64,000 nt of DNA from assembly GCF_014075995.1 (NCBI RefSeq), contig NZ_CP055152.1, positions 62,001 to 126,000 of the forward strand. Direction: 5' to 3'. Positions 1 to 64,000 of the stretch are shown in pieces. The notes under the pieces were generated by a model, which was not told where the DNA came from, searched no databases, and worked only from the letters and a program-made list of their open reading frames with translations. Every line of letters starts with the position of its first letter. Positions within the stretch are counted from its first letter, which is position 1. Position numbers and translations under genes: made by a program. This stretch comes from Adhaeribacter radiodurans. Lineage in GTDB: Bacteria; Bacteroidota; Bacteroidia; Cytophagales; Hymenobacteraceae.

Positions 1-1390
1 CTTTTACTCCGTTCGCAACTTTACCCCAAATAGGTGATGGTTTTGCTGCCTCAGACTTAGCCAGCTCTAAATCAGAAAGTATTTCTATTGGTAAATCTTC
101 TTTTGGAAGCTGTTGTAGAAGTTCAATTAACTTAAATATGATTTCGGTATTATTTGACTGTGTTATATTTACATTTTGTGTGTTTCCAGTACCACCTACT
201 TGAACAGGAGAATTATTTACGCCATTATTATAAAAATTATTAATTTGAGCAGCGGGTGAACTGTACCTGACCGGCTCGTACTTCACCTCTTTACCCACTA
301 CTACTCCATTGCTGGAATAATCTTGTACACTTGAGATTTTATAAGCTTGTTCTCCATCCAAAATAATATCATTTACCTGCACATTGATGTCAGTTGTAAA
401 CCGATACTTATCGCCAGATTTAAGTACTTTGAATGGACTCCCAACGAACTGCTCTCCTGGCTTTTGCAACATAATCTGCCGGCCATTATCATCGACTAAC
501 TGCTTAAAATCCTGCTGTTCAGATTGTATTCTTTCTTCTGACATAATGGTATTATAAATATCCAATACTATTTTAGTGTAACCTAGTAAAAAACACGGAT
601 AAACGGACCCTGGCCATTTACATTTACCTGGTACTTTGTAATCTTCAAAATATGTTCCCACTTGAAATTCTTCTAGCGGTATTCCTTTAATAAAAGCTAT
701 TGCTTCCAGTAAATAGTCTTTAGTAAAATTATCCTTTAACTGAGTGTAATACCATAAGCGGGCATAATAAAAGAAGAGCTTTTCTTCTGCATCTTTCAGT
801 TCTAAAGGCAATTCAATTTGCCTTTTTGCAACAAAGCTTAATTTTTGGTTCTGAGGAACTAAAGCAGCTAGTTTTACCAGAAAGACAGAATCTAATCCTC
901 TATAATAAGTATGCTTGCTTAACAATATATCAATATGAGTACTTAATTTCTCCTCATTCCAAATATTAAGTTTAGCTATTGAGTAAAGTATGATAAGAGT
1001 ATGCGATAAATCCTTTAGCAAACCACTCTGAGGGTGAAATTTTACTTCTCTTTCAATATAATCTTTCAAATTATTAACTAGTTCTGGCTCTAATACTGAA
1101 TGCCGGCTACTTGCAATTAAGCTTGCTGCTATAATTTCTTGTAAGGGACTTTGGGCAAACTGATGGGCTACAATTTTAGTAATACAAAAAGTATCTTGGC
1201 GTTTAAAAAAGTCTATTACCCCTTCTATATGGAACTCTTGATGCTCCTGTATCAAATGGACAAATAAGGCATCTGTTAAATAAGAATCGGTATCAATATC
1301 CGAATCAAATTTCTGGCTAATACAAAATCGAGTTGTACTAACAGCTCGCTCTAAATGAAGTAAACTATTTGAAAAAGCTATATCCACCAC
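1..1390 (-). CDS. Partner gene of the Argonaute-like protein (partial, unknown family)
   Basis: An open frame without stops runs on the minus strand from two adjacent GTG codons (1390 and 1387) to the window edge, giving at least 463 residues; the 3' end is missing. The GTG start lies inside the last codons of the Argonaute gene, so the two frames overlap by about 10 bases, as in translationally coupled pairs. The first ~280 residues look alpha-helical; then an internal methionine (544) opens a segment of short beta strands, an Asn/Gln/Thr-rich linker and a charged tail. An alternative is that translation starts only at 544, but the unbroken frame from 1390 argues against it. I do not recognise the family. 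From position it is probably the effector or a subunit working with the Argonaute protein; that is inference. Confidence 0.6.
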   Translation of the reverse strand, partial: MVDIAFSNSLLHLERAVSTTRFCISQKFDSDIDTDSYLTDALFVHLIQEHQEFHIEGVIDFFKRQDTFCITKIVAHQFAQSPLQEIIAASLIASSRHSVLEPELVNNLKDYIEREVKFHPQSGLLKDLSHTLIILYSIAKLNIWNEEKLSTHIDILLSKHTYYRGLDSVFLVKLAALVPQNQKLSFVAKRQIELPLELKDAEEKLFFYYARLWYYTQLKDNFTKDYLLEAIAFIKGIPLEEFQVGTYFEDYKVPGKCKWPGSVYPCFLLGYTKIVLDIYNTIMSEERIQSEQQDFKQLVDDNGRQIMLQKPGEQFVGSPFKVLKSGDKYRFTTDINVQVNDIILDGEQAYKISSVQDYSSNGVVVGKEVKYEPVRYSSPAAQINNFYNNGVNNSPVQVGGTGNTQNVNITQSNNTEIIFKLIELLQQLPKEDLPIEILSDLELAKSEAAKPSPIWGKVANGVK

Positions 1391-3705
1391 AAGCGTTTAT
1401 CAATTATAATGTTCTTGAATTGATTTATAGAGCGGAAATCGTTAATTGTACGAGCTAGCTCTTTGGGAAAAGCAACAGTAGCCGGCAACGTTGTGAGGGG
1501 AAAAGTGGCCTTATAATTTAGTTTAGTAAGCGCCTGCATATGCATTGCTAAATCGTTCATACTTAAATCATGCTGCGCCGGCATAGTATGGCACTTTATT
1601 CTTAATATTACCGGAGTACCTTTTACAGTAGTTTTAATGGATGAATAGCCCGATGTACAGTAATATAATGTATTATCACTAAATAGTATACCTCCTCCCC
1701 TTTGCTGGTGGGCATCTACATTATTAGAATTAAAAAGTCTAACGGTATGATTGTCTGCAATACTTACAAAATACAGTATAGCATCAGGAATAACCTTAGT
1801 AATTGCCTTATAAACACTATTCATTTCTTCCTTACTGAAAATCTTATTATAATGAATATGTATTTTTTTTAAATTAGGCTGACCCAATTGGGCAGCTAAT
1901 ACGGCATCACGTATCAATTTACCTACATTTTGACCTCTTTTCTCAAAATCATACTGCGCTTCTTCATCAAAGGTATCAGCATTGTAATAAGCCTGCTGCC
2001 ATTCCCCATCTGCTGAAAAAACATTAATACAAGCTAAAGTTCTGAGTAGCTTCGGACTGACCGCAATTGCTTTTTCTTTCTTACTAGAGTAAGATATGCC
2101 AATAAATAAATCTACGTTCGGCAGCTTCTCTTTAGGATAAAGCGTCCATGGAGTATATCCAGCCTTCACATACAAATCTAGGGCAAAATTCCAAAGAGTA
2201 AACTGGTTAGGACCATTAAAGGTAGGTTCTCTAACACATTGGGAGACGATACCACCATTGATTAACTGAGCCTGAACTTTAGTTTTTGTAAAAGATGGGT
2301 CAGCCGGCAATTGATAAATAATGACATCATACCCTTCAGCACGGCCGATAACTATTCTTGTAAGAAAAATTTCAAAATCTTTTTCTTCATATATTTGGCA
2401 ATCTATTTCGAGGGTAGTATGAAAATGCTTTTCAAATCCATAATATCCATCTACCCCATTTTGTAACAGCAATGAAAATTGTCTGGCTTGTTTCGTAGTA
2501 GCAGCGGAATGCAAAAATAGTATACGAACAGGTTTTGGAGGCTTCTCATATGCTCCGTACAGAACTAACCCTTCTTTAACTTTAATGCTTTTTTTCGAAT
2601 CCTGAATCGAATCGAACCGAAGATTAGGTTCAGATAAAATAGTTACTTTTTTGTAAAAATCGTTCTGGGATACAGGTTGTTTCTCCAGCACTACCCTGGT
2701 AGTGTCTATTTTACCGTTTAATATAGCAGCAATTTTATTAACTAAGACAATGGCTGAAGCTAATCGTTCTTGTGATTTAAGCTGAGTCAAGCCTTTAAGA
2801 CGATTATTTAAATCAATATAAGTTAGCTTTCCTTTTTCTACTAATTTGTTTACAATATTTTGCATCCTTTCAATGGGAAAGATAGGAATAATGTCATTTT
2901 GTAGAATTGGCAACAACCCATCTTCCTGTTCACCCTGCTTTAGGATATCTGCTAATACTCCTTTCCTTCTCCATTTTACACCTTTACTATCAGTTATATA
3001 GTAGAAACAAGATAAGGTATTCTGGCTTTTCAATTTTTCTAATAAATCGGGTTTATTATATAATTGAATTATTTGCGAAACTGACATTTGGTTTACCACT
3101 CTTAAGGTCGGTTCAACAGATAGATAAAATTGACCGTCTGAATAATGTAAGGCGAACTTGAAAGCTTGACAAATATGAAAATATTCTAAATAGCTATTAC
3201 CTAATGTAGGATGCGGTAGTTCGGTAAAAACTACTTCATTAAAGTTCTCCTCTGTAAACTTTCTTGTCAATACGGCTACCCCCTGGTACTGACTAAATTT
3301 GTGTCGAATATAACGATAAAGAATAAATTTAATCTTTTCAATTTCTAAGGGTATTTCAACTAACCGGGGATCAGCTTTAATAGTTACTAACTTCGTTTGT
3401 TCAAAAAAGGCTGCTTCTGGAAAATCGGCCCTCAAATCGGCAGAAAGAATAAAGAGCTTTCTAGGAAAGGGGGCTAGATTTAATTTGAACAGGTTGGTAA
3501 ATTCATCCTTAATTGTAATTGCTGCGGCTGCCAGGTTCGTTGAGGAGTTAGAACGATAAGGCTTGGTATTTTTGCAAACGGGGTAAGTATTACAACTTAA
3601 AAAATGTTGGCTATTTTTACTACTGTACTTTTTTACCATTCGTCCTTTTCGGCATTTATCGCAAACACCGAAATCCTCCCCACTGCTTACCTCCGATTCA
3701 CTCAT
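1378..3705 (-). CDS. Catalytically inactive prokaryotic Argonaute-like (PIWI) protein with N-terminal zinc ribbon
   Basis: 775 residues. The N-terminus carries four cysteines (C15, C18, C38, C44) spaced like the C4 zinc ribbon of topoisomerase I tails. The C-terminal ~350 residues read as MID-PIWI: a segment with GYTPWTL followed by DLFIGISYS (residues 532-540), then a strand ending in IHIHYNK (615-621), then KGTPVILRI and the helical end typical of PIWI. At the place of the first catalytic Asp there is Ser538, and at the place of the third there is Asn620, so nucleic-acid cleavage is unlikely; guided binding remains possible. Inactive pAgos usually signal to a partner effector, and a GTG-started gene overlaps the stop codon here. 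The zinc ribbon is an unusual addition. Family assignment is by motif reading only. Confidence 0.8.
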   Translation of the reverse strand: MSESEVSSGEDFGVCDKCRKGRMVKKYSSKNSQHFLSCNTYPVCKNTKPYRSNSSTNLAAAAITIKDEFTNLFKLNLAPFPRKLFILSADLRADFPEAAFFEQTKLVTIKADPRLVEIPLEIEKIKFILYRYIRHKFSQYQGVAVLTRKFTEENFNEVVFTELPHPTLGNSYLEYFHICQAFKFALHYSDGQFYLSVEPTLRVVNQMSVSQIIQLYNKPDLLEKLKSQNTLSCFYYITDSKGVKWRRKGVLADILKQGEQEDGLLPILQNDIIPIFPIERMQNIVNKLVEKGKLTYIDLNNRLKGLTQLKSQERLASAIVLVNKIAAILNGKIDTTRVVLEKQPVSQNDFYKKVTILSEPNLRFDSIQDSKKSIKVKEGLVLYGAYEKPPKPVRILFLHSAATTKQARQFSLLLQNGVDGYYGFEKHFHTTLEIDCQIYEEKDFEIFLTRIVIGRAEGYDVIIYQLPADPSFTKTKVQAQLINGGIVSQCVREPTFNGPNQFTLWNFALDLYVKAGYTPWTLYPKEKLPNVDLFIGISYSSKKEKAIAVSPKLLRTLACINVFSADGEWQQAYYNADTFDEEAQYDFEKRGQNVGKLIRDAVLAAQLGQPNLKKIHIHYNKIFSKEEMNSVYKAITKVIPDAILYFVSIADNHTVRLFNSNNVDAHQQRGGGILFSDNTLYYCTSGYSSIKTTVKGTPVILRIKCHTMPAQHDLSMNDLAMHMQALTKLNYKATFPLTTLPATVAFPKELARTINDFRSINQFKNIIIDKRLWWI

Positions 3706-4142
3706 CTTCTATCTTATAATACTGCTATTAAAAAGTAATATAAGAAATTAATAATTACAGATTCACAAAAGAGTACTAAAATCAACCACTAGAGCATCGT
3801 TAACTGCATCTCATTGCGAAGTAAAAGTAATATTGGTGGATATCTTCCTTGATAGCGGCATTAATAAAGGGAATGCACGATAATAGTACCTTATGAATAC
3901 TTAAAACGATAAATAACAATTTAATCTTCTATATAAGTATCAAAAAGTATACTGCAATGAAGTTGCATTTTTTGCATACCCAATTTCCCCATATAATTCA
4001 TATTTCAAATTGTTAGTAGAGCAAAATAGCAAATAAATTCTTTTGTCAATAAAATTAGCAAACATTTTGCAGTTATTATTAGTAAACGAATATATTTGGT
4101 CAAAAATGCCAAATTATTTAGCTTTAAATAAAATATGTATCT
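3706..4142. other. Divergent intergenic region
   Basis: AT-rich spacer between the divergently read Argonaute-like gene and umuD. No convincing ORF. It must hold promoters for both sides; only the umuD-side candidate is recognisable. Confidence 0.6.
4067..4098 (+). promoter_or_regulatory. Candidate Bacteroidota promoter for umuDC
   Basis: A TATATTTG box (4091-4098) fits the TAnnTTTG -7 element, with a TTG (4067-4069) 21 bases upstream fitting the -33 element. It lies 45 bases before the umuD start. No classical LexA box was recognised. Confidence 0.45.
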
Positions 4143-4604
4143 ATGGATAAAATAGATAATCATAAGCAAAATCAGGATGCCGTAAATCTTATATTGTTGG
4201 GTTATGAAACGGAAACCAAACTGCCCTTATTCAGTTCTTACGTAAAAGCCGGGTTCCCTTCGCCGGCCGAGGATTATGCTGAGGAGCGCATCAGCCTCTT
4301 AAAATTTCTTTCCGGCAATCCTACTGCAACTTTCTATGTGCTGCTGGAGGGCGATTCTATGATAGATTTTCATCTGTTTGAAGGGGATCTATTAGTAATA
4401 GACCGTTCCCTGGAAGTACGATCCGGCGATATTATCCTAGCTAATCTGGATAATGAATTTACGGTAAAGATGCTCGAAATAACAGAGAATGGAGCCCGTT
4501 TAGTACCGGGTAATAAGAAGTATAAGCCTATAGTTATAAATAATAATTTAGAATTATTGGTTTGGGGGGTAGTGAGAGGTATAGCCAGGAGATTCCGGAA
4601 ATGA
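4143..4604 (+). CDS. umuD: UmuD-like S24 family self-cleaving protein
   Basis: 153 residues, the usual length of UmuD/LexA C-terminal type proteins. The S24 peptidase signature is visible: GDSM with the nucleophile Ser72, and FTVKM with the general base Lys109. An Ala36-Gly37 pair (VKAGFPSP) fits the RecA-stimulated self-cleavage site. After cleavage UmuD' would join UmuC to form a translesion polymerase. The stop codon overlaps the umuC start (ATGA at 4601-4604), so the pair is one operon. Plasmid-borne umuDC is common and raises mutation and damage tolerance. Function is from family knowledge; the motifs are seen directly. Confidence 0.9.
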   Translation: MDKIDNHKQNQDAVNLILLGYETETKLPLFSSYVKAGFPSPAEDYAEERISLLKFLSGNPTATFYVLLEGDSMIDFHLFEGDLLVIDRSLEVRSGDIILANLDNEFTVKMLEITENGARLVPGNKKYKPIVINNNLELLVWGVVRGIARRFRK

Positions 4605-5869
4605 CCAGCTTATTCTTACACGCCGATATCAATAATTGTTATGCCTCCATCTTCCGGATATTTAACCCGGAGCTAACCGGCAAACCGATTATTGTGCTTT
4701 CCAACAATGACGGCTCTATCATTGCGCGTTCCCAAGAAGCTAAGGACTTAGGAATTAAGATGGGGCAACCTTTTTTTGAAGCCAAAGCTATTATTGACAA
4801 ACACCAGATCCAGGTATACTCCAGCAATTACCCGCTCTTTCACGATCTGAGTACCCGCTTTCATAATACACTAGGCACGTTTTCCCCTAACCAGGAAATT
4901 TACAGCATCGACGAGGGATTTCTAGATCTGGGCAATTTCTACAACACTAACCTGCAGCAATACGGTCGAACCATTAAGCAAACGGTGTGGAAATGGTTAG
5001 GCCTGCCAATTTGCGTGGGCATCGCTCCTACTAAAACGCTCGCGAAGCTGGCCAACCGAATAGCTAAAAAATCAGCGAAAGCAAACGGTGTCTTAGTCCT
5101 CAACACGCCGGACCATATTACATCTGCCCTAAAAATCATTGATGTAGGAGATGTCTGGGGAATTGGCCGTCAATACGCCATTAAACTTCGTAATTTTGGC
5201 ATTTACACAGCTTGGGATTTATCTAAGGTGACCGATGCTTTTGCTAAAAAGCATTTAACCATTGTAGGATTACGCATTGTAAAGGAACTGCGCGGCGAAG
5301 CGTGTGCAGATTTGGAAATTGAACCACCAGCAAAGAAAGGTATTTGTACCAGCCGCTCTTTCGGTCAGCCTGTAACTACGTTGAATTTACTCGAAGAAGC
5401 CGTGGCCACCTATATGACACGTAGTGCTTATAAACTAAGAAAGCAAAAAAGCCGCTGTTCGCAATTAAGTGTGTTCCTGGAAACAAACCCCTTTAAGGAG
5501 AACGAGGCCCAATACAATAATTGCAAAACCATCCAGCTGCCGGTGCCCACTAACTCCACATTAGAACTAATTAATTATGCACTTATAGCTTTAAGAGCCA
5601 TTTATCGGGAAGGGTATAAATATAAAAAGGCCGGCGTATTACTGGATGATATTAGCCCAGCTACAGCTGTGCAAGGCAATATTTTTGATACCATTGACCG
5701 TGGCAAGCACTTAGACCTGATGCAAACCTTGGATTTACTGACTAGGAAATTAGGAACCGGTATTGTAAAAGTAGCCAAAGAAGGTATTGAAAAATCCTGG
5801 AAAATGAGGCAGGATTATGGTACACCTTGTTATACAACCCGGATGGAAGACATTTTAGTGGTAAGGTAA
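4601..5869 (+). CDS. umuC: UmuC-like Y-family DNA polymerase V subunit
   Basis: 422 residues from the ATG at 4601, chosen because the protein then begins MTSLFLHADINNCY, the normal Y-family start (an upstream in-frame start at 4562 lies inside umuD). Asp in HADINN and the SIDEGF motif supply the metal-binding acidic residues of the palm domain. Helix-hairpin-helix, little-finger and the short C-terminal DUF4113-like tail follow in order. It would carry out error-prone lesion bypass together with processed UmuD. The 4-base overlap with umuD indicates co-translation. Confidence 0.92.
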   Translation: MTSLFLHADINNCYASIFRIFNPELTGKPIIVLSNNDGSIIARSQEAKDLGIKMGQPFFEAKAIIDKHQIQVYSSNYPLFHDLSTRFHNTLGTFSPNQEIYSIDEGFLDLGNFYNTNLQQYGRTIKQTVWKWLGLPICVGIAPTKTLAKLANRIAKKSAKANGVLVLNTPDHITSALKIIDVGDVWGIGRQYAIKLRNFGIYTAWDLSKVTDAFAKKHLTIVGLRIVKELRGEACADLEIEPPAKKGICTSRSFGQPVTTLNLLEEAVATYMTRSAYKLRKQKSRCSQLSVFLETNPFKENEAQYNNCKTIQLPVPTNSTLELINYALIALRAIYREGYKYKKAGVLLDDISPATAVQGNIFDTIDRGKHLDLMQTLDLLTRKLGTGIVKVAKEGIEKSWKMRQDYGTPCYTTRMEDILVVR

Positions 5870-5902
5870 AATTATTAAGTTATAAAAGGAATAAATTATA
5901 AA

Positions 5903-8830
5903 TCAATCTAAGGATGCCCAAACATTAAGTTGTTCATTATTACCATTTCCATTTATATAATCATTGGCTGCAGCTAAGATTGAGCTTATTTTACTAGATA
6001 AATTGTTTTTTGATACTCCTGGTTGTACTATAGTGAAAGTAAAACTTAACATTTTACCTTTACTTATTAAAGCTTTATATTGAGTTAAATCACCCTTAAT
6101 AAATTTTTGTGGCTTACTATTCACTCTTTGTAAAAATTTCTTATTAAAAGTATTTTTATTTGAAGTCCATAATAATGATTTAATTGCTTGACCACAGACT
6201 TCATATACATCATTTACTCTATCACCAGATTCCTTCCCTCCAGAACCTTTGATATGAAATAAATTTATCATAGTTGAATCTGGCGATTCTTTAAATGTAA
6301 TATAATCGGCCATTTCACCTGTTCCGTGATCGTATACAATCAAATCATAGTCTTGGGCGAATAAAGAACTGTGTATTGTTTCATGAATTGAATCTTTGTT
6401 ATTATTATCCGCCTTTAACTTTATCCTTGGATTAGTTGGATCATAAAATTCTATTTCAATATCAGTATTATTGGTAACCCAATCAAAATCAAAAATTTGT
6501 TCAGCTGGAAATAAAATTTCATTTTGATTAGGTTTATGCAATTCATTATATATTATTGCTGAAAAGTCATTTAAATAAAATTGCAAGGGATATTCATTTA
6601 AATATTCCTCAATACTATAATCAAAAACATTAAATAAAAAGTCTGAGCTTTCTCTTAATGAATAATGATCTTGAAAAGAGAATTTTAGCGGTATAGAGAT
6701 TTTTTCATAAGTGAGGTCAAAAGATAGTTCCTGATTATTAGTTTGGTCTTTATCAATTATGATATCAAATTCTAATAAATTAACAGTTTCTAATAATTCT
6801 CCCTCTACACTTACAATATTTAAATCTGGGAAGTCAGAAAATGTTTCTCTATTCCAAATAGCAGCATAGACCTTTTCTGGGAAATTGTTAATTTTTACTC
6901 CTATCGGTAAATGGTCTAACCCAGTATGTGTTTTAACAATTACATCACTTTCAATTTTCCTTCCTATTTCTCGACACCAGTTAATAAAAATTGGAATCTT
7001 TTCGTAAGCATTACTCCAAACTTTTGAACCGCTACTATATCCAATGGTAATTTTTGTATCTTCCTCGTTTTTAGCCTTACCATAAATATGACCATTTGAA
7101 TACATACGCCCATCAGTTTTTTTTATTGAATTATGAGCGTGAGACCCTGAAATTGTCCTATAAGATTCACCGCTATTAATGGAACGATTCTGCATCCCTA
7201 AACTAAATATTTCAGTTTCACTTAACCCTGAAAGTACTTTATGCAAATCATATTTAGATATTTTTTCAGCCGGGTTATTAGTAAACTTTTCAATCATTAA
7301 ATCATAAAACTGGGGAGTTTTAATGGCTGAATGGATGAATACCAAATTTGTTTCTTCATCAAAAAAAATTAGAAAAAGAAAAAAATTTACATCAACAATT
7401 TCATCTGAATTAATCCATTTAGGGCTTTGGGTAACCTTGGATATAAAAATTATAGCCGAGTTTTCCTCACTAATAAAGTGATGAACAATCTCATGACCTG
7501 AAATATCTAAGTAACCTTCTATATTAAAATCGGTAACACGGTAAATTTTTACATGGCAGTAAGGGTTTAAGTTATAGATCGAAATATTCTCTGCTTCCTC
7601 CCTTACCAAATCATCTTCTTCACGGTTAAAAGAATTAATAACATTCTTTATTAAATCTTCGACAATTATTCTGTCTTGACTTAAATCAACAATTAAATCA
7701 TTCCAAATTGCCCCTTCAGAGAAAAGTTGTTTAGTGCCTATTTCTAAATCATTGGGAAGTGCTAAGAATTTAGCCTGACCGATATTAGAAGCGTTAGTTC
7801 TTGCAAATCTACCTATAAATTGTAATGTAATCGCTAATGATTTATGTGGCTGATGAAGAACTCCTATTTTAAGATTTGGAAAGTCAAACCCCTCACCAAG
7901 CATATCCACGCATATTATACCATCTAATAATTTATCCTTTAACTTTCTTACAGTTTGCTTAATGTATTTATAGGTTTTTTTACTATCAATTCTTCTTAAA
8001 TTTAATGTTGTATTTTCTTCGTATACTTTTTCAAGTTCCTTTGCATGTTTTTTTGTATTAGTCCTTATCAGAATATAATGGTCAAATCCATTTTCTCGAT
8101 CTTCGTTAAACTGTTTTTCCGCAGCTTTCGCTAAAGCGAGATCAACTGTTTCGTTAGTGTCTGGAGTAATAGGAATAAACCCAATTTCTCCAAATACTCT
8201 ATCTTTCTTTGCCCTTGATAATGGATAATTGTAAACAATTCTCCCTAAAACTTCTTTTTTATCTCTTCTAAATGGAGTAGCTGTGAAAAATATTTTTTTA
8301 GAATTATGAAATACGTTAAGAATGTTATTCCATGTTGTAGCAGCAGCATGATGAGCTTCATCAACAAGTATTAAATCGAATAAAGATGGATTAGGATAGA
8401 TATCTTCACTAATTCCTATGTTTATACTAGGTGGAATGCCAATAACTACATCATAATTTTCCAACTCTGTCCATTGTTCGTTAGATCTTATTGGAGTTAT
8501 AATTTCAAAAACCTTAGGTAAATCAATGGATTCACTTACCACCCCAACCTGTTTAAGAGTTTTTAAGCTTTCGAACTCCTCTTTGATCTGGCCTCTTACT
8601 AGAACCGAAGAACTAATCACTAATACTCTTTTTGCCCTTTCAATAAATGCAGCCATTATAAGAACTGCGGTTTTACCCGTTCCAGTGGGCATTACAACCA
8701 ATGCAGGCTCTTTCTCAAATAAGGTAAAATGTGAGGAAATTGCGTGAATAGCACCTATCTGGGCATTCCTTAACCCATTAGCTTCGATGTTATATTTAAT
8801 ATTGTAATGATTTTCAAGAAAATACGACAT
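5903..8830 (-). CDS. SF2 helicase with C-terminal PD-(D/E)XK-like nuclease
   Basis: 975 residues. The N-terminal helicase core shows Walker A GTGKT (50-54), DEAH (157-160), TATP (183-186) and the motif VI segment QFIGRFART (337-345). The middle ~400 residues are not recognised. Near the C-terminus a block reads GTGEMADYITF (residues 836-846) followed by LFHIKGSGG (HxK at 859-861) and DVYEVCGQA; this E-x-A-D ... HxK arrangement fits a PD-(D/E)XK nuclease and the VcGQA block recurs in helicase-nuclease fusions as I remember them. A stand-alone ATP-driven nuclease of this type is likely a defence or DNA-processing enzyme. No methylase or specificity gene lies beside it, which argues against a classical restriction system. 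Confidence 0.75.
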   Translation of the reverse strand: MSYFLENHYNIKYNIEANGLRNAQIGAIHAISSHFTLFEKEPALVVMPTGTGKTAVLIMAAFIERAKRVLVISSSVLVRGQIKEEFESLKTLKQVGVVSESIDLPKVFEIITPIRSNEQWTELENYDVVIGIPPSINIGISEDIYPNPSLFDLILVDEAHHAAATTWNNILNVFHNSKKIFFTATPFRRDKKEVLGRIVYNYPLSRAKKDRVFGEIGFIPITPDTNETVDLALAKAAEKQFNEDRENGFDHYILIRTNTKKHAKELEKVYEENTTLNLRRIDSKKTYKYIKQTVRKLKDKLLDGIICVDMLGEGFDFPNLKIGVLHQPHKSLAITLQFIGRFARTNASNIGQAKFLALPNDLEIGTKQLFSEGAIWNDLIVDLSQDRIIVEDLIKNVINSFNREEDDLVREEAENISIYNLNPYCHVKIYRVTDFNIEGYLDISGHEIVHHFISEENSAIIFISKVTQSPKWINSDEIVDVNFFLFLIFFDEETNLVFIHSAIKTPQFYDLMIEKFTNNPAEKISKYDLHKVLSGLSETEIFSLGMQNRSINSGESYRTISGSHAHNSIKKTDGRMYSNGHIYGKAKNEEDTKITIGYSSGSKVWSNAYEKIPIFINWCREIGRKIESDVIVKTHTGLDHLPIGVKINNFPEKVYAAIWNRETFSDFPDLNIVSVEGELLETVNLLEFDIIIDKDQTNNQELSFDLTYEKISIPLKFSFQDHYSLRESSDFLFNVFDYSIEEYLNEYPLQFYLNDFSAIIYNELHKPNQNEILFPAEQIFDFDWVTNNTDIEIEFYDPTNPRIKLKADNNNKDSIHETIHSSLFAQDYDLIVYDHGTGEMADYITFKESPDSTMINLFHIKGSGGKESGDRVNDVYEVCGQAIKSLLWTSNKNTFNKKFLQRVNSKPQKFIKGDLTQYKALISKGKMLSFTFTIVQPGVSKNNLSSKISSILAAANDYINGNGNNEQLNVWASLD

Positions 8831-8886
8831 ATTTCGAAACTAATTTTAATTAAGAAATTAAAACATTATTTACCTTAAAATATAGG

Positions 8887-9194
8887 TAAAATATTTCAAA
8901 TAACGCCGAGGATGAGCAAAATGAAATGTATAATTACTTACATTCAAACTTGAGAGAAGATCAGTATGAAACCTTTATTGAAGAAAATAAACATGCCATT
9001 GGCATGAGAATATCATTTGAAAAAGGAGAAATCTATCGTTTGAATTCTTTTGTAAAAACACCAGTATTCAAAAGAGAATAAACCCAAATCATTAAAATTC
9101 ATTGTTATTAATAAATGAAGAAAATGGCTTTACAAGGTATATCACCTTTAGAGATTTAAGTGAAGGATTAATTCAAAAAAATAGTGAAGCCTAA
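8887..9194 (+). pseudogene. Decayed small protein gene with two frame breaks
   Basis: Three consecutive protein-like segments lie in different plus-strand frames: a first of about 51 residues from ATG 8926 to the stop at 9081, a second reading NKPKSLKFIVINK just after it, and a third ending in FRDLSEGLIQKNSEA at the stop at 9192-9194. Joined, they would give one protein of roughly 95 residues directly followed by a terminator. The family is unknown. The alternative is that only the first 51-residue ORF is real. Confidence 0.45.
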
Positions 9195-9223
9195 TACCAA
9201 CTTCTATAGGCATTAGGCTTTTT
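9187..9223 (+). terminator. Rho-independent terminator
   Basis: Arms AAGCCTAAT (9187-9195) and ATTAGGCTT (9212-9220) followed by a T-run. It overlaps the end of the decayed small gene and could work for it. Confidence 0.6.
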
Positions 9224-9332
9224 AAAATAAAGCTCTTGGGATTTAAGTCGTAAGCTATTTCACAAAAGCAGATTTTTTTGCATCAGCATTATAAGTGTTT
9301 GATAACCTTAAAGATATAGTAGTACATCGTTA

Positions 9333-9776
9333 TTAATTTGCCATATAAATAAGCTCTTCACTTTTATCCTTTGTAGCTTCAGTATAAGTGAAGACCTTCT
9401 CCTCTAACAAGGTATCATTTTTGTAAACAGAAAATTTTAAAGTCATGGCAGCTGGGCCTGTTTCCACTGGAGAAAATCCGGTCATAGTGGAAATGCTTAA
9501 TTCTTCTACATTGGGAGCTTCTACCGAAAAAGAAGCTGTATTTAAATTATCTCCCAGCAACACCGCCGGCACCGGATCTGTTGTATCCCGGTACTTAAAA
9601 TCCCCACCAGCAATAGTAATAATTCTGGTAAATTTCTGATAATCTCCGGTTTGAGTTACATCAACCCGAAACGTGGCCGTGCTGGTGGTTGGGGTTGGAT
9701 CATCGTTATTTTTGCCGCAGCCAACAAGTAAGAGCAATAATATCAAAAAACTACTAAAGTGCTTAAGAGTTCTCAT
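9333..9776 (-). CDS. Small lipoprotein, unknown function
   Basis: 147 residues. A signal peptide with a hydrophobic leucine stretch ends in LLLVGC, a lipobox with the modifiable cysteine at about residue 20, followed by KNNDDPTPT, a Ser/Thr/Pro/Asp-rich linker typical of Bacteroidota surface lipoproteins. The rest looks like a single beta-rich domain. It is likely anchored in the outer membrane. Upstream and downstream neighbours give no functional hint. It is a single-gene unit. Confidence 0.75.
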   Translation of the reverse strand: MRTLKHFSSFLILLLLLVGCGKNNDDPTPTTSTATFRVDVTQTGDYQKFTRIITIAGGDFKYRDTTDPVPAVLLGDNLNTASFSVEAPNVEELSISTMTGFSPVETGPAAMTLKFSVYKNDTLLEEKVFTYTEATKDKSEELIYMAN

Positions 9777-9900
9777 ATAAGTATACTTTAAATGAATTAA
9801 ATGGCTTTTTCTATTAACTAAATATATCTTATTAGTATTGCCAAACCACTTAAATAAAATTACATATACAATAAGGATAAAGTTCTATGACTAGTGTATG

Positions 9901-10064
9901 CTATGACATTTTTTTAAATTTCTGCAATGCATAACTCAGACCTTCAGCAATTTTGGCTATCATGTCTAAAACCGGAACCTGGTAACCTTTTCCAATCTTG
10001 AAATTACTACCCTGTTTAAAACCAGTTCTTTTAAGTATATCATCAATACCTAATAGTAGATATT
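9901..10064 (-). other. Open frame after the Toprim gene, possible frameshifted extension
   Basis: In the -1/+1 frame relative to the Toprim gene end, a 52-residue reading continues past its stop: YLLLGIDDILKRTGF and onward to a TAG at 9901-9903, with regular helical composition and no ATG start. Either the Toprim gene has lost its natural C-terminus by a frameshift near 10050, or this is a small separate gene with a non-ATG start. It fills most of the gap to the lipoprotein gene. Confidence 0.3.
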
Positions 10065-11152
10065 TTGCTTACTTGAGTTGCATTCTTCGGATGAATGATA
10101 TCATTAAAGTCCTTAAAGCTTATACCATTATTTTCACTGGCAGCTTTGTGAACAGTTACTCCAGACCGAATACCAGATGCCCTTTCGAAAGCAGCTAGGC
10201 TTATCTTTGCTACCGGAATTTCAAAGCTTTTACCATTTACCTGGAATAAAAGGCTATCCTCCTTCTTTTGGGGTAATGGAACATCTTTACCATTTACTTG
10301 CATGGCTACAGCAATGTCATACATCTTGCCCTGGTAATCATTATCAAAAGCAGTATGTATTTTAACACCAGCCCAGTGCTGGATTGCTCCCTGCAGTTGA
10401 CTTTTGGCTATACCTCCACCAAAGGAAACAAAGGCCGCATTATCAACGTCAAGCCGGTGTTTGTTTAACTGGCAGAAACTCATGAGGTCAATCGGATTTT
10501 CCCCGAAGAACACATTCCGAGTACGCTGGGGAGCCCCCACAAAGTCAGCAACCCACATACCGTTTTTCCGATCACTACCTGGTGCTACCCCTTTAAATCC
10601 ATAATTCCGTAAATCGTAGCCAACTACTTCATTACTACCGGGCTTGGTTAAGGGAAAGCCAATGTTTTCATAAGGTCTACCTTTGGTTTTCTCCGTATCT
10701 TTAACTAAGTGAATAAAAGGTGAGAAGCGTTTAATAGTTTCCAGATCTAAGCCCCGTTCCTGAATCAGATAATGTAATTTAAAGACAGAAGGATTAGCTA
10801 TCTGGTACCGACTGGAATCAAATTTCTTCGGCTCCGGAACGCCGTACTCGATTTTTAAAAGATGGGGTTCGTTAGCATAACCCTGGAGTACTTTGTTGAT
10901 AGCGGAAATTTCGTTTTGGTAAGAGATGTTAAATCTATTCAGCCGATTTTTTACAAACTCAATTAAATCCCCACGATCGTTGGTACCATCCCGATTAAAG
11001 TAAAGTTTTTTCACCGGATCGATCAGCACGGTATCTCCATCTGAGTGTTTAAACTCCAGCACGGCTCTTCCCTTTTGTAAATTAACTTTGTAACCTAAAG
11101 ACTCAGCCACTGCGGTGATGGCAATTCGCTCCCTGTAGTCCTGAAATGTCAT
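10043..11152 (-). CDS. Toprim-domain primase-like protein of mobile elements
   Basis: 369 residues. The N-terminus (MTFQDYRERIAITAVAESLGY, then SDGDTVLIDPVKKLYF and GDLIEFVKNRL) resembles the CHC2-type zinc-finger fold of DnaG but without the zinc cysteines. The C-terminal half has the Toprim signature: NVFFGENPIDLMSF with the conserved Glu, and TAFDNDYQGKMYD with the DxD-like acidic pair. Such proteins (DUF3991/Toprim) are regular cargo of Bacteroidota conjugative elements and are thought to prime or process transferred single-stranded DNA. It follows the DUF4099/DUF3945 gene by 11 bases and is probably in its operon. Confidence 0.8.
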   Translation of the reverse strand: MTFQDYRERIAITAVAESLGYKVNLQKGRAVLEFKHSDGDTVLIDPVKKLYFNRDGTNDRGDLIEFVKNRLNRFNISYQNEISAINKVLQGYANEPHLLKIEYGVPEPKKFDSSRYQIANPSVFKLHYLIQERGLDLETIKRFSPFIHLVKDTEKTKGRPYENIGFPLTKPGSNEVVGYDLRNYGFKGVAPGSDRKNGMWVADFVGAPQRTRNVFFGENPIDLMSFCQLNKHRLDVDNAAFVSFGGGIAKSQLQGAIQHWAGVKIHTAFDNDYQGKMYDIAVAMQVNGKDVPLPQKKEDSLLFQVNGKSFEIPVAKISLAAFERASGIRSGVTVHKAASENNGISFKDFNDIIHPKNATQVSKISTIRY

Positions 11153-11163
11153 GACTGTAAGAA

Positions 11164-11826
11164 TTACCTTTTAACACCTTTAATTTTCTCCGAACTAACG
11201 GCTAGTGTTGGTTCTTCCAGTTTAACCATTGTTACTTCTGGTTTTTGCCGGAACTGGTTGGCATCAGTTATTTTGTAACCTTTGGGTTCATTTAAATCAA
11301 TCTGAACTATGTTTATATCTTTGGTGGACTTATTTACAATCTCAACCGGCAACCCTTTTTTAAGCTGCTCTTTTTGATCTACGCTTAACACGGTATCTTT
11401 TATAGCATTGGGTATCTGGATTGCGCTTAACCTGGCGCTTAATATTTCGTTAGTTTCTTTATCCAGCTGGTGAATGTGCGGCTCTATGGAACCATTCAGA
11501 GCTTTGGAGTTTTTTACAATTGCCTCTCCTTTTAATAATTTATTCCACTGCTCTTCATTTGCTTCAATGTTGTTTACTGGCCGTGCTAAAATCGGATGTA
11601 CTCCGAGAGAGAGTGTATTATCGGGATTTCTGGTTAAACTTAATTTGGCCTGAGCTTCAATTGGCTTCATTCCTTCCTTTAAATGAATCCTTAAAGAAAT
11701 TAAACCTGTTCGGCGACCTTCTAGCAGATTTGCCAGTTCATGAGCTGGCATCGTGATTACATCTTTTCTGCTCATTCCCAGTTGCTCAAACTGAGAATAG
11801 GGCAAGTCTTTAATTTGGAAACTCAT
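11164..11826 (-). CDS. DUF4099/DUF3945-type mobile-element protein
   Basis: 220 residues. The first ~70 residues (LPYSQFEQLGMSRKDVI ... LANLLEGRRTGL) match the DUF4099 pattern, followed by two DUF3945-like blocks with the phrases KLLKGEAIVKN and QLKKGLPVEIVN. These proteins are accessory components of Bacteroidota plasmids and conjugative transposons, often next to a Toprim protein as here. The biochemical role is not known to me. It is the first gene of a two-gene unit; a long AT-rich spacer with promoter capacity lies upstream. Confidence 0.75.
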   Translation of the reverse strand: MSFQIKDLPYSQFEQLGMSRKDVITMPAHELANLLEGRRTGLISLRIHLKEGMKPIEAQAKLSLTRNPDNTLSLGVHPILARPVNNIEANEEQWNKLLKGEAIVKNSKALNGSIEPHIHQLDKETNEILSARLSAIQIPNAIKDTVLSVDQKEQLKKGLPVEIVNKSTKDINIVQIDLNEPKGYKITDANQFRQKPEVTMVKLEEPTLAVSSEKIKGVKR

Positions 11827-11970
11827 GATGGTTAGTTTATAAATGTATTTTCATAGATTATCCTTGAGTAAATATACATAAAACACGTACATAATTGATA
11901 TAATTGGGGATTAATTACTTTATAATATATTTATTTTGTATAAATTTATTATATAATATACAAATTCAAT

Positions 11971-12621
11971 ATGAGAATACTTAAACAGTTATCACCAATC
12001 TTATTATTAATTATTCCTTATACCGCAAAAGCACAGTTTAATACCATTAAAAAGGTTGAAATTCTACCTCAAATCCAGATTGATTATATTACCAGCTTGT
12101 CAAACAACCCCGAGGATAATAGTATTTGGGAAGCTGTAAATGTAAATAATCTTCGTCAAAAAGCTAATGTATCGGTTTCTATGCCATTGCAGGCGCCGAT
12201 TATTAGCAGCGGGTTTGGAAATAGAATAGATCCACTGACTGGGAAAATAAAATTCCATTATGGCCTGGATTTCAGAGGATCATCAGATTCAATTAAGGCC
12301 ATTCTACCAGGCACAATAAAGAAAGTAGCTTATTCCAGAGGTCTAGGCAATTATGTTGAAGTAGAACACGGTGAGTTTAAAACCATTTATGGTCATTTAT
12401 CCCAAATACTGGTTAGAGAAAAGATCGAAATAATTGCTGGTACTGTTTTGGGTATAACTGGCAGTACGGGAAGAAGTACTGGAGAACATCTACATTTTGC
12501 TATCAAGCACCGAGGCAAGGCCATTAATCCAGTTCCATTTCTGAATTTAGTTTATCGTCGGGTAGAAATGGAGGCCCGAAAAAAAAGCAAAAGAATGGCA
12601 TCGGAATTAACTTCCAAATAA
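11971..12621 (+). CDS. M23 family peptidoglycan peptidase
   Basis: 216 residues. A signal peptide (MRILKQLSPILLLIIPYTAKAQ) is followed by an M23/LytM domain: SGFGNRIDP, the metal ligands H96 and D100 in HYGLD, and the C-terminal HLHF with H173/H175. It should cut peptide cross-links in peptidoglycan in the periplasm. It lies opposite to and just outside the tra operon, and M23 hydrolases commonly open the wall for conjugation machines, so a transfer role is likely but not shown. Confidence 0.88.
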   Translation: MRILKQLSPILLLIIPYTAKAQFNTIKKVEILPQIQIDYITSLSNNPEDNSIWEAVNVNNLRQKANVSVSMPLQAPIISSGFGNRIDPLTGKIKFHYGLDFRGSSDSIKAILPGTIKKVAYSRGLGNYVEVEHGEFKTIYGHLSQILVREKIEIIAGTVLGITGSTGRSTGEHLHFAIKHRGKAINPVPFLNLVYRRVEMEARKKSKRMASELTSK

Positions 12622-12627
12622 GATAAA

Positions 12628-12665
12628 ACTACTAAGCCTGAAGACAATGCCTCAGGCTCAGTAGT
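12628..12665. terminator. Dyad between convergent genes
   Basis: 14-base arms (12628-12641 and 12652-12665, one mismatch) with a 10-base loop lie between the M23 gene end and the convergent XRE gene. There is no clear T-run, so it may be a weak bidirectional terminator. Confidence 0.45.
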
Positions 12666-12730
12666 TACAAAACCAACCTTAAAGTATATAAAGAGCCTTA
12701 GCCCAGGACTGTATAAAGCACGAAAAAAGA

Positions 12731-13090
12731 TTAGAAACTACCTTCTTTTTCCATGATACCTATGATATCAGTTATTTGGCCGTTGACATCTGTTTGCAAG
12801 ATTTTGAGCCGTTCTATAGCAATGCTGTTAAAAGTGCTCATGTGAGATAATGGTTCAGACCTTTTTATAACTTCGAATTCATCCGAAAAAATAAAGCTTA
12901 TATGAAAATGGTCTGAGTAGAAATTCAGCAGTTGAACCAAGAGCTCCAGCGTACCTCCAATCCCATTTTCTAGTCGGGATATTTGATTCTGGTGTGTCTC
13001 CAGGGTTGCTGCTAAATCTTTTTGAGAAAGGTCCAGCCCCTTTCGAAGAAGTTGCAGGCGTTCCCCTAAATCATGTAGATTTAATTTCAT
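12731..13090 (-). CDS. XRE-family helix-turn-helix regulator
   Basis: 119 residues. Residues 7-60 form an HTH_3 domain: LGERLQLLRKGLDLSQKDLA and HQNQISRLENG give the two DNA-binding helices. The C-terminus is short and unassigned. Its ATG overlaps the stop of the coupling-protein gene (ATGA at 13087-13090), so it is translated from the end of the transfer operon and could feed back on tra expression. The target sites are unknown. Confidence 0.82.
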   Translation of the reverse strand: MKLNLHDLGERLQLLRKGLDLSQKDLAATLETHQNQISRLENGIGGTLELLVQLLNFYSDHFHISFIFSDEFEVIKRSEPLSHMSTFNSIAIERLKILQTDVNGQITDIIGIMEKEGSF

Positions 13091-15054
13091 GTGTAGAAGT
13101 GGTCTTTTAGTGTTTCTATTTCTCGATTGATTTTGGTAAAGTTCTTATCTAAAACAGTGTTCCTGTCAGAAGCGCTACCAAAATTATAAAATATTGGCAT
13201 AGAAACATATGACTCTTCTTCTTTTGCTATTGCTGCAGTATCCAAATTGATTTTGCAATTATAGGTACTATTTACATGTTGGCCATTATATTCATTATTA
13301 TCAAATGCTACCTGGGCCACCACTTCACCAGCGGCTAAGGTAGCAATTTTTGAAGCAGGTATTAAAGAACCCATCTCTTCATTCATGGAAATAGAAGTCC
13401 GGCTACGGTCAATACTTACTCCTTCCTTTTGCTGCCGGACTTTACCAAAAAGTTTTTCTAGCCAGTCTAGGGTATCTTTGTTGCGAACGGACCCGGAGAT
13501 TACGTTAGCGGCCACGGAGCAAATGGTATCTGCGGTTTCCCGACCGTATTGTTGTTTGAGTTGTGGCAATTCCTGTAAACCCAAAAGAACGGCTATTTTA
13601 TTGCTTCTAGCGGTTGCAATTAAGTTTTCTACCTTGTGTACGTACAAGGTTGGAGATTCATCAATGATAAGCCCGCAGGGCAGGTTTCTTTTTGAATTTA
13701 TTAGTTTGGTCATCCGATTTAGAATTAGAGCGTTGCAAGCACTGTTAATACTCTGTGTAGCCGGATCATTGGCAATAACCAGGATGGCCGGATTATTAGG
13801 ATCCGAAATTTTTAGCTCAAAATCATCACCTGATAATACCCAGAAGGTTTCCCGCGTAGCTAAGCGGCCCACGTTGATTTTAAGTGTCCCAATCTGGCCT
13901 TCCAATTGATCAAAGGCCTTGTTTTTGTAAGCGGTTCGAAACGGTGAAAGCAAGCTGACCAGTTGAGGTTCAGAGAAAAGCATGTTAAATATTTCATCAT
14001 AACCCAGATTGATAAAGGCCAGCACGTGCGGGAACGTGGAATATTTGCCACCTTCATGCCTACTGAGAAAAAAGATACAGCTGGCCAGAAAGTTTACTGC
14101 GCTTTGAGTAAAGAACTGGGCAGCCCCGGATTCTTTGTCACTCTTAGTCAGGCTTTGCAACAAGGCCTCTGCAGTTTCGGTGGCATCGGCCAAGGTTGGT
14201 AAATATTCTGGTTTTAAGGGATTGAACCTTCGACTGTGTTCTATACTATTGAAATTAATAACGTGAAATTTAATATCTTTTAAGGTGCCATTTTTCTTAT
14301 TTAACAGATAATGATAATAGGCTATTTTACCCAGGTCTGGAAACTTAAAATCATAGAGAGCCATGGTAAAGCCCTTAGCCAACATTTGTTTAATGAATGG
14401 ATTTACTACTGAATAGGATTTACCGGATCCAGGTGTTCCGATCAACAAGGTGGCACGAAAAGGATTAGCAATATTCAGATAACCGTGATTTACCCTCCTT
14501 TTATAGTAAAAAAGCATAGGCAGGTTGACGCTATAGGGCGTATTCATTAGCTCCCGGCTCTGCTCAAAACTTTCATTCTCGACATTAAACTTATCTTTCA
14601 TTAGCCCGGTCTGAATGTGCTTGGAAATATTATCCAGGGCAATGTTTATCATTACCGCTCCAACCAAGGAGAAAAGCATATAAGCTGCATCCGACCAGGT
14701 TACTCCAAAAGCCAACAGCCGATTAGTCGGGTGCTGGTAAAAGTACCCGGCACCGAAGAAAAACAAGAAGCCGAAAAATAACGGTAAGTAAATGTGCTTT
14801 ACTGGATCGTGGTGTAAGTTTTTCCGGGCCTTGGTTCCAATGGCTACAATTACGATCAAAAGAAAAGTAAATGCTTTAGAATAGTAGATGTTCTGGTAAA
14901 TCGCAATTCGCTGTAATTTAAGGATTACCGGCCGCAGCTGTTCCATAAATCCAGCATCCGCAAAAAGGAACACTAAAAATTCCGTGAACAAGGTGAAGTA
15001 AATAAAACTCTGTAAAAAGGAATAAAGCTTCTTTAATTCGCTTGATTCTTCCAT
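13087..15054 (-). CDS. mobC: Type IV coupling protein (VirD4/MobC-type)
   Basis: 655 residues. Several hydrophobic segments in the first ~145 residues form the membrane anchor. The ATPase domain has Walker A GTPGSGKS (206-213) and a Walker B segment LIIDESPT. The YWF/TraG-DUF4133-neighbour layout is that of Bacteroidota conjugative coupling proteins, which bring the relaxase-DNA complex to the secretion channel at the inner membrane. It lies at the promoter-distal end of the tra cluster, 13 bases after traN. The symbol follows Bacteroides usage. Confidence 0.9.
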   Translation of the reverse strand: MEESSELKKLYSFLQSFIYFTLFTEFLVFLFADAGFMEQLRPVILKLQRIAIYQNIYYSKAFTFLLIVIVAIGTKARKNLHHDPVKHIYLPLFFGFLFFFGAGYFYQHPTNRLLAFGVTWSDAAYMLFSLVGAVMINIALDNISKHIQTGLMKDKFNVENESFEQSRELMNTPYSVNLPMLFYYKRRVNHGYLNIANPFRATLLIGTPGSGKSYSVVNPFIKQMLAKGFTMALYDFKFPDLGKIAYYHYLLNKKNGTLKDIKFHVINFNSIEHSRRFNPLKPEYLPTLADATETAEALLQSLTKSDKESGAAQFFTQSAVNFLASCIFFLSRHEGGKYSTFPHVLAFINLGYDEIFNMLFSEPQLVSLLSPFRTAYKNKAFDQLEGQIGTLKINVGRLATRETFWVLSGDDFELKISDPNNPAILVIANDPATQSINSACNALILNRMTKLINSKRNLPCGLIIDESPTLYVHKVENLIATARSNKIAVLLGLQELPQLKQQYGRETADTICSVAANVISGSVRNKDTLDWLEKLFGKVRQQKEGVSIDRSRTSISMNEEMGSLIPASKIATLAAGEVVAQVAFDNNEYNGQHVNSTYNCKINLDTAAIAKEEESYVSMPIFYNFGSASDRNTVLDKNFTKINREIETLKDHFYT

Positions 15055-15067
15055 GTCTTATTTTGTT

Positions 15068-15859
15068 TTAAAGTGTATCAGCCTTTAATACATCTTTATA
15101 ATCTACCTTCACGGAAATAGTACGACCGCTCACCTGCTTCTCGGCTACTTCTATATTAAATACCTTTTCATCAGGGAAGGTAAATTTCTTAAATACAAAC
15201 ACGTTTCGATACCGGCGTTTAAAGCTATCGGTGTAAAAAAGCTGATGTACGGGTTGGATTTCTAATTGCTGGAAGTTGGTTGACTTAACTACCTTTTTAT
15301 CTTCTATTTTAAACCGAATCTGATCAATGTCATAAGCAATGTTGGTTTTATTGTTTATGGAGAAATCAATAAAGAAATAATCTCCGATGGTGTAGATATT
15401 ATTTACCACCGCTTGCATTTTGTCTTTTTTAGCGCTGGCAGATCGACCTACAGGCTTTTGTTGCAAGGCTAGCAGAGAAAATCTTTTCATTTCCTGCTCG
15501 CTCATGGCCACATCCGGATTCAAGTATTCATCAACCTGGGTAGGATCAATTCTTACCTCGGAACTAGCTGAAGCAGGAGTAGCATAAGCGAGTTTATACT
15601 GAACCATAAAACGCTCCCCAACAATCGTTACTATGCCGAGTTTAGGGTTTGCTTGCTTTGGTTTAATGCGGAATATATTATCCACCGGAATATCACCGGC
15701 CACATCATTAGTAGAAATATCGACGTATTTGATCGGTTCTGGACTCACAAAATGAGTGGAGATAGTTTCATTTACATAGATTACCTGAGGAGCTGTTTTT
15801 TGGCATACAGCCGGCAAGGTTATAGCCATCAATAAGAACAGCATTAATGTATTTTTCAT
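15068..15859 (-). CDS. traN: Conjugative transfer protein TraN
   Basis: About 263 residues from the ATG at 15859; the upstream in-frame ATG at 15886 lies within traM, while the chosen start gives a clean signal peptide (MKNTLMLFLLMAITLPAVCQ). TraN of Bacteroidota elements is a VirB9-like periplasmic/outer-membrane component of the mating channel. The order traN directly after traM supports this. Beta-rich composition fits. Confidence 0.85.
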   Translation of the reverse strand: MKNTLMLFLLMAITLPAVCQKTAPQVIYVNETISTHFVSPEPIKYVDISTNDVAGDIPVDNIFRIKPKQANPKLGIVTIVGERFMVQYKLAYATPASASSEVRIDPTQVDEYLNPDVAMSEQEMKRFSLLALQQKPVGRSASAKKDKMQAVVNNIYTIGDYFFIDFSINNKTNIAYDIDQIRFKIEDKKVVKSTNFQQLEIQPVHQLFYTDSFKRRYRNVFVFKKFTFPDEKVFNIEVAEKQVSGRTISVKVDYKDVLKADTL

Positions 15860-15860
15860 G

Positions 15861-17027
15861 TTATTGTGTTTTGGCTTTGTTATCAATTAAGTAAACTATG
15901 GTATTATATTTCAGCTTGGCCTTGTTTTGCTTAACTGCCTTGCCCACGGCTCGGGAAGTAGTTTGGGCCATTTTATCCATTACCGAGAAGAGCATCTGAT
16001 TCGTATTTTCCGGACTATCATCGAAATTTATACTCTGGCCATTGGTGCTATTTGCTGCTAGCTGTTTGGTAAAATCTCGAAACTGAGAGCCCGGCACGTA
16101 CAAACCCACTAACCCATCGTTATCATAAATGCTTAAATCCACGGGTATAATCTGATTGCCATAAAGCAGGGAAGTTATGGATATTTCTACCCGCTGAGCT
16201 GAGAAACCCGATACCACCCCGTACAAGTAACTGCCTTTTTGTATTTCGTAATTACTCACGTAGATATCATCCAGCAACCTGATTCTAATCCGGCCTCCCT
16301 CCCGGATTTTTAAACCTTCATCCAGCATCGCTTTAATAAATTGCTCGTTTCCGTCATTTTTAACGGTGTTGAAATAAGCAGCATTGGGGTTCGCTGATTT
16401 GCGAACTTCTACAGCTTCCGATGCCTGTATTGTTTTTTCTGCTATAGTTGGCGTTCCTTTCCGGGCTGGCTTTTTCGGCTCTTGACCGGCTTTATCTAGG
16501 CTATCGACAAAGCGCATCTGTTCTTTAAACAACCGCATCTCTTTTTCATAAGCGCTTTCTGCCTTTTGCCGCTGTGGCCGGGAACTAGGAACTCGTGTTG
16601 TAGCCGCGTAGCGCTGGCGGTCGGTGTTCTGTTGTTCCTGAACCCGATCCATAAAAGCAGGGGTGTTCTTCTGAGTAAGAATGGCATTATTAATACTATC
16701 GAGCATTCTTTTTTCTTTGTCAGTATAGACACTGCCGTATTGCTTTTCTTCTTCGTCCTGCTCTAATTCTTGAACAGCGGAATAATCCCTGTGGTGTTTA
16801 TGCTCCTCCAGTCCGGCCCCGAACTTACTATTGATGTCCTTTTTCTCCAGATTAGCGGCCGGCAAATCTGTTATAATATCATCGGTTTCTTTTAAAGCTA
16901 TATGCTGCTTACCTTTTGCTTCTGTGGAGGGGAACATGTCCAAGTAGAGGTAATTAAAAAGAAAAAGAAAAGGCAGTACGATTAAAGGCAATGCGTACTT
17001 AGGTTTTCTAAAATCAATCTTTTTCAT
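15861..17027 (-). CDS. traM: Conjugative transfer protein TraM (VirB10-like)
   Basis: 388 residues. One transmembrane segment near residues 12-30 (YALPLIVLPFLFLFNYLYL), a long charged coiled/linker region to ~200, and a C-terminal domain (IRIRLLDDIYVSNYEIQKG ... LYGVVSGF) typical of the TraM/VirB10 beta-barrel domain. It would span from inner membrane to the outer-membrane core complex. It overlaps the preceding small gene by 4 bases and is followed at once by traN. Confidence 0.86.
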   Translation of the reverse strand: MKKIDFRKPKYALPLIVLPFLFLFNYLYLDMFPSTEAKGKQHIALKETDDIITDLPAANLEKKDINSKFGAGLEEHKHHRDYSAVQELEQDEEEKQYGSVYTDKEKRMLDSINNAILTQKNTPAFMDRVQEQQNTDRQRYAATTRVPSSRPQRQKAESAYEKEMRLFKEQMRFVDSLDKAGQEPKKPARKGTPTIAEKTIQASEAVEVRKSANPNAAYFNTVKNDGNEQFIKAMLDEGLKIREGGRIRIRLLDDIYVSNYEIQKGSYLYGVVSGFSAQRVEISITSLLYGNQIIPVDLSIYDNDGLVGLYVPGSQFRDFTKQLAANSTNGQSINFDDSPENTNQMLFSVMDKMAQTTSRAVGKAVKQNKAKLKYNTIVYLIDNKAKTQ

Positions 17028-17395
17028 TTTAAAATTTTCTTTAAATCGTTATTGATTTCTTTTAGCACCAGGCTGTCATTTAAGGTGAGGCTGTCTGGAT
17101 TAATGGATTTGGCTTTGCCGTACAAGCCAACTAAATTCATTAAATCAGTAGATACCGGCTTGGTAGCAGCAGAAGCATCTGCTGCGCTTATTCGATTAAT
17201 GAGCGTAGTAGCTGTTGCCTTGTGGCTTTGCTTATGGCTGACCTTTCTGATTAGAAAGATGGTTATTGCCACGAGCAGAATTAAGAACATACCGGCAATT
17301 ATTCTTTCTGGATACTTTGACCGGTAAATAATTACCCGTTCCCTAGTACTGAGTAAGAATTCTACAGCTTGCCTAAAAAGATTTCTTTTGTTCAT
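17024..17395 (-). CDS. Small tra-operon membrane protein
   Basis: 123 residues with one transmembrane segment (about residues 33-48, IIAGMFLILLVAITIFLI) and a basic N-terminus, so type II-like orientation. It sits between traK and traM and overlaps both frames (23 bases with traK, 4 bases with traM), the position taken by traL in Bacteroides elements. The sequence itself is not clearly recognisable; a TraL-like role is inferred from position. Confidence 0.7.
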   Translation of the reverse strand: MNKRNLFRQAVEFLLSTRERVIIYRSKYPERIIAGMFLILLVAITIFLIRKVSHKQSHKATATTLINRISAADASAATKPVSTDLMNLVGLYGKAKSINPDSLTLNDSLVLKEINNDLKKILK

Positions 17396-17981
17396 GCTCC
17401 AAGTCTTTATTCACAACCGTTTTCCAGTTTTTAATTATTAATCCGTGCGGATTATTCACTGTGCGTGGCACGTCCTGAAGATCACCTTCGGTTACCAAAA
17501 GTCTTTTAAGAATGGAAGTTTCCCGCTCTACCCGCTGTTTGGCGTAGTACCGGAAATGCCGGTTCTGATCCAATACAATGCTGTCAGTTTGGATGGTTAG
17601 CAGGGCTGAGCTGGCCAGGATGGAATTATAATACCCCTTCTCTTTAAGGTTATTGTATTGAGCCAATCCGGTTTCATCCACCAGGTACATTGCCTTAGTC
17701 AGGTTATTTTTGATGTAGGCGTCATCTGGCGGCAAAGTGAAAAAGAGTAGGTGAAACATATTAATATGACTTTCCATTTCCACTCCCCGGTTAGCTCCTA
17801 GTTCGGTTTGCTGCACCAACAATGGAACATTATGGTCGATCACATACAACTTTTTGCGTTGTTCGTTAATGAGCGAATAGGCGAAAAAACAAACAATGCC
17901 CACCATCACCAGGGCGGTTATGAAACTTCCAATGCTAATGGCGAAAGCCAGTCTTATCTTACTTTCAATTCTATTGATCAT
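17373..17981 (-). CDS. traK: Conjugative transfer protein TraK (VirB8-like)
   Basis: 202 residues. A single transmembrane helix near residues 13-35 is followed by a periplasmic domain with the TraK pattern (RGVEMESHINMFHLLFFTLPPDD ... RYYAKQRVERE). TraK of Bacteroidota conjugation systems is the assembly-nucleating inner-membrane component comparable to VirB8. It lies 22 bases after traJ. Confidence 0.88.
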   Translation of the reverse strand: MINRIESKIRLAFAISIGSFITALVMVGIVCFFAYSLINEQRKKLYVIDHNVPLLVQQTELGANRGVEMESHINMFHLLFFTLPPDDAYIKNNLTKAMYLVDETGLAQYNNLKEKGYYNSILASSALLTIQTDSIVLDQNRHFRYYAKQRVERETSILKRLLVTEGDLQDVPRTVNNPHGLIIKNWKTVVNKDLEHEQKKSF

Positions 17982-18002
17982 GTTTGTACTTTTTAAAATA
18001 AA

Positions 18003-18986
18003 TTATTTGATTAGTCCCGTACCCGTTCTTGCCACCGAGCTAAAGGCTTGACTAACGCCGGTAGTATTAATGATCCAGGTAGAGATTACCGGAATGCAAA
18101 GCATGGCTAGCGCCGCCATTAACAGCGAAACCAGGTAAAAGCTAATGTGCCCACTGGAGGAGCCGACGTAAGCAATAAAGAGTTCTTCATTTTCCAGCAC
18201 TGCCTTCAACACTTCAATTTCCCGCTCTTGCCCGTAGCGGACTAGCACAAAAGAAATAGTCATGATGATGTAGGCAATGGTCGAATAAAGGCCAACAGAG
18301 ATGTACCTTCCGATCCAGGTAAGGTAAGAGTCGCGGAAACCAGGAAAGATGCTCAGCGCAAAGGAAAACGGCCCGAGAATAACCAGAATAGCAGCGAATA
18401 TAATCTGGAAAAGAAAGATTATGTAAATGCAGAACTGGAAGATAATAATTACGATGTACTCAAACAGGCGCATAAAAGCGAAATTGATTTGAGCGGTCAA
18501 CATCAGGTAATAACCCTTCATCTTATCAAGTAAAGGAGACAAATCTATTCCTAGCTTTTCCATCCAATCCTTATCTTGGGTTTCATCCTTAACTTGCTCG
18601 AAATCGCCGGTATCTTCGCTCATTTTCTTGGCTACCTGTTCTATCAATCCTAACCTTTCAACGTGACCGTGTTCTACCATATCTATTTGTGCCGAATACA
18701 TAGTTTTAGCGGTGTCGTTTACTACTTTAATAGGAAAGTTCATGACTTCAATGAAAGGCTCCCAGAGCAGGATTACTAGTGCCAGTGCAAATGGCCGCAT
18801 TAAGGGCATTATCTCAATTGTCTTGTCACCGGCGATCATTTTGTAAGCCTCCAACGCGAAATAAAGCAGCATGGCAATAGCAGCAATTGCCTGGGCATCA
18901 GAGTAAAAATTAAAAGTCAATTCCGCTATGTCCAGATACAAGGTTTCCATTAAATCGAAAATAGTCTGGTCTATCAACTCTCTCAT
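18003..18986 (-). CDS. traJ: Conjugative transfer protein TraJ (VirB6-like)
   Basis: 327 residues with about six to seven hydrophobic segments, e.g. around AIAAIAMLLYFALEA, FQFCIYIIFLFQIIFAAIL and IAYIIMTISFVLV. Polytopic inner-membrane proteins at this operon position are TraJ/VirB6-like channel components. A charged loop at residues 105-150 separates the two membrane halves. Confidence 0.86.
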   Translation of the reverse strand: MRELIDQTIFDLMETLYLDIAELTFNFYSDAQAIAAIAMLLYFALEAYKMIAGDKTIEIMPLMRPFALALVILLWEPFIEVMNFPIKVVNDTAKTMYSAQIDMVEHGHVERLGLIEQVAKKMSEDTGDFEQVKDETQDKDWMEKLGIDLSPLLDKMKGYYLMLTAQINFAFMRLFEYIVIIIFQFCIYIIFLFQIIFAAILVILGPFSFALSIFPGFRDSYLTWIGRYISVGLYSTIAYIIMTISFVLVRYGQEREIEVLKAVLENEELFIAYVGSSSGHISFYLVSLLMAALAMLCIPVISTWIINTTGVSQAFSSVARTGTGLIK

Positions 18987-18992
18987 TATTTC

Positions 18993-19613
18993 TTATTTTT
19001 TAGGGAGGTTTTTACTGGTTTGAAAAAGGTTTATTATTCTCAGGTAATAACCGCGCAGCGTAGAGAGATCCTCCAGAGCTACCCGAAACCGTTCCGCTTT
19101 TTTAGCATCGTCTTGGTAGGCTTCTTTGGTTAACTGGATATCTGCGTTAATGCGCTCCTGTTCACCTTTTAAAGCAAGCAGTACATCTAAGTCCACTCCT
19201 GCGGAAATGGCTTCGGCATCTAGCCCGACAATGCGATTGTTGAGGCCGTTTATTTTATTCTCGTAAAGCAGGTACCAACTTTTATTCAGGCTGCGATCTG
19301 CCATTTTAAAAAGCTCTTGATCTCGAATTTCCGTTACGTTTTCATCCTCTTGTTCGGTATCGGCGGCATTTAAGCGCAAAGCCGCCATAATAGGCAACAG
19401 TTGCTTCACATTGCGCCGGTCCGGGCCTTTGCGGTATTTGTTGTGAAAGAGAATGAAATACCATTTAGGATTGAACTTGTTCCAACGGGTAATAACCTCT
19501 CTTTCCAGTTGGTAACGGGTGTTAGGGCTTTTAACTGGAACGGGTGGTGTTTGCGCTAAAGCTTCTACCAGAGGTAGCAGCAATACCGGTGCTAGTAGTA
19601 AAGGCTTTTTCAT
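18993..19613 (-). CDS. Exported tra-operon protein, unknown
   Basis: 206 residues with a signal peptide (MKKPLLLAPVLLLPLVEALAQ) and an otherwise soluble, charged, helical mature part. It lies between a TraI-like gene (2-base gap) and traJ (6-base gap) and must be co-transcribed. No family recognised; likely a periplasmic component of the mating pore. Confidence 0.7.
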   Translation of the reverse strand: MKKPLLLAPVLLLPLVEALAQTPPVPVKSPNTRYQLEREVITRWNKFNPKWYFILFHNKYRKGPDRRNVKQLLPIMAALRLNAADTEQEDENVTEIRDQELFKMADRSLNKSWYLLYENKINGLNNRIVGLDAEAISAGVDLDVLLALKGEQERINADIQLTKEAYQDDAKKAERFRVALEDLSTLRGYYLRIINLFQTSKNLPKK

Positions 19614-19615
19614 GG

Positions 19616-20287
19616 CTACTTTTTCCGGCTTTTGTATTCATCTACTAAGGACCTGGCAATAGCAGCACTGTTGTTCGGGTACCGCAATCCCATTGGATTC
19701 ATTGCCTTCCATAATCCGGCGTACTTGGCCAGCCTCATTTTGCGATTGATACCAAAGGCTAGGCCCCGCATAATCCTCAGCTCATCTACCACATGGCGAA
19801 TTAGGGCCAATCGATCCGCATTACTCATCAGGTTTACATCCGTGCCAATAACAGCTACCTGGTAGATGTAATTAAATAAATCAGCGGTACGATTAATTAG
19901 CTCTAGTTCCGTTTTGGCGGCTATAATTGTGAGCTCCGGATCACCTTTGGCTGTTTCCAACATTTGCAGCTGATACTTGCCAATGTCCTTAGCAATGGTA
20001 CTGGCATAGATAATATTCTTACTCTGCCCTATAATAGATTGCACAGATTTGAGCGAGTTGTACATCTTTTGCTCCATTTCGTGAATCTGGATCATTTTAA
20101 AAGTAATGGCTTTCTGATATCCGGCGATCTGCCCCTCATTATCTTTTATATCACTGAGAGCAGCTTGCTGAGCTGTATGATTAATGACCAGGGTAGATAC
20201 AACGGTTGGATCAAATACTACCTGTTGGGCAAAAAGTCCATGCGAGGCAAAAGCCAAGACACTAAGCAGGAAGAGGGGCTTTTTCAT
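19616..20287 (-). CDS. TraI-like exported conjugation protein
   Basis: 223 residues with signal peptide (MKKPLFLLSVLAFASHGLFAQ) and a long helical mature protein rich in Gln/Ile, as in VirB5/TraI-like proteins. Its start overlaps the end of traG by 26 bases. Bacteroides elements carry TraI at this position; the sequence match is by pattern, so the name is tentative. It probably acts in the periplasm in pilus or channel assembly. Confidence 0.65.
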   Translation of the reverse strand: MKKPLFLLSVLAFASHGLFAQQVVFDPTVVSTLVINHTAQQAALSDIKDNEGQIAGYQKAITFKMIQIHEMEQKMYNSLKSVQSIIGQSKNIIYASTIAKDIGKYQLQMLETAKGDPELTIIAAKTELELINRTADLFNYIYQVAVIGTDVNLMSNADRLALIRHVVDELRIMRGLAFGINRKMRLAKYAGLWKAMNPMGLRYPNNSAAIARSLVDEYKSRKK

Positions 20288-22706
20288 GAGTTGTTCGGTT
20301 TATATAATTGGTGAATTCATTTAGCTTTAATCCGGACTTTTTAAAATCCTCGACGAAGGCATCTAAGCCATGCTGGTAAGAGGCAAATTTTTGCAGGTAA
20401 ACTTGGAGAGCTTCTTTCTCTTTTCGCTCCGTGGTAAAAGTTAGGTACTCATGCAACGAAACTTCTACCCCGTACACTTCACCCTTGGCTCCACGCTTGA
20501 TGTACACTTCTTTGAAGCGTCCGCGGCCTTCCCGGTTATCAAGTTTGTTAATGGTAAATATCTTGTTTTGCTCGACCTGGTTAAGAGAAAGTAGGTTGGC
20601 AATATCCCGAAAGTTATCTTTGAACTTAGTCTGATCTAGAAGACAGATTGTATCGGAGTTATTGATAATACTATTTTTTACCACGGCATTTCCGATGATA
20701 TCATCCAGCTCTTGGGTTACTACTACCGCTTCTCCCCAGAACTTCCGCACAGTTTTGTACACATAGAGGATATAACCAGCCATTAGTGGCGAGGCAATGG
20801 CTTTCCAGGCCTCTTCAATGATTAAGGCCTTGCGGTTTTTCTTGTGCCGCATTTTCTGCAAGAACACATCCATGATAATGATTGTCGTAATTGGGAAAAG
20901 GATCTTGTGTTCTTTGATAGCATCTATTTCAAACACTATAAACTTATCGTCGAACAGGCTAGAGTCCATTTCATTATTCAGGATAGCGCCGTACTCTCCC
21001 TGCAGACAGAACTTCTTCAGAATAAACCGGTAACTCTTGATATCAAAGTCAATGGATTCGCTTTCGTTGATTTCCTGAATTTTATTTATAGAAAAATCAT
21101 AGAAGGACTGGAAAGAAAGGTATTTGGCTGCCCTTTTCTGGTTGTAGAAATCCTCGTAATAAGCACTAATTACCGATGATAAAACACTGTCTTCAGTTTG
21201 ATTGATGCTACCATCAGCGCCCTTCCAGAGTAGACTTACCAGTGATTTGAGGAACTCCCTTTTTTCTTCGTTAAATTCTTCCCGGGAGATCCGGAATGGG
21301 TTCATAGTGATCGGTTTTTCTTCGCTGTAGGTAATGTACCGGCCGTTGTAGTATTGACACAGGCCAGAATAGCTGTGCCCGGTATCCACCATAATGATAT
21401 GCGTGTCCTGCAAAGCATATTGCCGAATCATGTGATTCATAAAAAACGACTTACCGGCACCGGAGGGACCCAGAACAAACTTGTTGCGGTTGTTCATGCG
21501 CTGAGTATGAATAGGCATATCGCTGGTATCGATTGCCACAGGAATACCTTGCCGGTCTGAAAAAAATATCTGAAAATCAGATTGCTCATTCTTTAACAGG
21601 CTTTCTTTAAACATTAGGCAAATGGCCGCATCAGTTGTGGTTTGGAATTTATCGTAATGCTTGAGTTCCTCCTGGTTACCGGGAATAGCAGATCGAAATA
21701 ACTCCATTTGGTTAGTTGCATTTCGGGAAGGAATGATGCCGAAGTTAAATAAGCTGCTTTCAATGTAGTTTGTGGCCCGATCTATCACCTGGTCATTGGC
21801 AGAGAGAATAATATTGTAGTGACCAAATACCAACAACTGATTATCCTTGGCAATGTCAGCCATTACCCGGTCTATATCGGCCACGGCTAAGTCATTAGCT
21901 GGATCCGGCATGGAGGTGTGTTTTTTCTTTTTAGCATTGAGCCGGGCTAATTCGATTCGTTGGTCCGGAATCTGGATAGTCTGATTATAAGCAATGCAAT
22001 CGGTACCTGGTATAGAGTGAAGAAAATGCATTAAATCTACAGGCAGATTATAGCCTAGATTAAGGTCCGTATGGGGCTTAATGGTAGCGGGGAAGTTTAT
22101 CTCATCGATATCAATGAGCGAAATACTTTTAATAGTGCGGTTGCCGATTCGGATACTCTCATCAGATGCGGAGAAATTATTAAATGAATAAACCTCATCG
22201 GAAAAGTTAAAGGCCACAAAGCGATTCAGCAAACTGATAATTTCCTTTTCTTTCAAAGGTTGGGGTTGTACCCCCCGGCTTTGCAACACATCAATTACCT
22301 TGGCAATATTGCGCTCAAAGGTTTTAAAGTCTTTCGCATCATAGGTAAAAAACTTAGAGCGTTTAGCATTTCGGGTAATAGTGAGATAGGTTGTAATATC
22401 CCGGTACTCTCGACCAGTAAAAGCTTCATTATATTTCTGGCTGAGGTAATCCTCTGACTCCTGCCCTTTGAATTTTTTTAATGCCAGTATATCTAACTTT
22501 TGGATGGTATAACCCGAACCTAGAATCTTGATGATGTTACTAAAGACGTAATGAAAATCTGTGTAAGCATCTGCATCAGCGGAGTATTGCAGGACAGGAT
22601 TGGTAATTTTCAATATTACAGAATGGTCACTTTTCTCGTGGAAAAGAACGTCGTAAGCATAGGTTTGAATGCCTATGAACGGCCGTGAAAATTCTTTGGC
22701 TTTCAT
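20262..22706 (-). CDS. traG: Conjugation ATPase TraG (VirB4-like)
   Basis: 814 residues. Walker A GPSGAGKS (413-420) is followed by IIMVDTGHSYSGL, and Walker B reads ALIIEEAWK, the standard VirB4/TraG pattern of Bacteroidota conjugation. The N-terminal ~400 residues form the VirB4 N domain. It powers pilus biogenesis and substrate transfer at the cytoplasmic face. It is the largest gene of the tra operon and the best single marker for a mating-pair formation system. Confidence 0.93.
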   Translation of the reverse strand: MKAKEFSRPFIGIQTYAYDVLFHEKSDHSVILKITNPVLQYSADADAYTDFHYVFSNIIKILGSGYTIQKLDILALKKFKGQESEDYLSQKYNEAFTGREYRDITTYLTITRNAKRSKFFTYDAKDFKTFERNIAKVIDVLQSRGVQPQPLKEKEIISLLNRFVAFNFSDEVYSFNNFSASDESIRIGNRTIKSISLIDIDEINFPATIKPHTDLNLGYNLPVDLMHFLHSIPGTDCIAYNQTIQIPDQRIELARLNAKKKKHTSMPDPANDLAVADIDRVMADIAKDNQLLVFGHYNIILSANDQVIDRATNYIESSLFNFGIIPSRNATNQMELFRSAIPGNQEELKHYDKFQTTTDAAICLMFKESLLKNEQSDFQIFFSDRQGIPVAIDTSDMPIHTQRMNNRNKFVLGPSGAGKSFFMNHMIRQYALQDTHIIMVDTGHSYSGLCQYYNGRYITYSEEKPITMNPFRISREEFNEEKREFLKSLVSLLWKGADGSINQTEDSVLSSVISAYYEDFYNQKRAAKYLSFQSFYDFSINKIQEINESESIDFDIKSYRFILKKFCLQGEYGAILNNEMDSSLFDDKFIVFEIDAIKEHKILFPITTIIIMDVFLQKMRHKKNRKALIIEEAWKAIASPLMAGYILYVYKTVRKFWGEAVVVTQELDDIIGNAVVKNSIINNSDTICLLDQTKFKDNFRDIANLLSLNQVEQNKIFTINKLDNREGRGRFKEVYIKRGAKGEVYGVEVSLHEYLTFTTERKEKEALQVYLQKFASYQHGLDAFVEDFKKSGLKLNEFTNYINRTTHEKAPLPA

Positions 22707-22755
22707 AACTTGTAAAACAGTAATGGATATAAATCAGAGAAGAAGAAAGCCGGTA

Positions 22756-23058
22756 CTAGCGATTAGAAACCCGCTTGAAATGAGGCGAAACGATGTAGGT
22801 ACCGTTGGATTTAGTTTTACTGTGTAAGCCGCCTTTCTGCCGACCATGAATATAACCCATGCCTCCCAAACCAATAACTATTAACCCGATAATGCCGGCA
22901 ACTGGATGAATTATGGTGGAAAGCAGAATACCAGTCACAAACGCAACCAGCAAACAAGCCATTCCCCAATAGATGAATTTTCCTTTTAAGGATTTAAAAA
23001 TAAGGGGCCGTTGCAGCCCCTTATAAACATTAAACCCTAATCTTTTTTCGGATTCCAT
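22756..23058 (-). CDS. traF: Conjugative transfer protein TraF (DUF4133)
   Basis: About 100 residues from ATG 23058, chosen because DUF4133 proteins begin with a short basic stretch before NVYKGLQRPLIFKSLKGKFI; the longer frame from 23133 overlaps traE. Two adjacent hydrophobic helices follow (MACLLVAFVTGILL and PVAGIIGLIVIGLGGMGYI). It is a small inner-membrane component, VirB3-like in position, before the VirB4-like ATPase. Confidence 0.88.
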   Translation of the reverse strand: MESEKRLGFNVYKGLQRPLIFKSLKGKFIYWGMACLLVAFVTGILLSTIIHPVAGIIGLIVIGLGGMGYIHGRQKGGLHSKTKSNGTYIVSPHFKRVSNR

Positions 23059-23066
23059 GACGGGAA

Positions 23067-23390
23067 TTATACTCCGAAGAAGGCTTTCACAATGGTACCT
23101 ACTACCATGAGAAATACGCAAGAACCAACCCAACCCATAATTGATTTCTGTACGTCATTATCGCCGGAGTTCCATTTAATATAAACTCGAACACCGCCAA
23201 CCAAACCAACAATAGCACCAATAATGAGAATTAAATTACCAATTGGGTCAATGTAAGTAGTAAGCTCAGAAGCACCGGCATCAATACCCGCCGCACCGCC
23301 ACCCTGTGCATTAGCAGTTACAGCATAGGCAATACTAAACACAAACAATAAGGCTTTCTTAGAGAATTTAGAGAATAAAGTGGTTTTCAT
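23067..23390 (-). CDS. traE: Conjugative transfer protein TraE (DUF4134)
   Basis: 107 residues. A signal peptide is followed by GGGAAGIDAGASEL, then two transmembrane helices (LILIIGAIVGLVGGVRVYI and GSCVFLMVVGTIVKAFF) and the phrase WNSGDNDVQKSIMGW, which is the DUF4134/TraE signature and VirB2-pilin-like in architecture. It probably is the pilus or channel subunit. It lies 8 bases before traF. Confidence 0.9.
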   Translation of the reverse strand: MKTTLFSKFSKKALLFVFSIAYAVTANAQGGGAAGIDAGASELTTYIDPIGNLILIIGAIVGLVGGVRVYIKWNSGDNDVQKSIMGWVGSCVFLMVVGTIVKAFFGV

Positions 23391-23423
23391 AAAATTTAAG
23401 ATGGTTTAAAAATGAGAAACTAA

Positions 23424-23885
23424 TTAAAAAGTAATTGTTGCGGTCTCCAGCTTTGCTTCATCCTTTAATGATTTGAGAAAATCACTGACAGAAAGCGCCT
23501 GCCCCTGGATTGGTATTTCGATGATGGTTTCTTCCTGGTCTATTTCGCTGGCCCAATCATTGGAAAAATCCACCGGTTCCACGGTAACTGGCTCTGGAAT
23601 TCGGGCATCAGAAATACTAGAACCGGTTCCATCGTTAGCAGAATTATCAGAGGATATGGGAGCAAAAGAAATTGGACGTATATCGACAAGTTTATCTTCG
23701 TAGTCCTTTGCTTCTACCACCTGCGCGGGTTCTTCTTCGTCCATTAAATCCCGAACATTGTACTGCGTAGCGGGTGCTGTGGGCAGCTTTGGGCCACCTG
23801 CGATTAACAGGTCAAAGAGAAAATTTAAACCGTAATAAGCCAAATAAACGGCAACAATAGCAATCAAAAAGTTACCCCATTCCAT
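23424..23885 (-). CDS. Membrane-anchored acidic tra-region protein
   Basis: 153 residues: one N-terminal transmembrane helix (FLIAIVAVYLAYYGLNFLFDLLI) then a long acidic, Pro/Glu-rich soluble region. In Bacteroides elements TraC/TraD-type genes lie here, but I cannot assign the family by sequence. Same operon as traE (33-base gap). Confidence 0.65.
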   Translation of the reverse strand: MEWGNFLIAIVAVYLAYYGLNFLFDLLIAGGPKLPTAPATQYNVRDLMDEEEPAQVVEAKDYEDKLVDIRPISFAPISSDNSANDGTGSSISDARIPEPVTVEPVDFSNDWASEIDQEETIIEIPIQGQALSVSDFLKSLKDEAKLETATITF

Positions 23886-23953
23886 AAGCTGTCTATCTTA
23901 AATTAACTAATGTTAAATTTTATTTAAAATGAGCTAAGGAGGGATTGGGAGGA

Positions 23954-24388
23954 TTAATCGAAAAATATATTACCTTTTTTCTTCTCTCTTAAAGCTTTTA
24001 TCAGGTCCTTATTTTCCAAGAGAAATTGCTTTAAGAGGTAACTGGCTAATACATTCGAGTTAATTTTAGCTTCTTTCCGTAACAGATCCAATGCTTCCCC
24101 AATATTATCATCGATGTAAACCAAGCGCCGATTAAAAATAAAGTTTTCCTTTTCGGCCTTCAGTGTATTTCTGATTTTATCAAACCCGTCTTTGCCAAGA
24201 ATTACTTTCGGCTTCTCACTTACCTCTTTATCCGGAGTAGCTTTCTTACTCGCTGGTGTTGCTTGAGGAGCATTATCTGGTTTTGCTGGAATATCTTCTT
24301 CGGGTTTGCCGGCTGCTTGCCCGGTTTCAGTTCCTTCCGGGTTATCAATCCGGTTCCTAATCTTATTTAATAGATCCTTGCTCATCAC
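23954..24388 (-). CDS. RHH-like partner of the tra ParA protein (TraB/DUF3408-like)
   Basis: 144 residues. A disordered Pro/Ala/Lys-rich N-terminus is followed by a C-terminal segment RRLVYIDDNIGEALDLL ... LASYLLKQFLLENKDLI with strand-helix-helix character. It lies downstream of a ParA-type ATPase, as DUF3408/TraB-like DNA-binding proteins do in Bacteroidota transfer regions. It probably binds DNA and links the ATPase to the transfer locus; this is inference. Confidence 0.6.
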   Translation of the reverse strand: MMSKDLLNKIRNRIDNPEGTETGQAAGKPEEDIPAKPDNAPQATPASKKATPDKEVSEKPKVILGKDGFDKIRNTLKAEKENFIFNRRLVYIDDNIGEALDLLRKEAKINSNVLASYLLKQFLLENKDLIKALREKKKGNIFFD

Positions 24389-24511
24389 AAATATACATTT
24401 TATGAGTAAATAAAAAAATAAAATACTAATAACATATTAATTTAAATTTTTAATCACTTTACAATAATTTATTATACTTATTTAATATTAATAATATATA
24501 AAATAAGTTTT

Positions 24512-25138
24512 CTATACTAAATATGAGTCATATATATAATCAAAGGGTTCTTGGATTAAAGATCTAGCCTCGCTACTAATGGAAACAGTATCAATTCGCT
24601 CTAAGGCTACCCGGTCAGGGATTTTTGGGGCTATGGTTCCGTAAGCGGCTAATACTTCTTTCACCTTTCCTTCGGTTTCGTACTTTACCGTTCCTTTGAT
24701 TCTCGTGGGTAGGTATACAATCTTAATGTTGGGATTTACGTGATGAGCTACTTTGGAAAAAAACAACGAGCTTTCAAAAATAGTCTTTTCGTAGGCAAAC
24801 GGGCAGATAATTAAGTCCGCATCTTTAATGATGGCCAGCATATTATCATCATCGAGCTTACCTGGTGTATCGAGCAAAATATGACCTTCCGTTTTTACTT
24901 CATTCAAGGCATGGGAATACTTAGAATATTCTTCCAAATCCACTTTCATCACTTCGTACAATGGGTCATTGGAATACATTTGCTTGTCTTCCTCCCAACG
25001 GGCAAACACTGTTTCTTGGTAATCCATATCGAGAATGATAATATTCTCTTTTTTATCCAGTACTAGGTAATTAGCTAGAAGGGTGGTAATAGTAGATTTA
25101 CCCACACCTCCTTTTTGGTTAGCAATTATAATTTTCAT
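24512..25138 (-). CDS. traA: ParA-family ATPase of the transfer region (TraA-like)
   Basis: 208 residues with deviant Walker A KGGVGKST (9-16) and Walker A' IILDMDYQ, Walker B HILLDTPG. This is the short ParA/MinD-like ATPase that opens the tra cluster in Bacteroides conjugative elements. It likely positions relaxosome or transfer machinery rather than partitioning the plasmid, since a separate parA lies at 30009. It lies 20 bases downstream of mobB. Confidence 0.85.
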   Translation of the reverse strand: MKIIIANQKGGVGKSTITTLLANYLVLDKKENIIILDMDYQETVFARWEEDKQMYSNDPLYEVMKVDLEEYSKYSHALNEVKTEGHILLDTPGKLDDDNMLAIIKDADLIICPFAYEKTIFESSLFFSKVAHHVNPNIKIVYLPTRIKGTVKYETEGKVKEVLAAYGTIAPKIPDRVALERIDTVSISSEARSLIQEPFDYIYDSYLV

Positions 25139-25158
25139 TGGTTTTATGGTTTAGGTGA

Positions 25159-26748
25159 TTAATCTTTTCGTTTCCGCTTTCTCTTTTTCTCTGGATACTC
25201 TTCCGGATTATCCTTCAGAACCTCAAGCACTAGGCCAGCTACTTCGGCAAAGGTTCCGCTGCTGTATTCCAATTGGGGGCTGTGTTGGATCTGATTTATC
25301 CGGTTGCAGTCAAAAACCTCCACTGTGCTGTAATCCGGAGCTGTTGACATCAACTGAGCCATATTGTACAGAGTATGATTCTTTTGATCTATGAGGTAAA
25401 CCGTATTTGCTTTTCTAGCAAAGGAATATTTATTCTCCTTAGCAATATCTCCTAGGTCTTTACCCGTAGCTAGTAAACTATTTAGCTTATCTGAAAGGAT
25501 CATTGTCTGCTCCCCATGTTTATTCTTTTCTCCCGAAATGAGTTGAGATAGCACTTTAGCATCTTCCTTTCTTAAAAACATAGCCTTGCAAATCACTTCC
25601 ACTTCATCCGGAGTAGTGGTAGTAAATTTCTGCGCTTCAAACAACCTATCATTGTAAAGCAGCTGTTTCATTCTTTCTTTTGAAACCGAAAAGCTGGTTT
25701 CTTTTTCGCCCCAAATTCTTACCACTCCATTACTGTTGAGCTCAAAACCAAGCTTTAATAATTGTGCTTTAACCTCCCGGTACCGCAGGCCTTTATTATT
25801 TTCTTCATTGGCTAAAGTATCAATTACTTCAGCTCCGGCCTTTAATTGATCTTGTCGCGTTGGCAACGTGAGTAAAGCAGCTAAGGGCATTACCTGAGAA
25901 CCTTTGAAGACTTGCTCTTTAGCATGATCAATAATCGTGTAGCCGTAAGGAATATTCTTACCCTTACCAGTGTGAAATACTATTTCTACTCCGAATTTTG
26001 ATTGCATGAATTCTGAAAATTTTTCCGGAGTTAAAGCAGGTTTGTATTTAATGAATAAGGCCTTTAATTGGCGCCTGCGGTCCGTGGGCTCCACATAGTT
26101 TTTAATTTTATCATCAACCTGGGTTTTAGAAATAGAGTGTTGCACTTGGCCTCCGCGGATGAATTGATAATCTTCGGCCTTTACCGTTACTGTTAAACCT
26201 TGAGACTCTAGTAACATCTTAAACTGAGCCTCAGAGGAAAAATTATAACACAAAGACTTAGTAACTTGCTCTACAGGTTGCTGGCCTAGACCTTTACCTA
26301 ATATTTTTTTTATTGCCGCCTGGGAGCGGTGTCGCTCAAAGGAATCATTAATTTTCCGGCCGGATTCATCTACCCTGCTTGAAACAATATGCACGTGATT
26401 ATTGGCGGTATCTTTATGAAAATAGATCAGGTAAGGATTATTTTTGTAACCCATCTTTTCCAGGTACTGTTCGGCAATGGCTTTTAACTCCAAACCAGAA
26501 TATTCCCTGCCTTCGCAGGAAATAACCGCGTGAAATTGGGGTTTATCGATCATACCTCTTTCAGTGGTAGACCAGGCTTTAAAAAATTGCTGGTACTCAT
26601 GGACAGCTCGGCTCCTGACGCTACCATTTAATTCCAGAAGACCGAAATTTTCTTCAGCCAGCGGTTCTGCAGTCCCTAAACTGACTTTATTTTCATTATA
26701 TTCTACTCCTGAAAAGCTACCGGCAGAAGAAAGAATTTTTACAATCAT
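25159..26748 (-). CDS. mobB: MobB-type relaxase
   Basis: 529 residues from the ATG at 26748 (MIVKILSSAGSFSG); the longer frame to 26838 would read through the repeat cluster. The relaxase core shows a candidate catalytic Tyr17 (GVEYNENKV) and the metal-binding histidines H118/H120 in NNHVHIVSSR. It nicks oriT and covalently carries the single strand into the recipient. The RHH accessory gene lies upstream, separated by a repeat cluster at 26779-26861. Confidence 0.9.
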   Translation of the reverse strand: MIVKILSSAGSFSGVEYNENKVSLGTAEPLAEENFGLLELNGSVRSRAVHEYQQFFKAWSTTERGMIDKPQFHAVISCEGREYSGLELKAIAEQYLEKMGYKNNPYLIYFHKDTANNHVHIVSSRVDESGRKINDSFERHRSQAAIKKILGKGLGQQPVEQVTKSLCYNFSSEAQFKMLLESQGLTVTVKAEDYQFIRGGQVQHSISKTQVDDKIKNYVEPTDRRRQLKALFIKYKPALTPEKFSEFMQSKFGVEIVFHTGKGKNIPYGYTIIDHAKEQVFKGSQVMPLAALLTLPTRQDQLKAGAEVIDTLANEENNKGLRYREVKAQLLKLGFELNSNGVVRIWGEKETSFSVSKERMKQLLYNDRLFEAQKFTTTTPDEVEVICKAMFLRKEDAKVLSQLISGEKNKHGEQTMILSDKLNSLLATGKDLGDIAKENKYSFARKANTVYLIDQKNHTLYNMAQLMSTAPDYSTVEVFDCNRINQIQHSPQLEYSSGTFAEVAGLVLEVLKDNPEEYPEKKRKRKRKD

Positions 26749-26778
26749 GCATTTCCAATTAATAAATTTAACAACAAG

Positions 26779-26861
26779 CATTAAACAATGAATATTGCAT
26801 AATGAACATTGCATAAAAATAATATAAACATTACGCAATGTTTATAGAACATTGCGTAATG
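26779..26861. repeat. Cluster of 14-base half-sites between mobA-like gene and mobB
   Basis: A perfect inverted repeat, CATTACGCAATGTT (26829-26842) and AACATTGCGTAATG (26848-26861), is preceded by related units at 26791-26804 and 26805-26818 in direct tandem and an inverted, shortened one at 26779-26790. Placed directly upstream of mobB; probably an operator or relaxosome binding site. Confidence 0.75.
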
Positions 26862-26879
26862 AGCAGTGCACATCAAACA

Positions 26880-27311
26880 TTACTTTTTAGAAACGGAACG
26901 GAGATAAGCCTTGATGGCTAATGTGTATTCTTTCTGTACTTCTATCATCTCCTTGAAGCAGGTATTATATTCGGTAATAAACTTCTGATCCACCATATTA
27001 TTCTTGTCCAGATAATTCACGTACCGGGCTATTTGATTGATGTTGTTACCGACCTTGTTTAATTCGGGATTTAGTTTGTTCAGCGCCTTAAATAAAGATT
27101 GTGGGTTATAGTTGGTGCTGTTAGTCTTGGATAGTAACTTATTTCGGAAATACACCAGGGGCTGTTTCCATCCCAAATCTTCACTTTCTTTATACAGCTG
27201 ATTTCTCTCGTCTTCAGTGAATTTAATCAGCACCGGTTTATCCCGCCGCTCCTTATCGCTCTTTTTGGGCCTACCTCCTTTTGGGTTCCAGTTTTTAATT
27301 TCTTCTTCCAC
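26880..27311 (-). CDS. mobA: Relaxosome accessory protein (MobA/MobC-type, RHH)
   Basis: 143 residues. The N-terminus has GGRPKKSDKERRDKPVLIKFTEDERNQL, a ribbon-helix-helix beginning, followed by the MobC pattern FRNKLLSK ... ALNKLNPELNKVGNNINQIARYVN. It would bind near oriT and help the relaxase melt and nick DNA. The candidate oriT lies just upstream (27346-27411). In Bacteroides nomenclature this protein is usually called MobA, elsewhere MobC. Confidence 0.85.
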   Translation of the reverse strand: MEEEIKNWNPKGGRPKKSDKERRDKPVLIKFTEDERNQLYKESEDLGWKQPLVYFRNKLLSKTNSTNYNPQSLFKALNKLNPELNKVGNNINQIARYVNYLDKNNMVDQKFITEYNTCFKEMIEVQKEYTLAIKAYLRSVSKK

Positions 27312-27345
27312 GCTGATAAAAATTATGAGTTGCGAATAATTTTAC

Positions 27346-27411
27346 CCTTACTTCAGGGCTCCGCCCTAAAGTAAGGCAAGAGGTTTTCGTATATACGAAA
27401 ACACATCTTGC
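27346..27411. other. Candidate origin of transfer (oriT)
   Basis: Two nested structures lie upstream of the mobilisation genes. First, arms at 27346-27359 and 27363-27376 (14 bases, one mismatch, 3-base loop). Second, a perfect 20-base palindrome at 27383-27402 enclosed by GCAAGA (27376-27381) and TCTTGC (27406-27411). Position and structure fit an oriT; the nick site cannot be read from sequence. Confidence 0.65.
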
Positions 27412-27549
27412 AAAACGAACTCCAGTAGGGCAAGTAATGATTATTTATTGCAAAGTTTATTCTGATATGCTGTTTCTAACAAAAGGGAGGCAAGTTTATG
27501 ATAAAGGTTTCTAATTATTTATAGCGTAGATCCAGATGGATACAAATGG

Positions 27550-27831
27550 TTAATTTGAAGCTTTGTTCCTGGGGTGGCTTTTAAGGACTAAGGCACAAAG
27601 GGCAAGAGAATCGATGTTTAACAGTTTGGCCACTTCATCCACCTCAGAAATTTTTAAACTTGTCGGATCTTCCAGCTTTGCTTTAAATCGAATATGACTC
27701 GTATTTAGTTTTTTGGCGATGAGACTATATGGAGCAATATCGAACAAGTCCTTAAACTCATTAATCAGGCCTTGGTCAAAAAGTAATTTAGCTTTATCAA
27801 ACTTTTTATTCGGCGTGGTCTCGGTGTTCAT
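27550..27831 (-). CDS. Small protein with helix-turn-helix character
   Basis: 93 residues, helical, ending in a Lys/Arg/Asn tail. The phrase PYSLIAKKLNTSHIRFKAKLED ... EVDEVAKLLNID reads like a degenerate lambda-repressor-type helix-turn-helix. It precedes oriT on the far side and has no close partner. Function unknown; DNA binding near oriT is plausible. Confidence 0.6.
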   Translation of the reverse strand: MNTETTPNKKFDKAKLLFDQGLINEFKDLFDIAPYSLIAKKLNTSHIRFKAKLEDPTSLKISEVDEVAKLLNIDSLALCALVLKSHPRNKASN

Positions 27832-27887
27832 AGTACTGGATTTTAATTAGCTCAATTTTGAGTACATTAAATACCCTTAGTATCAGA

Positions 27888-28112
27888 TTATATATTTATT
27901 TCGGCAAGGTATGGTTCAAGTCCAGAGATATCTTGAAAACCGGTCACGTTTTGAATTTCGTTGAGTTCGTGATTATAAATAACCTCAGCATAAAATCCAC
28001 CCATATCATAGAGGTTACCTCGATCCTGGCAGCACTCCAAGAAGTTACCAAAATGGAAAACGTGTTCCGCTCGTTCCGCAATGGTCAACCGTAAAAAGTC
28101 CGCTAGTATCAT
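27888..28112 (-). CDS. Small hypothetical protein of the plasmid backbone
   Basis: About 74 residues from the ATG at 28112 (MILADFLRLTIAERAEHVFH); the longer frame from 28160 overlaps the upstream gene. The sequence GNFLECCQDRGNLYDMGGFYAEVIYN is compact and well composed for a folded protein. Starts 5 bases after the end of the upstream gene, so co-transcribed. No function assigned. Confidence 0.65.
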   Translation of the reverse strand: MILADFLRLTIAERAEHVFHFGNFLECCQDRGNLYDMGGFYAEVIYNHELNEIQNVTGFQDISGLEPYLAEINI

Positions 28113-28116
28113 GATA

Positions 28117-28563
28117 CTATATTTTAACTTGGCTACTAAACAATTTACCATCTGCATCACTGGCCAGCAGGATGGATCCCTGTAGTTGTTGCGGTTTAGC
28201 CTTCCGGTATTGCAACTGATAGGTAAAAGAAAGATGCACCTGCTTTTGACCTGCTACCCATTTCACTTTTTCAGAAGTGAACACAATTTTAGAAACCTCA
28301 AAGGGTTCGGTTTCAAACGCGGATCTTCTTTTGATGTCCCTAATTATAGCGGCTTTGGTTTGGCTCAAGTAACCTACTTCTGCGGTATTACTGTACCACG
28401 CTTCTTCATACTTAATTCTCCTAGCTCGCAAGTTATCATTGCGTTTAATATTGTTGACCTGGGTCGTGTTTTTTCCCTTAATTAAAACCAATAATGCTGT
28501 TGGGCCGGTAAAGCTCACTAGGGCAGCTCCGAATACCAGGATACCGATGTATTTTAGTTTCAT
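28117..28563 (-). CDS. Exported or membrane-anchored hypothetical protein
   Basis: 148 residues with an N-terminal hydrophobic segment (YIGILVFGAALVSFTGPTALLVLI) and a soluble C-terminal part ending in a beta-rich stretch (VHLSFTYQLQYRK). It may be a periplasmic protein linked to transfer, but neither sequence nor context proves it. It leads the two-gene unit with the 74-residue protein. Confidence 0.65.
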   Translation of the reverse strand: MKLKYIGILVFGAALVSFTGPTALLVLIKGKNTTQVNNIKRNDNLRARRIKYEEAWYSNTAEVGYLSQTKAAIIRDIKRRSAFETEPFEVSKIVFTSEKVKWVAGQKQVHLSFTYQLQYRKAKPQQLQGSILLASDADGKLFSSQVKI

Positions 28564-28652
28564 AAGCTGAATATAAAAGCATCATTGTAAATATGTCAGT
28601 TTTAAATAGAAAAGTGAAGGTTTTAAACACATTTTTTTTGCATTGAATAAAA

Positions 28653-28679
28653 AAAGCCTACCTTTTACGGGTAGGCTTT
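28653..28679 (-). terminator. Rho-independent terminator of the ardC-like gene
   Basis: AAAGCCTACC (28653-28662) pairs with GGTAGGCTTT (28670-28679); on the minus strand the stem is followed by a T-run. It lies just past the stop of the antirestriction gene. Confidence 0.8.
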
Positions 28680-28684
28680 GTATT

Positions 28685-29629
28685 TTAAACTTCTATTGCT
28701 TCGGTATCGTGTTGTTCTTGATCTTGGTGTTCGGGTTTGTGGCCCAGAATAAAACTAGCTGCCTTAAATGCTTTGGTGCTAGCATACATAATCATAGTTT
28801 TATCATCCTTTAGCTTCTTGATCCAACCCTGTAAATAAGCTACTGAGTTTTCGAAAACTATTTCTTTAATCCCGGTGAAAGCATTCAAGAAACTCGCTCC
28901 CATCTCTGCTACTAATTCTTCTTTGGAATAATTTATATCTCCAAATTGGGTTGCTTTATCTTCTTCGGTAAAGCGGTTCAACCTTATCTCGTGGCCAGTG
29001 GAATGAATTAACTCATGAAATAAAGTAGAATGGTAGGCCTGAGCATTGATGAAGGTTTTAATATCAGGCATCTGAACCTTATCAAAAGCCGGTAAATAGT
29101 AAGCTTCTGAACCACCGTGTTCTATCCGTGGCGCCGGTTCCGGATAATTATTTACAACATTCTGGCAAGCTTCTATAATTTGATTGTCAGTCCGCTCTAC
29201 ATCACCCGAAAGATTAAAACTTACACCTTCTACCTGGTCAATATTAAATACGGTCCAGATGAAAGGCACAAACTTGGTTTGCACTATATCCTTGGTTTCA
29301 CCGGCTGGAGTATTCTTCTCTCCAATTTTATTATTAAATATTTTCCAGAAGATAATCTGAGTGCCCTTTTCGCCTTTTCTCACATTACCTCCTAAATCTT
29401 TAGCCTGTTTAAAGGTTAAAAAGTACGGAGTTTTATATTTTCTTTTCCCCGTAATGTAGTTAAGGTAAAAAGCGTTAAAGCCTTCGTACGCACGATCCGA
29501 TACATAATTTTTAGGCAATCCATACGAGCTCCACGGCTTTTTCCAGAAAACTTTGCCTTGCTCTAATTGAGCGATTACTTCATTTGTTACTTCTTCGGCT
29601 AACTGGGTGAATTTTTGGTTAGAGGTCAT
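28685..29629 (-). CDS. ardC: ArdC-like antirestriction protein with zincin domain
   Basis: 314 residues. The N-terminal ssDNA-binding-like domain (KFTQLAEEVTNEVIAQLEQG ... KKPWSSYGLPKNYVS) is the ArdC N domain (DUF1738), and the C-terminal metallopeptidase-like domain has HELIH at 205-209 followed by E. ArdC proteins protect incoming plasmid DNA from restriction in a new host. Single-gene unit with its own terminator. Placement near oriT fits early expression after transfer. Confidence 0.9.
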   Translation of the reverse strand: MTSNQKFTQLAEEVTNEVIAQLEQGKVFWKKPWSSYGLPKNYVSDRAYEGFNAFYLNYITGKRKYKTPYFLTFKQAKDLGGNVRKGEKGTQIIFWKIFNNKIGEKNTPAGETKDIVQTKFVPFIWTVFNIDQVEGVSFNLSGDVERTDNQIIEACQNVVNNYPEPAPRIEHGGSEAYYLPAFDKVQMPDIKTFINAQAYHSTLFHELIHSTGHEIRLNRFTEEDKATQFGDINYSKEELVAEMGASFLNAFTGIKEIVFENSVAYLQGWIKKLKDDKTMIMYASTKAFKAASFILGHKPEHQDQEQHDTEAIEV

Positions 29630-30008
29630 TGGGGTTAGTTTTAAAGTGCTGCTGTTTGATTAATTACTTATACAAATATATACGTTTTAAACATAAATAT
29701 GTTCATTTCATACATATTTATTTATACACAAAATCAAGCACTTTTTCTTCCCTTTTGTAAAAAAATACATTGTTTAAGACTCTCAATTGTATGCCCGATT
29801 TTAAAATTTATTGAAGTAAGCTTTTTCTTTCAAGATTAAGCAATGCAGATAATTGTGAATAAAGTAATAAAAAAAATATTAGTAATATAATATTTAAGTA
29901 ACATTAAACATATTTAAAACTTTTAACAAAATATGGTTAGTAACTTTTATTATCGGTTAGTATTCTATTAATTTGAGGATTGATAGTAACAAAATATTAA
30001 AGCAACAA
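29630..30008. other. Divergent intergenic region with AGTAAY motifs
   Basis: Between the ardC-like gene and parA. AT-rich with several AGTAATA/AGTAACA units (for example at about 29833, 29880, 29896, 29938 and 29984) that recur downstream of parA and in the 34.6-35.2 kb region. No ORF. Confidence 0.5.
29673..29680 (-). promoter_or_regulatory. Candidate -7 element for the ardC-like gene
   Basis: Minus-strand TATATTTG about 44 bases upstream of the start fits TAnnTTTG. No clear TTG at -33, so tentative. Confidence 0.3.
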
Positions 30009-30779
30009 ATGAAAGTATTTGCCCTTCTCAATCACAAAGGTGGCGTTGGAAAAACCACTAGTACCATTAATATTGGTGCAGCACTTAATAGGGCAGGTAA
30101 ATCTGTTTTGCTGATTGACTTAGATCCACAAGCCAATTTATCGCAAAGTTTGGGCATTCAAGAACCAGCTCAGACGATTTATGGCATTATCAAAGGCGAT
30201 TACCTAGCTAGTGATGCAGTATTGAATATTAGGCCAGGGTTAGATGTGATACCATCGACCTTAGATTTAAGTGGTTCTGAAATAGAATTGAGCACTAAAA
30301 TTGGTCGGGAGCTTATTTTAAGGGAAGCAATTGAACCATTAAAAAAGAAGTACGACTTCATCCTGATTGACTGCCCTCCCTCGTTAGGTCTGCTTACGGT
30401 TAATGCCTTAACTGCTTCTGATAAAATTCTGATCCCGCTGCAAGCCGAATTCCTAGCTATGCAGGGACTTGCCAAAATGTTAGAAGTAGTTTCAATAATT
30501 CAGAAGCATCTGAATAAATCCTTAGAGTTAGGAGGTGTTTTCATTACCCAGTATGACAGCCGTAAGGTTCTTAATAAAAATGTATTTGATACTATCACAG
30601 AACACTTTCCGAAAAAAGTCTTCGCTACCAAAATTCGCGATAATGTTGCTTTGGCGGAGGCACCGGCTACTGGCCAAGACATTTTTACTTATAACAGTAA
30701 AAGCGCGGGTGCGGCCGATTATGAGTCATTAGCAGAAGAAATATTATCCAAACATACAAAGAAGAAAAGCACTAAATAA
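30009..30779 (+). CDS. parA: Plasmid partition ATPase ParA
   Basis: 256 residues from ATG 30009 (MKVFALLNHKGGVGKTTSTI), preferred over a TTG 36 bases upstream. Deviant Walker A KGGVGKTT (10-17), Walker A' LLIDLDPQANL, and Walker B FILIDCPPSLG are all present; no N-terminal HTH, so a short ParA (type Ib/Soj-like). It would segregate the plasmid by ATP-dependent patterning on the nucleoid. A small RHH gene follows after 34 bases as its partner. Confidence 0.92.
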   Translation: MKVFALLNHKGGVGKTTSTINIGAALNRAGKSVLLIDLDPQANLSQSLGIQEPAQTIYGIIKGDYLASDAVLNIRPGLDVIPSTLDLSGSEIELSTKIGRELILREAIEPLKKKYDFILIDCPPSLGLLTVNALTASDKILIPLQAEFLAMQGLAKMLEVVSIIQKHLNKSLELGGVFITQYDSRKVLNKNVFDTITEHFPKKVFATKIRDNVALAEAPATGQDIFTYNSKSAGAADYESLAEEILSKHTKKKSTK

Positions 30780-30813
30780 CAAAATAGTAAAAACATAAAG
30801 TAATATCAGTAAT

Positions 30814-31104
30814 ATGGCTAAGAAAAATTTCTCAGGCGGTTTAGGCAGCTTGCTACAGAAAACAACTGAAAAGGCGGAGCAGGAAAAAGAGCAGAATTCG
30901 AATCAAGCAGAAGAAGCTACAAACTCTACCGAGCGCCGCACTACATTAATTATAAGGGAAGATTACTTAGATAAAATTAATGCAATAGCTTATTGGGACA
31001 GAACCTTAATTAAGGACCAAGTTAATGCTGCTTTTGCTGCATACATAAAGCAATACGAAATGGAAAATGGTGAAATTAAGGTAGCTCCTCCTAAAAAGAA
31101 ATAG
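30814..31104 (+). CDS. Small RHH centromere-binding partner (ParB-like)
   Basis: 96 residues. A disordered Gln/Glu/Ala-rich N-terminus is followed by a ribbon-helix-helix-like C-terminus (RRTTLIIREDYLDKINAIAYWDRTLIKDQVNAAFAAYI). This architecture is that of small ParB/ParR-type partners of short ParA proteins. AGTAATA motifs lie directly before its start, a possible operator. It is expected to bind a repeat centromere, perhaps the AGTAAY cluster at 34.6-35.2 kb. Confidence 0.8.
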   Translation: MAKKNFSGGLGSLLQKTTEKAEQEKEQNSNQAEEATNSTERRTTLIIREDYLDKINAIAYWDRTLIKDQVNAAFAAYIKQYEMENGEIKVAPPKKK

Positions 31105-31137
31105 CAACTATTAAATTCTAAAGTTAAATAAGTTTTA

Positions 31138-31740
31138 AGTTAGTAATTCGTTAAACAATTTCTGCTGACGCTTTAGATTATCTTGTTTACTTGGTGTTTG
31201 GATATCACTTTCAAAATCACCAATGTGTGATACCAATAGGCCAAGTGATTCCGCTGAGAACGGGCTTTGGAGCATTTGCACTTTTTAGAACTCGTTAACA
31301 GTTTAAAACTCCTAGAGAAATCCTTGGTCTGCCATAGTTGCCATTACTGAGTTCGGCGACGAATAGGTTTACCAAATGGCCAGGATTGTTGGTGATACCA
31401 AAAGCAATGTCGTCGTTTATGGTAACTATCTTGAAATGTTTAATATAAAATATTTTAGCTTTATTTCTAGCCATTTAGCCAAGAATTTGTTATTCAATGT
31501 CAACAAGTTCAAGTAACTATTCTCTCGGCTAATGCTTACTTTATGATTGCTTTTTAGTGTAGTCAAAAATTTTTGACCGCTACGGTAGCCGAATTCACCA
31601 GATGAGGACAAACTATATTCTATAATTAAAGCGTTCTTGCCGAAGGCTAGCACTAATCACATTATGGTTTATGCTTCCTTGTCGGTCAGTTACGTTTGTG
31701 CAGATGTAATTGAAAGGTGTACTCAATAAAGATTCTATAT
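31138..31740 (-). pseudogene. Unidentified decayed gene
   Basis: Protein-like minus-strand segments occur in different frames in the right order: one reading STPFNYICTNVTDRQGS (~31700), one of 75 residues (31653-31426), one reading NDDIAFGITNNPGHLVN (~31400) and a last one ending SKQDNLKRQQKLFNELL at the stop near 31138. The breaks suggest frameshift decay of one gene of about 200 residues. I do not recognise the family. Confidence 0.4.
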
Positions 31741-31869
31741 ATTCCTTTTACTTTGACTAGAAAACTTTCGAGTAAGTTCCTATTCTTGGAAGTAACCGAA
31801 AATAATTTATTTAATTTACTATATATTAAGATTTGCTAAAATTTTTAGCCATTTAGAAGCTTACTTCAC

Positions 31870-31986
31870 TTATGAAACCTGTTTTTTCGGCCGGCCCAGT
31901 TTCCTTCCTTTATCAGATTTTTTTGACTTGATTTCCTTGATTCCATTGTTTGTGCCGAAATCAAACAACCTAATTTCCTTATTCAT
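31870..31986 (-). CDS. Very small basic protein with AT-hook-like tail
   Basis: 38 residues, starting MNKEIRLFDFGTNNG and ending GRKLGRPKKQVS. The GRPKK core resembles an AT-hook and the C-terminus is strongly basic. It lies immediately upstream of the iterons, so a DNA-binding role in replication control is possible. The short length keeps confidence low. Confidence 0.35.
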   Translation of the reverse strand: MNKEIRLFDFGTNNGIKEIKSKKSDKGRKLGRPKKQVS

Positions 31987-32071
31987 ATCCCAAATTTGTG
32001 AATATTTGAATTATTTGAATTATTTGTAATAGCCATATATCATTGATTACCAATTATATACTTGGTTTTCA

Positions 32072-32195
32072 AAACAGATTTCATAAGCCAATAAACAGAA
32101 ATAATAAGCCAATAAACAGATTCTATAAGTCACAAAAACAGATTTCATAAGTTAATTAAACAGATTTCATAAGTTAAAAAACAGAAATGTTTAAA
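32072..32195 (+). repeat. Iterons upstream of rep (candidate oriV)
   Basis: Five units of the form AAACAGATTTCATAAG start at 32072, 32093, 32114, 32136 and 32158 (21-22 base period, two helical turns) and a partial sixth at about 32179. They precede the initiator gene, as in iteron-type origins. Confidence 0.85.
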
Positions 32196-32236
32196 GTCTC
32201 TGTTTTTTCTCAAGCCTTTTATATAAATTGGGCTCC

Positions 32237-33163
32237 ATGGAACAGCTGGAAATTAAAGAAACCAAAATCCAGGTACGACATCATAATGTAATAACTAATG
32301 CCAGGCACGAACTCTCAGCGGTGCAGCTAGACATATACTTTATGATGCTCTCTCGGTTAAAGCCTGGTGATAGCAAGGACACCAAGTATATTATCAGTGT
32401 TAAAGAAATCGAGGAGTTAACCGGCCGACAATGGAATTACCAGCAGCTGCGGGAAGCTACTGCTGGACTGATAGGCAAGGTGTTCGAAATCGAAGAAGAG
32501 GATGGACTACTCCAGGTGGCCATGATGAGTAGCGCCAAATACCTAAAAGGACAAGGCCGCATTCAACTTTCTATAGCTGAAGATTTAAAGCCATACTTGG
32601 TAGACCTGAAAAATAATTTTACCAGTTTCCAGCTCTTCTGTGTACTTTCCATGACTTCCAAATACGCTAAATGGCTTTATGTGCAGTTTTCCAGGTGGAA
32701 AGATTTAGGTGCAATGACTTTCGAAGTGGAGCAGTTACGATATCGGCTAAACTTGAAAGACCCATCTGGTAAAGCTCCAGAACAATATAAGCAATGGGGT
32801 CAATTTAAGGATTATGTGTTAGAACCGGCTATTCGGCAAATTAATGAAGTATCAGATCTACGAGTGGCTTATGCTGTAACAGAAAAGAAAGGTAAATCCA
32901 TTCACAAACTTACCTTTACCATTAAGATGGTTTCCCAAGTACAAACGGTTATTCCTTTCGAGTCTGAAGAATTGGACCGGGAAGCAGCCCAGCTGAAAGG
33001 ACGTCTAAGGGACATTGGTATACTGGACACTAACCTTATCAACAAAATCCTTAATAGTACGGAGCTCCGGAAAAAAGCCAATAAATGCCTCTACGATATC
33101 TCACTTCGCCGAAAAGATATAAATAATCCAGGTGGTTACTTTCGGACAACACTGGGCATATAG
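32237..33163 (+). CDS. repB: Replication initiation protein, Rep_3/RepB family
   Basis: 308 residues from the ATG at 32237 (a TTG lies 9 bases earlier). The sequence ARHELSAVQLDIYFMMLSRL ... LTGRQWNYQQLREATAGLIG and the second winged-helix half (SKYAKWLYVQFSRWKD ... LKDPSGKAPEQYKQWGQFKDYVLEPAIRQIN) are the two WH domains of Rep_3 initiators. It should bind the flanking iterons and start plasmid replication, with dimers repressing its own promoter. Iterons on both sides support the assignment strongly. Confidence 0.92.
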   Translation: MEQLEIKETKIQVRHHNVITNARHELSAVQLDIYFMMLSRLKPGDSKDTKYIISVKEIEELTGRQWNYQQLREATAGLIGKVFEIEEEDGLLQVAMMSSAKYLKGQGRIQLSIAEDLKPYLVDLKNNFTSFQLFCVLSMTSKYAKWLYVQFSRWKDLGAMTFEVEQLRYRLNLKDPSGKAPEQYKQWGQFKDYVLEPAIRQINEVSDLRVAYAVTEKKGKSIHKLTFTIKMVSQVQTVIPFESEELDREAAQLKGRLRDIGILDTNLINKILNSTELRKKANKCLYDISLRRKDINNPGGYFRTTLGI

Positions 33164-33325
33164 CTTATAAAAGCTGTTTTTGCGGCTTATAAATCTGTTT
33201 ATGCCATTAAAAAAACAGATTTTATAAGTAGTATAACTTATTTATAAACTTATAAAATCTGTTTTTTTAATATTTAACTTATAAAACCTGTTTTTCGGTC
33301 CTTAACTTATAAAACCTGTTTTTTT
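33164..33325 (-). repeat. Second iteron array downstream of rep, mostly inverted
   Basis: Units of the form CTTATAAAACCTGTTT / CTTATAAAATCTGTTT appear near 33165, 33185, 33249, 33277 and 33305, the reverse complement of the upstream iteron, with one unit in the original orientation near 33213. They may serve handcuffing or a second origin. Confidence 0.75.
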
Positions 33326-33451
33326 TATTCAATTTTTTTAAGGCATCTGCAATCTTAATTTCTGATGTCTCAAAAGAGCCTTAATGATTAAATTACTTTC
33401 TATAACACAGTTTTCTTTCGACTTACGGGATACCAATGCTACTTCTAGGTT

Positions 33452-34132
33452 TTAAGCACTAACTAAGCGATTGTAGATTCTTTGCACTTGAACAGCCTGG
33501 AATGCCCCTCCCCTACTAGCTCTAAATCCGGCATTGTTTAGTTCCAAGGCAATATCTTTCCAGGACTTATTTTGTTGGCGGTGTAGCAGGATAAGCGCCG
33601 CCGCCCGCTTATTGTTTTCATTCGCTCTGGCCTTTTTTTTATTTACTGCCACTGCTAGAGTATTAGCTGTTTTATTTATAAAGGGAGCGCTTGCTTTCCG
33701 CCACTCGCCCAGCCGTTTGGTTTTTTCAGCCAAAGCATTAGCGGTTCTTAGGCTGATCAACTCCCGCTCCCGGTCAGCGATAGCCATAAACAAAGTAAGC
33801 GTAAATTTATCCAAGTTCGGAATATCACAACTCTCTAACCTACCGTCTAGTTCAGAATAAATCCAAAGCGCTTGTTCGGTGTTACGGCTTAAACGGTCAA
33901 TCTTGGCCACTACTAGCACTGCTTTTTCTTTTTTGCATAAAGCCAACGCCTGCTGTAACTTCGGTCGGTTGCTAATATCCTTGCCACTGACATTTTCAGT
34001 AAACTCGGCAATTACATTCTTGTCGGTGTAAAAATGGTCGAGGTAAGTTTGCTGAGATTGCAACCCCAATCCGGATTCACCTTGTTTTTTGGTGGATACT
34101 CTAATATAAGTAACGTACTTAGTTTCCTGCAT
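33452..34132 (-). CDS. Serine recombinase (resolvase family)
   Basis: 226 residues. The catalytic domain shows YIRVSTKKQ with nucleophile Ser13, then VVAKIDRLSRN and the long E helix (MAIADRERELISLRT). The C-terminal part ends with a helix-turn-helix (SWKDIALELNNAGFRASRG). It is likely the plasmid multimer resolvase: it lies between rep/par and a perfect dyad (34177-34222). An invertase role cannot be excluded. Confidence 0.88.
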   Translation of the reverse strand: MQETKYVTYIRVSTKKQGESGLGLQSQQTYLDHFYTDKNVIAEFTENVSGKDISNRPKLQQALALCKKEKAVLVVAKIDRLSRNTEQALWIYSELDGRLESCDIPNLDKFTLTLFMAIADRERELISLRTANALAEKTKRLGEWRKASAPFINKTANTLAVAVNKKKARANENNKRAAALILLHRQQNKSWKDIALELNNAGFRASRGGAFQAVQVQRIYNRLVSA

Positions 34133-34176
34133 GGGTAAAGTCTGCCAATTTTACAGGTAAATATACGCAATGATAA

Positions 34177-34222
34177 TTTAAATTACATTATCACTACGCA
34201 CGTAGAGGTAATGTAATTTAAA
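34177..34222. promoter_or_regulatory. Nested dyad upstream of the resolvase (candidate res/operator)
   Basis: Outer perfect arms of 14 bases (34177-34190, 34209-34222) enclose an inner dyad CTACG/CGTAG (34194-34198, 34201-34205). Located 45-90 bases before the resolvase start. Confidence 0.65.
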
Positions 34223-35480
34223 ACTTTAAGGGGATTTAGGCAAGTAGTAAATTAGAAAATTAACTCTTTGAGAAAAGGTAGTCCTTGTAGAACATTGCTG
34301 CCTGACGGAAGGAACTTTAAATATCAGCAGTTAGAAGGGTATCAAGTAAACCGCAGAATGAGAAACAACAAATACGCCAATCTAGTAATCGTGTTAGTAT
34401 ATTGGCAATTTACCTATTATAAAAAAGAAAACCGTTTACATCAGCCAGGAAGAAGCTCTTATAACTGAAGACCACATCTATTCCAATTAAGGCTACGAGT
34501 ACGCTAGTAGAAATTTAGCCTGTTTCTTAATTGATGAACTAACGCTTCCCAGAAGCACTTAGTTTATGTAAACATGATTACTTAATGATAAGTAATAAAG
34601 GAATATAACAACAAAGTAATATAAATAGTAAAACTGTATGGGGATACACTATCATATAGTAATACAGTAGTAAAGTAATATAAGTGTATAAAATTATTAT
34701 ATTATGTAATAATAAAGTAGCTATATATTAATAGTAATACTTACTTGTAAATAACGAATTATGATAGTAACATAAATAACAAAAATGCATATGTAATTAG
34801 CCTATAAATAATATCGGTAATATTAATAATTAAATAACACAAGTAACACTTAAATATCAAAGTAGTTCAACAATAAAATAATATTAGTAACTAAGTAAGT
34901 TTAATAACAAAATATTAAAATAATATAATGTAGGGAGAAGAAACGAAACTAAAAATTGGTTAATCCCATCTCTTCTCTCTTTAAATTTAGAAACTCTCTT
35001 TTATATTAAATCCATATTTGGATGTATAGCAGACTAGAATTACAAACCGCTAGCAGCACCAAGAATACTGTAATATAAGTAATATCTATGCTTATATTGC
35101 TAAATACTATTAATAATACAATATTTATAAAAACATAAAAATATTGTATTATTAAAAATACTTATGCAAAGTAGACTTTTAATAGCAGCAACAAAGTAAT
35201 CGAATATGTTTCGAATATATGCCTTATATTCAGTTGAATAAAAATATATTTTTCAACTTTATTTGATAATAAACCGTTTGCTCCTCCATTTTTATAGAGT
35301 CAGGCACTTGTTTAATTGATACATCAATTAAGGGTTACAAAAGGGAAAAGAAAATTCTAATCTATATACAAACAATTTGTTAGTGGGAGCTTGTCAATCT
35401 AGATAACTCTTTATGACATATATGAGTACCACGTTTCCTAGAGTATTTCTATCTGAAAGCTTTGAGGATTTAGAATAATT
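34223..35480. repeat. Non-coding AT-rich region with many AGTAAY motifs (candidate centromere)
   Basis: No convincing gene. From about 34590 to 35200 the stretch contains at least a dozen AGTAAT/AGTAAC units (for example near 34591, 34614, 34658, 34674, 34734, 34766, 34842, 34886, 35078, 35195), in one orientation. The same motif flanks parA and precedes its RHH partner. Confidence 0.5.
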
Positions 35481-35522
35481 TTTAACTTGAAGGATAAAAG
35501 CTTTATTACACGTACCAAGCTT

Positions 35523-36713
35523 ATGCAACACCTTCACATCTTTGTCGACGAATTTGGTAATACAAGTCTGAACTCAGAGAAAACTGGCAGTTTCTCTCAT
35601 TTTGTTTTAACAGCAGTACTTATTGAAGATGCCCAAATAGAACAAGCCCGAAGGATGCGATCGGATATTAGCCAGCGCTATTTCCAAGGACATCCCATTC
35701 AGTCCAGCCGTATTGCGAACGATGAAATAGGTTTCCAAAAACGACTTGATATTTTAAAAGAATTGCGGCAATTGGATTTCCTAGTACTTAGTCTAGTAAT
35801 TAATAAAAGTAAGGTAATAGGGGAGGGGCTTGACCAGAATACTATTTTTTACAAATACTTCAACCGCATCTTCCTACAGCAATTCCCTAAAAACTTTACA
35901 TCCTTCTCTATTCATGCCAACCAATTAGGGTGGCCGGAGTTCCGGCGGAGCCTACAGCACTATATCAATACGAAGGTCATTCAACGCGATTTATTTACTC
36001 CCGATCGGACCTACCAGTTGGTAGAGGATCGGTTGGAAGAACCATTAATACAACTAGCTGATTTTATTTCCGGTTGTTTAGGTAAAATTTATTGTACCAG
36101 CCATAGTCACGAAAAAGCCGCTTTCCTATTTGATTTGTTGCATGACCGCACTTTTGTAGATTTTTTTCCCTTTGAGAAAACTGATTTTTCAGTTTTTATT
36201 TCAGAGCAAGACCACGAAAAGAATCAGGTGATCTCCCGAATTGCGGCGCAGTCGGTCCAGGAAGCTTTAGTCAATCGTCATAAATTTTCGGAGGAAGCAC
36301 AATCTGTTCTACAATACTTATATCTCATGTTCCGGACTGCTCCGGACCGTCTCGTGGAGAAATATGAAGTTATTGATAAAGTTAAAAGAATGTACCCCAA
36401 CTTTACGGAGCAACAATTACGGGTATGTATTCAGCACTTGCGAGATCACGGAGTTCTGATTGTTAGTATCCAGGGCAAGTCCGGATATAAAATTCCTGAC
36501 AGAGTGGAGGATATTGTTGGCTTCTACAATCGTTACTTGAACAGCATAGTACCTATGATAAATCGCATTAATATCTGTAACCGTAAAATTCTAGTTAATA
36601 GCTTACAAGAAGTAAACGTACTACAAGCTAACTTAAATTATTCCTTACTCCCTGACCTTATTAAAACCTTAGATAAAAGTAAACAGCCTCATGCTCCTTT
36701 AAACCTGCTTTAA
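35523..36713 (+). CDS. DUF3800 protein with C-terminal winged-helix-like domain
   Basis: 396 residues from the ATG at 35523 (a TTG at 35487 would add 12). It begins HLHIFVDEFGNT, the DUF3800 opening with its Asp-Glu pair, and later has LIQLADFISG, the second conserved acidic block; DUF3800 is thought to be an RNase H-like fold. The last ~140 residues contain a helical/winged segment (LVEKYEVIDKVKRMYPNF ... LRVCIQHLRDHGVLIVSIQGKSGYKIP). Function unknown; DUF3800 genes are frequent in defence and mobile contexts. Confidence 0.75.
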   Translation: MQHLHIFVDEFGNTSLNSEKTGSFSHFVLTAVLIEDAQIEQARRMRSDISQRYFQGHPIQSSRIANDEIGFQKRLDILKELRQLDFLVLSLVINKSKVIGEGLDQNTIFYKYFNRIFLQQFPKNFTSFSIHANQLGWPEFRRSLQHYINTKVIQRDLFTPDRTYQLVEDRLEEPLIQLADFISGCLGKIYCTSHSHEKAAFLFDLLHDRTFVDFFPFEKTDFSVFISEQDHEKNQVISRIAAQSVQEALVNRHKFSEEAQSVLQYLYLMFRTAPDRLVEKYEVIDKVKRMYPNFTEQQLRVCIQHLRDHGVLIVSIQGKSGYKIPDRVEDIVGFYNRYLNSIVPMINRINICNRKILVNSLQEVNVLQANLNYSLLPDLIKTLDKSKQPHAPLNLL

Positions 36714-36811
36714 CTTCCATGACAAGTATTAATACCTCAATAAGCAACTTTGCATTTTCTATTTATCATAAAAGTGGTTATAAGCCAAAAAATGACTGCT
36801 CAAAGGAGAAT

Positions 36812-37219
36812 CTATTTGCTTTGGCTCAACCATTCCGTAGCTAAGGAGTAGTCGGCGAATATTTGCATCTGGAAAGAATTACTGATTTTTACATGCATCT
36901 GCTCGGCCGATAAGCGGGCCATCGATTCGGCACTAACTACGTGGGCAAAATAGGTAAGTCCTAAAGCTCTAGCCCGGGGAGTCCAATCCTGGGCAATCCA
37001 ATCGGTGGCATGATCCCAGGGACCTACTACCTGGCGGTTATCATTTAATAGCCGGAAGCAGCGATATTTTTGAATCATTTCTAAACAAGCATTTGCCCCC
37101 TGCATTACGCTTTCCAGGGTTTGATACCCACGCCAGTTGTTGTATACCCAGCCATGGAGGGCATCATAGCTAATGGATATAAAAATATTACCAAAAGTAT
37201 TGGGTAGCTCTATTTTCAA
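36812..37219 (-). CDS. Small STAS/SpoIIAA-like protein
   Basis: 135 residues. The pattern ISYDALHGWVYNNWRGYQTLESVMQGANACLEMIQKYRC ... LLNDNRQVVGPWDHATDWI resembles short SpoIIAA/STAS-like proteins common in Hymenobacteraceae. No transmembrane or signal segment. Role unknown; single gene. Confidence 0.55.
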   Translation of the reverse strand: MKIELPNTFGNIFISISYDALHGWVYNNWRGYQTLESVMQGANACLEMIQKYRCFRLLNDNRQVVGPWDHATDWIAQDWTPRARALGLTYFAHVVSAESMARLSAEQMHVKISNSFQMQIFADYSLATEWLSQSK

Positions 37220-37459
37220 GTAGCGTCATTTTAAAAGTATTAACTAACCAGCGTTATATCCCTCCGGCAAGTAAGATGCCTTCACTAGTAAACCATTTGA
37301 CGCCAAAGGAAAGATATAGGATAAAGGTACACATTCCAGGAGATATTTTGGTCTAAAATTTAATAACTGCTTCAGAGTCATCTTAAGGAAAACTTAGTTA
37401 TTCACTTAAGCGTAACTCCCCTGTATCATTTTAAAAGCCCCGTAAGTACGGGTAAAAAC

Positions 37460-37633
37460 ATGAATTATTCTAATTTAACCATTGCCTTTCAAAAAGGCAG
37501 AAGAGGGACCATCGTAGGTAAGATCGTCGAATTGCCCCATATCATTACCCGGGGAACTACCCTGGAAGAAGTACGCGCGAAAATAGTTGCTTTACTCGGC
37601 AACCAACCGCATTCCCTGCGGGGTAGTCGTTAA
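37460..37633 (+). CDS. Orphan HicB-like (UPF0150) mini-protein
   Basis: 57 residues. The sequence LTIAFQKGRRGTIVGKIVELPHIITRGTTLEEVRAKIVALL follows the HicB N-domain pattern (strand, strand-GxxP-x-GxTLEEA helix). Full HicB antitoxins also have a DNA-binding tail, which is missing, and no HicA toxin lies beside it. It could be a stand-alone UPF0150 protein or a remnant. It converges with the minus-strand gene ending at 37637. Confidence 0.6.
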   Translation: MNYSNLTIAFQKGRRGTIVGKIVELPHIITRGTTLEEVRAKIVALLGNQPHSLRGSR

Positions 37634-37636
37634 TTT

Positions 37637-37891
37637 CTAGATTTTGGGGATTAATAAATAATTGACCCCATCGTACTCTTGACAGTTGCAACTATGTTGA
37701 CACAAATGCTGGAAGCGGCTTTCAAAACGGGCAATTACCTGATCGGGAATGGAGCGCTTTTTCATTTCCCGCGAATCCATTACCAGCAAATACTCCTTAG
37801 TTTCGGCAATATCGACCACTTGTTTGAGAAACAAGGGCGAAGGCGCAATTAAGTAATCGTATATGGCTTGTTTCGTCTTAACTAGTTCCAT
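37637..37891 (-). CDS. Small hypothetical protein
   Basis: 84 residues, helical, with three cysteines and two histidines near the C-terminus (HLCQHSCNC) that could bind a metal. No recognised family. Convergent with the HicB-like mini-gene, 3 bases apart. Confidence 0.5.
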   Translation of the reverse strand: MELVKTKQAIYDYLIAPSPLFLKQVVDIAETKEYLLVMDSREMKKRSIPDQVIARFESRFQHLCQHSCNCQEYDGVNYLLIPKI

Positions 37892-38204
37892 CCCACTATC
37901 CTGCTTTGAATTCGTATGTTGCGACCGTATATATTACGGTTAAGAATTTATACTGCAACAAAACCGGATAGTTCTTAAAAGGAGGAGATATTATTCAACC
38001 AGAAGTCAGCAGCAGCGACGAAAAGGCTGCTTTATAAGAGACAAATAAGCTTTTGACAAGTAGGGCGCATAATAAGGATGCATTAGAATAATAAGACTAT
38101 TTCACTCTTTACTTCTCATAACAGTACCTATTAGACTGGGTTGAACTTAAAAAGGGCATATCTGCCCAATCTATTCATCCCACAATTAGCTAGGGAGGGC
38201 TTAC
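37892..38204. other. Intergenic, nothing recognised
   Basis: No convincing ORF, repeat or terminator seen in this 313-base stretch. Confidence 0.5.
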
Positions 38205-38606
38205 CTATGCTTCAAAATGTTGGGCCAGAATACTTTTTAAAGCGGCCTCGGTCAAAGGCTTATTCAGCAGCCCCGTTATATTCGCTTGTTCTATCTTTTC
38301 TACGTCTTGCGGGTTTAAAGAAGTAGTCAACATAATGATAATAACCGATTGCCGCTGCGCAAGCTCTAATTGCTCATACGCCTCCAGGAATTCAAAGCCA
38401 TCCATAATAGGCATATTGATATCTAACAAAATTAACCGGGGGCAATCCCCACCGGGACAATGGGCTTGCAAGAGTTGTAAGGCCTCTAACCCATTATGGG
38501 CTACCAAAAGCTTTTCGGCTACTGCCAGTTTTTGGAAAAGCCTTTTATTTAAATAAATAGCCGTCTCGTCATCGTCTACCAGCAAGGCGCAAGTCATTTT
38601 AGTCAT
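38205..38606 (-). CDS. Single-domain response regulator (CheY-like)
   Basis: 133 residues, receiver domain only: acidic pocket DDDE near residues 11-14, phosphoacceptor Asp in LILLDINMPIMDGFEF, then LTTS and NKPL with the conserved Thr and Lys. It lies 60 bases downstream of the multi-PAS histidine kinase on the same strand and is its likely phosphorylation partner. No output domain, so it probably signals by protein contact. Confidence 0.9.
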   Translation of the reverse strand: MTKMTCALLVDDDETAIYLNKRLFQKLAVAEKLLVAHNGLEALQLLQAHCPGGDCPRLILLDINMPIMDGFEFLEAYEQLELAQRQSVIIIMLTTSLNPQDVEKIEQANITGLLNKPLTEAALKSILAQHFEA

Positions 38607-38666
38607 GGTGTTCTTTGTTAGTACTGTTCGGTATTATACCTAGGCCTTTACTGGGTTTCTTGATTA

Positions 38667-41600
38667 TTATCGCCGAAAATATACCTGGAAGGTAGAGCCC
38701 TCCTCCACGTTACTGGTAACTTCAATCTTACCCCCCGCATTCTCAATTATTTTCTTGACCATGTATAAGCCAATGCCGGATCCTTCCACGTGGTTATGCA
38801 AACGCTTGAACATGGTGAAAAGCTTGTTTTTGCCAGACAAGTCCATGCCTAAACCATTATCGGCAACTGTGAGCACCTGGTATTCCGCTGTTCCAGTACA
38901 ATAAATCTGGATTAGCGGGGTTCGTTTCGGAGAATGATATTTAATAGCGTTCGAAAGTAAATTATAAATAATACTGCGCAGATTTTTCGCTGAAAAACGG
39001 ATGGTAGGACAGTTGCGGACATCGACTTCAATCTGGGCCTGGGTAGTTTGAATGAGCGTAGCTAAATCCAGCTGCACATCGCTGATGATAGCCGCCAGAT
39101 CAACCGGTGTGACTTCGGCTTTATTTTCCTTTTGCAGCTTGGTAATTTCGGTTAAATGATCAATGGTGCGCTTAAAGCGTTGCACTGAATCCTGGATGAG
39201 ATGTAGCGTATACGGAACATCTTCGGTTTGTAAGCTATCGGGGGGCAGTTGATCCGACAAAGCTTCCATTAACCCTTCGATGTTAAGAATAGGCGCTTTC
39301 AAATCGTGCGAGGCAGTATAAATGAAATTATCCAAATCCACGTTCACGCGCACGAGTTGCTGATTAGCCTCTTGTAATTCCTGATTCGCCGTGAGCAGAT
39401 TTTCAGCTAAGGCCGTTGCTTTGCGTTCACTGGCTTCCACAATCCGGCGGGCTTCTACCTGATCGGTAATATCCTGCACCAGGGTATAGAAGCCTACGAC
39501 CTTTTCATTTTGTAAATCGGGAACGTAACTGGTCCGGATATGTTTGGTAAAGCCTTCTCGGTAGGGCATGGTCGCTTCAAAGTCCAGTCGTTCCCCTTTA
39601 AGGGCACGATCAATGTATTGTTTTACTCCCCGGTAAGCGGTTTCCCCTACTACCTGGCGGACCGGCCGGTTCAGCAAATCTTCTGGTTTTTGGTGAAACC
39701 AACTCTCGTAGGCTTTATTGGCGAACCGGTATTTTTCTTCCTGATCCAGGTAGCCAATGAGAACGGGTAAGGAATCGGTTATCAGGCGTAGTTGCTGGGT
39801 GCTGGCTTCACTGGCTTGGCGGGCTTTTACTTGTTCACTGACGTCGGTTGCTACCGCCGCCACGCTCATCACCTGGCCTTGCTCATCCTGTAAAGGTTGG
39901 TAAACAAAGTTTAAGTATATTTTTTCTAATTGGCCATTTCGGGGCAACATGGCGGTTACTTCGTTGGCTACAAAAGGGGTACCGGTACGCACCACTTCAT
40001 CGAGTAACTCCTTAAAACCTTGGTCACGTACTTCCGGCAGCGCTTCCAGCAAGGCTTTACCTAACACCTGTTCCGGAATTCGGCCCCACAAGGCTGCTAC
40101 CAGGGGATTGGCTACCTCAATCACGTATTCCGGATTGCGCAGCACGGCAATAGCCACGGGAGCTTGCTCGAAAAGAACTTGCAGTTGTTTTTGCTGCGCT
40201 TCTTGTTGCTGACGCATTTGCACTTGCTGGGTAACATCGTACGCAAAAGTAGAAATCCCCACGATTTGGCCGTTCTCGCGGTAAGCCTGGTAAGTAAAAG
40301 TAAAATACATTTCCCTGGGTGGCTTTCCATCGGGCTGTTCCAGCAGTAGCGGAGCTTCCTGACCGAAGTACGTCTCCCCCGTCTGGTAAACTTTATTTAA
40401 AAGCCCGGCGAAACCCGCGGGTACCGTTTCGGGCAAAGCTTCCGCTACCGTCCGGCCCAGTAATTCCCTACCCGGGAAAAACGCCTGGTAAGCGGCGTTA
40501 ACGTATTCGTACCGGTGTTCCGGTCCCCGTTGGATGCAAATAGCCGCGGGGGTCAGTTCAAATACCTGGTAGAACGTTTCGCGTTCTTGGATTAATTTCT
40601 GCGCATTAGCTATTAATTCGGCCTGTAAAGCGGCGGCTTGCTGCCGGGCTTCTACCTTCTCGGTAACGTCCACAATAAAGGCCAGAATCCCTTGGATCTG
40701 GCCAAAGTCATTTCGCAAGGGCTGGTAGACAAAATCTACGTATCGTTGCTTAAGTTTTCCCGTGTTCGGATCATAAAGTCGCAGAGATTTTTCGGTTCCT
40801 ACAAAAGGAAAGCCAGTAGCATACACCTGGTCTAATAAACTAACAAAACCTTGCTCGGCTAATTCCGGAAAAACTTCGGTCACGGTTAGCCCTAATTGGG
40901 CGCGATCACCCGACAGAGCCAGGTAAGGATCATTGAAAAAATTATAGCGATGTTCCGGTCCCTCTAATGTGGCAATAGCGGCGGGCACCTGCCCTAAGAT
41001 CAGCTGCAATTTGTTTTGTTGCTCGCGCAATTGTTCCCGTTGCAGCTCTGTTTTCTGGAGGGCCGCGTGTAAGGCGAGAGTGCGATCATCTACCCGGGCT
41101 TCTAGTACCTGATTGAGTTGTTTTAAGGCGTGCTGAGCCTTTTCCAATTTCTGGTTGGTGGAAGTAAGTTCCTGGTTGGTAACTTGCAGTTCTTCGTTTA
41201 TAGCCTGCAATTCTTTATTCAGGGTTTGAACTTCTTGCCGGCTTATATCTACCTGGCGACGAGCCGCTACCTGGGCGGTTACTTCATAAGCAAAGACTAT
41301 AATTCCATCTACTTCACCGGCTAAATTGCGCGTAGCCTGGTAGATGAAATTATAATAGTTTTCTCCTAGTTCTTGACCCGTATTTTCATGATCGAGCTGC
41401 ACGAGCATCTCATTGGCGTAGTAGGTCTCGCCAGTACGATATACTTTATGGAGTAAACCAAAAATAGGTTGACCAACAAGTTCCGGCATGACTTCGGCAA
41501 TCGGTTTACCGACTAAGGGGCGTTCGCCTACTAACTGCTGATAAGGCGGATTCACGAATTTAAAAACGTGCTCGGGTCCCTGGAAAATACAGATGAGAGC

Positions 41601-42128
41601 CGGTGCTTGCATTAAGATATTATGCAGTTGCTGCTCTTGTAGATCAGCTTGCGCATGCGCAGCTTTTTCGCGGGATTCACTCTGGGAAAGTTTTTTTTCA
41701 GCCAGTACCGCCGCGGTTACATTGACAACCGAATGGATAATCTGGTACACTTGCCCCTGCGCATCTAATACCGGGATATTGCGGGTTAACCAGTGGCGTT
41801 CCACAAAGTGACCAGCTTTTTCCGGATCGGGTACATCGTACTGTTGGCGGGCCAATTCGTGGGGCTTACCCGTGGCTATTACTTGTTCTAAAGAAGCCCG
41901 CACATTCGTCTTTCCTTTCGCTTCCGGAGCTTCGGGGTTGTCCGGAAAAAGCTCGAATATATGATGCCCAACTAAGTCTTCCCGTTTCGTGAGGGTTGCC
42001 TCCAGGTAAGCATCCGATACGGCTTCCATAATTAAATCGCGGGAGAGAAGTAAGTAAGCGCCGGGCAAAGAGTTGAAGACCGCCAATAAGTTGGGCGGCG
42101 GAGAGTAAAGATCAGACATTGAAATCAA
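38667..42128 (-). CDS. Multi-PAS sensor histidine kinase
   Basis: About 1153 residues (a second Met at 42119 is equally likely as start). Six PAS-like repeats fill residues ~10-900, most with the recurring phrases PEHxxxxxNxxY and GxTxxEVxPE; a coiled-coil of LQxxNEELQxTNQEL type separates the second and third. The kinase core follows: H-box YTASHDLKAPIL, N-box NLLSNAIKYH, G-boxes DNGLGMD and GSGIGLYMV. No transmembrane segment is visible, so a cytoplasmic sensor is likely. Internal repetition suggests PAS duplication. The CheY-like gene downstream completes the pair. Confidence 0.92.
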   Translation of the reverse strand: MISMSDLYSPPPNLLAVFNSLPGAYLLLSRDLIMEAVSDAYLEATLTKREDLVGHHIFELFPDNPEAPEAKGKTNVRASLEQVIATGKPHELARQQYDVPDPEKAGHFVERHWLTRNIPVLDAQGQVYQIIHSVVNVTAAVLAEKKLSQSESREKAAHAQADLQEQQLHNILMQAPALICIFQGPEHVFKFVNPPYQQLVGERPLVGKPIAEVMPELVGQPIFGLLHKVYRTGETYYANEMLVQLDHENTGQELGENYYNFIYQATRNLAGEVDGIIVFAYEVTAQVAARRQVDISRQEVQTLNKELQAINEELQVTNQELTSTNQKLEKAQHALKQLNQVLEARVDDRTLALHAALQKTELQREQLREQQNKLQLILGQVPAAIATLEGPEHRYNFFNDPYLALSGDRAQLGLTVTEVFPELAEQGFVSLLDQVYATGFPFVGTEKSLRLYDPNTGKLKQRYVDFVYQPLRNDFGQIQGILAFIVDVTEKVEARQQAAALQAELIANAQKLIQERETFYQVFELTPAAICIQRGPEHRYEYVNAAYQAFFPGRELLGRTVAEALPETVPAGFAGLLNKVYQTGETYFGQEAPLLLEQPDGKPPREMYFTFTYQAYRENGQIVGISTFAYDVTQQVQMRQQQEAQQKQLQVLFEQAPVAIAVLRNPEYVIEVANPLVAALWGRIPEQVLGKALLEALPEVRDQGFKELLDEVVRTGTPFVANEVTAMLPRNGQLEKIYLNFVYQPLQDEQGQVMSVAAVATDVSEQVKARQASEASTQQLRLITDSLPVLIGYLDQEEKYRFANKAYESWFHQKPEDLLNRPVRQVVGETAYRGVKQYIDRALKGERLDFEATMPYREGFTKHIRTSYVPDLQNEKVVGFYTLVQDITDQVEARRIVEASERKATALAENLLTANQELQEANQQLVRVNVDLDNFIYTASHDLKAPILNIEGLMEALSDQLPPDSLQTEDVPYTLHLIQDSVQRFKRTIDHLTEITKLQKENKAEVTPVDLAAIISDVQLDLATLIQTTQAQIEVDVRNCPTIRFSAKNLRSIIYNLLSNAIKYHSPKRTPLIQIYCTGTAEYQVLTVADNGLGMDLSGKNKLFTMFKRLHNHVEGSGIGLYMVKKIIENAGGKIEVTSNVEEGSTFQVYFRR

Positions 42129-42447
42129 CTTATAAGTTAGGGAGTAAAGGTATTAGGGTAGTGGCTGCTATTATAGAACGGTATAACGGAATATGGTTCT
42201 CTTTTGCTGCAAAAACAAGTTAAATAAGCTAACTTTTAGGAAAGATTCTATCTTACGAAAAGACTACTTTCTTGAGATAAATTAAAGCTGTTTTACATAT
42301 TGGTACTTATAGGACCTAATTAGCCGAGTAGGAGGGGACTACAAAGCTTTTGAAAAGGAGGTGTCTTCTTTTTAATTTGTTGCCTATTTCTATCCGTTGG
42401 TCACCAATAGCACGCTTTATTTGGAGAACCTTAAGCGGCAGGCTAAA
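42129..42447. other. Intergenic, nothing recognised
   Basis: About 320 bases without a supported gene; presumably holds the kinase promoter. Confidence 0.5.
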
Positions 42448-42870
42448 CTAATCGTTTAAATCGAAGGCGGGATTGTAAACGATTTCCCATAGGTGTTGGT
42501 CTAGGTCCTGGAAATATCCCGCATAACCCCCATAAAAAGTATTTTGGGCGGATTTTACAATGGTTGCTCCCGCGCTTTTGGCCTGCTCCATCACCGCATC
42601 TACTTCTGCTTTGCTAGCAACATTGTGACCTAGGGTGAAATCAGTGACCGCGGGTTCGTTAGGTTTTAACTGCGTATCGTGCGCCAAGCTTGTTCTAGGC
42701 CATAGGGCTAGTTTTAGCCCATTTTGTAAATCAAAAAAAGCGACGGCCCCGTATTCAAATTCTTTACCGATAATCCCTTGGGTTGGTAATCCCAGTCCAT
42801 CTCGGTAAAAGGCAACGGCTTTCTCTAAGTCGTTTACGGCTAATGTCACTACAGAGATTCTAGGTTGCAT
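42448..42870 (-). CDS. VOC-family (glyoxalase-like) protein
   Basis: 140 residues with the VOC opening ISVVTLAVNDLEKAVAFYRDGLGLP and the closing GYFQDLDQHLWEIVYNP, the two beta-alpha-beta-beta-beta repeats of the superfamily. The terminal Glu (HLWEI) is a usual metal ligand. Substrate unknown; VOC proteins include glyoxalases, dioxygenases and fosfomycin or bleomycin resistance proteins, and nothing here picks one. Confidence 0.88.
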   Translation of the reverse strand: MQPRISVVTLAVNDLEKAVAFYRDGLGLPTQGIIGKEFEYGAVAFFDLQNGLKLALWPRTSLAHDTQLKPNEPAVTDFTLGHNVASKAEVDAVMEQAKSAGATIVKSAQNTFYGGYAGYFQDLDQHLWEIVYNPAFDLND

Positions 42871-42955
42871 TCTTTCCTGGTTTAACTACACGCTTAAAGA
42901 TAGCAGTTACTAAATCAAGGAATATACTATTCGCCATGGCAGAAAGGATTATTTT

Positions 42956-43192
42956 TCATAGATTGGTAAAGTGCCAATATATAGGTTGCAAAGAATGGCT
43001 ATTAGAGTGCTGCAAATTCCCTTTTTCAGATAACGAATTATATGTTAAATAGGAAGGGTTTTCTAGCTTTTGTACAATTAATGAATTAATGCTAAAGTAT
43101 TGGTGAAGTTGTAGCATTTGAAAAACGTCCGTTCCAATTAGCTGCAATAGCAAAATAGCGATATATCGTTGAATGCTCCAACCCCCAGCCAT
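42956..43192 (-). CDS. Doubtful 78-residue ORF
   Basis: Reads MAGGWSIQRYIAILLLQLIG and onward without recognisable motif; the composition (many Ser, Leu, Gln, His) is weakly protein-like. It fills the gap between the VOC and SDR genes. It may be spurious. Confidence 0.2.
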   Translation of the reverse strand: MAGGWSIQRYIAILLLQLIGTDVFQMLQLHQYFSINSLIVQKLENPSYLTYNSLSEKGNLQHSNSHSLQPIYWHFTNL

Positions 43193-43224
43193 AATTTCAT
43201 AAACACCCGGTTAGCTGCAGTCCT

Positions 43225-44136
43225 TTATATTTCAAACCTCACACCACTCTCACTTTCCGCATATTTCCATAATTGTTTAGCTAATTCCTTATCGTTCATT
43301 GCCCTGGTGCTGTGTTTAGATAAAGCCGGATAACCCGAATATTCATTCGCTCCATCAGGACCATAAAATTCACCACCCATTACGGATGCGTCTGTAGCTG
43401 CAAAAAGTGAAGGTAATGCACCTTGCCAGGGCTGCATCACTTCATCAAATTCAGCGAACATTCCTTCTAATTGCTCACCGGGAATATGACGTTGTAAATC
43501 TGTTCGTGTAACGCCGGGATGCGAAGCTGCGGAAATCATTTTTAAATCCGCTGCTTTTATTTTTCTGTCTAATTCATAGGTAAACAGAATGTCTGCCAAC
43601 TTGCTTATGGCATAAGACTGCCATGCGTTGTACGGCTTTTCTAATTTCAAATTATCAAAATCAATATTATCCGTTAATGTTGCTGCACCGCTTGAAAGTG
43701 TTACCACACGGGCATTTGAAGCCTTTTTTAATAATGGAAACAAATGTCCTGTTAAAGCAAAATGCCCTAAAAAATTTACCCCAAACTGCAACTCATACCC
43801 CTTATCGGTTTTTGATGCTGGTGGTATCATCACGCCAGCATTGTTTACTAAAATGTCAAGTTTTGAATGTCTATTTTTAAATCCATCTGCAAAAGATTTT
43901 ATCTGAGTAGTATGTGCTAAATTCAGAATGCCGATTTCTAAACTTCCATTTCCTTTTGTAGATGATGTAATCTTCTCAATGGCTACCTCAATTTTATTTT
44001 GGTCTCTTGCAGCAATGGTAACATTTGCTCCTTTTTCATATAAAGCCTTTGCCGTTTCGTAACCGATACCGGTATTTGCTCCGGTTACAATAGCTGTTTT
44101 GCCTGTCAAATCAGGCATATTTTCTTTAGTCCACAT
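43225..44136 (-). CDS. Short-chain dehydrogenase/reductase
   Basis: 303 residues. NAD(P)-binding motif TGANTGIG (18-25), LVNNAGV, and the catalytic SYAISK tyrosine-lysine pair with the upstream Ser (TLSSG). The length and the C-terminal region fit the WW-domain oxidoreductase/retinol dehydrogenase-like branch. Substrate unknown. It is followed upstream by an AhpD-like gene and a Crp-type regulator, a combination suggesting a redox or detoxification unit. Confidence 0.9.
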   Translation of the reverse strand: MWTKENMPDLTGKTAIVTGANTGIGYETAKALYEKGANVTIAARDQNKIEVAIEKITSSTKGNGSLEIGILNLAHTTQIKSFADGFKNRHSKLDILVNNAGVMIPPASKTDKGYELQFGVNFLGHFALTGHLFPLLKKASNARVVTLSSGAATLTDNIDFDNLKLEKPYNAWQSYAISKLADILFTYELDRKIKAADLKMISAASHPGVTRTDLQRHIPGEQLEGMFAEFDEVMQPWQGALPSLFAATDASVMGGEFYGPDGANEYSGYPALSKHSTRAMNDKELAKQLWKYAESESGVRFEI

Positions 44137-44202
44137 AAGTTTGTTATCTAATCTTGTTTATTCACTAGGCCCGATAACCCGAATTCTTTTTCTTTCCAAT
44201 AA

Positions 44203-44232
44203 AAAATCACAGGTCGTTACACCTGCGATTTT
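44203..44232 (-). terminator. Rho-independent terminator of the AhpD-like gene
   Basis: AAAATCACAGGT (44203-44214) pairs with ACCTGCGATTTT (44221-44232) with one mismatch; the minus-strand stem is followed by a T-run. Confidence 0.75.
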
Positions 44233-44246
44233 CTATTAGGATTGTC

Positions 44247-44699
44247 TTATGCCAAACTTTGTCCTATCAGCAGATGGGTGCTTAGTACAACCCTGTTCCA
44301 TAGATTGATGGTAATAACGGCCGTTATAATATCTGCAATTTGTGTTTCGCTAAAGAATTGTAAGGCGTTTGTATAAGTGTCGTCCGCTAATCCATTTTGA
44401 TGGATTAACGTTATCTCTTCCGTGATAGCCAACACTGCTTTTTCTTCTTCCGTAAAAATACCTTCGGCTTCTCGCCAGGCATTCAGCAAAAAAATACGCT
44501 GGGTCGTTTCACCATTTTTAATGGCGTCTTGCGTATGGATGTTGATACAATAGGCACACCCGTTGATTTGTGAAGCACGGATTTTAATAAGTTCTTTGGT
44601 CGTTTTGGATATAGAACACTGTGAAAGATAGGTTTCTAAACCAATCATTGCCTTTAGCGCATTGGGAGCTGCTGCTTTAATGTTGAATCGTTTTTGCAT
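44247..44699 (-). CDS. Carboxymuconolactone decarboxylase family (AhpD-like) protein
   Basis: 150 residues with the AhpD/CMD core CAYCINIHTQDA: redox pair C48/C51 and H55. Such proteins act as alkylhydroperoxidase-like reductants. It sits between the SDR and Crp-type regulator genes, all on the minus strand. Length is typical for a one-domain CMD protein. Confidence 0.9.
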   Translation of the reverse strand: MQKRFNIKAAAPNALKAMIGLETYLSQCSISKTTKELIKIRASQINGCAYCINIHTQDAIKNGETTQRIFLLNAWREAEGIFTEEEKAVLAITEEITLIHQNGLADDTYTNALQFFSETQIADIITAVITINLWNRVVLSTHLLIGQSLA

Positions 44700-44767
44700 T
44701 GCCTAATTCTTTTAAAATTGTTCAATGCAAAGCTGGCAAATGAGAAAATGAAAAATCTTAAACTGGT

Positions 44768-45343
44768 TTAAGAAATACGCTTTTTACGAATTTCACTTAG
44801 ATATTCGGGTGTGAATCCCAAATAGGAAGCGAGTAAGTACTGGGGAATACGTTGTGCAAATTCGGGATACCTTTCAATTGATTGAAAATAAAACTCTTCT
44901 TTGGAAAGGGAGTAAAGATATTTAATACGCATTTGGGCTGCGGCGTAAGCCCGCTGGTAAACAAAACGGAAATAGCGTTCCATACCCGGAAATGCTTTTA
45001 CCAGTTTTTCCTGATTGTCTTGTGTGATACAAAGAATCTTAGATTTTTCTACTGCTTGGATATAAAATTGGGAAGAGATCTTGCGTTCGTAAGCAATGTT
45101 GTCGGTCATCCACCAAGTTTCTATGGCAAATTCGGTGGTTTGTTCCATGCCTTTTTCATTGATGTAAAACTTTCGTAGCAAGCCGCTTAGTACAAAATAA
45201 TGGTGTCTGCAAATTTGTCCTTCCTCTAGTAAGTTTTCTTTTTTAGCTACATCTTTGAGGTCAAAGAATTTTTGAATTTCATCAAATTCATCGTTAGAAG
45301 CTTCTGCGAATTTGTTTATATGTTCTTTGAAAGTATTCAACAT
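44768..45343 (-). CDS. Crp/Fnr-family transcriptional regulator
   Basis: 191 residues. N-terminal cyclic-nucleotide-binding-like beta roll (LLEEGQICRHHYFVLSGLLRKFY) and C-terminal helix-turn-helix (FAQRIPQYLLASYLGFTPEYLSEIRKKR). The typical cAMP-contact residues are not all present, as in many Bacteroidota homologues. It lies upstream of the AhpD-like and SDR genes on the same strand and likely controls them. Confidence 0.88.
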   Translation of the reverse strand: MLNTFKEHINKFAEASNDEFDEIQKFFDLKDVAKKENLLEEGQICRHHYFVLSGLLRKFYINEKGMEQTTEFAIETWWMTDNIAYERKISSQFYIQAVEKSKILCITQDNQEKLVKAFPGMERYFRFVYQRAYAAAQMRIKYLYSLSKEEFYFQSIERYPEFAQRIPQYLLASYLGFTPEYLSEIRKKRIS

Positions 45344-45375
45344 TTGGGCTTTAAAAGTGCTGGTTGTAAGATTGC

Positions 45376-45429
45376 AGGTAACGGACTAGGCTTTGCGGTG
45401 GCGCAGCTACCGTATAGATGTGGTTAGGA
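45376..45429 (-). repeat. attC-like hairpin D
   Basis: AGGTAACGGACTAGGC (from 45376) and GTTAGGA (45423-45429) bound a short imperfect hairpin. It shares AACGGACTwGGC with the next site (46030-46082). The core triplets AAC/GTT fit attC; the rest of the core fits poorly. Confidence 0.4.
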
Positions 45430-45489
45430 GTAGAATTTTTTTTAATTAAGCTTATACTGATCTTTTAACACCTGAATTTGATCGTAATC

Positions 45490-46023
45490 CTAAACTTCCA
45501 GGAGATAGGATGTATTTCCTTTTGAAGTTTCCTCAAATCTTACTTTAGCTAAATACCATTCTTTTAGTATCCTCTTCAAATCTTCCTTGTGTTGCTCTGA
45601 TTTAATCCAAAAGGCAAATTGGTATTTTACATTATTATAAGTGAATTCTAAGTTATTATCCGTACCATTTTTGTAGGTTATAGTCGAGGTCGAAATAACT
45701 TCCTCTCCAAATAGATGTTTGATATCTATTCTAATATCTGTTATTTCATTTAAAGTAAATACAGTTTCACCAACCTGAATGGAGGTTTTACATAGTTTTA
45801 GCTGCTTTTGGAATCTTCCATCTAATCTTTCTTGACCCTGTTTAAAATAGTGCCATTTCCAATAAAAGATAATAGACGTAATAAATGGAATGATGGAGTA
45901 GATAGACCTCAATTCTAAAATATAAAATATTACCACTATTCCGAAAAAGATAAAACACAAAAGCATGTACCTTTCTTCCAGGTAGGACTTATCCTTTTTT
46001 TGATATGTTACACTCTCAAACAT
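45490..46023 (-). CDS. Hypothetical membrane protein
   Basis: 177 residues. Two hydrophobic segments near residues 21-55 (MLLCFIFFGIVVIFYIL and YSIIPFITSIIFYW) are followed by a soluble C-terminal domain resembling PH-like/YcxB-type folds (KTSIQVGETVFTLNEITDI). Lies between attC-like hairpins, as a cassette would. Function unknown. Confidence 0.7.
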   Translation of the reverse strand: MFESVTYQKKDKSYLEERYMLLCFIFFGIVVIFYILELRSIYSIIPFITSIIFYWKWHYFKQGQERLDGRFQKQLKLCKTSIQVGETVFTLNEITDIRIDIKHLFGEEVISTSTITYKNGTDNNLEFTYNNVKYQFAFWIKSEQHKEDLKRILKEWYLAKVRFEETSKGNTSYLLEV

Positions 46024-46029
46024 TTTTAA

Positions 46030-46082
46030 TCCTAACGGACTTGGCTAAGGCACGCCTTAGTGTGCTTTAGGCTTTGTTGGGT
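46030..46082 (-). repeat. attC-like hairpin B
   Basis: TCCTAAC (46030-46036) and GTTGGGT (46076-46082) are inverted core sites around a self-complementary spacer with CTAAGGC/GCCTTAG. On the minus strand it lies immediately downstream of the 97-residue gene, as in integron cassettes. Confidence 0.55.
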
Positions 46083-46137
46083 GAAGTTGTTATTGATTTA
46101 CTTTATCAATTTTAAACTTTCTATTGATGTGTCCTTA

Positions 46138-46431
46138 TTACTTTTTAATTAAAATCCTTCTTACTAACAAATAGAGAGACAATGCCAGAAGCAGCATTGT
46201 CATTAGGCTAAAAATGTACAACCGCTGTTTATCATTGAACACAACTATAAAGATAATCGAAAGTGTGGCAACACACCCAATCAATACCATTACATCTTTT
46301 AAAGAGTAAACCTTAAACTTTATAAGGGCATATATCTTTGCATAAACATAAAATGGTAGCCAAAAAGAAATAAGGACAGATATGTAGAGCAGAGCTTCTG
46401 ATTTAATAATGTCACTTAATGATATTGCCAA
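46138..46431 (-). CDS. Small hypothetical membrane protein
   Basis: 97 residues with three hydrophobic helices (YISVLISFWLPFYVYAKIYALI, DVMVLIGCVATLSIIFIVVF, YIFSLMTMLLLALSLYLLV) and a basic tail. No family recognised. It is bounded by two attC-like hairpins and could be a single-gene cassette. Confidence 0.7.
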   Translation of the reverse strand: MAISLSDIIKSEALLYISVLISFWLPFYVYAKIYALIKFKVYSLKDVMVLIGCVATLSIIFIVVFNDKQRLYIFSLMTMLLLALSLYLLVRRILIKK

Positions 46432-46460
46432 GGCTCTATTATTTTTAAATATTCAGTTAC

Positions 46461-46592
46461 ACCCAACGTTTTGCGGCTTGCCGAAGGCGGGGTTTTTTAG
46501 CACAAAAGTTCAATAGAATTACTACTATTGAACCTTGCAGAAATGTTTAATAGAAGCACTTCAGCCCCGCTTTTGGCAAACCCTTGTTGTGT
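46461..46592 (-). repeat. attC-like hairpin A
   Basis: ACCCAAC (46461-46467) and GTTGTGT (46586-46592) are inverted cores. Inner boxes on the minus strand, GGTTTGCCAAAAGCGGGG and CCCCGCCTTCGGCAAGCC, pair along most of their length. About 132 bases, within the size of long attC sites. Confidence 0.6.
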
Positions 46593-46650
46593 GCTGGGCT
46601 TCTTCGTCAGTCTAAGCTTAATTTATTTCCACGCTGTTTTAAACATAGGA

Positions 46651-46687
46651 AGCCTGTCCAAATTCCTTTACAGAACTTTGACAGGCT
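46651..46687 (-). terminator. Stem-loop after the ABM gene
   Basis: AGCCTGTC (46651-46658) pairs with GACAGGCT (46680-46687), just beyond the stop of the monooxygenase-like gene. T-run is weak. Confidence 0.45.
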
Positions 46688-46713
46688 GCCATTTTATAAT
46701 AATTGTGGTGTAT

Positions 46714-47007
46714 TTATTTAGCCGCTAAAACGTCCAATTTCTCAATAGATGGTGCAGTAGCCAACAATTCAGGTGCATTTTCCATTAACGCCTTTGCAAT
46801 CTTGCCACCAAGATGTGCTTCTCTGCCTTCTTCATCTGAAAAAGTGTCAAAAATGCCAAATGTAGAAGCGTCAATACGGAACGCATACCATGTAATAGTA
46901 CGCGCTTCTTCATTAGCAAGTGGCAATGCACTTGTAATAAACTCTTCAACATTTTTTTCTTTTCCACGTTTTGCTTCTAGTCGAACTAATAATCCTAATT
47001 TTTTCAT
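46714..47007 (-). CDS. ABM-domain (antibiotic biosynthesis monooxygenase-like) protein
   Basis: 97 residues with the ABM ferredoxin-like pattern: LGLLVRLEAKRGKEKNVEEFI ... TITWYAFRIDASTFGIFDTFSDEEGREAHL. These small dimeric proteins oxidise quinol-like or other substrates without cofactors, or act as YgiN-like quinol monooxygenases. The AraC regulator gene is directly upstream, so it may be the regulated target. Confidence 0.85.
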   Translation of the reverse strand: MKKLGLLVRLEAKRGKEKNVEEFITSALPLANEEARTITWYAFRIDASTFGIFDTFSDEEGREAHLGGKIAKALMENAPELLATAPSIEKLDVLAAK

Positions 47008-47107
47008 GTCTTTTTAATTCTAAATTAAAACAATTTTCTTTTAACAAATGTAGCTCATTTAAGATTGTGAGGCTTTTTTATTTAGTTCAAAAACTTATGA
47101 AAAAAGG

Positions 47108-47968
47108 TCAAGTTTTCATAATGTTTTTTGGACTGTAACCAAATTCATTTTTAAAGGCTGTGCTAAAATTTGATAAGCTGTCATAACCAAAGTCCATATA
47201 GATTTCTGATGGTGTCGCTTCATTATTAAGCAATAATTTTTTGGCTTTGTTGAGCCGTTTTAGTTGAAACCATTTTCCTGGAGACTCTTGATATACTTGT
47301 ATAAATTTTCGCTTAAAAGTAGACAGGCTCATATTGCATAGAAAAGCGACCTCATCAATATTCAAACTCGTGTACAGATTTTTTTCAATGACCATTTTAA
47401 AAGATAATTCTCTTTCATTGATTAACAATGAATGTAGATAAACAAAAAAAAATTGCCCATACTTATCAGCCAGATACAGCATAATTTCTTCAAATTTCAA
47501 TTCCAGAATCTTTTGAGAGATTGTTTGATTCAAGCCATGAATTTGTTGAATAGAATTAATAAAATGCATAATAAAATTGTCTTTTTCTATAAGGAAATAA
47601 GGACTACTGGTGGCTGCTTTATTAAAATCATTTGGGTTAAATAAATGCCCATATTTCAATAAAAAATTATTAATGTTTTTTTGAGAAAAGAAAAAGAGTA
47701 GGCAACTATAACTATTTGCCCCTATAATTTCTGTTGTTAAAAAATTTCCCGATGCAAGGAGTAAGGATTGTGTATCATCTATCGAAACGATGTCATTTGA
47801 AAAGTGAATGTTCTTTTGTCCGTCCAACAAAAAACTGAATACATTTTTGTTTAGGTTAATCTTATTTTTGGAAACATGTTTATACACTTCGTAGTTAGTA
47901 ATTTGTAGGTCTGATGTCTCCGTGTAGTTATTTTCAAATAAATGTTCTGGAAAATTTGTAATGTCCAT
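47108..47968 (-). CDS. AraC-family transcriptional regulator
   Basis: 286 residues. The C-terminal ~95 residues hold the double helix-turn-helix: LNIDEVAFLCNMSLSTFKRKFIQVYQESPGKW and the second helix with FGYDSLSNFSTAFKNEFGYSP. The N-terminal half is a small ligand-binding-like domain. It lies 100 bases upstream of the ABM gene on the same strand and probably controls it. Confidence 0.9.
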   Translation of the reverse strand: MDITNFPEHLFENNYTETSDLQITNYEVYKHVSKNKINLNKNVFSFLLDGQKNIHFSNDIVSIDDTQSLLLASGNFLTTEIIGANSYSCLLFFFSQKNINNFLLKYGHLFNPNDFNKAATSSPYFLIEKDNFIMHFINSIQQIHGLNQTISQKILELKFEEIMLYLADKYGQFFFVYLHSLLINERELSFKMVIEKNLYTSLNIDEVAFLCNMSLSTFKRKFIQVYQESPGKWFQLKRLNKAKKLLLNNEATPSEIYMDFGYDSLSNFSTAFKNEFGYSPKNIMKT

Positions 47969-48069
47969 AATATTGTTGTCTTAAAAAACATTTTGGTATG
48001 GCAAACATATTAATTTTTATTTCAAAAATTGTTTGCTAAAGTTTGGATGAATAGGTCGTTTAGCCTTGC

Positions 48070-48131
48070 ACACAACGGCTCTGCTAAACGACGGTTGAGG
48101 CCGTCGGCCGAGACTGACGTTTAGGTTTGGT
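48070..48131 (-). repeat. attC-like hairpin C, interrupted by the intron
   Basis: ACACAAC (48070-48076; GTTGTGT on the minus strand) and CTAAACG / CGTTTAG arms form a hairpin whose other core (AGCTAAC on the minus strand) is restored only when the intron is removed, joining 48131 to 49979. On the minus strand it lies directly downstream of the gene ending at 49978. Confidence 0.55.
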
Positions 48132-49978
48132 GTGTGCCCAGCATGGCACGGGTAATATTTCGAAAGAAAGATACTCAGATTATCCAGAGGGTGCAAGTCC
48201 CTTATCGGCGAGTTGGTGCAGCCGATTAGTAAGCCGCAAGGTGGTTGGAGGTAACTCCAGCATTGAAGGAAGCGGGACTACAAACTTCTGAACGGACGAA
48301 CAGAAACGGCATAAGAGGCACCGAGTCGTGGGTAAGCAAGCACCTCTTTGTAAAGCCCTTGACCAACAAACGACTTGGTGTAGATGCCGCTGGATTAGAA
48401 GGAAGGATAAGTGTCTTACCTGGGGAGGTCTCCCCACTACGGGTTAGCTAGGGAGAAGTCAGCAGCGGCCATAGTAGTCACGGGAAACGAGCCGTAAGCA
48501 CTACGGAGGTCTCACCACGTGATGAAGGGCCAAACGTTAAGTTTGTTCCCAATGTGGTAAGGAGGCGAGTCCAGTCTTACCTTAAGCGGAACAAGGATTA
48601 CCCTTAAAGTAGTAAGATGATTGAGAAAGTACTCCACCGGGGCAACCTGCTCCAGGCTTACCGCCAAGTGCGGGCCAACCAAGGTTCGGCCGGGGTGGAC
48701 GGTATGCCCGTGAGTAGATTAGCCGCATACCTGCAAGTCAGCAAAGATCGGATTGTCACGGCTATTGCGAATGGCAGCTACCTTCCTCAGCCCATCTTAG
48801 GAGTAGAAATACCCAAGAGCAACGGTCAGAAACGCCTGTTAGGCATTCCCACCGTCACCGACCGGCTGCTGCAACAGGCGGTAAACCAAGTCATCGCGCC
48901 CTTGTTTGAGCTGGCGTTCAAACCCTACAGCTACGGCTTTCGCCCCAATCGGAATGCCCAGCAGGCAGTATTGCAGGCTCAGAAGCATATCCATGCCGGT
49001 TACCAGCATATCGTGGACATGGATCTGAAAAGCTTCTTCGATGAAGTAGATCACTGCCTGCTCTTGCAACTGGTATACCGCAAGGTTAAATGCCCGCTCA
49101 CCCTGCGCCTGATCCGCAAATGGTTGCGGGCTCCTATGCTTATCCAGGGAAAGCTAACCAAACGCCGCAAAGGGGTACCGCAAGGCAGTCCGTTGAGCCC
49201 GCTGCTCTCCAACATCCTGCTCCACGAACTGGATAAAGAGCTGGAAAAGCAAGGCTGGCGGTACGTGCGCTATGCCGATGACTTCAGTGTTTACACCAAA
49301 AGTGAAGCAGCAGCCCGACAGGTGGGCAACAGTCTTTTCCTGTTCCTGAAAAACAAGTTGCGATTACCCATCAATCGGGAAAAGAGCGGCATTAGACGAC
49401 CAGTAGATTTCCAGATACTAGGTTACCGGTTTGTGCCCACTTACCGGAAAGGGGACAAAGGTAAATACCAGCTGGTGGTGGCCGAAAAGGCTTGGGTTAA
49501 GCTCAAACAAAGTCTGAAAGCCATTACCCGCAAAACCACACCCAGTACCTTTGAGGAGCGTATGGAGCAACTCAAAGAAGTGCAGCGGGGTTGGGTCAAC
49601 TACTTCCGTTTGGCTAGTATTCAGGGAAAGTTAAAAGAAGTGGATAGTTGGTTACGCAACCGGCTGCGCCATTGCATTTGGCATGACTGGAAGAAACCCG
49701 AGCGGAAAAGAAAGAACCTGATACGGCTAGGTGTTCCGGCGGGACAGGCTTACGCCTGGAGCCGGACCCGGAAGGGCGGCTGGGCGGTGGCCCAAAGTCC
49801 GATGCTGGGGACTACCATTACCCTCCAGCGACTGGTAAAGAGGGGATATGAATCGTTGCTCGATTACTACAAGAAAGTAGCTCTACAACTTAACGAACCG
49901 CTGTATGCGAGACCCGCACGTACAGTGGTGTGAGAGGCGCTCCCTGCTACCTATCGGTGGCAGGGCCGTCTACTCGAT
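48132..49978 (+). mobile_element. Group IIC-type intron
   Basis: The 5' end reads GTGTGCCCAGCATGG, the usual start of class C introns, followed by GGGTGCAAGTCCC. Domain V lies at about 49898-49928 (CCGCTGTATGCG ... CGCACGTACAGTGG) with a CGC triad, as in group IIC. Domain VI and the 3' end follow (CTACTCGAT, ending AT at 49977-49978). Length 1847 bases. Group IIC introns prefer hairpins such as terminators and attC sites, and this one sits in an attC-like hairpin. Confidence 0.85.
48617..49933 (+). CDS. ltrA: Group II intron reverse transcriptase/maturase
   Basis: 438 residues. RT motifs in order: GVEIPKSNGQKRLLGIPTVTDR, YSYGFRPNRN, DMDLKSFFDEVDH, KGVPQGSPLSPLLSNI and the active site YADD (219-222). 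The maturase domain X follows (LQRLVKRGYESLLDYY at the C-terminus); no En endonuclease domain, as expected for class C. The last codons overlap the intron's domain V, because the frame has no earlier stop. It would splice its own intron and reverse-transcribe it at the target. Confidence 0.95.
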   Translation: MIEKVLHRGNLLQAYRQVRANQGSAGVDGMPVSRLAAYLQVSKDRIVTAIANGSYLPQPILGVEIPKSNGQKRLLGIPTVTDRLLQQAVNQVIAPLFELAFKPYSYGFRPNRNAQQAVLQAQKHIHAGYQHIVDMDLKSFFDEVDHCLLLQLVYRKVKCPLTLRLIRKWLRAPMLIQGKLTKRRKGVPQGSPLSPLLSNILLHELDKELEKQGWRYVRYADDFSVYTKSEAAARQVGNSLFLFLKNKLRLPINREKSGIRRPVDFQILGYRFVPTYRKGDKGKYQLVVAEKAWVKLKQSLKAITRKTTPSTFEERMEQLKEVQRGWVNYFRLASIQGKLKEVDSWLRNRLRHCIWHDWKKPERKRKNLIRLGVPAGQAYAWSRTRKGGWAVAQSPMLGTTITLQRLVKRGYESLLDYYKKVALQLNEPLYARPARTVV

Positions 49979-50424
49979 TAGCTGACGAGATTCTTTAATT
50001 GATAATCGTAAAAACTTCTTGCTTCTTCTTTCGCGTTCTCGTTAATATTATCTGAAATACTTATCTGACGGAGAAGTTCAATGTTTTCATTTTTCTCTTT
50101 TGGGTCTGATAAAGAGTTAATTATTCTATTTAACATCAGCACACTCAAAACAGTTGGCTCCCTTTTTAGAGATAAATACAGTTGCTCTTCATATTGTCCA
50201 TCGAAAGTCTCTAAAGTATGCACAATTGTACCAGGTGCCCCAAAGTCAACATCAGGATAATTTTCCATCAATTCAAATAATGAAGGTATTACTAAATGGG
50301 CATCCTCATTCTCGAACAGGTCTTCCAAGATGTTGTCCAAAAGTATATCGTTACTTTCAGGTGCATCTTCATCAACAGGTATAAACCTCTTCAACTCTTC
50401 TATTATTTCTACTGTTTTCTTCAT
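49978..50424 (-). CDS. Small acidic helical protein (cassette-like)
   Basis: 148 residues, strongly acidic (VDEDAPESNDILLDNILEDLFENEDAH) and helical, like immunity or HEAT-type small proteins. Its stop codon shares one base with the intron end; without the intron the stop is restored by the upstream base, so the gene is intact. Function unknown; an immunity-protein role is possible. Confidence 0.7.
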   Translation of the reverse strand: MKKTVEIIEELKRFIPVDEDAPESNDILLDNILEDLFENEDAHLVIPSLFELMENYPDVDFGAPGTIVHTLETFDGQYEEQLYLSLKREPTVLSVLMLNRIINSLSDPKEKNENIELLRQISISDNINENAKEEARSFYDYQLKNLVS

Positions 50425-50885
50425 TTTGTTGGCAGCTAACTAGCGGATAAACGGAGTTGTTCCGGTTATCTGCACTATGGCTGGAGTAGGAATACCTGCT
50501 TTCAGGAGGCTTGTAAGGGTGTTTTTACTAGTTAAAGTGGCTTGTTTCATATTATAAGTAATATATACAATATTCTCCAATTATCCTGCCAGCTCCACTT
50601 TTTCTTTCCCAAATAACTTTTATCTGAAATGAATTCTTTCTTTAGAGTTGATAGGCTCCTTAAAACGACTATTTGTAATCAATAGGAAAGGTATTTCAGA
50701 CTAAAAGAAGGGAATATATGGGTTGTACTTGGTCTTTTTAGAAGCCTTAGCCGATTAATAAACGGTTATAAACGTTTATATCCGTTTATAACCGTTTATT
50801 AATCGGCTAAGTAGCCTTTTCAGGAGGGAGTACGATGCTGTTTACTAAAGAAAGTTGCTTTTTAGTCCTAAAATACGTTGACCAT
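50425..50885. other. Intergenic region left of the recombinase element
   Basis: No ORF supported. It contains a 66-base near-perfect palindrome (50746-50811) listed separately. Confidence 0.5.
50746..50811. repeat. Perfect 29-base-arm palindrome
   Basis: Arms 50746-50774 and 50783-50811 are exact reverse complements with an 8-base spacer (TTTATATC). The arms contain repeated AAACG/TTTATA units. It lies 75 bases left of the outer repeat of the recombinase element. Confidence 0.9.
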
Positions 50886-50923
50886 TCATCTCACGAAACG
50901 ACCGTTTTACGAGACGAAATCTG

Positions 50924-50946
50924 AGCCTCCAAAAGGAGGCTTTTTT
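50924..50946 (+). terminator. Inward terminator at the left end
   Basis: AGCCTCC (50924-50930) and GGAGGCT (50935-50941) with an AAAA loop and six Ts. Placed before the recombinase promoter, it would stop outside transcripts. Confidence 0.85.
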
Positions 50947-50970
50947 CAGCTAAAAACCGTATCAAATGAC

Positions 50971-51009
50971 CATCTCATAAATCAAAAGTATTTTTGTATA
51001 TTTGAGATG
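50971..51009 (+). promoter_or_regulatory. Dyad and -7 element before the recombinase
   Basis: CATCTCA (50971-50977) and TGAGATG (51003-51009) are inverted arms. A TATATTTG box (50997-51004) fits TAnnTTTG and overlaps the right arm, 23 bases before the ATG. The dyad may be operator and recombination site at once. Confidence 0.5.
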
Positions 51010-51026
51010 GCATTCGTGAGACAAAT

Positions 51027-51587
51027 ATGAAAATAGGTTACGCTCGGGTCAGCACCCAGGACCAAAAATTAGAACTGCAATTAGACGCTCTCACCCGGCA
51101 GGGATGTGAGCTGGTGTTTCAGGAAAAGAAATCAGGTAAGAACAAGGAACGGCCGGAGCTGGAGAAATTGCTGGGTCAACTTCGGTCCGGCGATACGGTG
51201 GTGGTGTGGAAGCTAGATCGGCTGGGTAGGTCCTTGCGCGATTTGATTGACCTGGTAGCCGAGTTTCAAAGTAGGGGAGTAGACTTCGTGAGTTTACAAG
51301 ACGGCATCAACACGGCTACTTCCACTGGTCGATTTACTTTTAACATCTTTGCTTCTTTAGCCGAATTTGAACGCGAGATTATTAAAGAACGAACCAAAGC
51401 AGGCTTAGTGGCAGCCAAAGCTCGCGGCCGAGCAGGAGGGAGGCCTAGTGGTTTGACACCCGAAGCCATGGAAAAAGCCAGGTCCGCGAAAGTTCTTTCC
51501 GAATCAGGTAAGCGAGCAGAGGAGATTGCTAAGATACTGGGTATCTCTCGAGCTACTTGTTACCGTTATCTTGGATTGACATTTTAA
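51027..51587 (+). CDS. Serine recombinase (resolvase/invertase)
   Basis: 186 residues. IGYARVSTQDQ carries the nucleophile Ser9, VWKLDRLGRS and FNIFASLAEFERE are the classical catalytic and E-helix motifs, and the C-terminus has the helix-turn-helix GKRAEEIAKILGISRATCYRYLG. The typical size of Hin/Tn3-type resolvases. It is the first gene inside the left end of the element at 50886-60673, preceded by the dyad that recurs at the right end, so it probably acts on those sites. Confidence 0.93.
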   Translation: MKIGYARVSTQDQKLELQLDALTRQGCELVFQEKKSGKNKERPELEKLLGQLRSGDTVVVWKLDRLGRSLRDLIDLVAEFQSRGVDFVSLQDGINTATSTGRFTFNIFASLAEFEREIIKERTKAGLVAAKARGRAGGRPSGLTPEAMEKARSAKVLSESGKRAEEIAKILGISRATCYRYLGLTF

Positions 51588-51797
51588 ATTAAGTCAATTG
51601 CCGCCATATCAAGTAACTAAGATGATTACGCAAAATTTCCACTTGAATTAAACTTATCCTCTCAATTTTTTCTAATCCTTCCCATTTCCCAGAGAGTTTC
51701 CAAAGTTCGTAACAAGTAATCCATTCCTATAACTATGGGATGAAATGGTACAAAGCTAATTGTCACATAATGCAACAATTAGCTTTTAAGGCAATAT
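51588..51797. other. Intergenic, nothing recognised
   Basis: No supported gene or repeat between the recombinase and the convergent small gene. Confidence 0.4.
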
Positions 51798-52043
51798 TCA
51801 ACGTCCTTTATTTGATTGGGAAAGAACAGATGCAGCAAGCACTTTAGTCTCATTGCTATACTTTGAGCTGGATAGCGCTTTTGATGCAATATCTTCTACT
51901 TTACTTCCAGTCTGATGTCCTTTATTTACTTGTGATAAAGCAGATCCGGCAAGTGTCTTGGCTATTGAAGAAGCATATGGATCAGAAAGAACTTGCGCAG
52001 CATGTTTAGCAATATTGGAGGATGTAGATTTTTTGTTAGTCAT
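51798..52043 (-). CDS. Small two-repeat Ser/Ala/Lys-rich protein
   Basis: 81 residues made of two related units: AAQVLSDPYASSIAKTLAGSALSQVNKG and ASKALSSSKYSNETKVLAASVLSQSNKG. No transmembrane segment. Such small repetitive proteins occur widely beside mobile genes, but I know no function. It is divergent from the XRE/ImmA pair. Confidence 0.65.
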   Translation of the reverse strand: MTNKKSTSSNIAKHAAQVLSDPYASSIAKTLAGSALSQVNKGHQTGSKVEDIASKALSSSKYSNETKVLAASVLSQSNKGR

Positions 52044-52124
52044 AGGTTTTGTATATATAAGTTTTAACTATATACGAAAATATATAAATAAGTTTTTAAA
52101 AGCAATCATTTTTAAAAAAATTTA

Positions 52125-52161
52125 TGTCAACTATCACAAACAATGTTTGTGATAGTTGACA
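52125..52161. promoter_or_regulatory. Perfect 17-base-arm operator palindrome
   Basis: Arms 52125-52141 and 52145-52161 are exact reverse complements with spacer AAT. The right arm ends in TTGACA, the -33 region of the following promoter, so a bound repressor (likely the XRE protein) would block it. Confidence 0.75.
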
Positions 52162-52185
52162 TTGTATACTAAGTTTATATATTTG
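52156..52185 (+). promoter_or_regulatory. Bacteroidota-type promoter of the XRE/ImmA unit
   Basis: TTG at 52156-52158 and TATATTTG at 52178-52185, spacing 19 bases, fit the -33/-7 consensus. The ATG is at 52189, only 3 bases past the -7 box, so the transcript may be leaderless. Confidence 0.6.
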
Positions 52186-52188
52186 CGT

Positions 52189-52551
52189 ATGAGTTATTTG
52201 AGTCAAATAGAGTTTTATGTGGTGATAGGCCAGAATATCCGTGCTTGCCGTATGAAACTTAACATGAGCCAGACTGATCTTGCTTCTAAAATAAATTTAA
52301 GCAGAACATCTATCGTCAACATTGAACAAGGAAGACAACATCCATCCTTGTACTTACTAAGTCTGATAGCCAATGTATTAAAAATAGGAGTACATGATTT
52401 AATTCCTAACAATGTAGTTCCTGCATCCAAAGATGAAGAACTCAATAGCGTTTTAACGAAAGCCATTTTTAAGACTGGAATAAGTGAAAGTTCCCAGGAA
52501 AAACTTAGAAGCTTTACAGATAAAATTATAAACTCTGGAAATGAATCGTAA
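52189..52551 (+). CDS. XRE-family repressor
   Basis: 120 residues from the ATG at 52189 (an upstream ATG at 52156 lies inside the operator and -33 box). HTH_3 domain: YVVIGQNIRACRMKLNMSQTDLASKINLSRTSIVNIEQGRQHPSL. The C-terminal ~45 residues are helical. The stop overlaps the ImmA/IrrE gene by 11 bases. Such pairs work as repressor and derepressing protease, which suggests control of the downstream defence genes. Confidence 0.9.
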   Translation: MSYLSQIEFYVVIGQNIRACRMKLNMSQTDLASKINLSRTSIVNIEQGRQHPSLYLLSLIANVLKIGVHDLIPNNVVPASKDEELNSVLTKAIFKTGISESSQEKLRSFTDKIINSGNES

Positions 52552-53083
52552 AAGATTAAGGCAAATAGAAAAATGTGCTGAAGATAGTCTAAGGATGTTC
52601 GATTTATATTCCGAACCTATAGATGTCTCCGCATTAGCTAAAAATTTAAATCTTAATATTATCTATCATGATTTAGCCGAGGATATTTCTGGACTATTGA
52701 TTACTAATTTAGGCCAATCAACAATTGGTGTAAATTCTAATAATATAGAATTTAGGCAACGATTTACCATTGCGCACGAGATAGGGCATTATTTACTTGA
52801 ACATCAACGTGAAGGAGTGTTTATTGATAAGCCAAGTAATCTATTTACTATTGTGTATCGTGATCAAAATTCATCAACGGGTGAATTTCTACAAGAACGT
52901 GAAGCTAATGCATTTGCTGCAGCCTTATTAATGCCAAGAGAACTAGTGAATTTAGCTATAAAAAATACTAAATTTAACTTTGAAGATGATCAAGTAGATG
53001 TAATTCAATGCCTTGCAATTAAGTTTAAAGTTAGTAGTCAAGCCATGGGATTTAGATTAGCTAATCTGGATTTACTTTGGTAA
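52541..53083 (+). CDS. ImmA/IrrE-family metallopeptidase
   Basis: 180 residues. Zinc-binding HEIGH at residues 79-83 (FTIAHEIGHYLLEH) and a downstream EREANAFAAALLMP give the COG2856 signature. These proteases cleave or pair with XRE repressors when triggered by DNA damage or phage signals. Overlaps the XRE gene by 11 bases. Confidence 0.93.
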   Translation: MNRKRLRQIEKCAEDSLRMFDLYSEPIDVSALAKNLNLNIIYHDLAEDISGLLITNLGQSTIGVNSNNIEFRQRFTIAHEIGHYLLEHQREGVFIDKPSNLFTIVYRDQNSSTGEFLQEREANAFAAALLMPRELVNLAIKNTKFNFEDDQVDVIQCLAIKFKVSSQAMGFRLANLDLLW

Positions 53084-53184
53084 AATAACCGTTTTCTTAA
53101 TGTTATCTGATTTCTCTTTTCCCCTCTACTTTGCATTTCTATGCAATTAGTTAAACTTTTTCGCTCATTATAAAACCTTTAAAA

Positions 53185-54246
53185 TTGAATTTGACTTTTT
53201 ATACATCTTTACTTGAGGATGTCAAATCTCGTATCCGGATAGCCCAGACGAAAGCAACTTTGGCCGCTAATGCAGAGATGATTTTCCTATATTGGGATAT
53301 TGGTCAGCTGATTTTCCAACGCCAACAGGAACAAGGTTGGTCAGCCGCAGTAATACCTAAACTGAGCAAAGACCTGAAGAATGAGTTACCGGAACTTAAA
53401 GGGTTCTCTGAACGCAATTTAGGGCGAATGCTAGCCTTTTACCGGGAATATCCACCTGAAATCGAGCAATCTGTAAATTTGCCACAGCCCGTGGCAAATT
53501 TACAGATTGCTAAAATGCAATTGGAAATTGTTGCTCAACTTCCATGGGGGCATAATTTATTGTTGATTGAAAAAATCAAAGATATGCCTACCCGGATGTG
53601 GTATGCCCAACAAACTATCCAAAATGGCTGGAGCCGGGATGTATTAAGCTTAATGCTTAAAAGTAGCCTGCACACAAGACAAGGCAATACAATCAATAAT
53701 TTTGCTGAACAACTTCCTGATCCGCAATCAGACCTAGCTAGACAAAGCCTTAAAGATCCGTATATTTTTGATTTCCTGACCCTAACTCAACCTTTTACTG
53801 AAAGAGAACTAGAGGTAGAACTTACTCGGCATATCGAAAAATTCTTATTGGAGTTAGGAACTGGTTTCGCTTTTGTCGGCCGACAGTATCATCTGACAGT
53901 AAGCAATCACGATTATTACTTGGACTTATTGTTTTATCATCTACATATGCGATGCTTTGTAGTGATTGATCTAAAAAAAGGAGAGTTCAAACCTGAATAT
54001 GCTGGAAAGATGAATTTTTACTGTTCAGCAGTGGATGACTTGTTAAGACATGCAACTGATGGTCCCACCATCGGGTTAATTCTTTGCCAGACCAAGGATA
54101 AAGTGATGGCTGAGTATGCCCTTCGGGATGTAAAAAAGCCAATTGGCATTTCTGAATTTGAATTAACGCGTGCTCTTCCCGAAAACCTCAAGTCAAGTCT
54201 GCCTACGATTGAGGATATTGAAAATGAATTAACCCATAATAAATAA
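53185..54246 (+). CDS. YhcG/DUF1016-type PD-(D/E)XK nuclease
   Basis: 353 residues from a TTG start. The N-terminal domain (LEDVKSRIRIAQTKATLAANAEMIFLYWDIG ... FSERNLGRMLAFYREY) is DUF1016_N, and the C-terminal nuclease domain shows YYLDLLFYH (D247) and FVVIDLKKGEF (D262, K264). These proteins are Holliday-junction-like or DNA nucleases often found in restriction or defence loci. Residues 94-109 are encoded by a perfect 45-base palindrome (53466-53510), an odd insertion within the frame. The next gene begins 11 bases downstream. Confidence 0.9.
   Translation: MNLTFYTSLLEDVKSRIRIAQTKATLAANAEMIFLYWDIGQLIFQRQQEQGWSAAVIPKLSKDLKNELPELKGFSERNLGRMLAFYREYPPEIEQSVNLPQPVANLQIAKMQLEIVAQLPWGHNLLLIEKIKDMPTRMWYAQQTIQNGWSRDVLSLMLKSSLHTRQGNTINNFAEQLPDPQSDLARQSLKDPYIFDFLTLTQPFTERELEVELTRHIEKFLLELGTGFAFVGRQYHLTVSNHDYYLDLLFYHLHMRCFVVIDLKKGEFKPEYAGKMNFYCSAVDDLLRHATDGPTIGLILCQTKDKVMAEYALRDVKKPIGISEFELTRALPENLKSSLPTIEDIENELTHNK
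53466..53510. repeat. Perfect palindrome inside the YhcG coding sequence
   Basis: Arms 53466-53485 and 53491-53510 (20 bases each) are exact reverse complements with spacer AGCCC. It is read through in frame as QSVNLPQPVANLQI. Confidence 0.9.
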
Positions 54247-54257
54247 AATTAAACTAT

Positions 54258-57200
54258 ATGAAATTTATAGATCGACATGATATTGAAAAGTGGGCAGAGC
54301 GATATGACTCAAAGGGTTACTTGCCGTACTTAATTTCAAGACTTGTGCGATCTACTACTCCTTTAGGTACATTCGTAGAGTTTCCTGACGGTAGCAGTAC
54401 ATTTATTGGGGGTTGGGATGGTAAGGTGATTTGTAATGAGTCAACCCCATACGTCCCTGCCGGTACGTCCATGTGGGAGTTCGGTACAGAAGTAAGTTCT
54501 GCTGGAAAAGCGAACAGAGACATGGCAAAACGGACAGCAGATACGCTCGGATATGAGCCATCAGAATGTACCTTGGTTGTAGTTACTCCTAGATTTTTCA
54601 AAAAGAAAGATGAAGTCAGACAGAAGAAAATAGCACTTGGTATCTGGAAAGATGTGCTTATTTATGATTCTAGGAATTTGGAAGAATGGTTTGAAATAGC
54701 TCCCGTGGCCTCACGATGGTTTTCAAGTTACGCTAAAAAATACCCTCCAGACGGAATTATAACTATTGAAGAGTATTGGAAGGAATGGGCTACAGGACCG
54801 ATTGGCATACTTCCACCAAAAACGGTAACAGCAGGAAGAGAGTATGAATCTGAGCAACTTCTGAAATTTCTTCAAGGAGCTCCAGCAATTTTACCTGTAC
54901 AAGCTTCATCAAAGGATGAGGCTGTTGCTTTTATAATCGCAGCAGCTATGCAGTTCGAAAAAGCACATCAAGAAGCATTTGCCGCAAAGGCACTTGTGGT
55001 GGATACGCCTGCAAACTTCAGAAGTATCCGAATAAATCAGTTTGGATTAAATCTTATTGCGAAGTTTGATCATCCACAAGTTTTGTATGCAGGTGTTGCA
55101 GATGGTCATCATGTTTTAGTACCATTAGGAGCAGATGACACCTTCAATCAAGACAAGTTGGTTTTGCCATTAATTGATCGGGATGGATTGGTTGAAGCAT
55201 TAAAATTGATGGGGCTATCTGAAACGACAGCTGCCAGTTATTCAAAGGAGAGTGCTCGAAATATAACTGTTCTAAAAAGGCTCCTAAAATTCCATCAGTA
55301 TCAGTTAGAATGGGCTGAACCTGAGAATGCCAAAGAGATTATTCCCGGAATGTTGATTGGCAGATGGAATGAAAAAAACAAAGGCGATATTGAGCTTATT
55401 GAAAAGTTGGCTCAAAAGGATTACAAGAGCTTTATTAAGGAAATATCGAGGTGGAATGATCATGAAACCCCACCATTTATAAAAATAGGTGAAACTTGGC
55501 GATTGACTTCACCCCTTGATGCATGGGCTCATTTGGCTGAACATCTTTCGTCAGAGAACCTAAACACTCTTAAAGAATGTTTTTTCGAGGGATTTAAATA
55601 TGGTAATCCTACGCTAGAACCAGATTCAGATAAAGCCGCTTTTACTCAGTTCTTATCTAAAGAAAAAAAGTTTTCATCATGGGCTCGTGAAGGGCTAGTC
55701 CAATCATTAATTCTTATTGGTTTATATGGTAAGGGGTTAAAAATTCTAGATATGGAATCACCTCAAATATGGGTTGATGACATTATAAATGAGTTACTGA
55801 ATGATGCAGACGGTCAATTGTGGTCTTCATTAAATAATGAAATGCCTCTTATTTCCGAAGCTTCTCCCAATAGTTTCTTTAATTCCATTTTTGATTCGCT
55901 TAAAAAATCCCCTTCTCCATTGTTAGAAGTTTTTCGAGAGGTTGAAGGCTTTATAACTCCAACTAGTCATCATACTGGTCTGCTTTGGGCTTTAGAGGGT
56001 CTGGCTTGGGATCCTGAGTATTTGGGTGATTCAGCTTTAGCTTTAAGTAAATTAGCTCAATTTGATCCAGGTGGAGCTCTTTCTAATAGACCAATCAACA
56101 GCCTGGTGGAAGTTTTCAAGCCTTGGCATTATCAAACTTTGGCGAGTTTTGATGAACGCATGAAAACTGTTCGTCAAATTGCTGCTATAACCAAAGAGAT
56201 CGGCTGGGCTTTACTTTTACAAATGCTGCCTCAAAGTCACGGAGTTGGTCATCCGACCCATAAAATGCGTTGGAGAATGCTTGATCATAGTTTTGATAAA
56301 AACTATACCTACAAAGAGATTTGGGATACCCACTCCGAAGTGGTTAATATAATGGTTTCTGTTTTTGACTATTCGGAAGGCCAATTATCTGACATTCTGG
56401 AGGGCATCATTAATTTGTCTATTCAAGACCGGGAAAGCTTACTTTCCTTTTTGGATTCCGAATTAGATAAAATTCAACAAGTTGAATATACTGCTTGGCA
56501 CACTTTAAGAAATAAACTTTCTCATCATAGATCATACCCCGATACTGAATGGGCTTTACCCGAAGATGAATTAAAGAAGCTGGAAATCATATATGAACGG
56601 TTAACACCTAAGGATTCTATATTAAAATATAAATGGCTCTTTGACGATCATTGGCCAAGATTTCCTGAAGGAGATGGACGTGAAGAAGGACAAAGTGAAA
56701 GTCGACACGATCAAATGCAAAAGAAGATAGATGATCGAAGAGTCGAAGCACTTAAAATAATACTTGAGGAATATGGATTAAGTAAAGTTATTTCTTTGAG
56801 TCAGTCTATAAAAGAGCCTTGGTCCTTAGGAGATACCTTAGCCAAGATATCAAATGATGAGGTATTAACAGAAATTATTGGATTGTTGGATACATCGGAT
56901 GATAAGGTTCTGAGATTCGCTCAATCATTTATTTATCGAAAGTCAATTCTAAAGGGAGAAGAATGGACACTTAATTATTTCGAACAGTTTGATAAAAAGC
57001 AAATAAATGACAAAGCACTTGCTAGGTTTTTCATACCGCTGAACCAAACAAAAAAGTTATGGGACTTTATCAACGGATTCAATAAAGGAATCAAAAATGA
57101 ATATTGGCTTCATATGAACCCGCGTTTTTATCTTTTAAAACAGGATGAGATAATATACGGACTCAAAGAGCTTTTAAATCACTCTAGATTTATTAGTGCA

Positions 57201-58046
57201 ATTGATGTTGCTAGCCATTCAACGGAAGAAATTCCATCAGATTTAATCGTGGACATTTTGATAAAGGCGGCTACAGTTGAATCTAAAGAGACAGCTCGCC
57301 TTCATGGTTATGAGGTTGATAAACTTTTTGAAGAAATTGACAAACGCTCTGATGTGGAACGAGGAAAAATGATCCACCTCGAATGGTTATATTTATCAAT
57401 ATTGGCGTCATATGGTAATAGAAGGAATCCACGGGTATTACATGATGAGCTGGCAAATAACCCAAAATTTTTCTTAGAAGTACTAAAATGGGTTTACATG
57501 CCCAAAAACAAGGAATTAGTAGAAGAAGAACGCCAAGGCTTGTCTGATGAAGTTATTGGGAATAGAGCTATGCAAGCCTATAAGCTTCTTGACTCTTGGA
57601 AGAGAATTCCTGGAGTAAATGAACAAGGTGAAATTAATAAAGATAATCTGCAAAATTGGGTTAAAGAGGCTAGAAAATTAGCCCAAGAAGCTGATCGTAT
57701 AGAAGTAGCTGATGCGCAGATTGGTCAAGTACTGGCACAATACCCTGAAAAAGAACCAGATTGGCCACCTGAGGAAATATGTGAAATTATTGAAACGGTT
57801 AATACAGATAGTATTAAAAGAAACTTTTCGTCAGCCACACATAATAAAAGAAGCTTCTCGTCAAGAGGGCCATTTGATGGAGGTAATATAGAAAGAGGCC
57901 ATGCAGAATATTTCAGAAAGCTTGCTAAGGGACACCGTAGAAAACACCCAATTATTGCCCGAATCTTTGATGGATTGGTTGATGGATATTTACGTGAAGC
58001 CAAAAGAATGGATGAAGAAGCAGAGAGGAGTAAATTAGATTATTAA
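54258..58046 (+). CDS. Large defence-like protein with possible nuclease head and helical body
   Basis: 1262 residues, no signal peptide or membrane segment. The first ~170 residues contain GGWDGKV (D54) and SMWEFGTE ... GKANRDMAKRT (E74, K84), a spacing that could form a PD-(D/E)XK-like active site; then LPVQASSKDEAVAFIIAAAMQF (~212-232) looks like a degenerate STAND/P-loop-like strand-helix without the GKT/S residues. Residues ~430-1240 are long helical repeats. It lies 11 bases after the YhcG nuclease gene and should be co-transcribed. Architecture resembles large phage-sensing proteins; the family was not identified, and the nuclease call is inference. Confidence 0.6.
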   Translation: MKFIDRHDIEKWAERYDSKGYLPYLISRLVRSTTPLGTFVEFPDGSSTFIGGWDGKVICNESTPYVPAGTSMWEFGTEVSSAGKANRDMAKRTADTLGYEPSECTLVVVTPRFFKKKDEVRQKKIALGIWKDVLIYDSRNLEEWFEIAPVASRWFSSYAKKYPPDGIITIEEYWKEWATGPIGILPPKTVTAGREYESEQLLKFLQGAPAILPVQASSKDEAVAFIIAAAMQFEKAHQEAFAAKALVVDTPANFRSIRINQFGLNLIAKFDHPQVLYAGVADGHHVLVPLGADDTFNQDKLVLPLIDRDGLVEALKLMGLSETTAASYSKESARNITVLKRLLKFHQYQLEWAEPENAKEIIPGMLIGRWNEKNKGDIELIEKLAQKDYKSFIKEISRWNDHETPPFIKIGETWRLTSPLDAWAHLAEHLSSENLNTLKECFFEGFKYGNPTLEPDSDKAAFTQFLSKEKKFSSWAREGLVQSLILIGLYGKGLKILDMESPQIWVDDIINELLNDADGQLWSSLNNEMPLISEASPNSFFNSIFDSLKKSPSPLLEVFREVEGFITPTSHHTGLLWALEGLAWDPEYLGDSALALSKLAQFDPGGALSNRPINSLVEVFKPWHYQTLASFDERMKTVRQIAAITKEIGWALLLQMLPQSHGVGHPTHKMRWRMLDHSFDKNYTYKEIWDTHSEVVNIMVSVFDYSEGQLSDILEGIINLSIQDRESLLSFLDSELDKIQQVEYTAWHTLRNKLSHHRSYPDTEWALPEDELKKLEIIYERLTPKDSILKYKWLFDDHWPRFPEGDGREEGQSESRHDQMQKKIDDRRVEALKIILEEYGLSKVISLSQSIKEPWSLGDTLAKISNDEVLTEIIGLLDTSDDKVLRFAQSFIYRKSILKGEEWTLNYFEQFDKKQINDKALARFFIPLNQTKKLWDFINGFNKGIKNEYWLHMNPRFYLLKQDEIIYGLKELLNHSRFISAIDVASHSTEEIPSDLIVDILIKAATVESKETARLHGYEVDKLFEEIDKRSDVERGKMIHLEWLYLSILASYGNRRNPRVLHDELANNPKFFLEVLKWVYMPKNKELVEEERQGLSDEVIGNRAMQAYKLLDSWKRIPGVNEQGEINKDNLQNWVKEARKLAQEADRIEVADAQIGQVLAQYPEKEPDWPPEEICEIIETVNTDSIKRNFSSATHNKRSFSSRGPFDGGNIERGHAEYFRKLAKGHRRKHPIIARIFDGLVDGYLREAKRMDEEAERSKLDY

Positions 58047-58255
58047 GCTTAAACTATACGATAAGGCATAAAAGTCAGTCTGGGGCTAAAAACCTTGCCC
58101 ATAGTTTAAACCAGTATGTTGTAGCTTATCAATTATGCAAAAGTTAGAAACATACTTTCTTAAACATTATACATTAGTAGGTACCTATCCATTACAATAA
58201 GCTAATAATTTTAAATTAAATTATTCTAATATACTTTTAACTAATCAGCTATTTC

Positions 58256-59497
58256 ATGGCTCAATCCAAAAAGCACCACATAATACCGCAATCCGTTTTA
58301 CAGAACTTCAGTTATCAAAATAACAAGAAGCAAATTTATGTCTATGATAAAAAAAGATCGAATTTATTTTTAAGTTCAATCGTAGATGCCGGAAGTGAGA
58401 ATCATTTCAACTCTATAAAACTCGGTGACTTAGATCTTAACTTTGAATCATTTTTTGATACTAATGATTCTTCACTTGCGACAATTATAAAAAAGATAAT
58501 CGACAAAGAAAGTATTGCCGGCATAAATACTAAAGAGACTAAAACTCTAATTAGATGCATAGCTTTTCAGCTAATGCGTACCAAGATACAGCGGACAACG
58601 TTTGTTTCTTTCCACGAACAATTAAAGATGCGGATTGAAAATGAAGGGTGGTTATCTGACATACATATCCCATCAGAGCAAGAGGCTAAACTTTATAATC
58701 TAGCACAGCTATCCAACATTGAAAAAATAGCTAAGAGTTTAGACGATAAGATTATCCTATTATATAAAACACACTCTCAACGTTATTGGATCACAGATAA
58801 TCCTATAATTGTATTTAATAGCTTACCTTATGGTGATAATGATATAGAATCTAGAGGAATTCAAATATATTTCCCAATTTCTGAAAAATTTGTATTGTGC
58901 CTCTTATGTCCTTCACATTTGGAAGAAATTAGTATAAAGTACCAGTCTTTTAATTCTAAACATATAATTGATACTCAATTAATAACTGACAACCACTTTG
59001 AAACCCAAATAATGGAGTCAAGAGGTATTAGTTTTCTTAAATACTTACAAATTTCTTCATCTTCAAGATTTATTTATAGCAGTGACAACGACTTCCTTTT
59101 CGCTACAGAAGTTTTGAAAGAATTTCCCAAATATAGGGAAATCACATCACAAGGAGTTGTTGGTGAAGTTGGTAAAGGGCCATTACCGCAGAAGAACATG
59201 CCTAAAGGTGAATACCTGGTTGTGCATGGCAATAGATTTAACCATATGATAAAAATCAATGTGATAAAAGGGCATATTACTGCAAAATTTATTGCTAACG
59301 ATTCAGAGGCTATGAAAAGAGTTGAGAATGATAAACCACATCGAAGCGCTGAGATTTATTCAGATGGTAGAATAAATAAGCAAATACCTAACCCGCAATT
59401 TGATAAGTTTACTGTAGATGAAAAAATACATTACGAGTTAAGTTATAAAGATAAATCTATCGAAGCACTCTTTAAAGAGATATTGAAAGAAAAGTAG
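58256..59497 (+). CDS. DUF4238 protein
   Basis: 413 residues. The opening QSKKHHIIPQSVLQNFSY and IYVYDKKRSNLF ... NHFNS are the DUF4238 signature (HHxxPxxxLxxF). The C-terminal ~150 residues are a separate region. DUF4238 genes are frequent in accessory and defence regions; the reaction is unknown. It follows the large gene by 209 bases, with no terminator recognised, so it may be a separate unit of the same island. Confidence 0.8.
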   Translation: MAQSKKHHIIPQSVLQNFSYQNNKKQIYVYDKKRSNLFLSSIVDAGSENHFNSIKLGDLDLNFESFFDTNDSSLATIIKKIIDKESIAGINTKETKTLIRCIAFQLMRTKIQRTTFVSFHEQLKMRIENEGWLSDIHIPSEQEAKLYNLAQLSNIEKIAKSLDDKIILLYKTHSQRYWITDNPIIVFNSLPYGDNDIESRGIQIYFPISEKFVLCLLCPSHLEEISIKYQSFNSKHIIDTQLITDNHFETQIMESRGISFLKYLQISSSSRFIYSSDNDFLFATEVLKEFPKYREITSQGVVGEVGKGPLPQKNMPKGEYLVVHGNRFNHMIKINVIKGHITAKFIANDSEAMKRVENDKPHRSAEIYSDGRINKQIPNPQFDKFTVDEKIHYELSYKDKSIEALFKEILKEK

Positions 59498-59873
59498 TTC
59501 ATAAATCTTAAAGGAATTATTGTACAGGTAAACGGAATATATATTATAAATTTTTATAGAATACACCCACTATTAACAATGTCTTTATAAAATTGTGGCT
59601 AAAAATTAAGCATTCAAATTCAAATGACCAAAATAAAATACGAATTCTATTGAACATAAAATTAGTTATGAGGACAAATTAATTTCCTGAAATTCAACCC
59701 CTCAAATAATTCTTACAGAAAAGCCTTTCTCTTTATTTACCGTATGTATCTTCGCTCACCCAGTCACATCTAGGTTGAGTTAACGTGATTTGTATCGGCA
59801 TTATAACGAAGGATGTCTACTGGCTAATAGCAACCTTAACAAGTAAATTACTCCCTTAAAACTGATTAGATAC
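59498..59873. other. Intergenic, nothing recognised
   Basis: About 375 bases, AT-rich, no supported ORF, terminator or repeat. Confidence 0.5.
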
Positions 59874-60185
59874 ATGAACAAATACGGATTACACGGAAAA
59901 CTAAAAGCTACCAGTGGCAATGGCGAAAAGCTAGCTAGTATTCTGCTAGAAGCATCCAAGTTGGTTTCCACGGCCCCAGGTTGCCATCTTTATATTATTA
60001 GTAAAGATAATGTGGACGAAAATGCGGTTTGGGTTACCGAGATCTGGGATAGTAAAGAAGACCACGATAATTCTTTGCTGGTGGCCGGGGTGAAAGAACT
60101 CATTTCCCAAGCGATCCCGCTGCTGGATGGAAAACCTGAAAAAGGACAAGAATTGGATGTTTTAGGCGGAGCCGGAATCAAGTAA
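59874..60185 (+). CDS. ABM-domain putative quinol monooxygenase
   Basis: 103 residues with the YgiN-like ABM pattern: YGLHGKLKATSGNGEKLASILLEASKLV ... GCHLYIISKDNVDENAVWVTEIWDSKEDHDNSL. A second ABM protein lies at 46714-47007 but in different context. Likely homodimeric; substrate unknown. Followed by a strong stem-loop. Confidence 0.85.
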   Translation: MNKYGLHGKLKATSGNGEKLASILLEASKLVSTAPGCHLYIISKDNVDENAVWVTEIWDSKEDHDNSLLVAGVKELISQAIPLLDGKPEKGQELDVLGGAGIK

Positions 60186-60190
60186 TGGGC

Positions 60191-60228
60191 AAAGAAAAAG
60201 TATAGCGGCAGAACTGTACTTTTTCTTT
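60191..60228. terminator. Bidirectional terminator
   Basis: AAAGAAAAAGTA (60191-60202) pairs exactly with TACTTTTTCTTT (60217-60228). It lies between two convergent genes. Confidence 0.8.
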
Positions 60229-60242
60229 GATCAGCCTAAGGT

Positions 60243-60485
60243 CTAAGCGTTATCTTGCTCACCTTCTGCTGTTTTTTTCTTCCGGCCGCGATAGCCACCT
60301 CTTTTCTTCACTTTCAATTCACCCGAGCGCGCTTGATTCACCAGATTTTCTAGTTCAGCTAAGCCGCTTTTTTGGTTCGTGACATAACGCTCCAGACTGG
60401 TGGTTAGAGCTTCTAAAAGCTCTTTGTTTTGCTGCGCTTCTTGCAGGGTTTGTACTATTTCGTTAATGTTTGCTTCTTTGGCCAT
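60243..60485 (-). CDS. Small coiled-coil basic protein at the right end of the element
   Basis: 80 residues. A helical, Glu/Gln/Leu-rich N-terminal part (VQTLQEAQQNKELLEALTTSLERYV) is followed by a basic GKY/RGRKKK tail (VKKRGGYRGRKKKT), suggesting a dimeric DNA-binding protein. It reads inward from the right end of the 50886-60673 element, mirroring the recombinase at the left end, and could be a directionality or end-binding factor. Confidence 0.55.
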   Translation of the reverse strand: MAKEANINEIVQTLQEAQQNKELLEALTTSLERYVTNQKSGLAELENLVNQARSGELKVKKRGGYRGRKKKTAEGEQDNA

Positions 60486-60548
60486 TTAGGTAGAGTTTAT
60501 CCCGCATCAAAGATATTGATAGTGGGCTAGAAAACAGTAACATCAAAC

Positions 60549-60589
60549 GCATCTCATAAATTATAAATTTAACTTGATAGATGAGATGC
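60549..60589 (-). promoter_or_regulatory. Right-end dyad
   Basis: GCATCTCAT (60549-60557) and ATGAGATGC (60581-60589) are exact inverted arms. It corresponds in position and sequence to the left-end dyad at 50971-51009. Confidence 0.7.
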
Positions 60590-60611
60590 TCTTTTGAGAT
60601 ATCTATTTTGC

Positions 60612-60640
60612 AAAAAAGACCAAGTTGCACTTAGTCTTTT
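60612..60640 (-). terminator. Inward terminator at the right end
   Basis: AAAAGAC (60614-60620) and GTCTTTT (60634-60640) form the stem; on the minus strand a T-run follows. It mirrors the left-end terminator (50924-50946). Confidence 0.65.
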
Positions 60641-60837
60641 CCTTTATCATTTTTAGGTCGTTTTCCGAGATGATTTTTTACTTGACCCGTCCTAAAAAAA
60701 GTAGACCTTTTGGTTAATCCTTACTTAGGTTGACCATTATTGGTTCGTGTTGTTTTTTGTTACTAGCCAGCATTGTTAAATACTTTTGTTATAGTAGTTT
60801 TCCATCTCCGCTTCAGTTATCCTGTCTAGCGGTACGC

Positions 60838-61023
60838 CTACTCGGGAGCAAGCATATTACAACTTAGGTGTGGACGCTTGTAGTTGTAGAGAAACACCGC
60901 TTGCTCCAGCACCCGTTGCGCCTGGATGAAAGAATACACCTTTTGGTGGCTCAGGTATTCTTGCCTGAGAATTCCTTTTCCCCTCTCGGAAAATTCAGCT
61001 GAATACAGTTTATTTCCTGTTGT
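60838..61023 (-). pseudogene. IS3-family transposase C-terminal remnant
   Basis: A minus-strand reading GILRQEYLSHQ then FIQAQRVLEQAVFLYNYKRPHLS and a stop at 60838-60840 is the end of the IS3 OrfB/rve integrase domain (usual form NGILKQEYL ... YNxxRPHxSL). The upstream portion of the gene is gone. No terminal repeats of the IS were recognised. Confidence 0.75.
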
Positions 61024-61051
61024 AAAAACTCAAATATAATCCCTTATAAAT

Positions 61052-61957
61052 TCAGGATGGTTTATTTTCTTTTATTTGAACAGCTAGGGGCATATCCTGA
61101 TACGTTTTTAGCTCCTGTATATTAGCTGGTAGTCCAAACCCATTAGTTAAAAGGGCTTTTTTCACTGCCTTTATAACTTGACCCTTTACATCCAAAATTC
61201 CCCTTTTGTAATCATCGGTATCGGTCCAGAAGAAGGCTCTAATATTTACTGTATTGGTAGCCAACTCTTCTGTAACCACAAAAGCTTCAGGTTGAGGTAA
61301 TACTTCCAGTACCTCTTTCATTGTATCTATAATCAATTGTTCGGCCGTATCCACATCATCACTATAATCAATGCCCACTAAAAAATCTAGCCGTATCAAG
61401 TTATCTTGAGTCATGTTTGTAACTTCCGACTTAAGGACTGTGGCATTGGGAATATAGACATCCATGGTATCAAAGGTTTTAAGATGAGTAGTGCGCATGT
61501 TTAAGCTAACTACATGCCCTCTATATTCTCCTACTTTAATAGCATCGCCCACTTTAAATGGTGCATTAAAGGCGAGGATAAAACCAGCTAAGAAGTTCTC
61601 TCCTATGTCTTTGAAAGCAAATCCTATGATAAAAGCAGAAACCCCGGCTCCCGCCAGTAAACCACCAGCAACCCCCGTCAACCCGATTGTTTGTAGGGCT
61701 AAAAGGAGGCCTATAATCACAATAGTTATTTTGGCAACCTTTGAAACAAAAAGGACAGACAGGGGGTTCTGAGCGTGCGGGGCCACCCTATTGTCGACTA
61801 TCTTTTTGACTTGGCTGGCTAGCAAGAAGGTCACCAGCAGTATTAGTATAGCAATACCTAACCTGGGTAGTACAAAAATAAACTGTTCCCAGTACTGTTC
61901 CAATACATTAAACAAGTTGGTGGTAAAGCGGTTTGTATTTACTTGCATAAGCTTCAT
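61052..61957 (-). CDS. Small-conductance mechanosensitive channel (MscS family)
   Basis: About 301 residues from the ATG at 61957 (longer frame to 61996 possible). Three hydrophobic segments are visible, and the third, pore-lining helix region reads VAGGLLAGAGVSAFIIGFAFKDIGENFLAGF, the MscS signature. The beta domain (FKVGDAIKVGEYRGHVVSLNMRTTHLKTFD) follows. It releases solutes during hypo-osmotic shock at the inner membrane. Confidence 0.92.
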   Translation of the reverse strand: MKLMQVNTNRFTTNLFNVLEQYWEQFIFVLPRLGIAILILLVTFLLASQVKKIVDNRVAPHAQNPLSVLFVSKVAKITIVIIGLLLALQTIGLTGVAGGLLAGAGVSAFIIGFAFKDIGENFLAGFILAFNAPFKVGDAIKVGEYRGHVVSLNMRTTHLKTFDTMDVYIPNATVLKSEVTNMTQDNLIRLDFLVGIDYSDDVDTAEQLIIDTMKEVLEVLPQPEAFVVTEELATNTVNIRAFFWTDTDDYKRGILDVKGQVIKAVKKALLTNGFGLPANIQELKTYQDMPLAVQIKENKPS

Positions 61958-62439
61958 AATACATATATAATCTGGGATAATAATGAGCAATATCAATTAC
62001 TTATAAAGTAGAAACTACCAAACTTGATATTAGTTTGCAAGAAAGATTATGGTTAAACTTGGTTAAATATTTAATTTAAGCTGCTTAGGATATCGTAGTA
62101 GTTTAAATTGCCATCATAACGAACAGCCTGGACGGAAAGCAGCCATCAGAATATTATATTTAGCTTTGCTGATTTTCTTTTTGCTCCCGGAAAATAGCAC
62201 TGTCACTGGTCGGCTCGTCCAGTGTATTGTTAGTTTTTGGCACGAAACGGAGCGACACTAGAATTGGAAAATGGTTGGACCTAATATGAAATAGATTCGT
62301 TCTCAGAAAAATAGTTGCTTTGTGAGACAAATAGGTTTAACCCACCTTTTTTGAAAAAATTGGCCGTTTATAAATCTAAACAGAGTGTTTATTCTTATTA
62401 GTTTTATATTTATATGAGATTTCTAAAGCAATTTTAATA
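61958..62439. other. Intergenic region with a gene remnant
   Basis: No intact gene. The only recognisable content is the remnant at 62160-62335. Confidence 0.5.
62160..62335 (-). pseudogene. Remnant of an endonuclease/exonuclease/phosphatase-family gene
   Basis: A minus-strand frame reads LFHIRSNHFPILVSLRFVPKTN and continues to a TAA at 62160-62162. NHFPILVxL is close to the SDHFPI block that ends EEP-superfamily proteins. Everything upstream is missing. Confidence 0.5.
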
Positions 62440-63348
62440 TTAAGTGTCTTTTTCAATCTCATGTTGTTGTACTTTAACGGCATACTCAGCGGCTTGTATT
62501 CCTTTGTCATTTTCCCGGGAATATACTTGCGTAAATTCCGCTCCGAGCAGTAAAATAATAGAAGTATAATACACCCAAACCAACAGTATTACCACTGAAC
62601 CAGCAGCTCCGTAGGTATCACCTAGCGGCTCATATTGCAAATAGATATTGATTCCATATTTCCCAATAACAAAAAGGACGGCAGTAACAACGGCTCCTAC
62701 CCATACATTCGTCCAACGTATTTTGGCATCGGGTAAGACTTTAAAAATAGTAGCAAAGATTACCGTACTAATTAAAAGGGATACAAACTGGTTACCTGCT
62801 ATTACGAAGTAGACGGCAATACCGGAAAAAGCTTGTTGGATATAATCGTTCAAAAGCCCCAGAATAACTTCGATTGATAGAGATACCAGCAACAAGAAAC
62901 CCAAACTGACTACCATGGCTAAGGAAAGAAGCCGGCTAATTATCAATTTAACCCAACTCTTCCCCGGTTTAGCTTTTACCTCCCACATAGTATTTAGGGC
63001 ATCTTGTAAAGCCACAAATACGGTAGTGGCGGTAAAAGCCATGGTGCATACACCTACTATAGTACTAAAAGTGCCGGAGGAAGATAAACTAGCATTTTCA
63101 ATAATACTTTGAATTTGCTCCGCACTATTGCGGCCCACAATGCCACTAATTTGGTCTACTACTTCCCCCCGAACAGCTTCCTGACCAAATGCAGCTCCCG
63201 CTATCCGAATCATAATAATGAGTACTGCCGGCAAAGAAAAAATGGTATAAAAGCCAATAATGGCCGCGTAGTCTAAAGGTCTATCTTGGGCAAATTCCTG
63301 AAAAGTAAGTTTAATTAATCTCCAAGTTGGTTTATATTTTATACCCAT
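62440..63348 (-). CDS. YihY/BrkB-family membrane protein
   Basis: 302 residues with six hydrophobic helices and the family phrases RPLDYAAIIGFYTIFSLPAVLI, TVFVALQDALNTMWEVKAKPGKSW and GKYGINIYLQYEPLGDTYGAAGSVVILLVWVYYTSIILLLGAEFTQVY. The function of YihY/BrkB proteins is not established; transport or envelope roles are suggested. Single gene. Confidence 0.92.
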   Translation of the reverse strand: MGIKYKPTWRLIKLTFQEFAQDRPLDYAAIIGFYTIFSLPAVLIIMIRIAGAAFGQEAVRGEVVDQISGIVGRNSAEQIQSIIENASLSSSGTFSTIVGVCTMAFTATTVFVALQDALNTMWEVKAKPGKSWVKLIISRLLSLAMVVSLGFLLLVSLSIEVILGLLNDYIQQAFSGIAVYFVIAGNQFVSLLISTVIFATIFKVLPDAKIRWTNVWVGAVVTAVLFVIGKYGINIYLQYEPLGDTYGAAGSVVILLVWVYYTSIILLLGAEFTQVYSRENDKGIQAAEYAVKVQQHEIEKDT

Positions 63349-63550
63349 TGTAGCTTAAGGTAAAAAGGATAGATGTATTTCTTGAACAGGTTACCTAAAC
63401 TTCCTCAACTAGAACCGAAGTAAATACAGTTAAGAAAGATGTTTTTTTAACATGGGTATTTGTTGCTTAAGATTAAAAGGTTCTCGTTTGATAGAGAGAC
63501 CTGCTTATTTTCTTAAATAAGATTCAGAATACTTTAGATTGTACAACAAG

Positions 63551-64000
63551 TCAGGTTAATTTTTGAACTACTTTACTTAAGGTTAGCCCTTGCACAATTA
63601 TTGAAAAAAGAACCACTATGTAGGTGATGGAAACAATGAGATTACGCTCCATTTCCGTCTCCAGCGAAAGAGCAAGTGCGATAGAAATGCCTCCTCGCAA
63701 CCCGCCCCAAGTCATAATTACTAATGTACTGGCCGAGTATCTCTCCTTAAAGCGAAAAACAAAAGAAGGTGCCATTAGCGATACATACCTAACTAAAATA
63801 ATCAGGGCAATAGAAATCAGGCCAACATAAATGTACGCCCGATGAATAGGAATAATGACCAATTCTAGACCAATTAAGACAAACAAAATAGCATTCATGA
63901 TCTCATCGATCATTTCCCAGAATTTATGAATGTAATCGTTGGTGGTCTTGGACATAGCTTCGAGGGCGCCTTTGTTCCCGATAAATAAACCAGCTACCAC
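63551..64000 (-). CDS. Sodium/proton antiporter, C-terminal part (cut by window edge)
   Basis: 149 visible residues in frame up to the window end; the start lies beyond 64000. Several hydrophobic helices with GNKGALEAMS, VLIGLELVII and WGGLRGGISIALALSL, the CPA1 (NhaP/NhaK-type) pattern with the GGxRGG block. It exports Na+ in exchange for protons. No start decision is possible here. Confidence 0.88.
   Translation of the reverse strand: MVAGLFIGNKGALEAMSKTTNDYIHKFWEMIDEIMNAILFVLIGLELVIIPIHRAYIYVGLISIALIILVRYVSLMAPSFVFRFKERYSASTLVIMTWGGLRGGISIALALSLETEMERNLIVSITYIVVLFSIIVQGLTLSKVVQKLT

Follow-up and report, generated by a model that had tools for sequence, protein, structure and literature searches.

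The stretch of DNA analysed here (the window, 64,000 nucleotides of a 136 kb plasmid of Adhaeribacter radiodurans) holds five cassettes in a row, which we read, with a probability of roughly 85%, as the orphan array of an integron-like system of the Hymenobacteraceae that would work with a tyrosine recombinase other than IntI. We found no account of such an integron-like system in the open-access literature. The region 45376-49980 forms the middle part of the array, which lies on the minus strand at about 43.1-50.44 kb. Several hallmarks of integrons are seen: an array of cassettes each ending in an attC, AAC/GTT cores with stems that covary among relatives, and an attI upstream, which in relatives lies beside the integrase. 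The features are listed below (a slash marks the crossover point).

50440-50470, minus strand: attI-like site E (GATAA..hairpin..CTAG/TT), the upstream array end and border with the plasmid backbone
49979-50439, minus strand: cassette 1, one gene of 148 aa (49978-50424); start G/TTAGCTG, end CAGCTAAC, 8-nt start/end complementarity
46467-48075, minus strand: cassette 2, AraC-type regulator (47108-47968) and 97-aa protein (46714-47007); start G/TTGTGTGC, end GCACACAAC, 9-nt start/end complementarity
46036-46466, minus strand: cassette 3, one gene of 97 aa (46138-46431); start G/TTGGGTG, end CACCCAAC
45382-46035, minus strand: cassette 4, one gene of 177 aa (45490-46023); start G/TTAGGAT, end TCCTAAC
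43093-45381, minus strand: cassette 5, cyclic-nucleotide-binding regulator (44768-45343), carboxymuconolactone decarboxylase-like gene (44247-44699) and short-chain dehydrogenase (43225-44136); start G/TTACCTGC, end GCAGCTAAC, one mismatch in closure
48068-48131, remainder 49979-49986, minus strand: attC site D, interrupted by the intron of the next line
48132-49978, plus strand: group II intron inside the R'' core of site D, RT/maturase 48617-49933
46460-46594, minus strand: attC site C, long type (R'' 46586-46594, R' 46460-46467)
46029-46083, minus strand: attC site B (model match 46030-46082)
45374-45429, minus strand: attC site A (model match 45376-45429)
About 43093-43218, minus strand: site F, long type, 3' core without a clean GTT, left border approximate
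51027-51587, plus strand: serine resolvase, accompanied by an inverted repeat (about 50746-50818), at the position of the array integrase in relatives

A sequence-only reading of this DNA had pointed out four hairpins bounded by AAC and GTT, all in one orientation and each 3' of a minus-strand gene. These are in place as sites A to D, and A and B both carry the common motif AACGGACTWGGC on the plus strand; a further hairpin proposed from 49979 onward turned out to be the second half of the intron-split site D. For an attC covariance search, the check which that reading had suggested, we used a model (R2) trained on 41 sites of relatives and on nothing from the window. It accepts D (48070-48137, 60.1 bits, E 1.2e-12), B (32.7 bits, E 1.9e-5) and, with a weak fit, A (22.0 bits, E 0.012), all on the minus strand, while the next-best scores in 134 kb of plasmid scanned are D on the opposite strand (16.1 bits) and noise (15.1 bits). 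The counterpart of site A in Adhaeribacter swui is 96% identical and, like D in the window, is split by the intron. Site C, longer than the R2 type, falls outside the model. It belongs to a recurring element of about 137 nt, with sites 65-96% identical in 7/20 loci of relatives. The long site F is likewise missed by R2, and its type recurs in relatives as well as on the chromosome of A. radiodurans itself. Sites F and E had both escaped the sequence-only reading. Among the relatives' sites the L stem changes on both sides in 8 of 9 pairs, with a covariation score of 0.310 vs 0.117 when shuffled. Scans with the regular expressions RYYYAAC/GTTRRRY proved either too strict or too noisy.

The cassettes close upon themselves: the first bases, G/TTNNNN, pair with the cassette's own last core, NNNNAAC, in 19/20 letters over the five window cassettes. 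Of the 120 ways to re-pair the five starts with the five ends, 2 reach this value, and closure in the window alone is modest support; the weight comes from relatives. There, full complementarity is found in 90/109 consecutive site pairs vs 37/775 non-adjacent pairs, and inside a single hairpin the cores are complementary in only 7/146. For this count 149 of 156 R2 matches were entered (three minus-strand mirror, three over-long and one truncated match were dropped), and three further sites without exact AAC/GTT reduced the number to 146. The longest ORF of closed cassettes lies on the integrase strand in 83/90 cases. A comparison between strands was dropped as a control because closure is symmetric, and 220 kb without sites served instead. 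The strict closed-pair test that was used on Bacteroidia loci, when applied to the window, scores no pair as closed. Cassette 2 recurs in another genus (genome G368) at 93% identity; the homology runs from 48123 to 46465 with its edge at CGTT, and the cassette edge in G368 coincides with the crossover point. Closure together with a cassette common to two genera suggests that cassettes are exchanged, and the earlier proposal of an integron-like array is borne out by modelled sites, closure and a shared cassette. In the mechanism that we propose, a cassette would comprise one or a few genes and an attC-like site, and would enter or leave through a single crossover at G/TT of the R' core; the relatives' non-IntI tyrosine recombinase probably catalyses this exchange, and attC presumably takes part in it as a folded single strand.

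In Hymenobacteraceae relatives (Pontibacter, Rufibacter, Adhaeribacter) arrays begin just downstream of a gene for a tyrosine recombinase of about 480 residues, which lies just upstream of attI and in cassette direction. A site of the E type comes directly after this integrase gene, and in nine loci (window and A. swui counted) each array has a single site of this type, at its upstream end. Around 41 full-length integrase matches there are 145 sites in 184.9 kb downstream and one in 306.7 kb upstream. A site is present in 30 of the 32 integrase loci with at least 1 kb of downstream sequence (L156 and L157 have more than 1 kb and no R2 site), and the 8/41 full-length loci without an R2 site mostly have little downstream DNA. 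Across 150 genomes of the family, 63 have integrase and sites, 3 the integrase only, 12 sites only and 72 neither (Fisher p 1e-25, a value that ignores phylogeny). R2 counts on the 44 test loci are not independent of training because some loci overlap on the same contigs (L101 = L149, L113 = L160, L114 = L130); closure and the R2 matches in the window are unaffected.

These integrases form a clade of their own, apart from IntI. The spacing from the catalytic K to H is 59 in 36/36 of them vs 101 in 26/26 IntI, and the enzyme lacks the I2 insertion and is not an IntI. It scores 201-210 bits, in two stretches, against the IntI family TIGR02249 (cut-off 265) and 208-214 bits against XerA NF040815 (curated cut-off 220). 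More distant homologs have a spacing of 59-60 in the 12 measured of 20. Related recombinases (E<=1e-60) occur in 168/345 sampled Bacteroidia genomes, with closed cassettes at 9/16 such loci: 20 in 131 kb vs none in the 220 kb control.

The sequence-only reading saw no integrase in view, and this extends beyond the window: neither plasmid nor genome of A. radiodurans yielded a functional one, and the relatives' array integrase is absent from the genome. We suggest that the plasmid lost its integrase and kept attI and cassettes, and would therefore carry an orphan array; the loss may have frozen the array, and a group II intron has since split one attC. In having two or more attC without a nearby integrase the array resembles a CALIN, as characterised in PMC9024848 and PMC9668308, with the difference that the proper integrase of this type of array would not be IntI. 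One could also regard it as an ordinary CALIN belonging to a classical IntI integron, with an IntI acting in trans, for example the product of the chromosomal IntI-like gene. This we consider unlikely. The genome does contain one TIGR02249 match above the cut-off, on the chromosome (283.6 vs 265 bits), and IntI is common in the other classes of the phylum (108/395 sampled genomes). Aligned to 2a3v, however, the chromosomal protein shows R->K, a missing K region, H->Y and H->L; it is degenerate, with most catalytic residues lost, and no cassettes were seen beside its gene. It is also the only IntI (E<=1e-60) among 390 genomes of the order. Neither R46 nor any of four IntI arrays contains an R2 match at E<=0.1. 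The IntI-like integrase that had been expected elsewhere in the genome thus comes down to this degenerate copy, and the relatives' arrays adjoin a different tyrosine recombinase. A reverse search with a model of 30 trimmed IntI-type attC sites from other Bacteroidota classes (R1) found no window site; it was discarded as a test and its miss is uninformative, because the class 1 attC of R46 was missed too.

The ends of the intron were fixed by comparing copies, the ribozyme matches Rfam RF02001 (115 bits) and RF01998 (38.5 bits), and the RT/maturase matches TIGR04416 (377.6 bits, cut-off 300). It runs opposite to the cassettes. Group IIC-attC introns likewise insert into the attC core in the opposite direction, before a 3' exon beginning T(T)RRRY (PMC7923331); the likeness extends to ribozyme, RT/maturase, insertion site, direction and 3' exon, and the host array is of a new type. 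Because the attC site that holds the intron is not the same one in the window as in A. swui, and a resolvase adjoins site E in both plasmids, one might suppose that the units were shuffled either by this serine resolvase or by the intron with homologous recombination. Such shuffling is very improbable: four of the inspected loci of relatives (L101, L110, L112, L114) have arrays with no resolvase in the stretch upstream of E and a tyrosine recombinase in its place, and closure at G/TT requires exact cutting at the core. The homology with the A. swui plasmid ends at 50439, at the border of site E, and gene content at the locus differs between these close relatives, so that the same-locus comparison proposed earlier did not uncover conserved operons. 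That the hairpins are transcription terminators or dispersed repeats between ordinary genes is scarcely credible, GC-rich hairpins after genes and many copies across the family notwithstanding, because neither predicts closure, which spans the cassette and not the hairpin (90/109 vs 7/146), and because the sites lie downstream of the integrase (145 vs 1 upstream) and the A. swui locus differs.

An orphan array of a non-IntI system shares much with IntI integrons (class 1, superintegrons, and the Bacteroidota loci L053, L054, L055, L058 and L060): an attI, attC with R/L boxes, the G/TT crossover, small one-gene, one-direction cassettes and a tyrosine recombinase by attI. Unlike in these, the integrase falls outside the IntI clade, has no I2 insertion, carries a long N-terminal extension and is transcribed towards attI. 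Xer/XerA (NF040815, 4a8e, 5hxy) is the best family and fold match for its catalytic half, from which it differs in scoring below the curated cut-off, in its link to cassette arrays and, again, in the extension. Pfam HARP has no match in the Hymenobacteraceae integrases and reaches 14.9 and 11.2 bits in two of six distant homologs, below the cut-off of 25. With VIA-align the seven top matches to the predicted N-terminal fold are XPB N-terminal domains (Z 5.6-6.8, rmsd about 2), and the HARP domain of SMARCAL1 gives Z 3.7; Foldseek returned no row at E<=0.001 for the extension, and an hmmsearch of the N-terminal alignment against PDB sequences no meaningful match.

The I2 helix has been called necessary for cassette capture, the source of single-strand recombination and unique to IntI (PMC7790495). 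Against this stand arrays of the attC type, with covarying stems and closure, that adjoin an integrase lacking I2. This leaves two possibilities, a different evolutionary route to single-strand cassette recombination or the use of folded attC in the absence of I2. It may be, with a likelihood somewhat below even, that a second class of integrons exists throughout the Bacteroidia, in which a Xer-like, non-IntI recombinase would act on folded single-stranded attC without I2, the hairpin being read by N-terminal modules whose predicted fold may be akin to that of the HARP/XPB domains, which recognise DNA damage and bind branched DNA. If true, this could also explain how Riemerella anatipestifer, another member of the Bacteroidota, takes up aph(3')-IVb independently of homology. 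There, a gene and a 140-bp downstream segment with attC-like folding insert site-specifically; PMC13148043 records no integron found and, unlike the relatives' arrays, no integrase identified. A large group of environmental bacteria thus has cassette arrays that searches keyed to IntI overlook; for Bacteroidetes proper, one complete integron, in Salinibacter, is listed by the IntegronFinder 2.0 survey (PMC9024848).

Two minor observations concern gene content and spread. The regulator of cassette 2 is of the AraC type by Pfam; the 97-aa protein beside it has no Pfam match at 1e-3, and one homolog carries the annotation antibiotic biosynthesis monooxygenase. A phage collection holds distant integrase matches only (two records from one phage), and integrases of the relatives' kind are also found on plasmids, in Pontibacter kalidii and Rufibacter tibetensis.

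The genome consists of two contigs, a plasmid (C1, 136,251 bp) and a chromosome (C2, 6.8 Mb), and the window corresponds to C1:62001-126000. Four AAC/GTT hairpins, which the sequence-only reading had taken for an integron-like array at 45376-49980 with no integrase in view, lie where that reading placed them, and the array has the following layout.

Cassette array of the window, in array order
50440-50470, minus: site E, attI-like, first in the array
between E and D, minus: cassette 1, a 148-aa gene
after cassette 1, minus: site D, attC-like, with a group II intron
between D and C, minus: cassette 2, an AraC-type regulator and a 97-aa protein
after cassette 2, minus: site C, attC-like
between C and B, minus: cassette 3, 97 aa
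after cassette 3, minus: site B, attC-like
between B and A, minus: cassette 4, 177 aa
after cassette 4, minus: site A, attC-like
between A and F, minus: cassette 5, a cyclic-nucleotide-binding regulator, a CMD-like protein and a dehydrogenase
last in the array, minus: site F, attC-like

In integrons, a cassette begins with TTRRRY and ends in the core RYYYAAC; both ends come from the same circular cassette, so complementarity is expected across the gene and not inside the hairpin. This closure is 4/4, 4/4, 4/4, 4/4 and 3/4 in the five window cassettes, with complementary runs, core included, of 8, 9, 8, 7 and 4 nt; 2 of 120 re-pairings equal it. In relatives, where 146 sites with exact cores were used, a 4/4 match occurs in 90/109 consecutive pairs versus 37/775 non-adjacent pairs and 7/146 inside one hairpin.

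A covariance model of the attC-like sites, R2, was trained on 41 short sites from relatives with the structure entered by hand. Pairs of the L stem show changes on both sides in 8/9, and their covariation score (0.310 versus 0.117 shuffled) was matched by 0/500 shuffles and lost when partners were slid. Run on the window and on the remainder of C1, R2 accepts three of the hairpins, D at 60.1 bits (E 1.2e-12), B at 32.7 (1.9e-5) and A at 22.0 (0.012), the next scores being 16.1 bits (D, other strand) and 15.1. Neither the four IntI arrays scanned nor R46 nor 40 kb from the genome's own chromosome gives a match at E≤0.1. With a limit of E≤1, R2 lists 17 matches over the whole genome, the chromosome accounting for 15, and orphan cassettes thus also exist in small groups outside the plasmid. 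The chromosomal matches stand singly or in small groups, for example at C2 1477696/1478196, 3262222/3262723, 5621340/5626992 and 6063956/6065148.

Sites and cassettes move among relatives. With window 43090-48131 as query, 85 of 150 family genomes give matches, the short ones clustering on sites A, B, C, D and F, and when the six window sites were blasted on 20 regions, 19 held sites, at most 17 per region and in a single orientation within each. A genome from a different genus carries the whole AraC cassette with its 97-aa protein at 93% identity (1,662 nt); the homology starts inside D and stops at 46465, the CGTT of site C. The plasmid of Adhaeribacter swui, the nearest named relative at the locus, matches the window in its backbone as far as 50439, at site A (96%) and in the left flank; the cassette genes between them differ, in keeping with the array proposed from the sequence alone. 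An inverted repeat at 50746-50818 (TAGCCGATTAATAAACG...), also common to the A. swui plasmid, lies between the serine resolvase and attI and is a probable res site. The sole Rfam match in the window is a group II intron (48245-48530), whose ends, placed at 48132 and 49978 by comparing intron copies, fall within core R'' of site D; the A. swui plasmid has a copy in site A, not in D.

Which enzyme might serve such arrays? Among nine inspected loci with site E, four (L101, L110, L112, L114) carry a tyrosine recombinase gene (480-555 aa) that ends 85-105 bp ahead of E in cassette direction. Beyond it lies a small divergent gene, judged from its cysteines to be of Zn-ribbon type and also seen at L015:7490-7798; the A. 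swui plasmid has lost the integrase and kept this gene as a remnant, which scores 23.8 bits on DUF2116, below the cut-off of 26.8. A scan of named genomes gave 44 integrase loci (Pontibacter, Rufibacter, Adhaeribacter, Sabulibacter, Nafulsella; 41 full-length matches), in which R2, some of whose training loci are the same regions, has 156 matches at E≤0.01, of which 153 share the strand of the integrase. Downstream of the integrase, 184.9 kb contain 145 sites, against 1 in the 306.7 kb upstream, and a site is present in 30 of the 32 loci that extend at least 1 kb downstream. The longest ORF is on the integrase strand in 83 of 90 closed cassettes, and the median inter-site gap is 510 bp. Most loci show by eye, after the integrase, AGTGC.GATAA, a hairpin and TAG|TT (not evident in L156, L157 and L164), a conserved stretch matching site E of the window. 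Of 150 family genomes, 63 have integrase and sites, 3 integrase only, 12 sites only (this genome included) and 72 neither. Integrase and attC sites also occur on mobilizable plasmids of Pontibacter kalidii (L231, NZ_CP111080) and Rufibacter tibetensis (L232, NZ_CP012644).

This array integrase is not an IntI. It scores 201-210 bits on TIGR02249 (cut-off 265), split in two stretches, 208-214 on the XerA family NF040815 (cut-off 220) and 186-194 on XerC and XerD. The catalytic K motif lies 59 residues from HxxR in 36/36 array integrases, leaving aside proteins with in-frame stops, whereas the spacing is 101 in IntI1 and in 26/26 IntI from other Bacteroidota classes, and 67 and 65 in this genome's own Xers. 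In a 32-row tree, for which the program flags long branches, array integrases and IntI form separate groups, each with 99/99 support. An AlphaFold model (475 aa, pLDDT 81.7) matches XerA best, with IntI 2a3v at rank 7. The two repeats of its N-terminal extension have XPB N-terminal domains as nearest solved structures (Z 5.6-6.8, below the tool's trust level), the fold reaches Z 3.7 against SMARCAL1 HARP, and Pfam HARP appears in 2/6 distant homologs, far under cut-off. Both kinds of domain, HARP and XPB, bind DNA that is branched or distorted. From the model, the extension might possibly substitute for I2, the IntI insertion helix, which we offer as a lead only. Tyrosine recombinases across Bacteroidia (L191-L210) carry N-terminal W..K.W..P repeats weakly like Pfam HARP, two or three in L192, L204 and L205.

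In this genome the array integrase was not found, the best match (E 1e-31) being Xer-like. One IntI-like gene on the chromosome (L001:1435-2424, C2:4434734-4435630) scores 283.6 bits on TIGR02249, over the cut-off, but its catalytic residues are degenerate: aligned with V. cholerae IntI 2a3v, R has become K, one H is Y and another is L, and the K region is absent. Its flanks showed no cassettes. By its sequence it is probably a dead integron integrase, and at E≤1e-60 this genome is the only one of 390 in the order with an IntI.

Sequence comparison thus establishes closure, conserved structure, attI and linkage. We infer that a folded strand would be recombined. The reasons are that R'' and R' change freely while keeping their complementarity once the cassette is closed to a circle, that the L stem shows covariation, and that R'' would be superfluous to a site recombined at a double-stranded core. 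Such recombination by an enzyme lacking I2 would conflict with the published view, as far as the available part of PMC7790495 goes.

A search of the open-access literature turned up no account of a system of this kind. IntegronFinder 2.0, in the available part of PMC9024848, reports complete integrons in Bacteroidetes proper for Salinibacter ruber only, and the available part of a 2026 study describes homology-free insertion, by a mechanism not known, of a gene in Riemerella anatipestifer whose downstream segment folds like attC (PMC13148043). At E≤1e-60, a profile of 20 integrases has matches in 168 of the 345 genomes sampled from the class; most of these matches cover residues ~105-476 or no more than the catalytic half. 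Among 16 regions with such matches, a strict closure test found closed pairs in 9, in all 20 pairs over 131 kb, versus 0 in 220 kb of control. In 20 regions R2 has 16 matches at E≤0.1, and 15 of these are on the integrase strand (strands compared by eye). Together these make a class-wide system likely but not established. Related group II introns, with 3' exons starting TTRRRY-like, are found in Chryseobacterium (L016), Persicobacter (L017) and a Tenacibaculum finnmarkense plasmid (L018); the last has two, one after the other, which suggests that Flavobacteriia have cassette arrays too.

Follow-up and report, generated by a model that had tools for sequence, protein, structure and literature searches.

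A defence-gene segment between inverted copies of a dispersed site in Adhaeribacter radiodurans, a probable module of a small serine recombinase

The 9.8-kb segment and its genes

The window (the whole stretch of 64,000 nucleotides analysed here) is part of the 136-kb contig C1 of Adhaeribacter radiodurans, whose genome comprises two contigs (C1 and C2). Its DNA was compared with other genomes of the genus Adhaeribacter and of its family, the Hymenobacteraceae (Cytophagales). The two ends of a 9.8-kb segment in the window are inverted copies of a dispersed site of ~150 bp, and the genes between them are listed in Table 1. The preliminary description had read this segment as one element with matched composite ends. 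The results showed that its outer 18-base repeats, TCATCTCACGAAACGACC (50886-50903, + strand) and TCATCTCGGAAAACGACC (60673-60656, - strand), agree at 15 of 18 positions, and that terminator-like hairpins face inward at both ends. CATCTCAT lies exactly 85 bases in on both sides, starting at 50971 on the left and at 60588 on the - strand on the right. GAGATG follows at an equal distance at both ends, as claimed, but the spacing is 33 bases and not 34. The inward genes are, as described, that of the serine recombinase on the left and that of a small basic protein on the right, and there was no known transposase among the ORFs scanned within 51027-60485. Global alignment of the two 130-bp ends gave a score of 20.8, compared with a shuffle mean of -8.4 (sd 4.0, z = 7.2). 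None of 2000 dinucleotide shuffles reached this score, so chance does not explain the similarity of the ends. The matched layout is thus present at both ends, but it is not unique to this pair and belongs to a dispersed family of such modules. Likewise, the inward basic gene is found in the window but at only some of the right ends elsewhere.

Table 1. Features of the 9.8-kb segment, in window coordinates (R1 is the site model described in the text)
Feature	Position	Strand	Remarks
Left composite site	50861..51013	+	model R1 93.6 bits; homology breaks at core
Left arm of left site	50861-50888	+	TTTAGTCCTAAAATACGTTGACCATTCA
Presumed crossover dyad, left site	50889..50914	+	TCTCACGAAACG-AC-CGTTTTACGAGA (12 + 2 + 12)
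Terminator hairpin, left site	about 50925-50946		sequence reading
Second dyad, left site	50970-51010		sequence reading
Extra half-site TTCGTGAGAC	51013..51022	+	directly 5' of recombinase ATG
Small serine recombinase, 186 aa, catalytic domain and HTH	51027..51587	+	Pfam Resolvase 1.3e-49, HTH_7 1.8e-7
Cargo: Xre-type HTH regulator	52156..52551	+	Pfam HTH_3 5.7e-14; PADLOC capH-like 1.8e-9
Cargo: ImmA/IrrE-type metallopeptidase	52541..53083	+	Pfam Peptidase_M78 1.2e-20; PADLOC capP 2e-34
Cargo: YhcG/DUF1016 PDDEXK nuclease	53185..54246	+	Pfam YhcG_C 2.6e-66; PADLOC PDC-S02 9.6e-145
Cargo: 1262-aa protein	54258..58046	+	no Pfam, PADLOC or NCBIfam match
Cargo: DUF4238 protein, candidate defence gene	58256..59497	+	Pfam DUF4238 1.2e-29; PADLOC DUF4238-Pers 4.7e-8
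Cargo: antibiotic biosynthesis monooxygenase (ABM) domain protein	59874..60185	+	Pfam ABM 4.1e-9
Small basic protein, 80 aa, joined to right site	60243..60485	-	no family match
Second dyad, right site	about 60550-60590		sequence reading
Right composite site, inverted relative to left	60547..60692	-	model R1 89-91 bits
Terminator, right site	about 60612-60640		sequence reading
Core dyad, right site	60645-60670		right half degenerate
IS3-family transposase remnant	60682..60989		adjoins outer (left) arm of right site

The recombinase has the layout of a small serine recombinase (resolvase/invertase), with a Pfam Resolvase domain at residues 3-135 followed by a C-terminal HTH_7 at 138-182. Its closest solved structure is a DNA-invertase (PDB 4m6f, E 4e-49). 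It is not of the IS607 type: its HTH is C-terminal instead of N-terminal, and the NCBIfam IS607 model gave 36 bits against a cut-off of 110. In the window the recombinase ATG lies 138 bp from the core, and the distance is 137-139 bp in every copy with an intact start (four genomes). Close copies have a dN of about 0.03 and a dS of about 1, which indicates strong purifying selection on the protein. Pontibacter orthologues are about 81% identical and have in common both upstream dyads and the start-codon spacing; the hairpin between the two dyads is not conserved there. The motif TGAGACA, similar to the extra half-site, was found upstream of most of these orthologues, and the half-site in the window is possibly involved in autoregulation or serves as a res-like subsite. 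A second recombinase subfamily (51% identical) is represented in genome G006, at about 355 bp from a site, and has a similar position in A. swui (G003). A third, more distant recombinase (38%) is present inside three segments that carry neither of the first two types. Recombinase genes with a site but no partner site nearby were seen at A. radiodurans C2:3572k, in G004 and, for some copies, in G005. G006 is rich in sites and has the cleanest cassette, yet it lacks a close recombinase of the first type and carries the 51%-identical relative, so the pairing of enzyme and site is not one to one.

The gene of the 80-aa basic protein is joined to a right arm in the same way on contig C2 of G006, and as a pseudogene at A. 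radiodurans C2:2109k. Intact paralogues at A. radiodurans C2:3740762 and 4730450 have no upstream site. The module may have recruited a host DNA-binding protein here, and our guess is that the protein assists DNA bending at the right end. To the left of the segment, a group II intron with a maturase (RVT_1 and GIIM) occupies window positions 48245-49960, near the 3' end of a 148-aa gene, and the upstream region of that gene is the left arm of the site.

The dispersed site and the exchange of its arms

About 20 copies of the site were found in the A. radiodurans genome, with and without a recombinase gene. An earlier consensus pattern was too strict (4 matches) and was replaced by R1, a sequence-only model built from eight site copies. 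R1 matched 2-20 times in each of the other seven Adhaeribacter genomes; matches were fewer in other genera of the family, except in G018 with 18; these counts include a few reverse or partial matches to one site. Copies outside the training set scored down to 9e-27, so R1 did not produce the site family as an artefact. Each copy consists of a left arm (consensus TTTAGTCCGGAAATACGTTGACC), a core (TCTCNNGAAACGAC and a second half-site) and a right arm, which usually carries a terminator hairpin and a CATCTC...GAGATG dyad. Among 52 cores, TCTC, AAACG and AC are near-invariant, and the NN positions and the right half vary. The 12 + 2 + 12 form of the core dyad is that of DNA invertase crossover sites. 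Both window sites, which are inverted to each other, are built on a 26-bp dyad with a 2-bp asymmetric centre and read left arm-AC-right arm, and this polarity is the same in nearly every site.

A second type of right arm (CGTTTTCCTGAGAT...TTTTACATA...TTATCAGG), which lacks the terminator and dyad layout, occurs at L013:6128 and 8114, L118:1995, L043:7407 and L117:16377. Near some sites there is also a related stretch of ~830 bp with an 83-aa gene (L012:2914-3715 and L043:12085-12909), of which the copy on the 136-kb contig and the chromosomal copy are 74% identical. A role as RNA was considered and rejected: the left module folded with z = -5.6, but RNAalifold on eight sites recovered the second dyad only, with little covariation. 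Rfam gave no match except the nearby group II intron.

Comparison showed that loci exchange arms at the core, where homology switches partner, and that the sites are spread over plasmids as well as chromosomes. In G006, contigs C2 and C3 share a cassette (2.27 kb) with an alpha/beta hydrolase gene and two small ORFs, at 99.65% identity over 2276 bp; both of its borders lie within cores and the sequences outside are unrelated. The same sites recur on these two contigs at offsets of 74,427 and 35,300 bp, and we read both as circular plasmids assembled with an overlap. Inspection by eye found genes for a ParA-like protein and a possible replication protein on contig C3. Two copies of a GH35 gene are 98% identical up to the core. 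One hydrolase left arm adjoins three different cargo segments, and a unit of about 670 bp, made up of a right arm and a recombinase gene and ending at the stop codon, is found on many different left arms. At G003:C2:110.6k a hybrid site has a left arm like that of the window (71%) and a right arm that is 85% identical over 2.4 kb to A. radiodurans C2:3084k. With pairs disturbed by an IS or by general similarity of the arms set aside, nearly all homology breaks were located at -4 to +13 relative to the start of the core. Because homology switches partner at the core between loci, these are recombination sites and not transposon ends. The hydrolase and GH35 comparisons are anomalous in one respect. 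Despite near-identical flanks, they also differ in the left half-site (TCTCNN), so these breaks lie a few bases left of the AC centre, and a central crossover alone does not explain them.

These observations bear on two other readings of the site. The first is a true transposon, with the inverted ends as terminal repeats, a 9.8-kb unit that transposes and the serine recombinase as transposase. The inward pairs resemble one another in length and have a recombinase gene at one end, and in one case the 14-bp core could be read as a target duplication. Nevertheless, we think a transposon unlikely, as the same sites also flank single genes as direct repeats and occur at a distance from any recombinase gene, the left arms have a separate conserved block, and homology breaks at the core inside the site rather than at its outer edge. 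The ends are not transposon-type termini; each is a hybrid site, with arms exchanged at the core ~28 bp inside the module.

The second is a MITE-like dispersed repeat with no role in recombination, rearranged by homologous recombination or by ISs that target it. The number of copies in A. radiodurans would fit such a repeat, as would the IS1182-type elements in the core of many copies and the IS3-type ends against several left arms. This reading is improbable to about the same degree. The copies are mostly 60-80% identical over about 150 bp, which makes them poor substrates for homologous recombination, and the breaks cluster at the core instead of at the repeat edges. It also leaves the orientation bias of the sites and the fixed recombinase spacing unexplained.

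The core dyad is an insertion hot spot: about a dozen site copies have an IS1182-type element in the centre of the core, between ...GCAACAGCC and ACGAC.... These copies, some with and some without a recombinase gene, are at L008, L009, L010 and L152-L161 (A. radiodurans C2 and G005). The IS3 remnant of the window matches the end of an IS3-type element at A. radiodurans C2:2118240 with 79% identity over 315 bp. The end of such an element (CGTCCTGAAAAACATTGACC) resembles the conserved left-arm block (AGTCCGGAAATACGTTGACC), as seen at L018:14240-15640, at window 60682-60989 and in several left arms. On this likeness, an IS end may be the origin of the left arm.

Inward-facing pairs and their cargo

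The orientation of neighbouring R1 sites up to 16 kb apart was counted without the weak matches, and each replicon was taken to be circular; G007 and G018 are fragmented assemblies, and site orientation within both was outside the analysis. Right arms faced inward in 12 pairs and outward in 1, and 10 pairs were direct. Random orientation would give 5.7 inward pairs (P = 0.0016 for 12 or more), and the joint probability of 12 or more inward and 1 or fewer outward pairs is 5e-5. The 12 inward pairs come from four genomes and lie 7.4-14.8 kb apart. Three of them belong to A. swui, two on plasmids recorded as circular and complete (NZ_CP055154.1 and NZ_CP055155.1). Paired ends with differing cargo thus occur beyond the window, so the refuting condition of the preliminary description, that such pairs are absent elsewhere, does not hold. 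A serine recombinase gene lies within every one of the 12 segments, and known or candidate defence genes, listed here by presence, lie within most of them. The earlier idea of a recombinase-mobilised element with defence cargo was borne out to this extent.

The cargo differs from segment to segment. The window segment carries Xre/ImmA, YhcG and DUF4238 genes; another has HEC-01A/B, Shedu (SduA) and a weak pAgo match; a further one has PDC-M48B, a Fic protein and PDC-S19. AbiEii, SngB/SngC, PDC-M04A and CBASS with a cGAMP synthase, a phospholipase and an E2 were also among the cargo. In two segments on the chromosome, RES/Xre-like pairs were noted by visual inspection alone. The YhcG and 1262-aa genes are 92% identical in DNA over 4.9 kb to those in a chromosomal inward-facing segment with different neighbours (the 1262-aa gene lies at L009:1460-5251 there and at 54258-58046 in the window). 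We regard the gene of the 1262-aa protein, as the companion of YhcG, as a candidate defence gene. No phage record matched. The comparison of genomes shows inward-facing pairs 7-15 kb apart as a recurring arrangement with different, largely defence-related contents.

A putative cassette-exchange system

We consider it probable that the 9.8-kb segment is an accessory module between two inverted complex recombination sites, and that these belong to the Gin-like small serine recombinase whose gene lies at the left end of the module. The linked recombinase would make the arm exchange. Judged by its enzyme family, it would bind the second dyad as well as the two half-sites of the core; two sites would then pair and exchange strands at AC. 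As the centre keeps the polarity left arm-AC-right arm, each exchange would regenerate the same kind of site. Single-gene cassettes would be excised or inserted between direct neighbouring sites, and a single inward-facing pair would invert its module. With two inward pairs on different replicons, modules would be swapped through cointegrate formation and resolution, which would be a natural form of recombinase-mediated cassette exchange. Because AC has the same polarity in nearly every site, the predicted outcome is inversion of the module or cassette exchange, and not excision of a circle. The same uniform polarity led us to reject a single excising element with an attP-like site of joined right arms. 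All data are comparative, and no inverted, excised or empty form was seen in the genome sequences.

The plasmid dif (pdif) modules of Acinetobacter are the nearest parallel. They hold accessory genes, often toxin-antitoxin genes, between inversely oriented sites, and can be inverted and replaced between plasmids (PMC13141974, PMC6449649). Their sites are inverted (PMC6449649), and module exchange has been modelled as cointegrate formation and resolution (PMC13141974). In both systems the same flank adjoins different modules, with the break at the site. However, dif sites are 28 bp long and are used by the tyrosine recombinases XerC/XerD, whereas the Adhaeribacter sites are about 150 bp long with a terminator hairpin and a second dyad, and the modules encode a serine recombinase inside. 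The core dyad (12 + 2 + 12, linked to a serine recombinase) is not a 28-bp XerC/XerD site. Since both enzyme and site are of another family, the system resembles dif modules in its working but falls outside that group. In our reading, the modules may be shuffled like those of Acinetobacter, but by a dedicated serine recombinase.

The DNA invertases Gin, Hin and Cin (26-bp sites) share the recombinase family, the domain order, the 12 + 2 + 12 dyad and the inverted pair. They act on short phage or flagellar switch segments with an enhancer, in contrast to the 7-15 kb of cargo here, and unlike them Adhaeribacter has dozens of sites whose arms are exchanged between replicons. The Tn3/gamma-delta resolvases resemble the system in having a small serine recombinase and, beside its gene, a site I and a second dyad. 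The dyad centres are about 87 bp apart in Adhaeribacter and about 53 bp apart in Tn3/gamma-delta res. Unlike in Tn3/gamma-delta, there is no Tn3-type transposase and the sites are dispersed without the gene. The segment is not a Tn3-family transposon, which would have a TnpA transposase and 38-bp terminal repeats: no transposase was among the scanned cargo genes, and the ends are arms of recombination sites.

The direct arrays of genes with sites are cassette-like, as in integrons, and the recombinase gene faces away from its own site in both. The sites could accordingly be taken for attC sites of a chromosomal integron, moved by the integron integrase. An integrase above the curated cut-off does lie at A. 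radiodurans C2:4434734, about 14 kb from a site cluster. Yet at E <= 1e-30 the integrase model matched nothing in G003, G006 and G002, all rich in sites, and G006 among them has the cleanest cassette. The attC core GTTRRRY is absent from the sites, which have GTTGACC instead, and the breaks are not there. Since these three site-rich genomes gave no integrase at that threshold, the system is not an integron, and we hold that reading to be very improbable. Integrons use a tyrosine integrase and a folded attC, whereas neither an integrase nor an attC core is required in Adhaeribacter. The integrase gene itself (C2:4434734-4435630, 283.6 bits) lies on a Cytophagales chromosome; another integron integrase gene, in G005, has an internal stop.

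It is an open question by what routes defence genes gather in islands and pass from one replicon to another in exchange. Transposons, phage satellites, integrative elements and integrons make up most of the known carriers of such genes. Recombinase-encoding modules with inverted landing sites would, if confirmed, be a separate route that uses its own enzyme, unlike the Xer-driven dif modules. A search confined to the open-licence literature found no description of a serine-recombinase cassette or module system, which counts as weak evidence. Every ORF between inward-facing sites, including that of the 1262-aa protein, would be a candidate in the discovery of new defence genes, and the enzyme with its sites could serve as an orthogonal tool for cassette exchange. 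The defence segments between inward-facing sites, together with the recombinase, look like an undescribed way of swapping defence-gene blocks between plasmids and chromosomes. More tentatively, and with less confidence than we place in the module itself, we suggest that the Hymenobacteraceae may possess a dedicated system for natural cassette exchange, organised around the turnover of defence genes. Inverted landing sites standing on plasmids and chromosomes would allow a small serine recombinase to exchange whole defence-gene blocks among replicons with no deletion of the genes.
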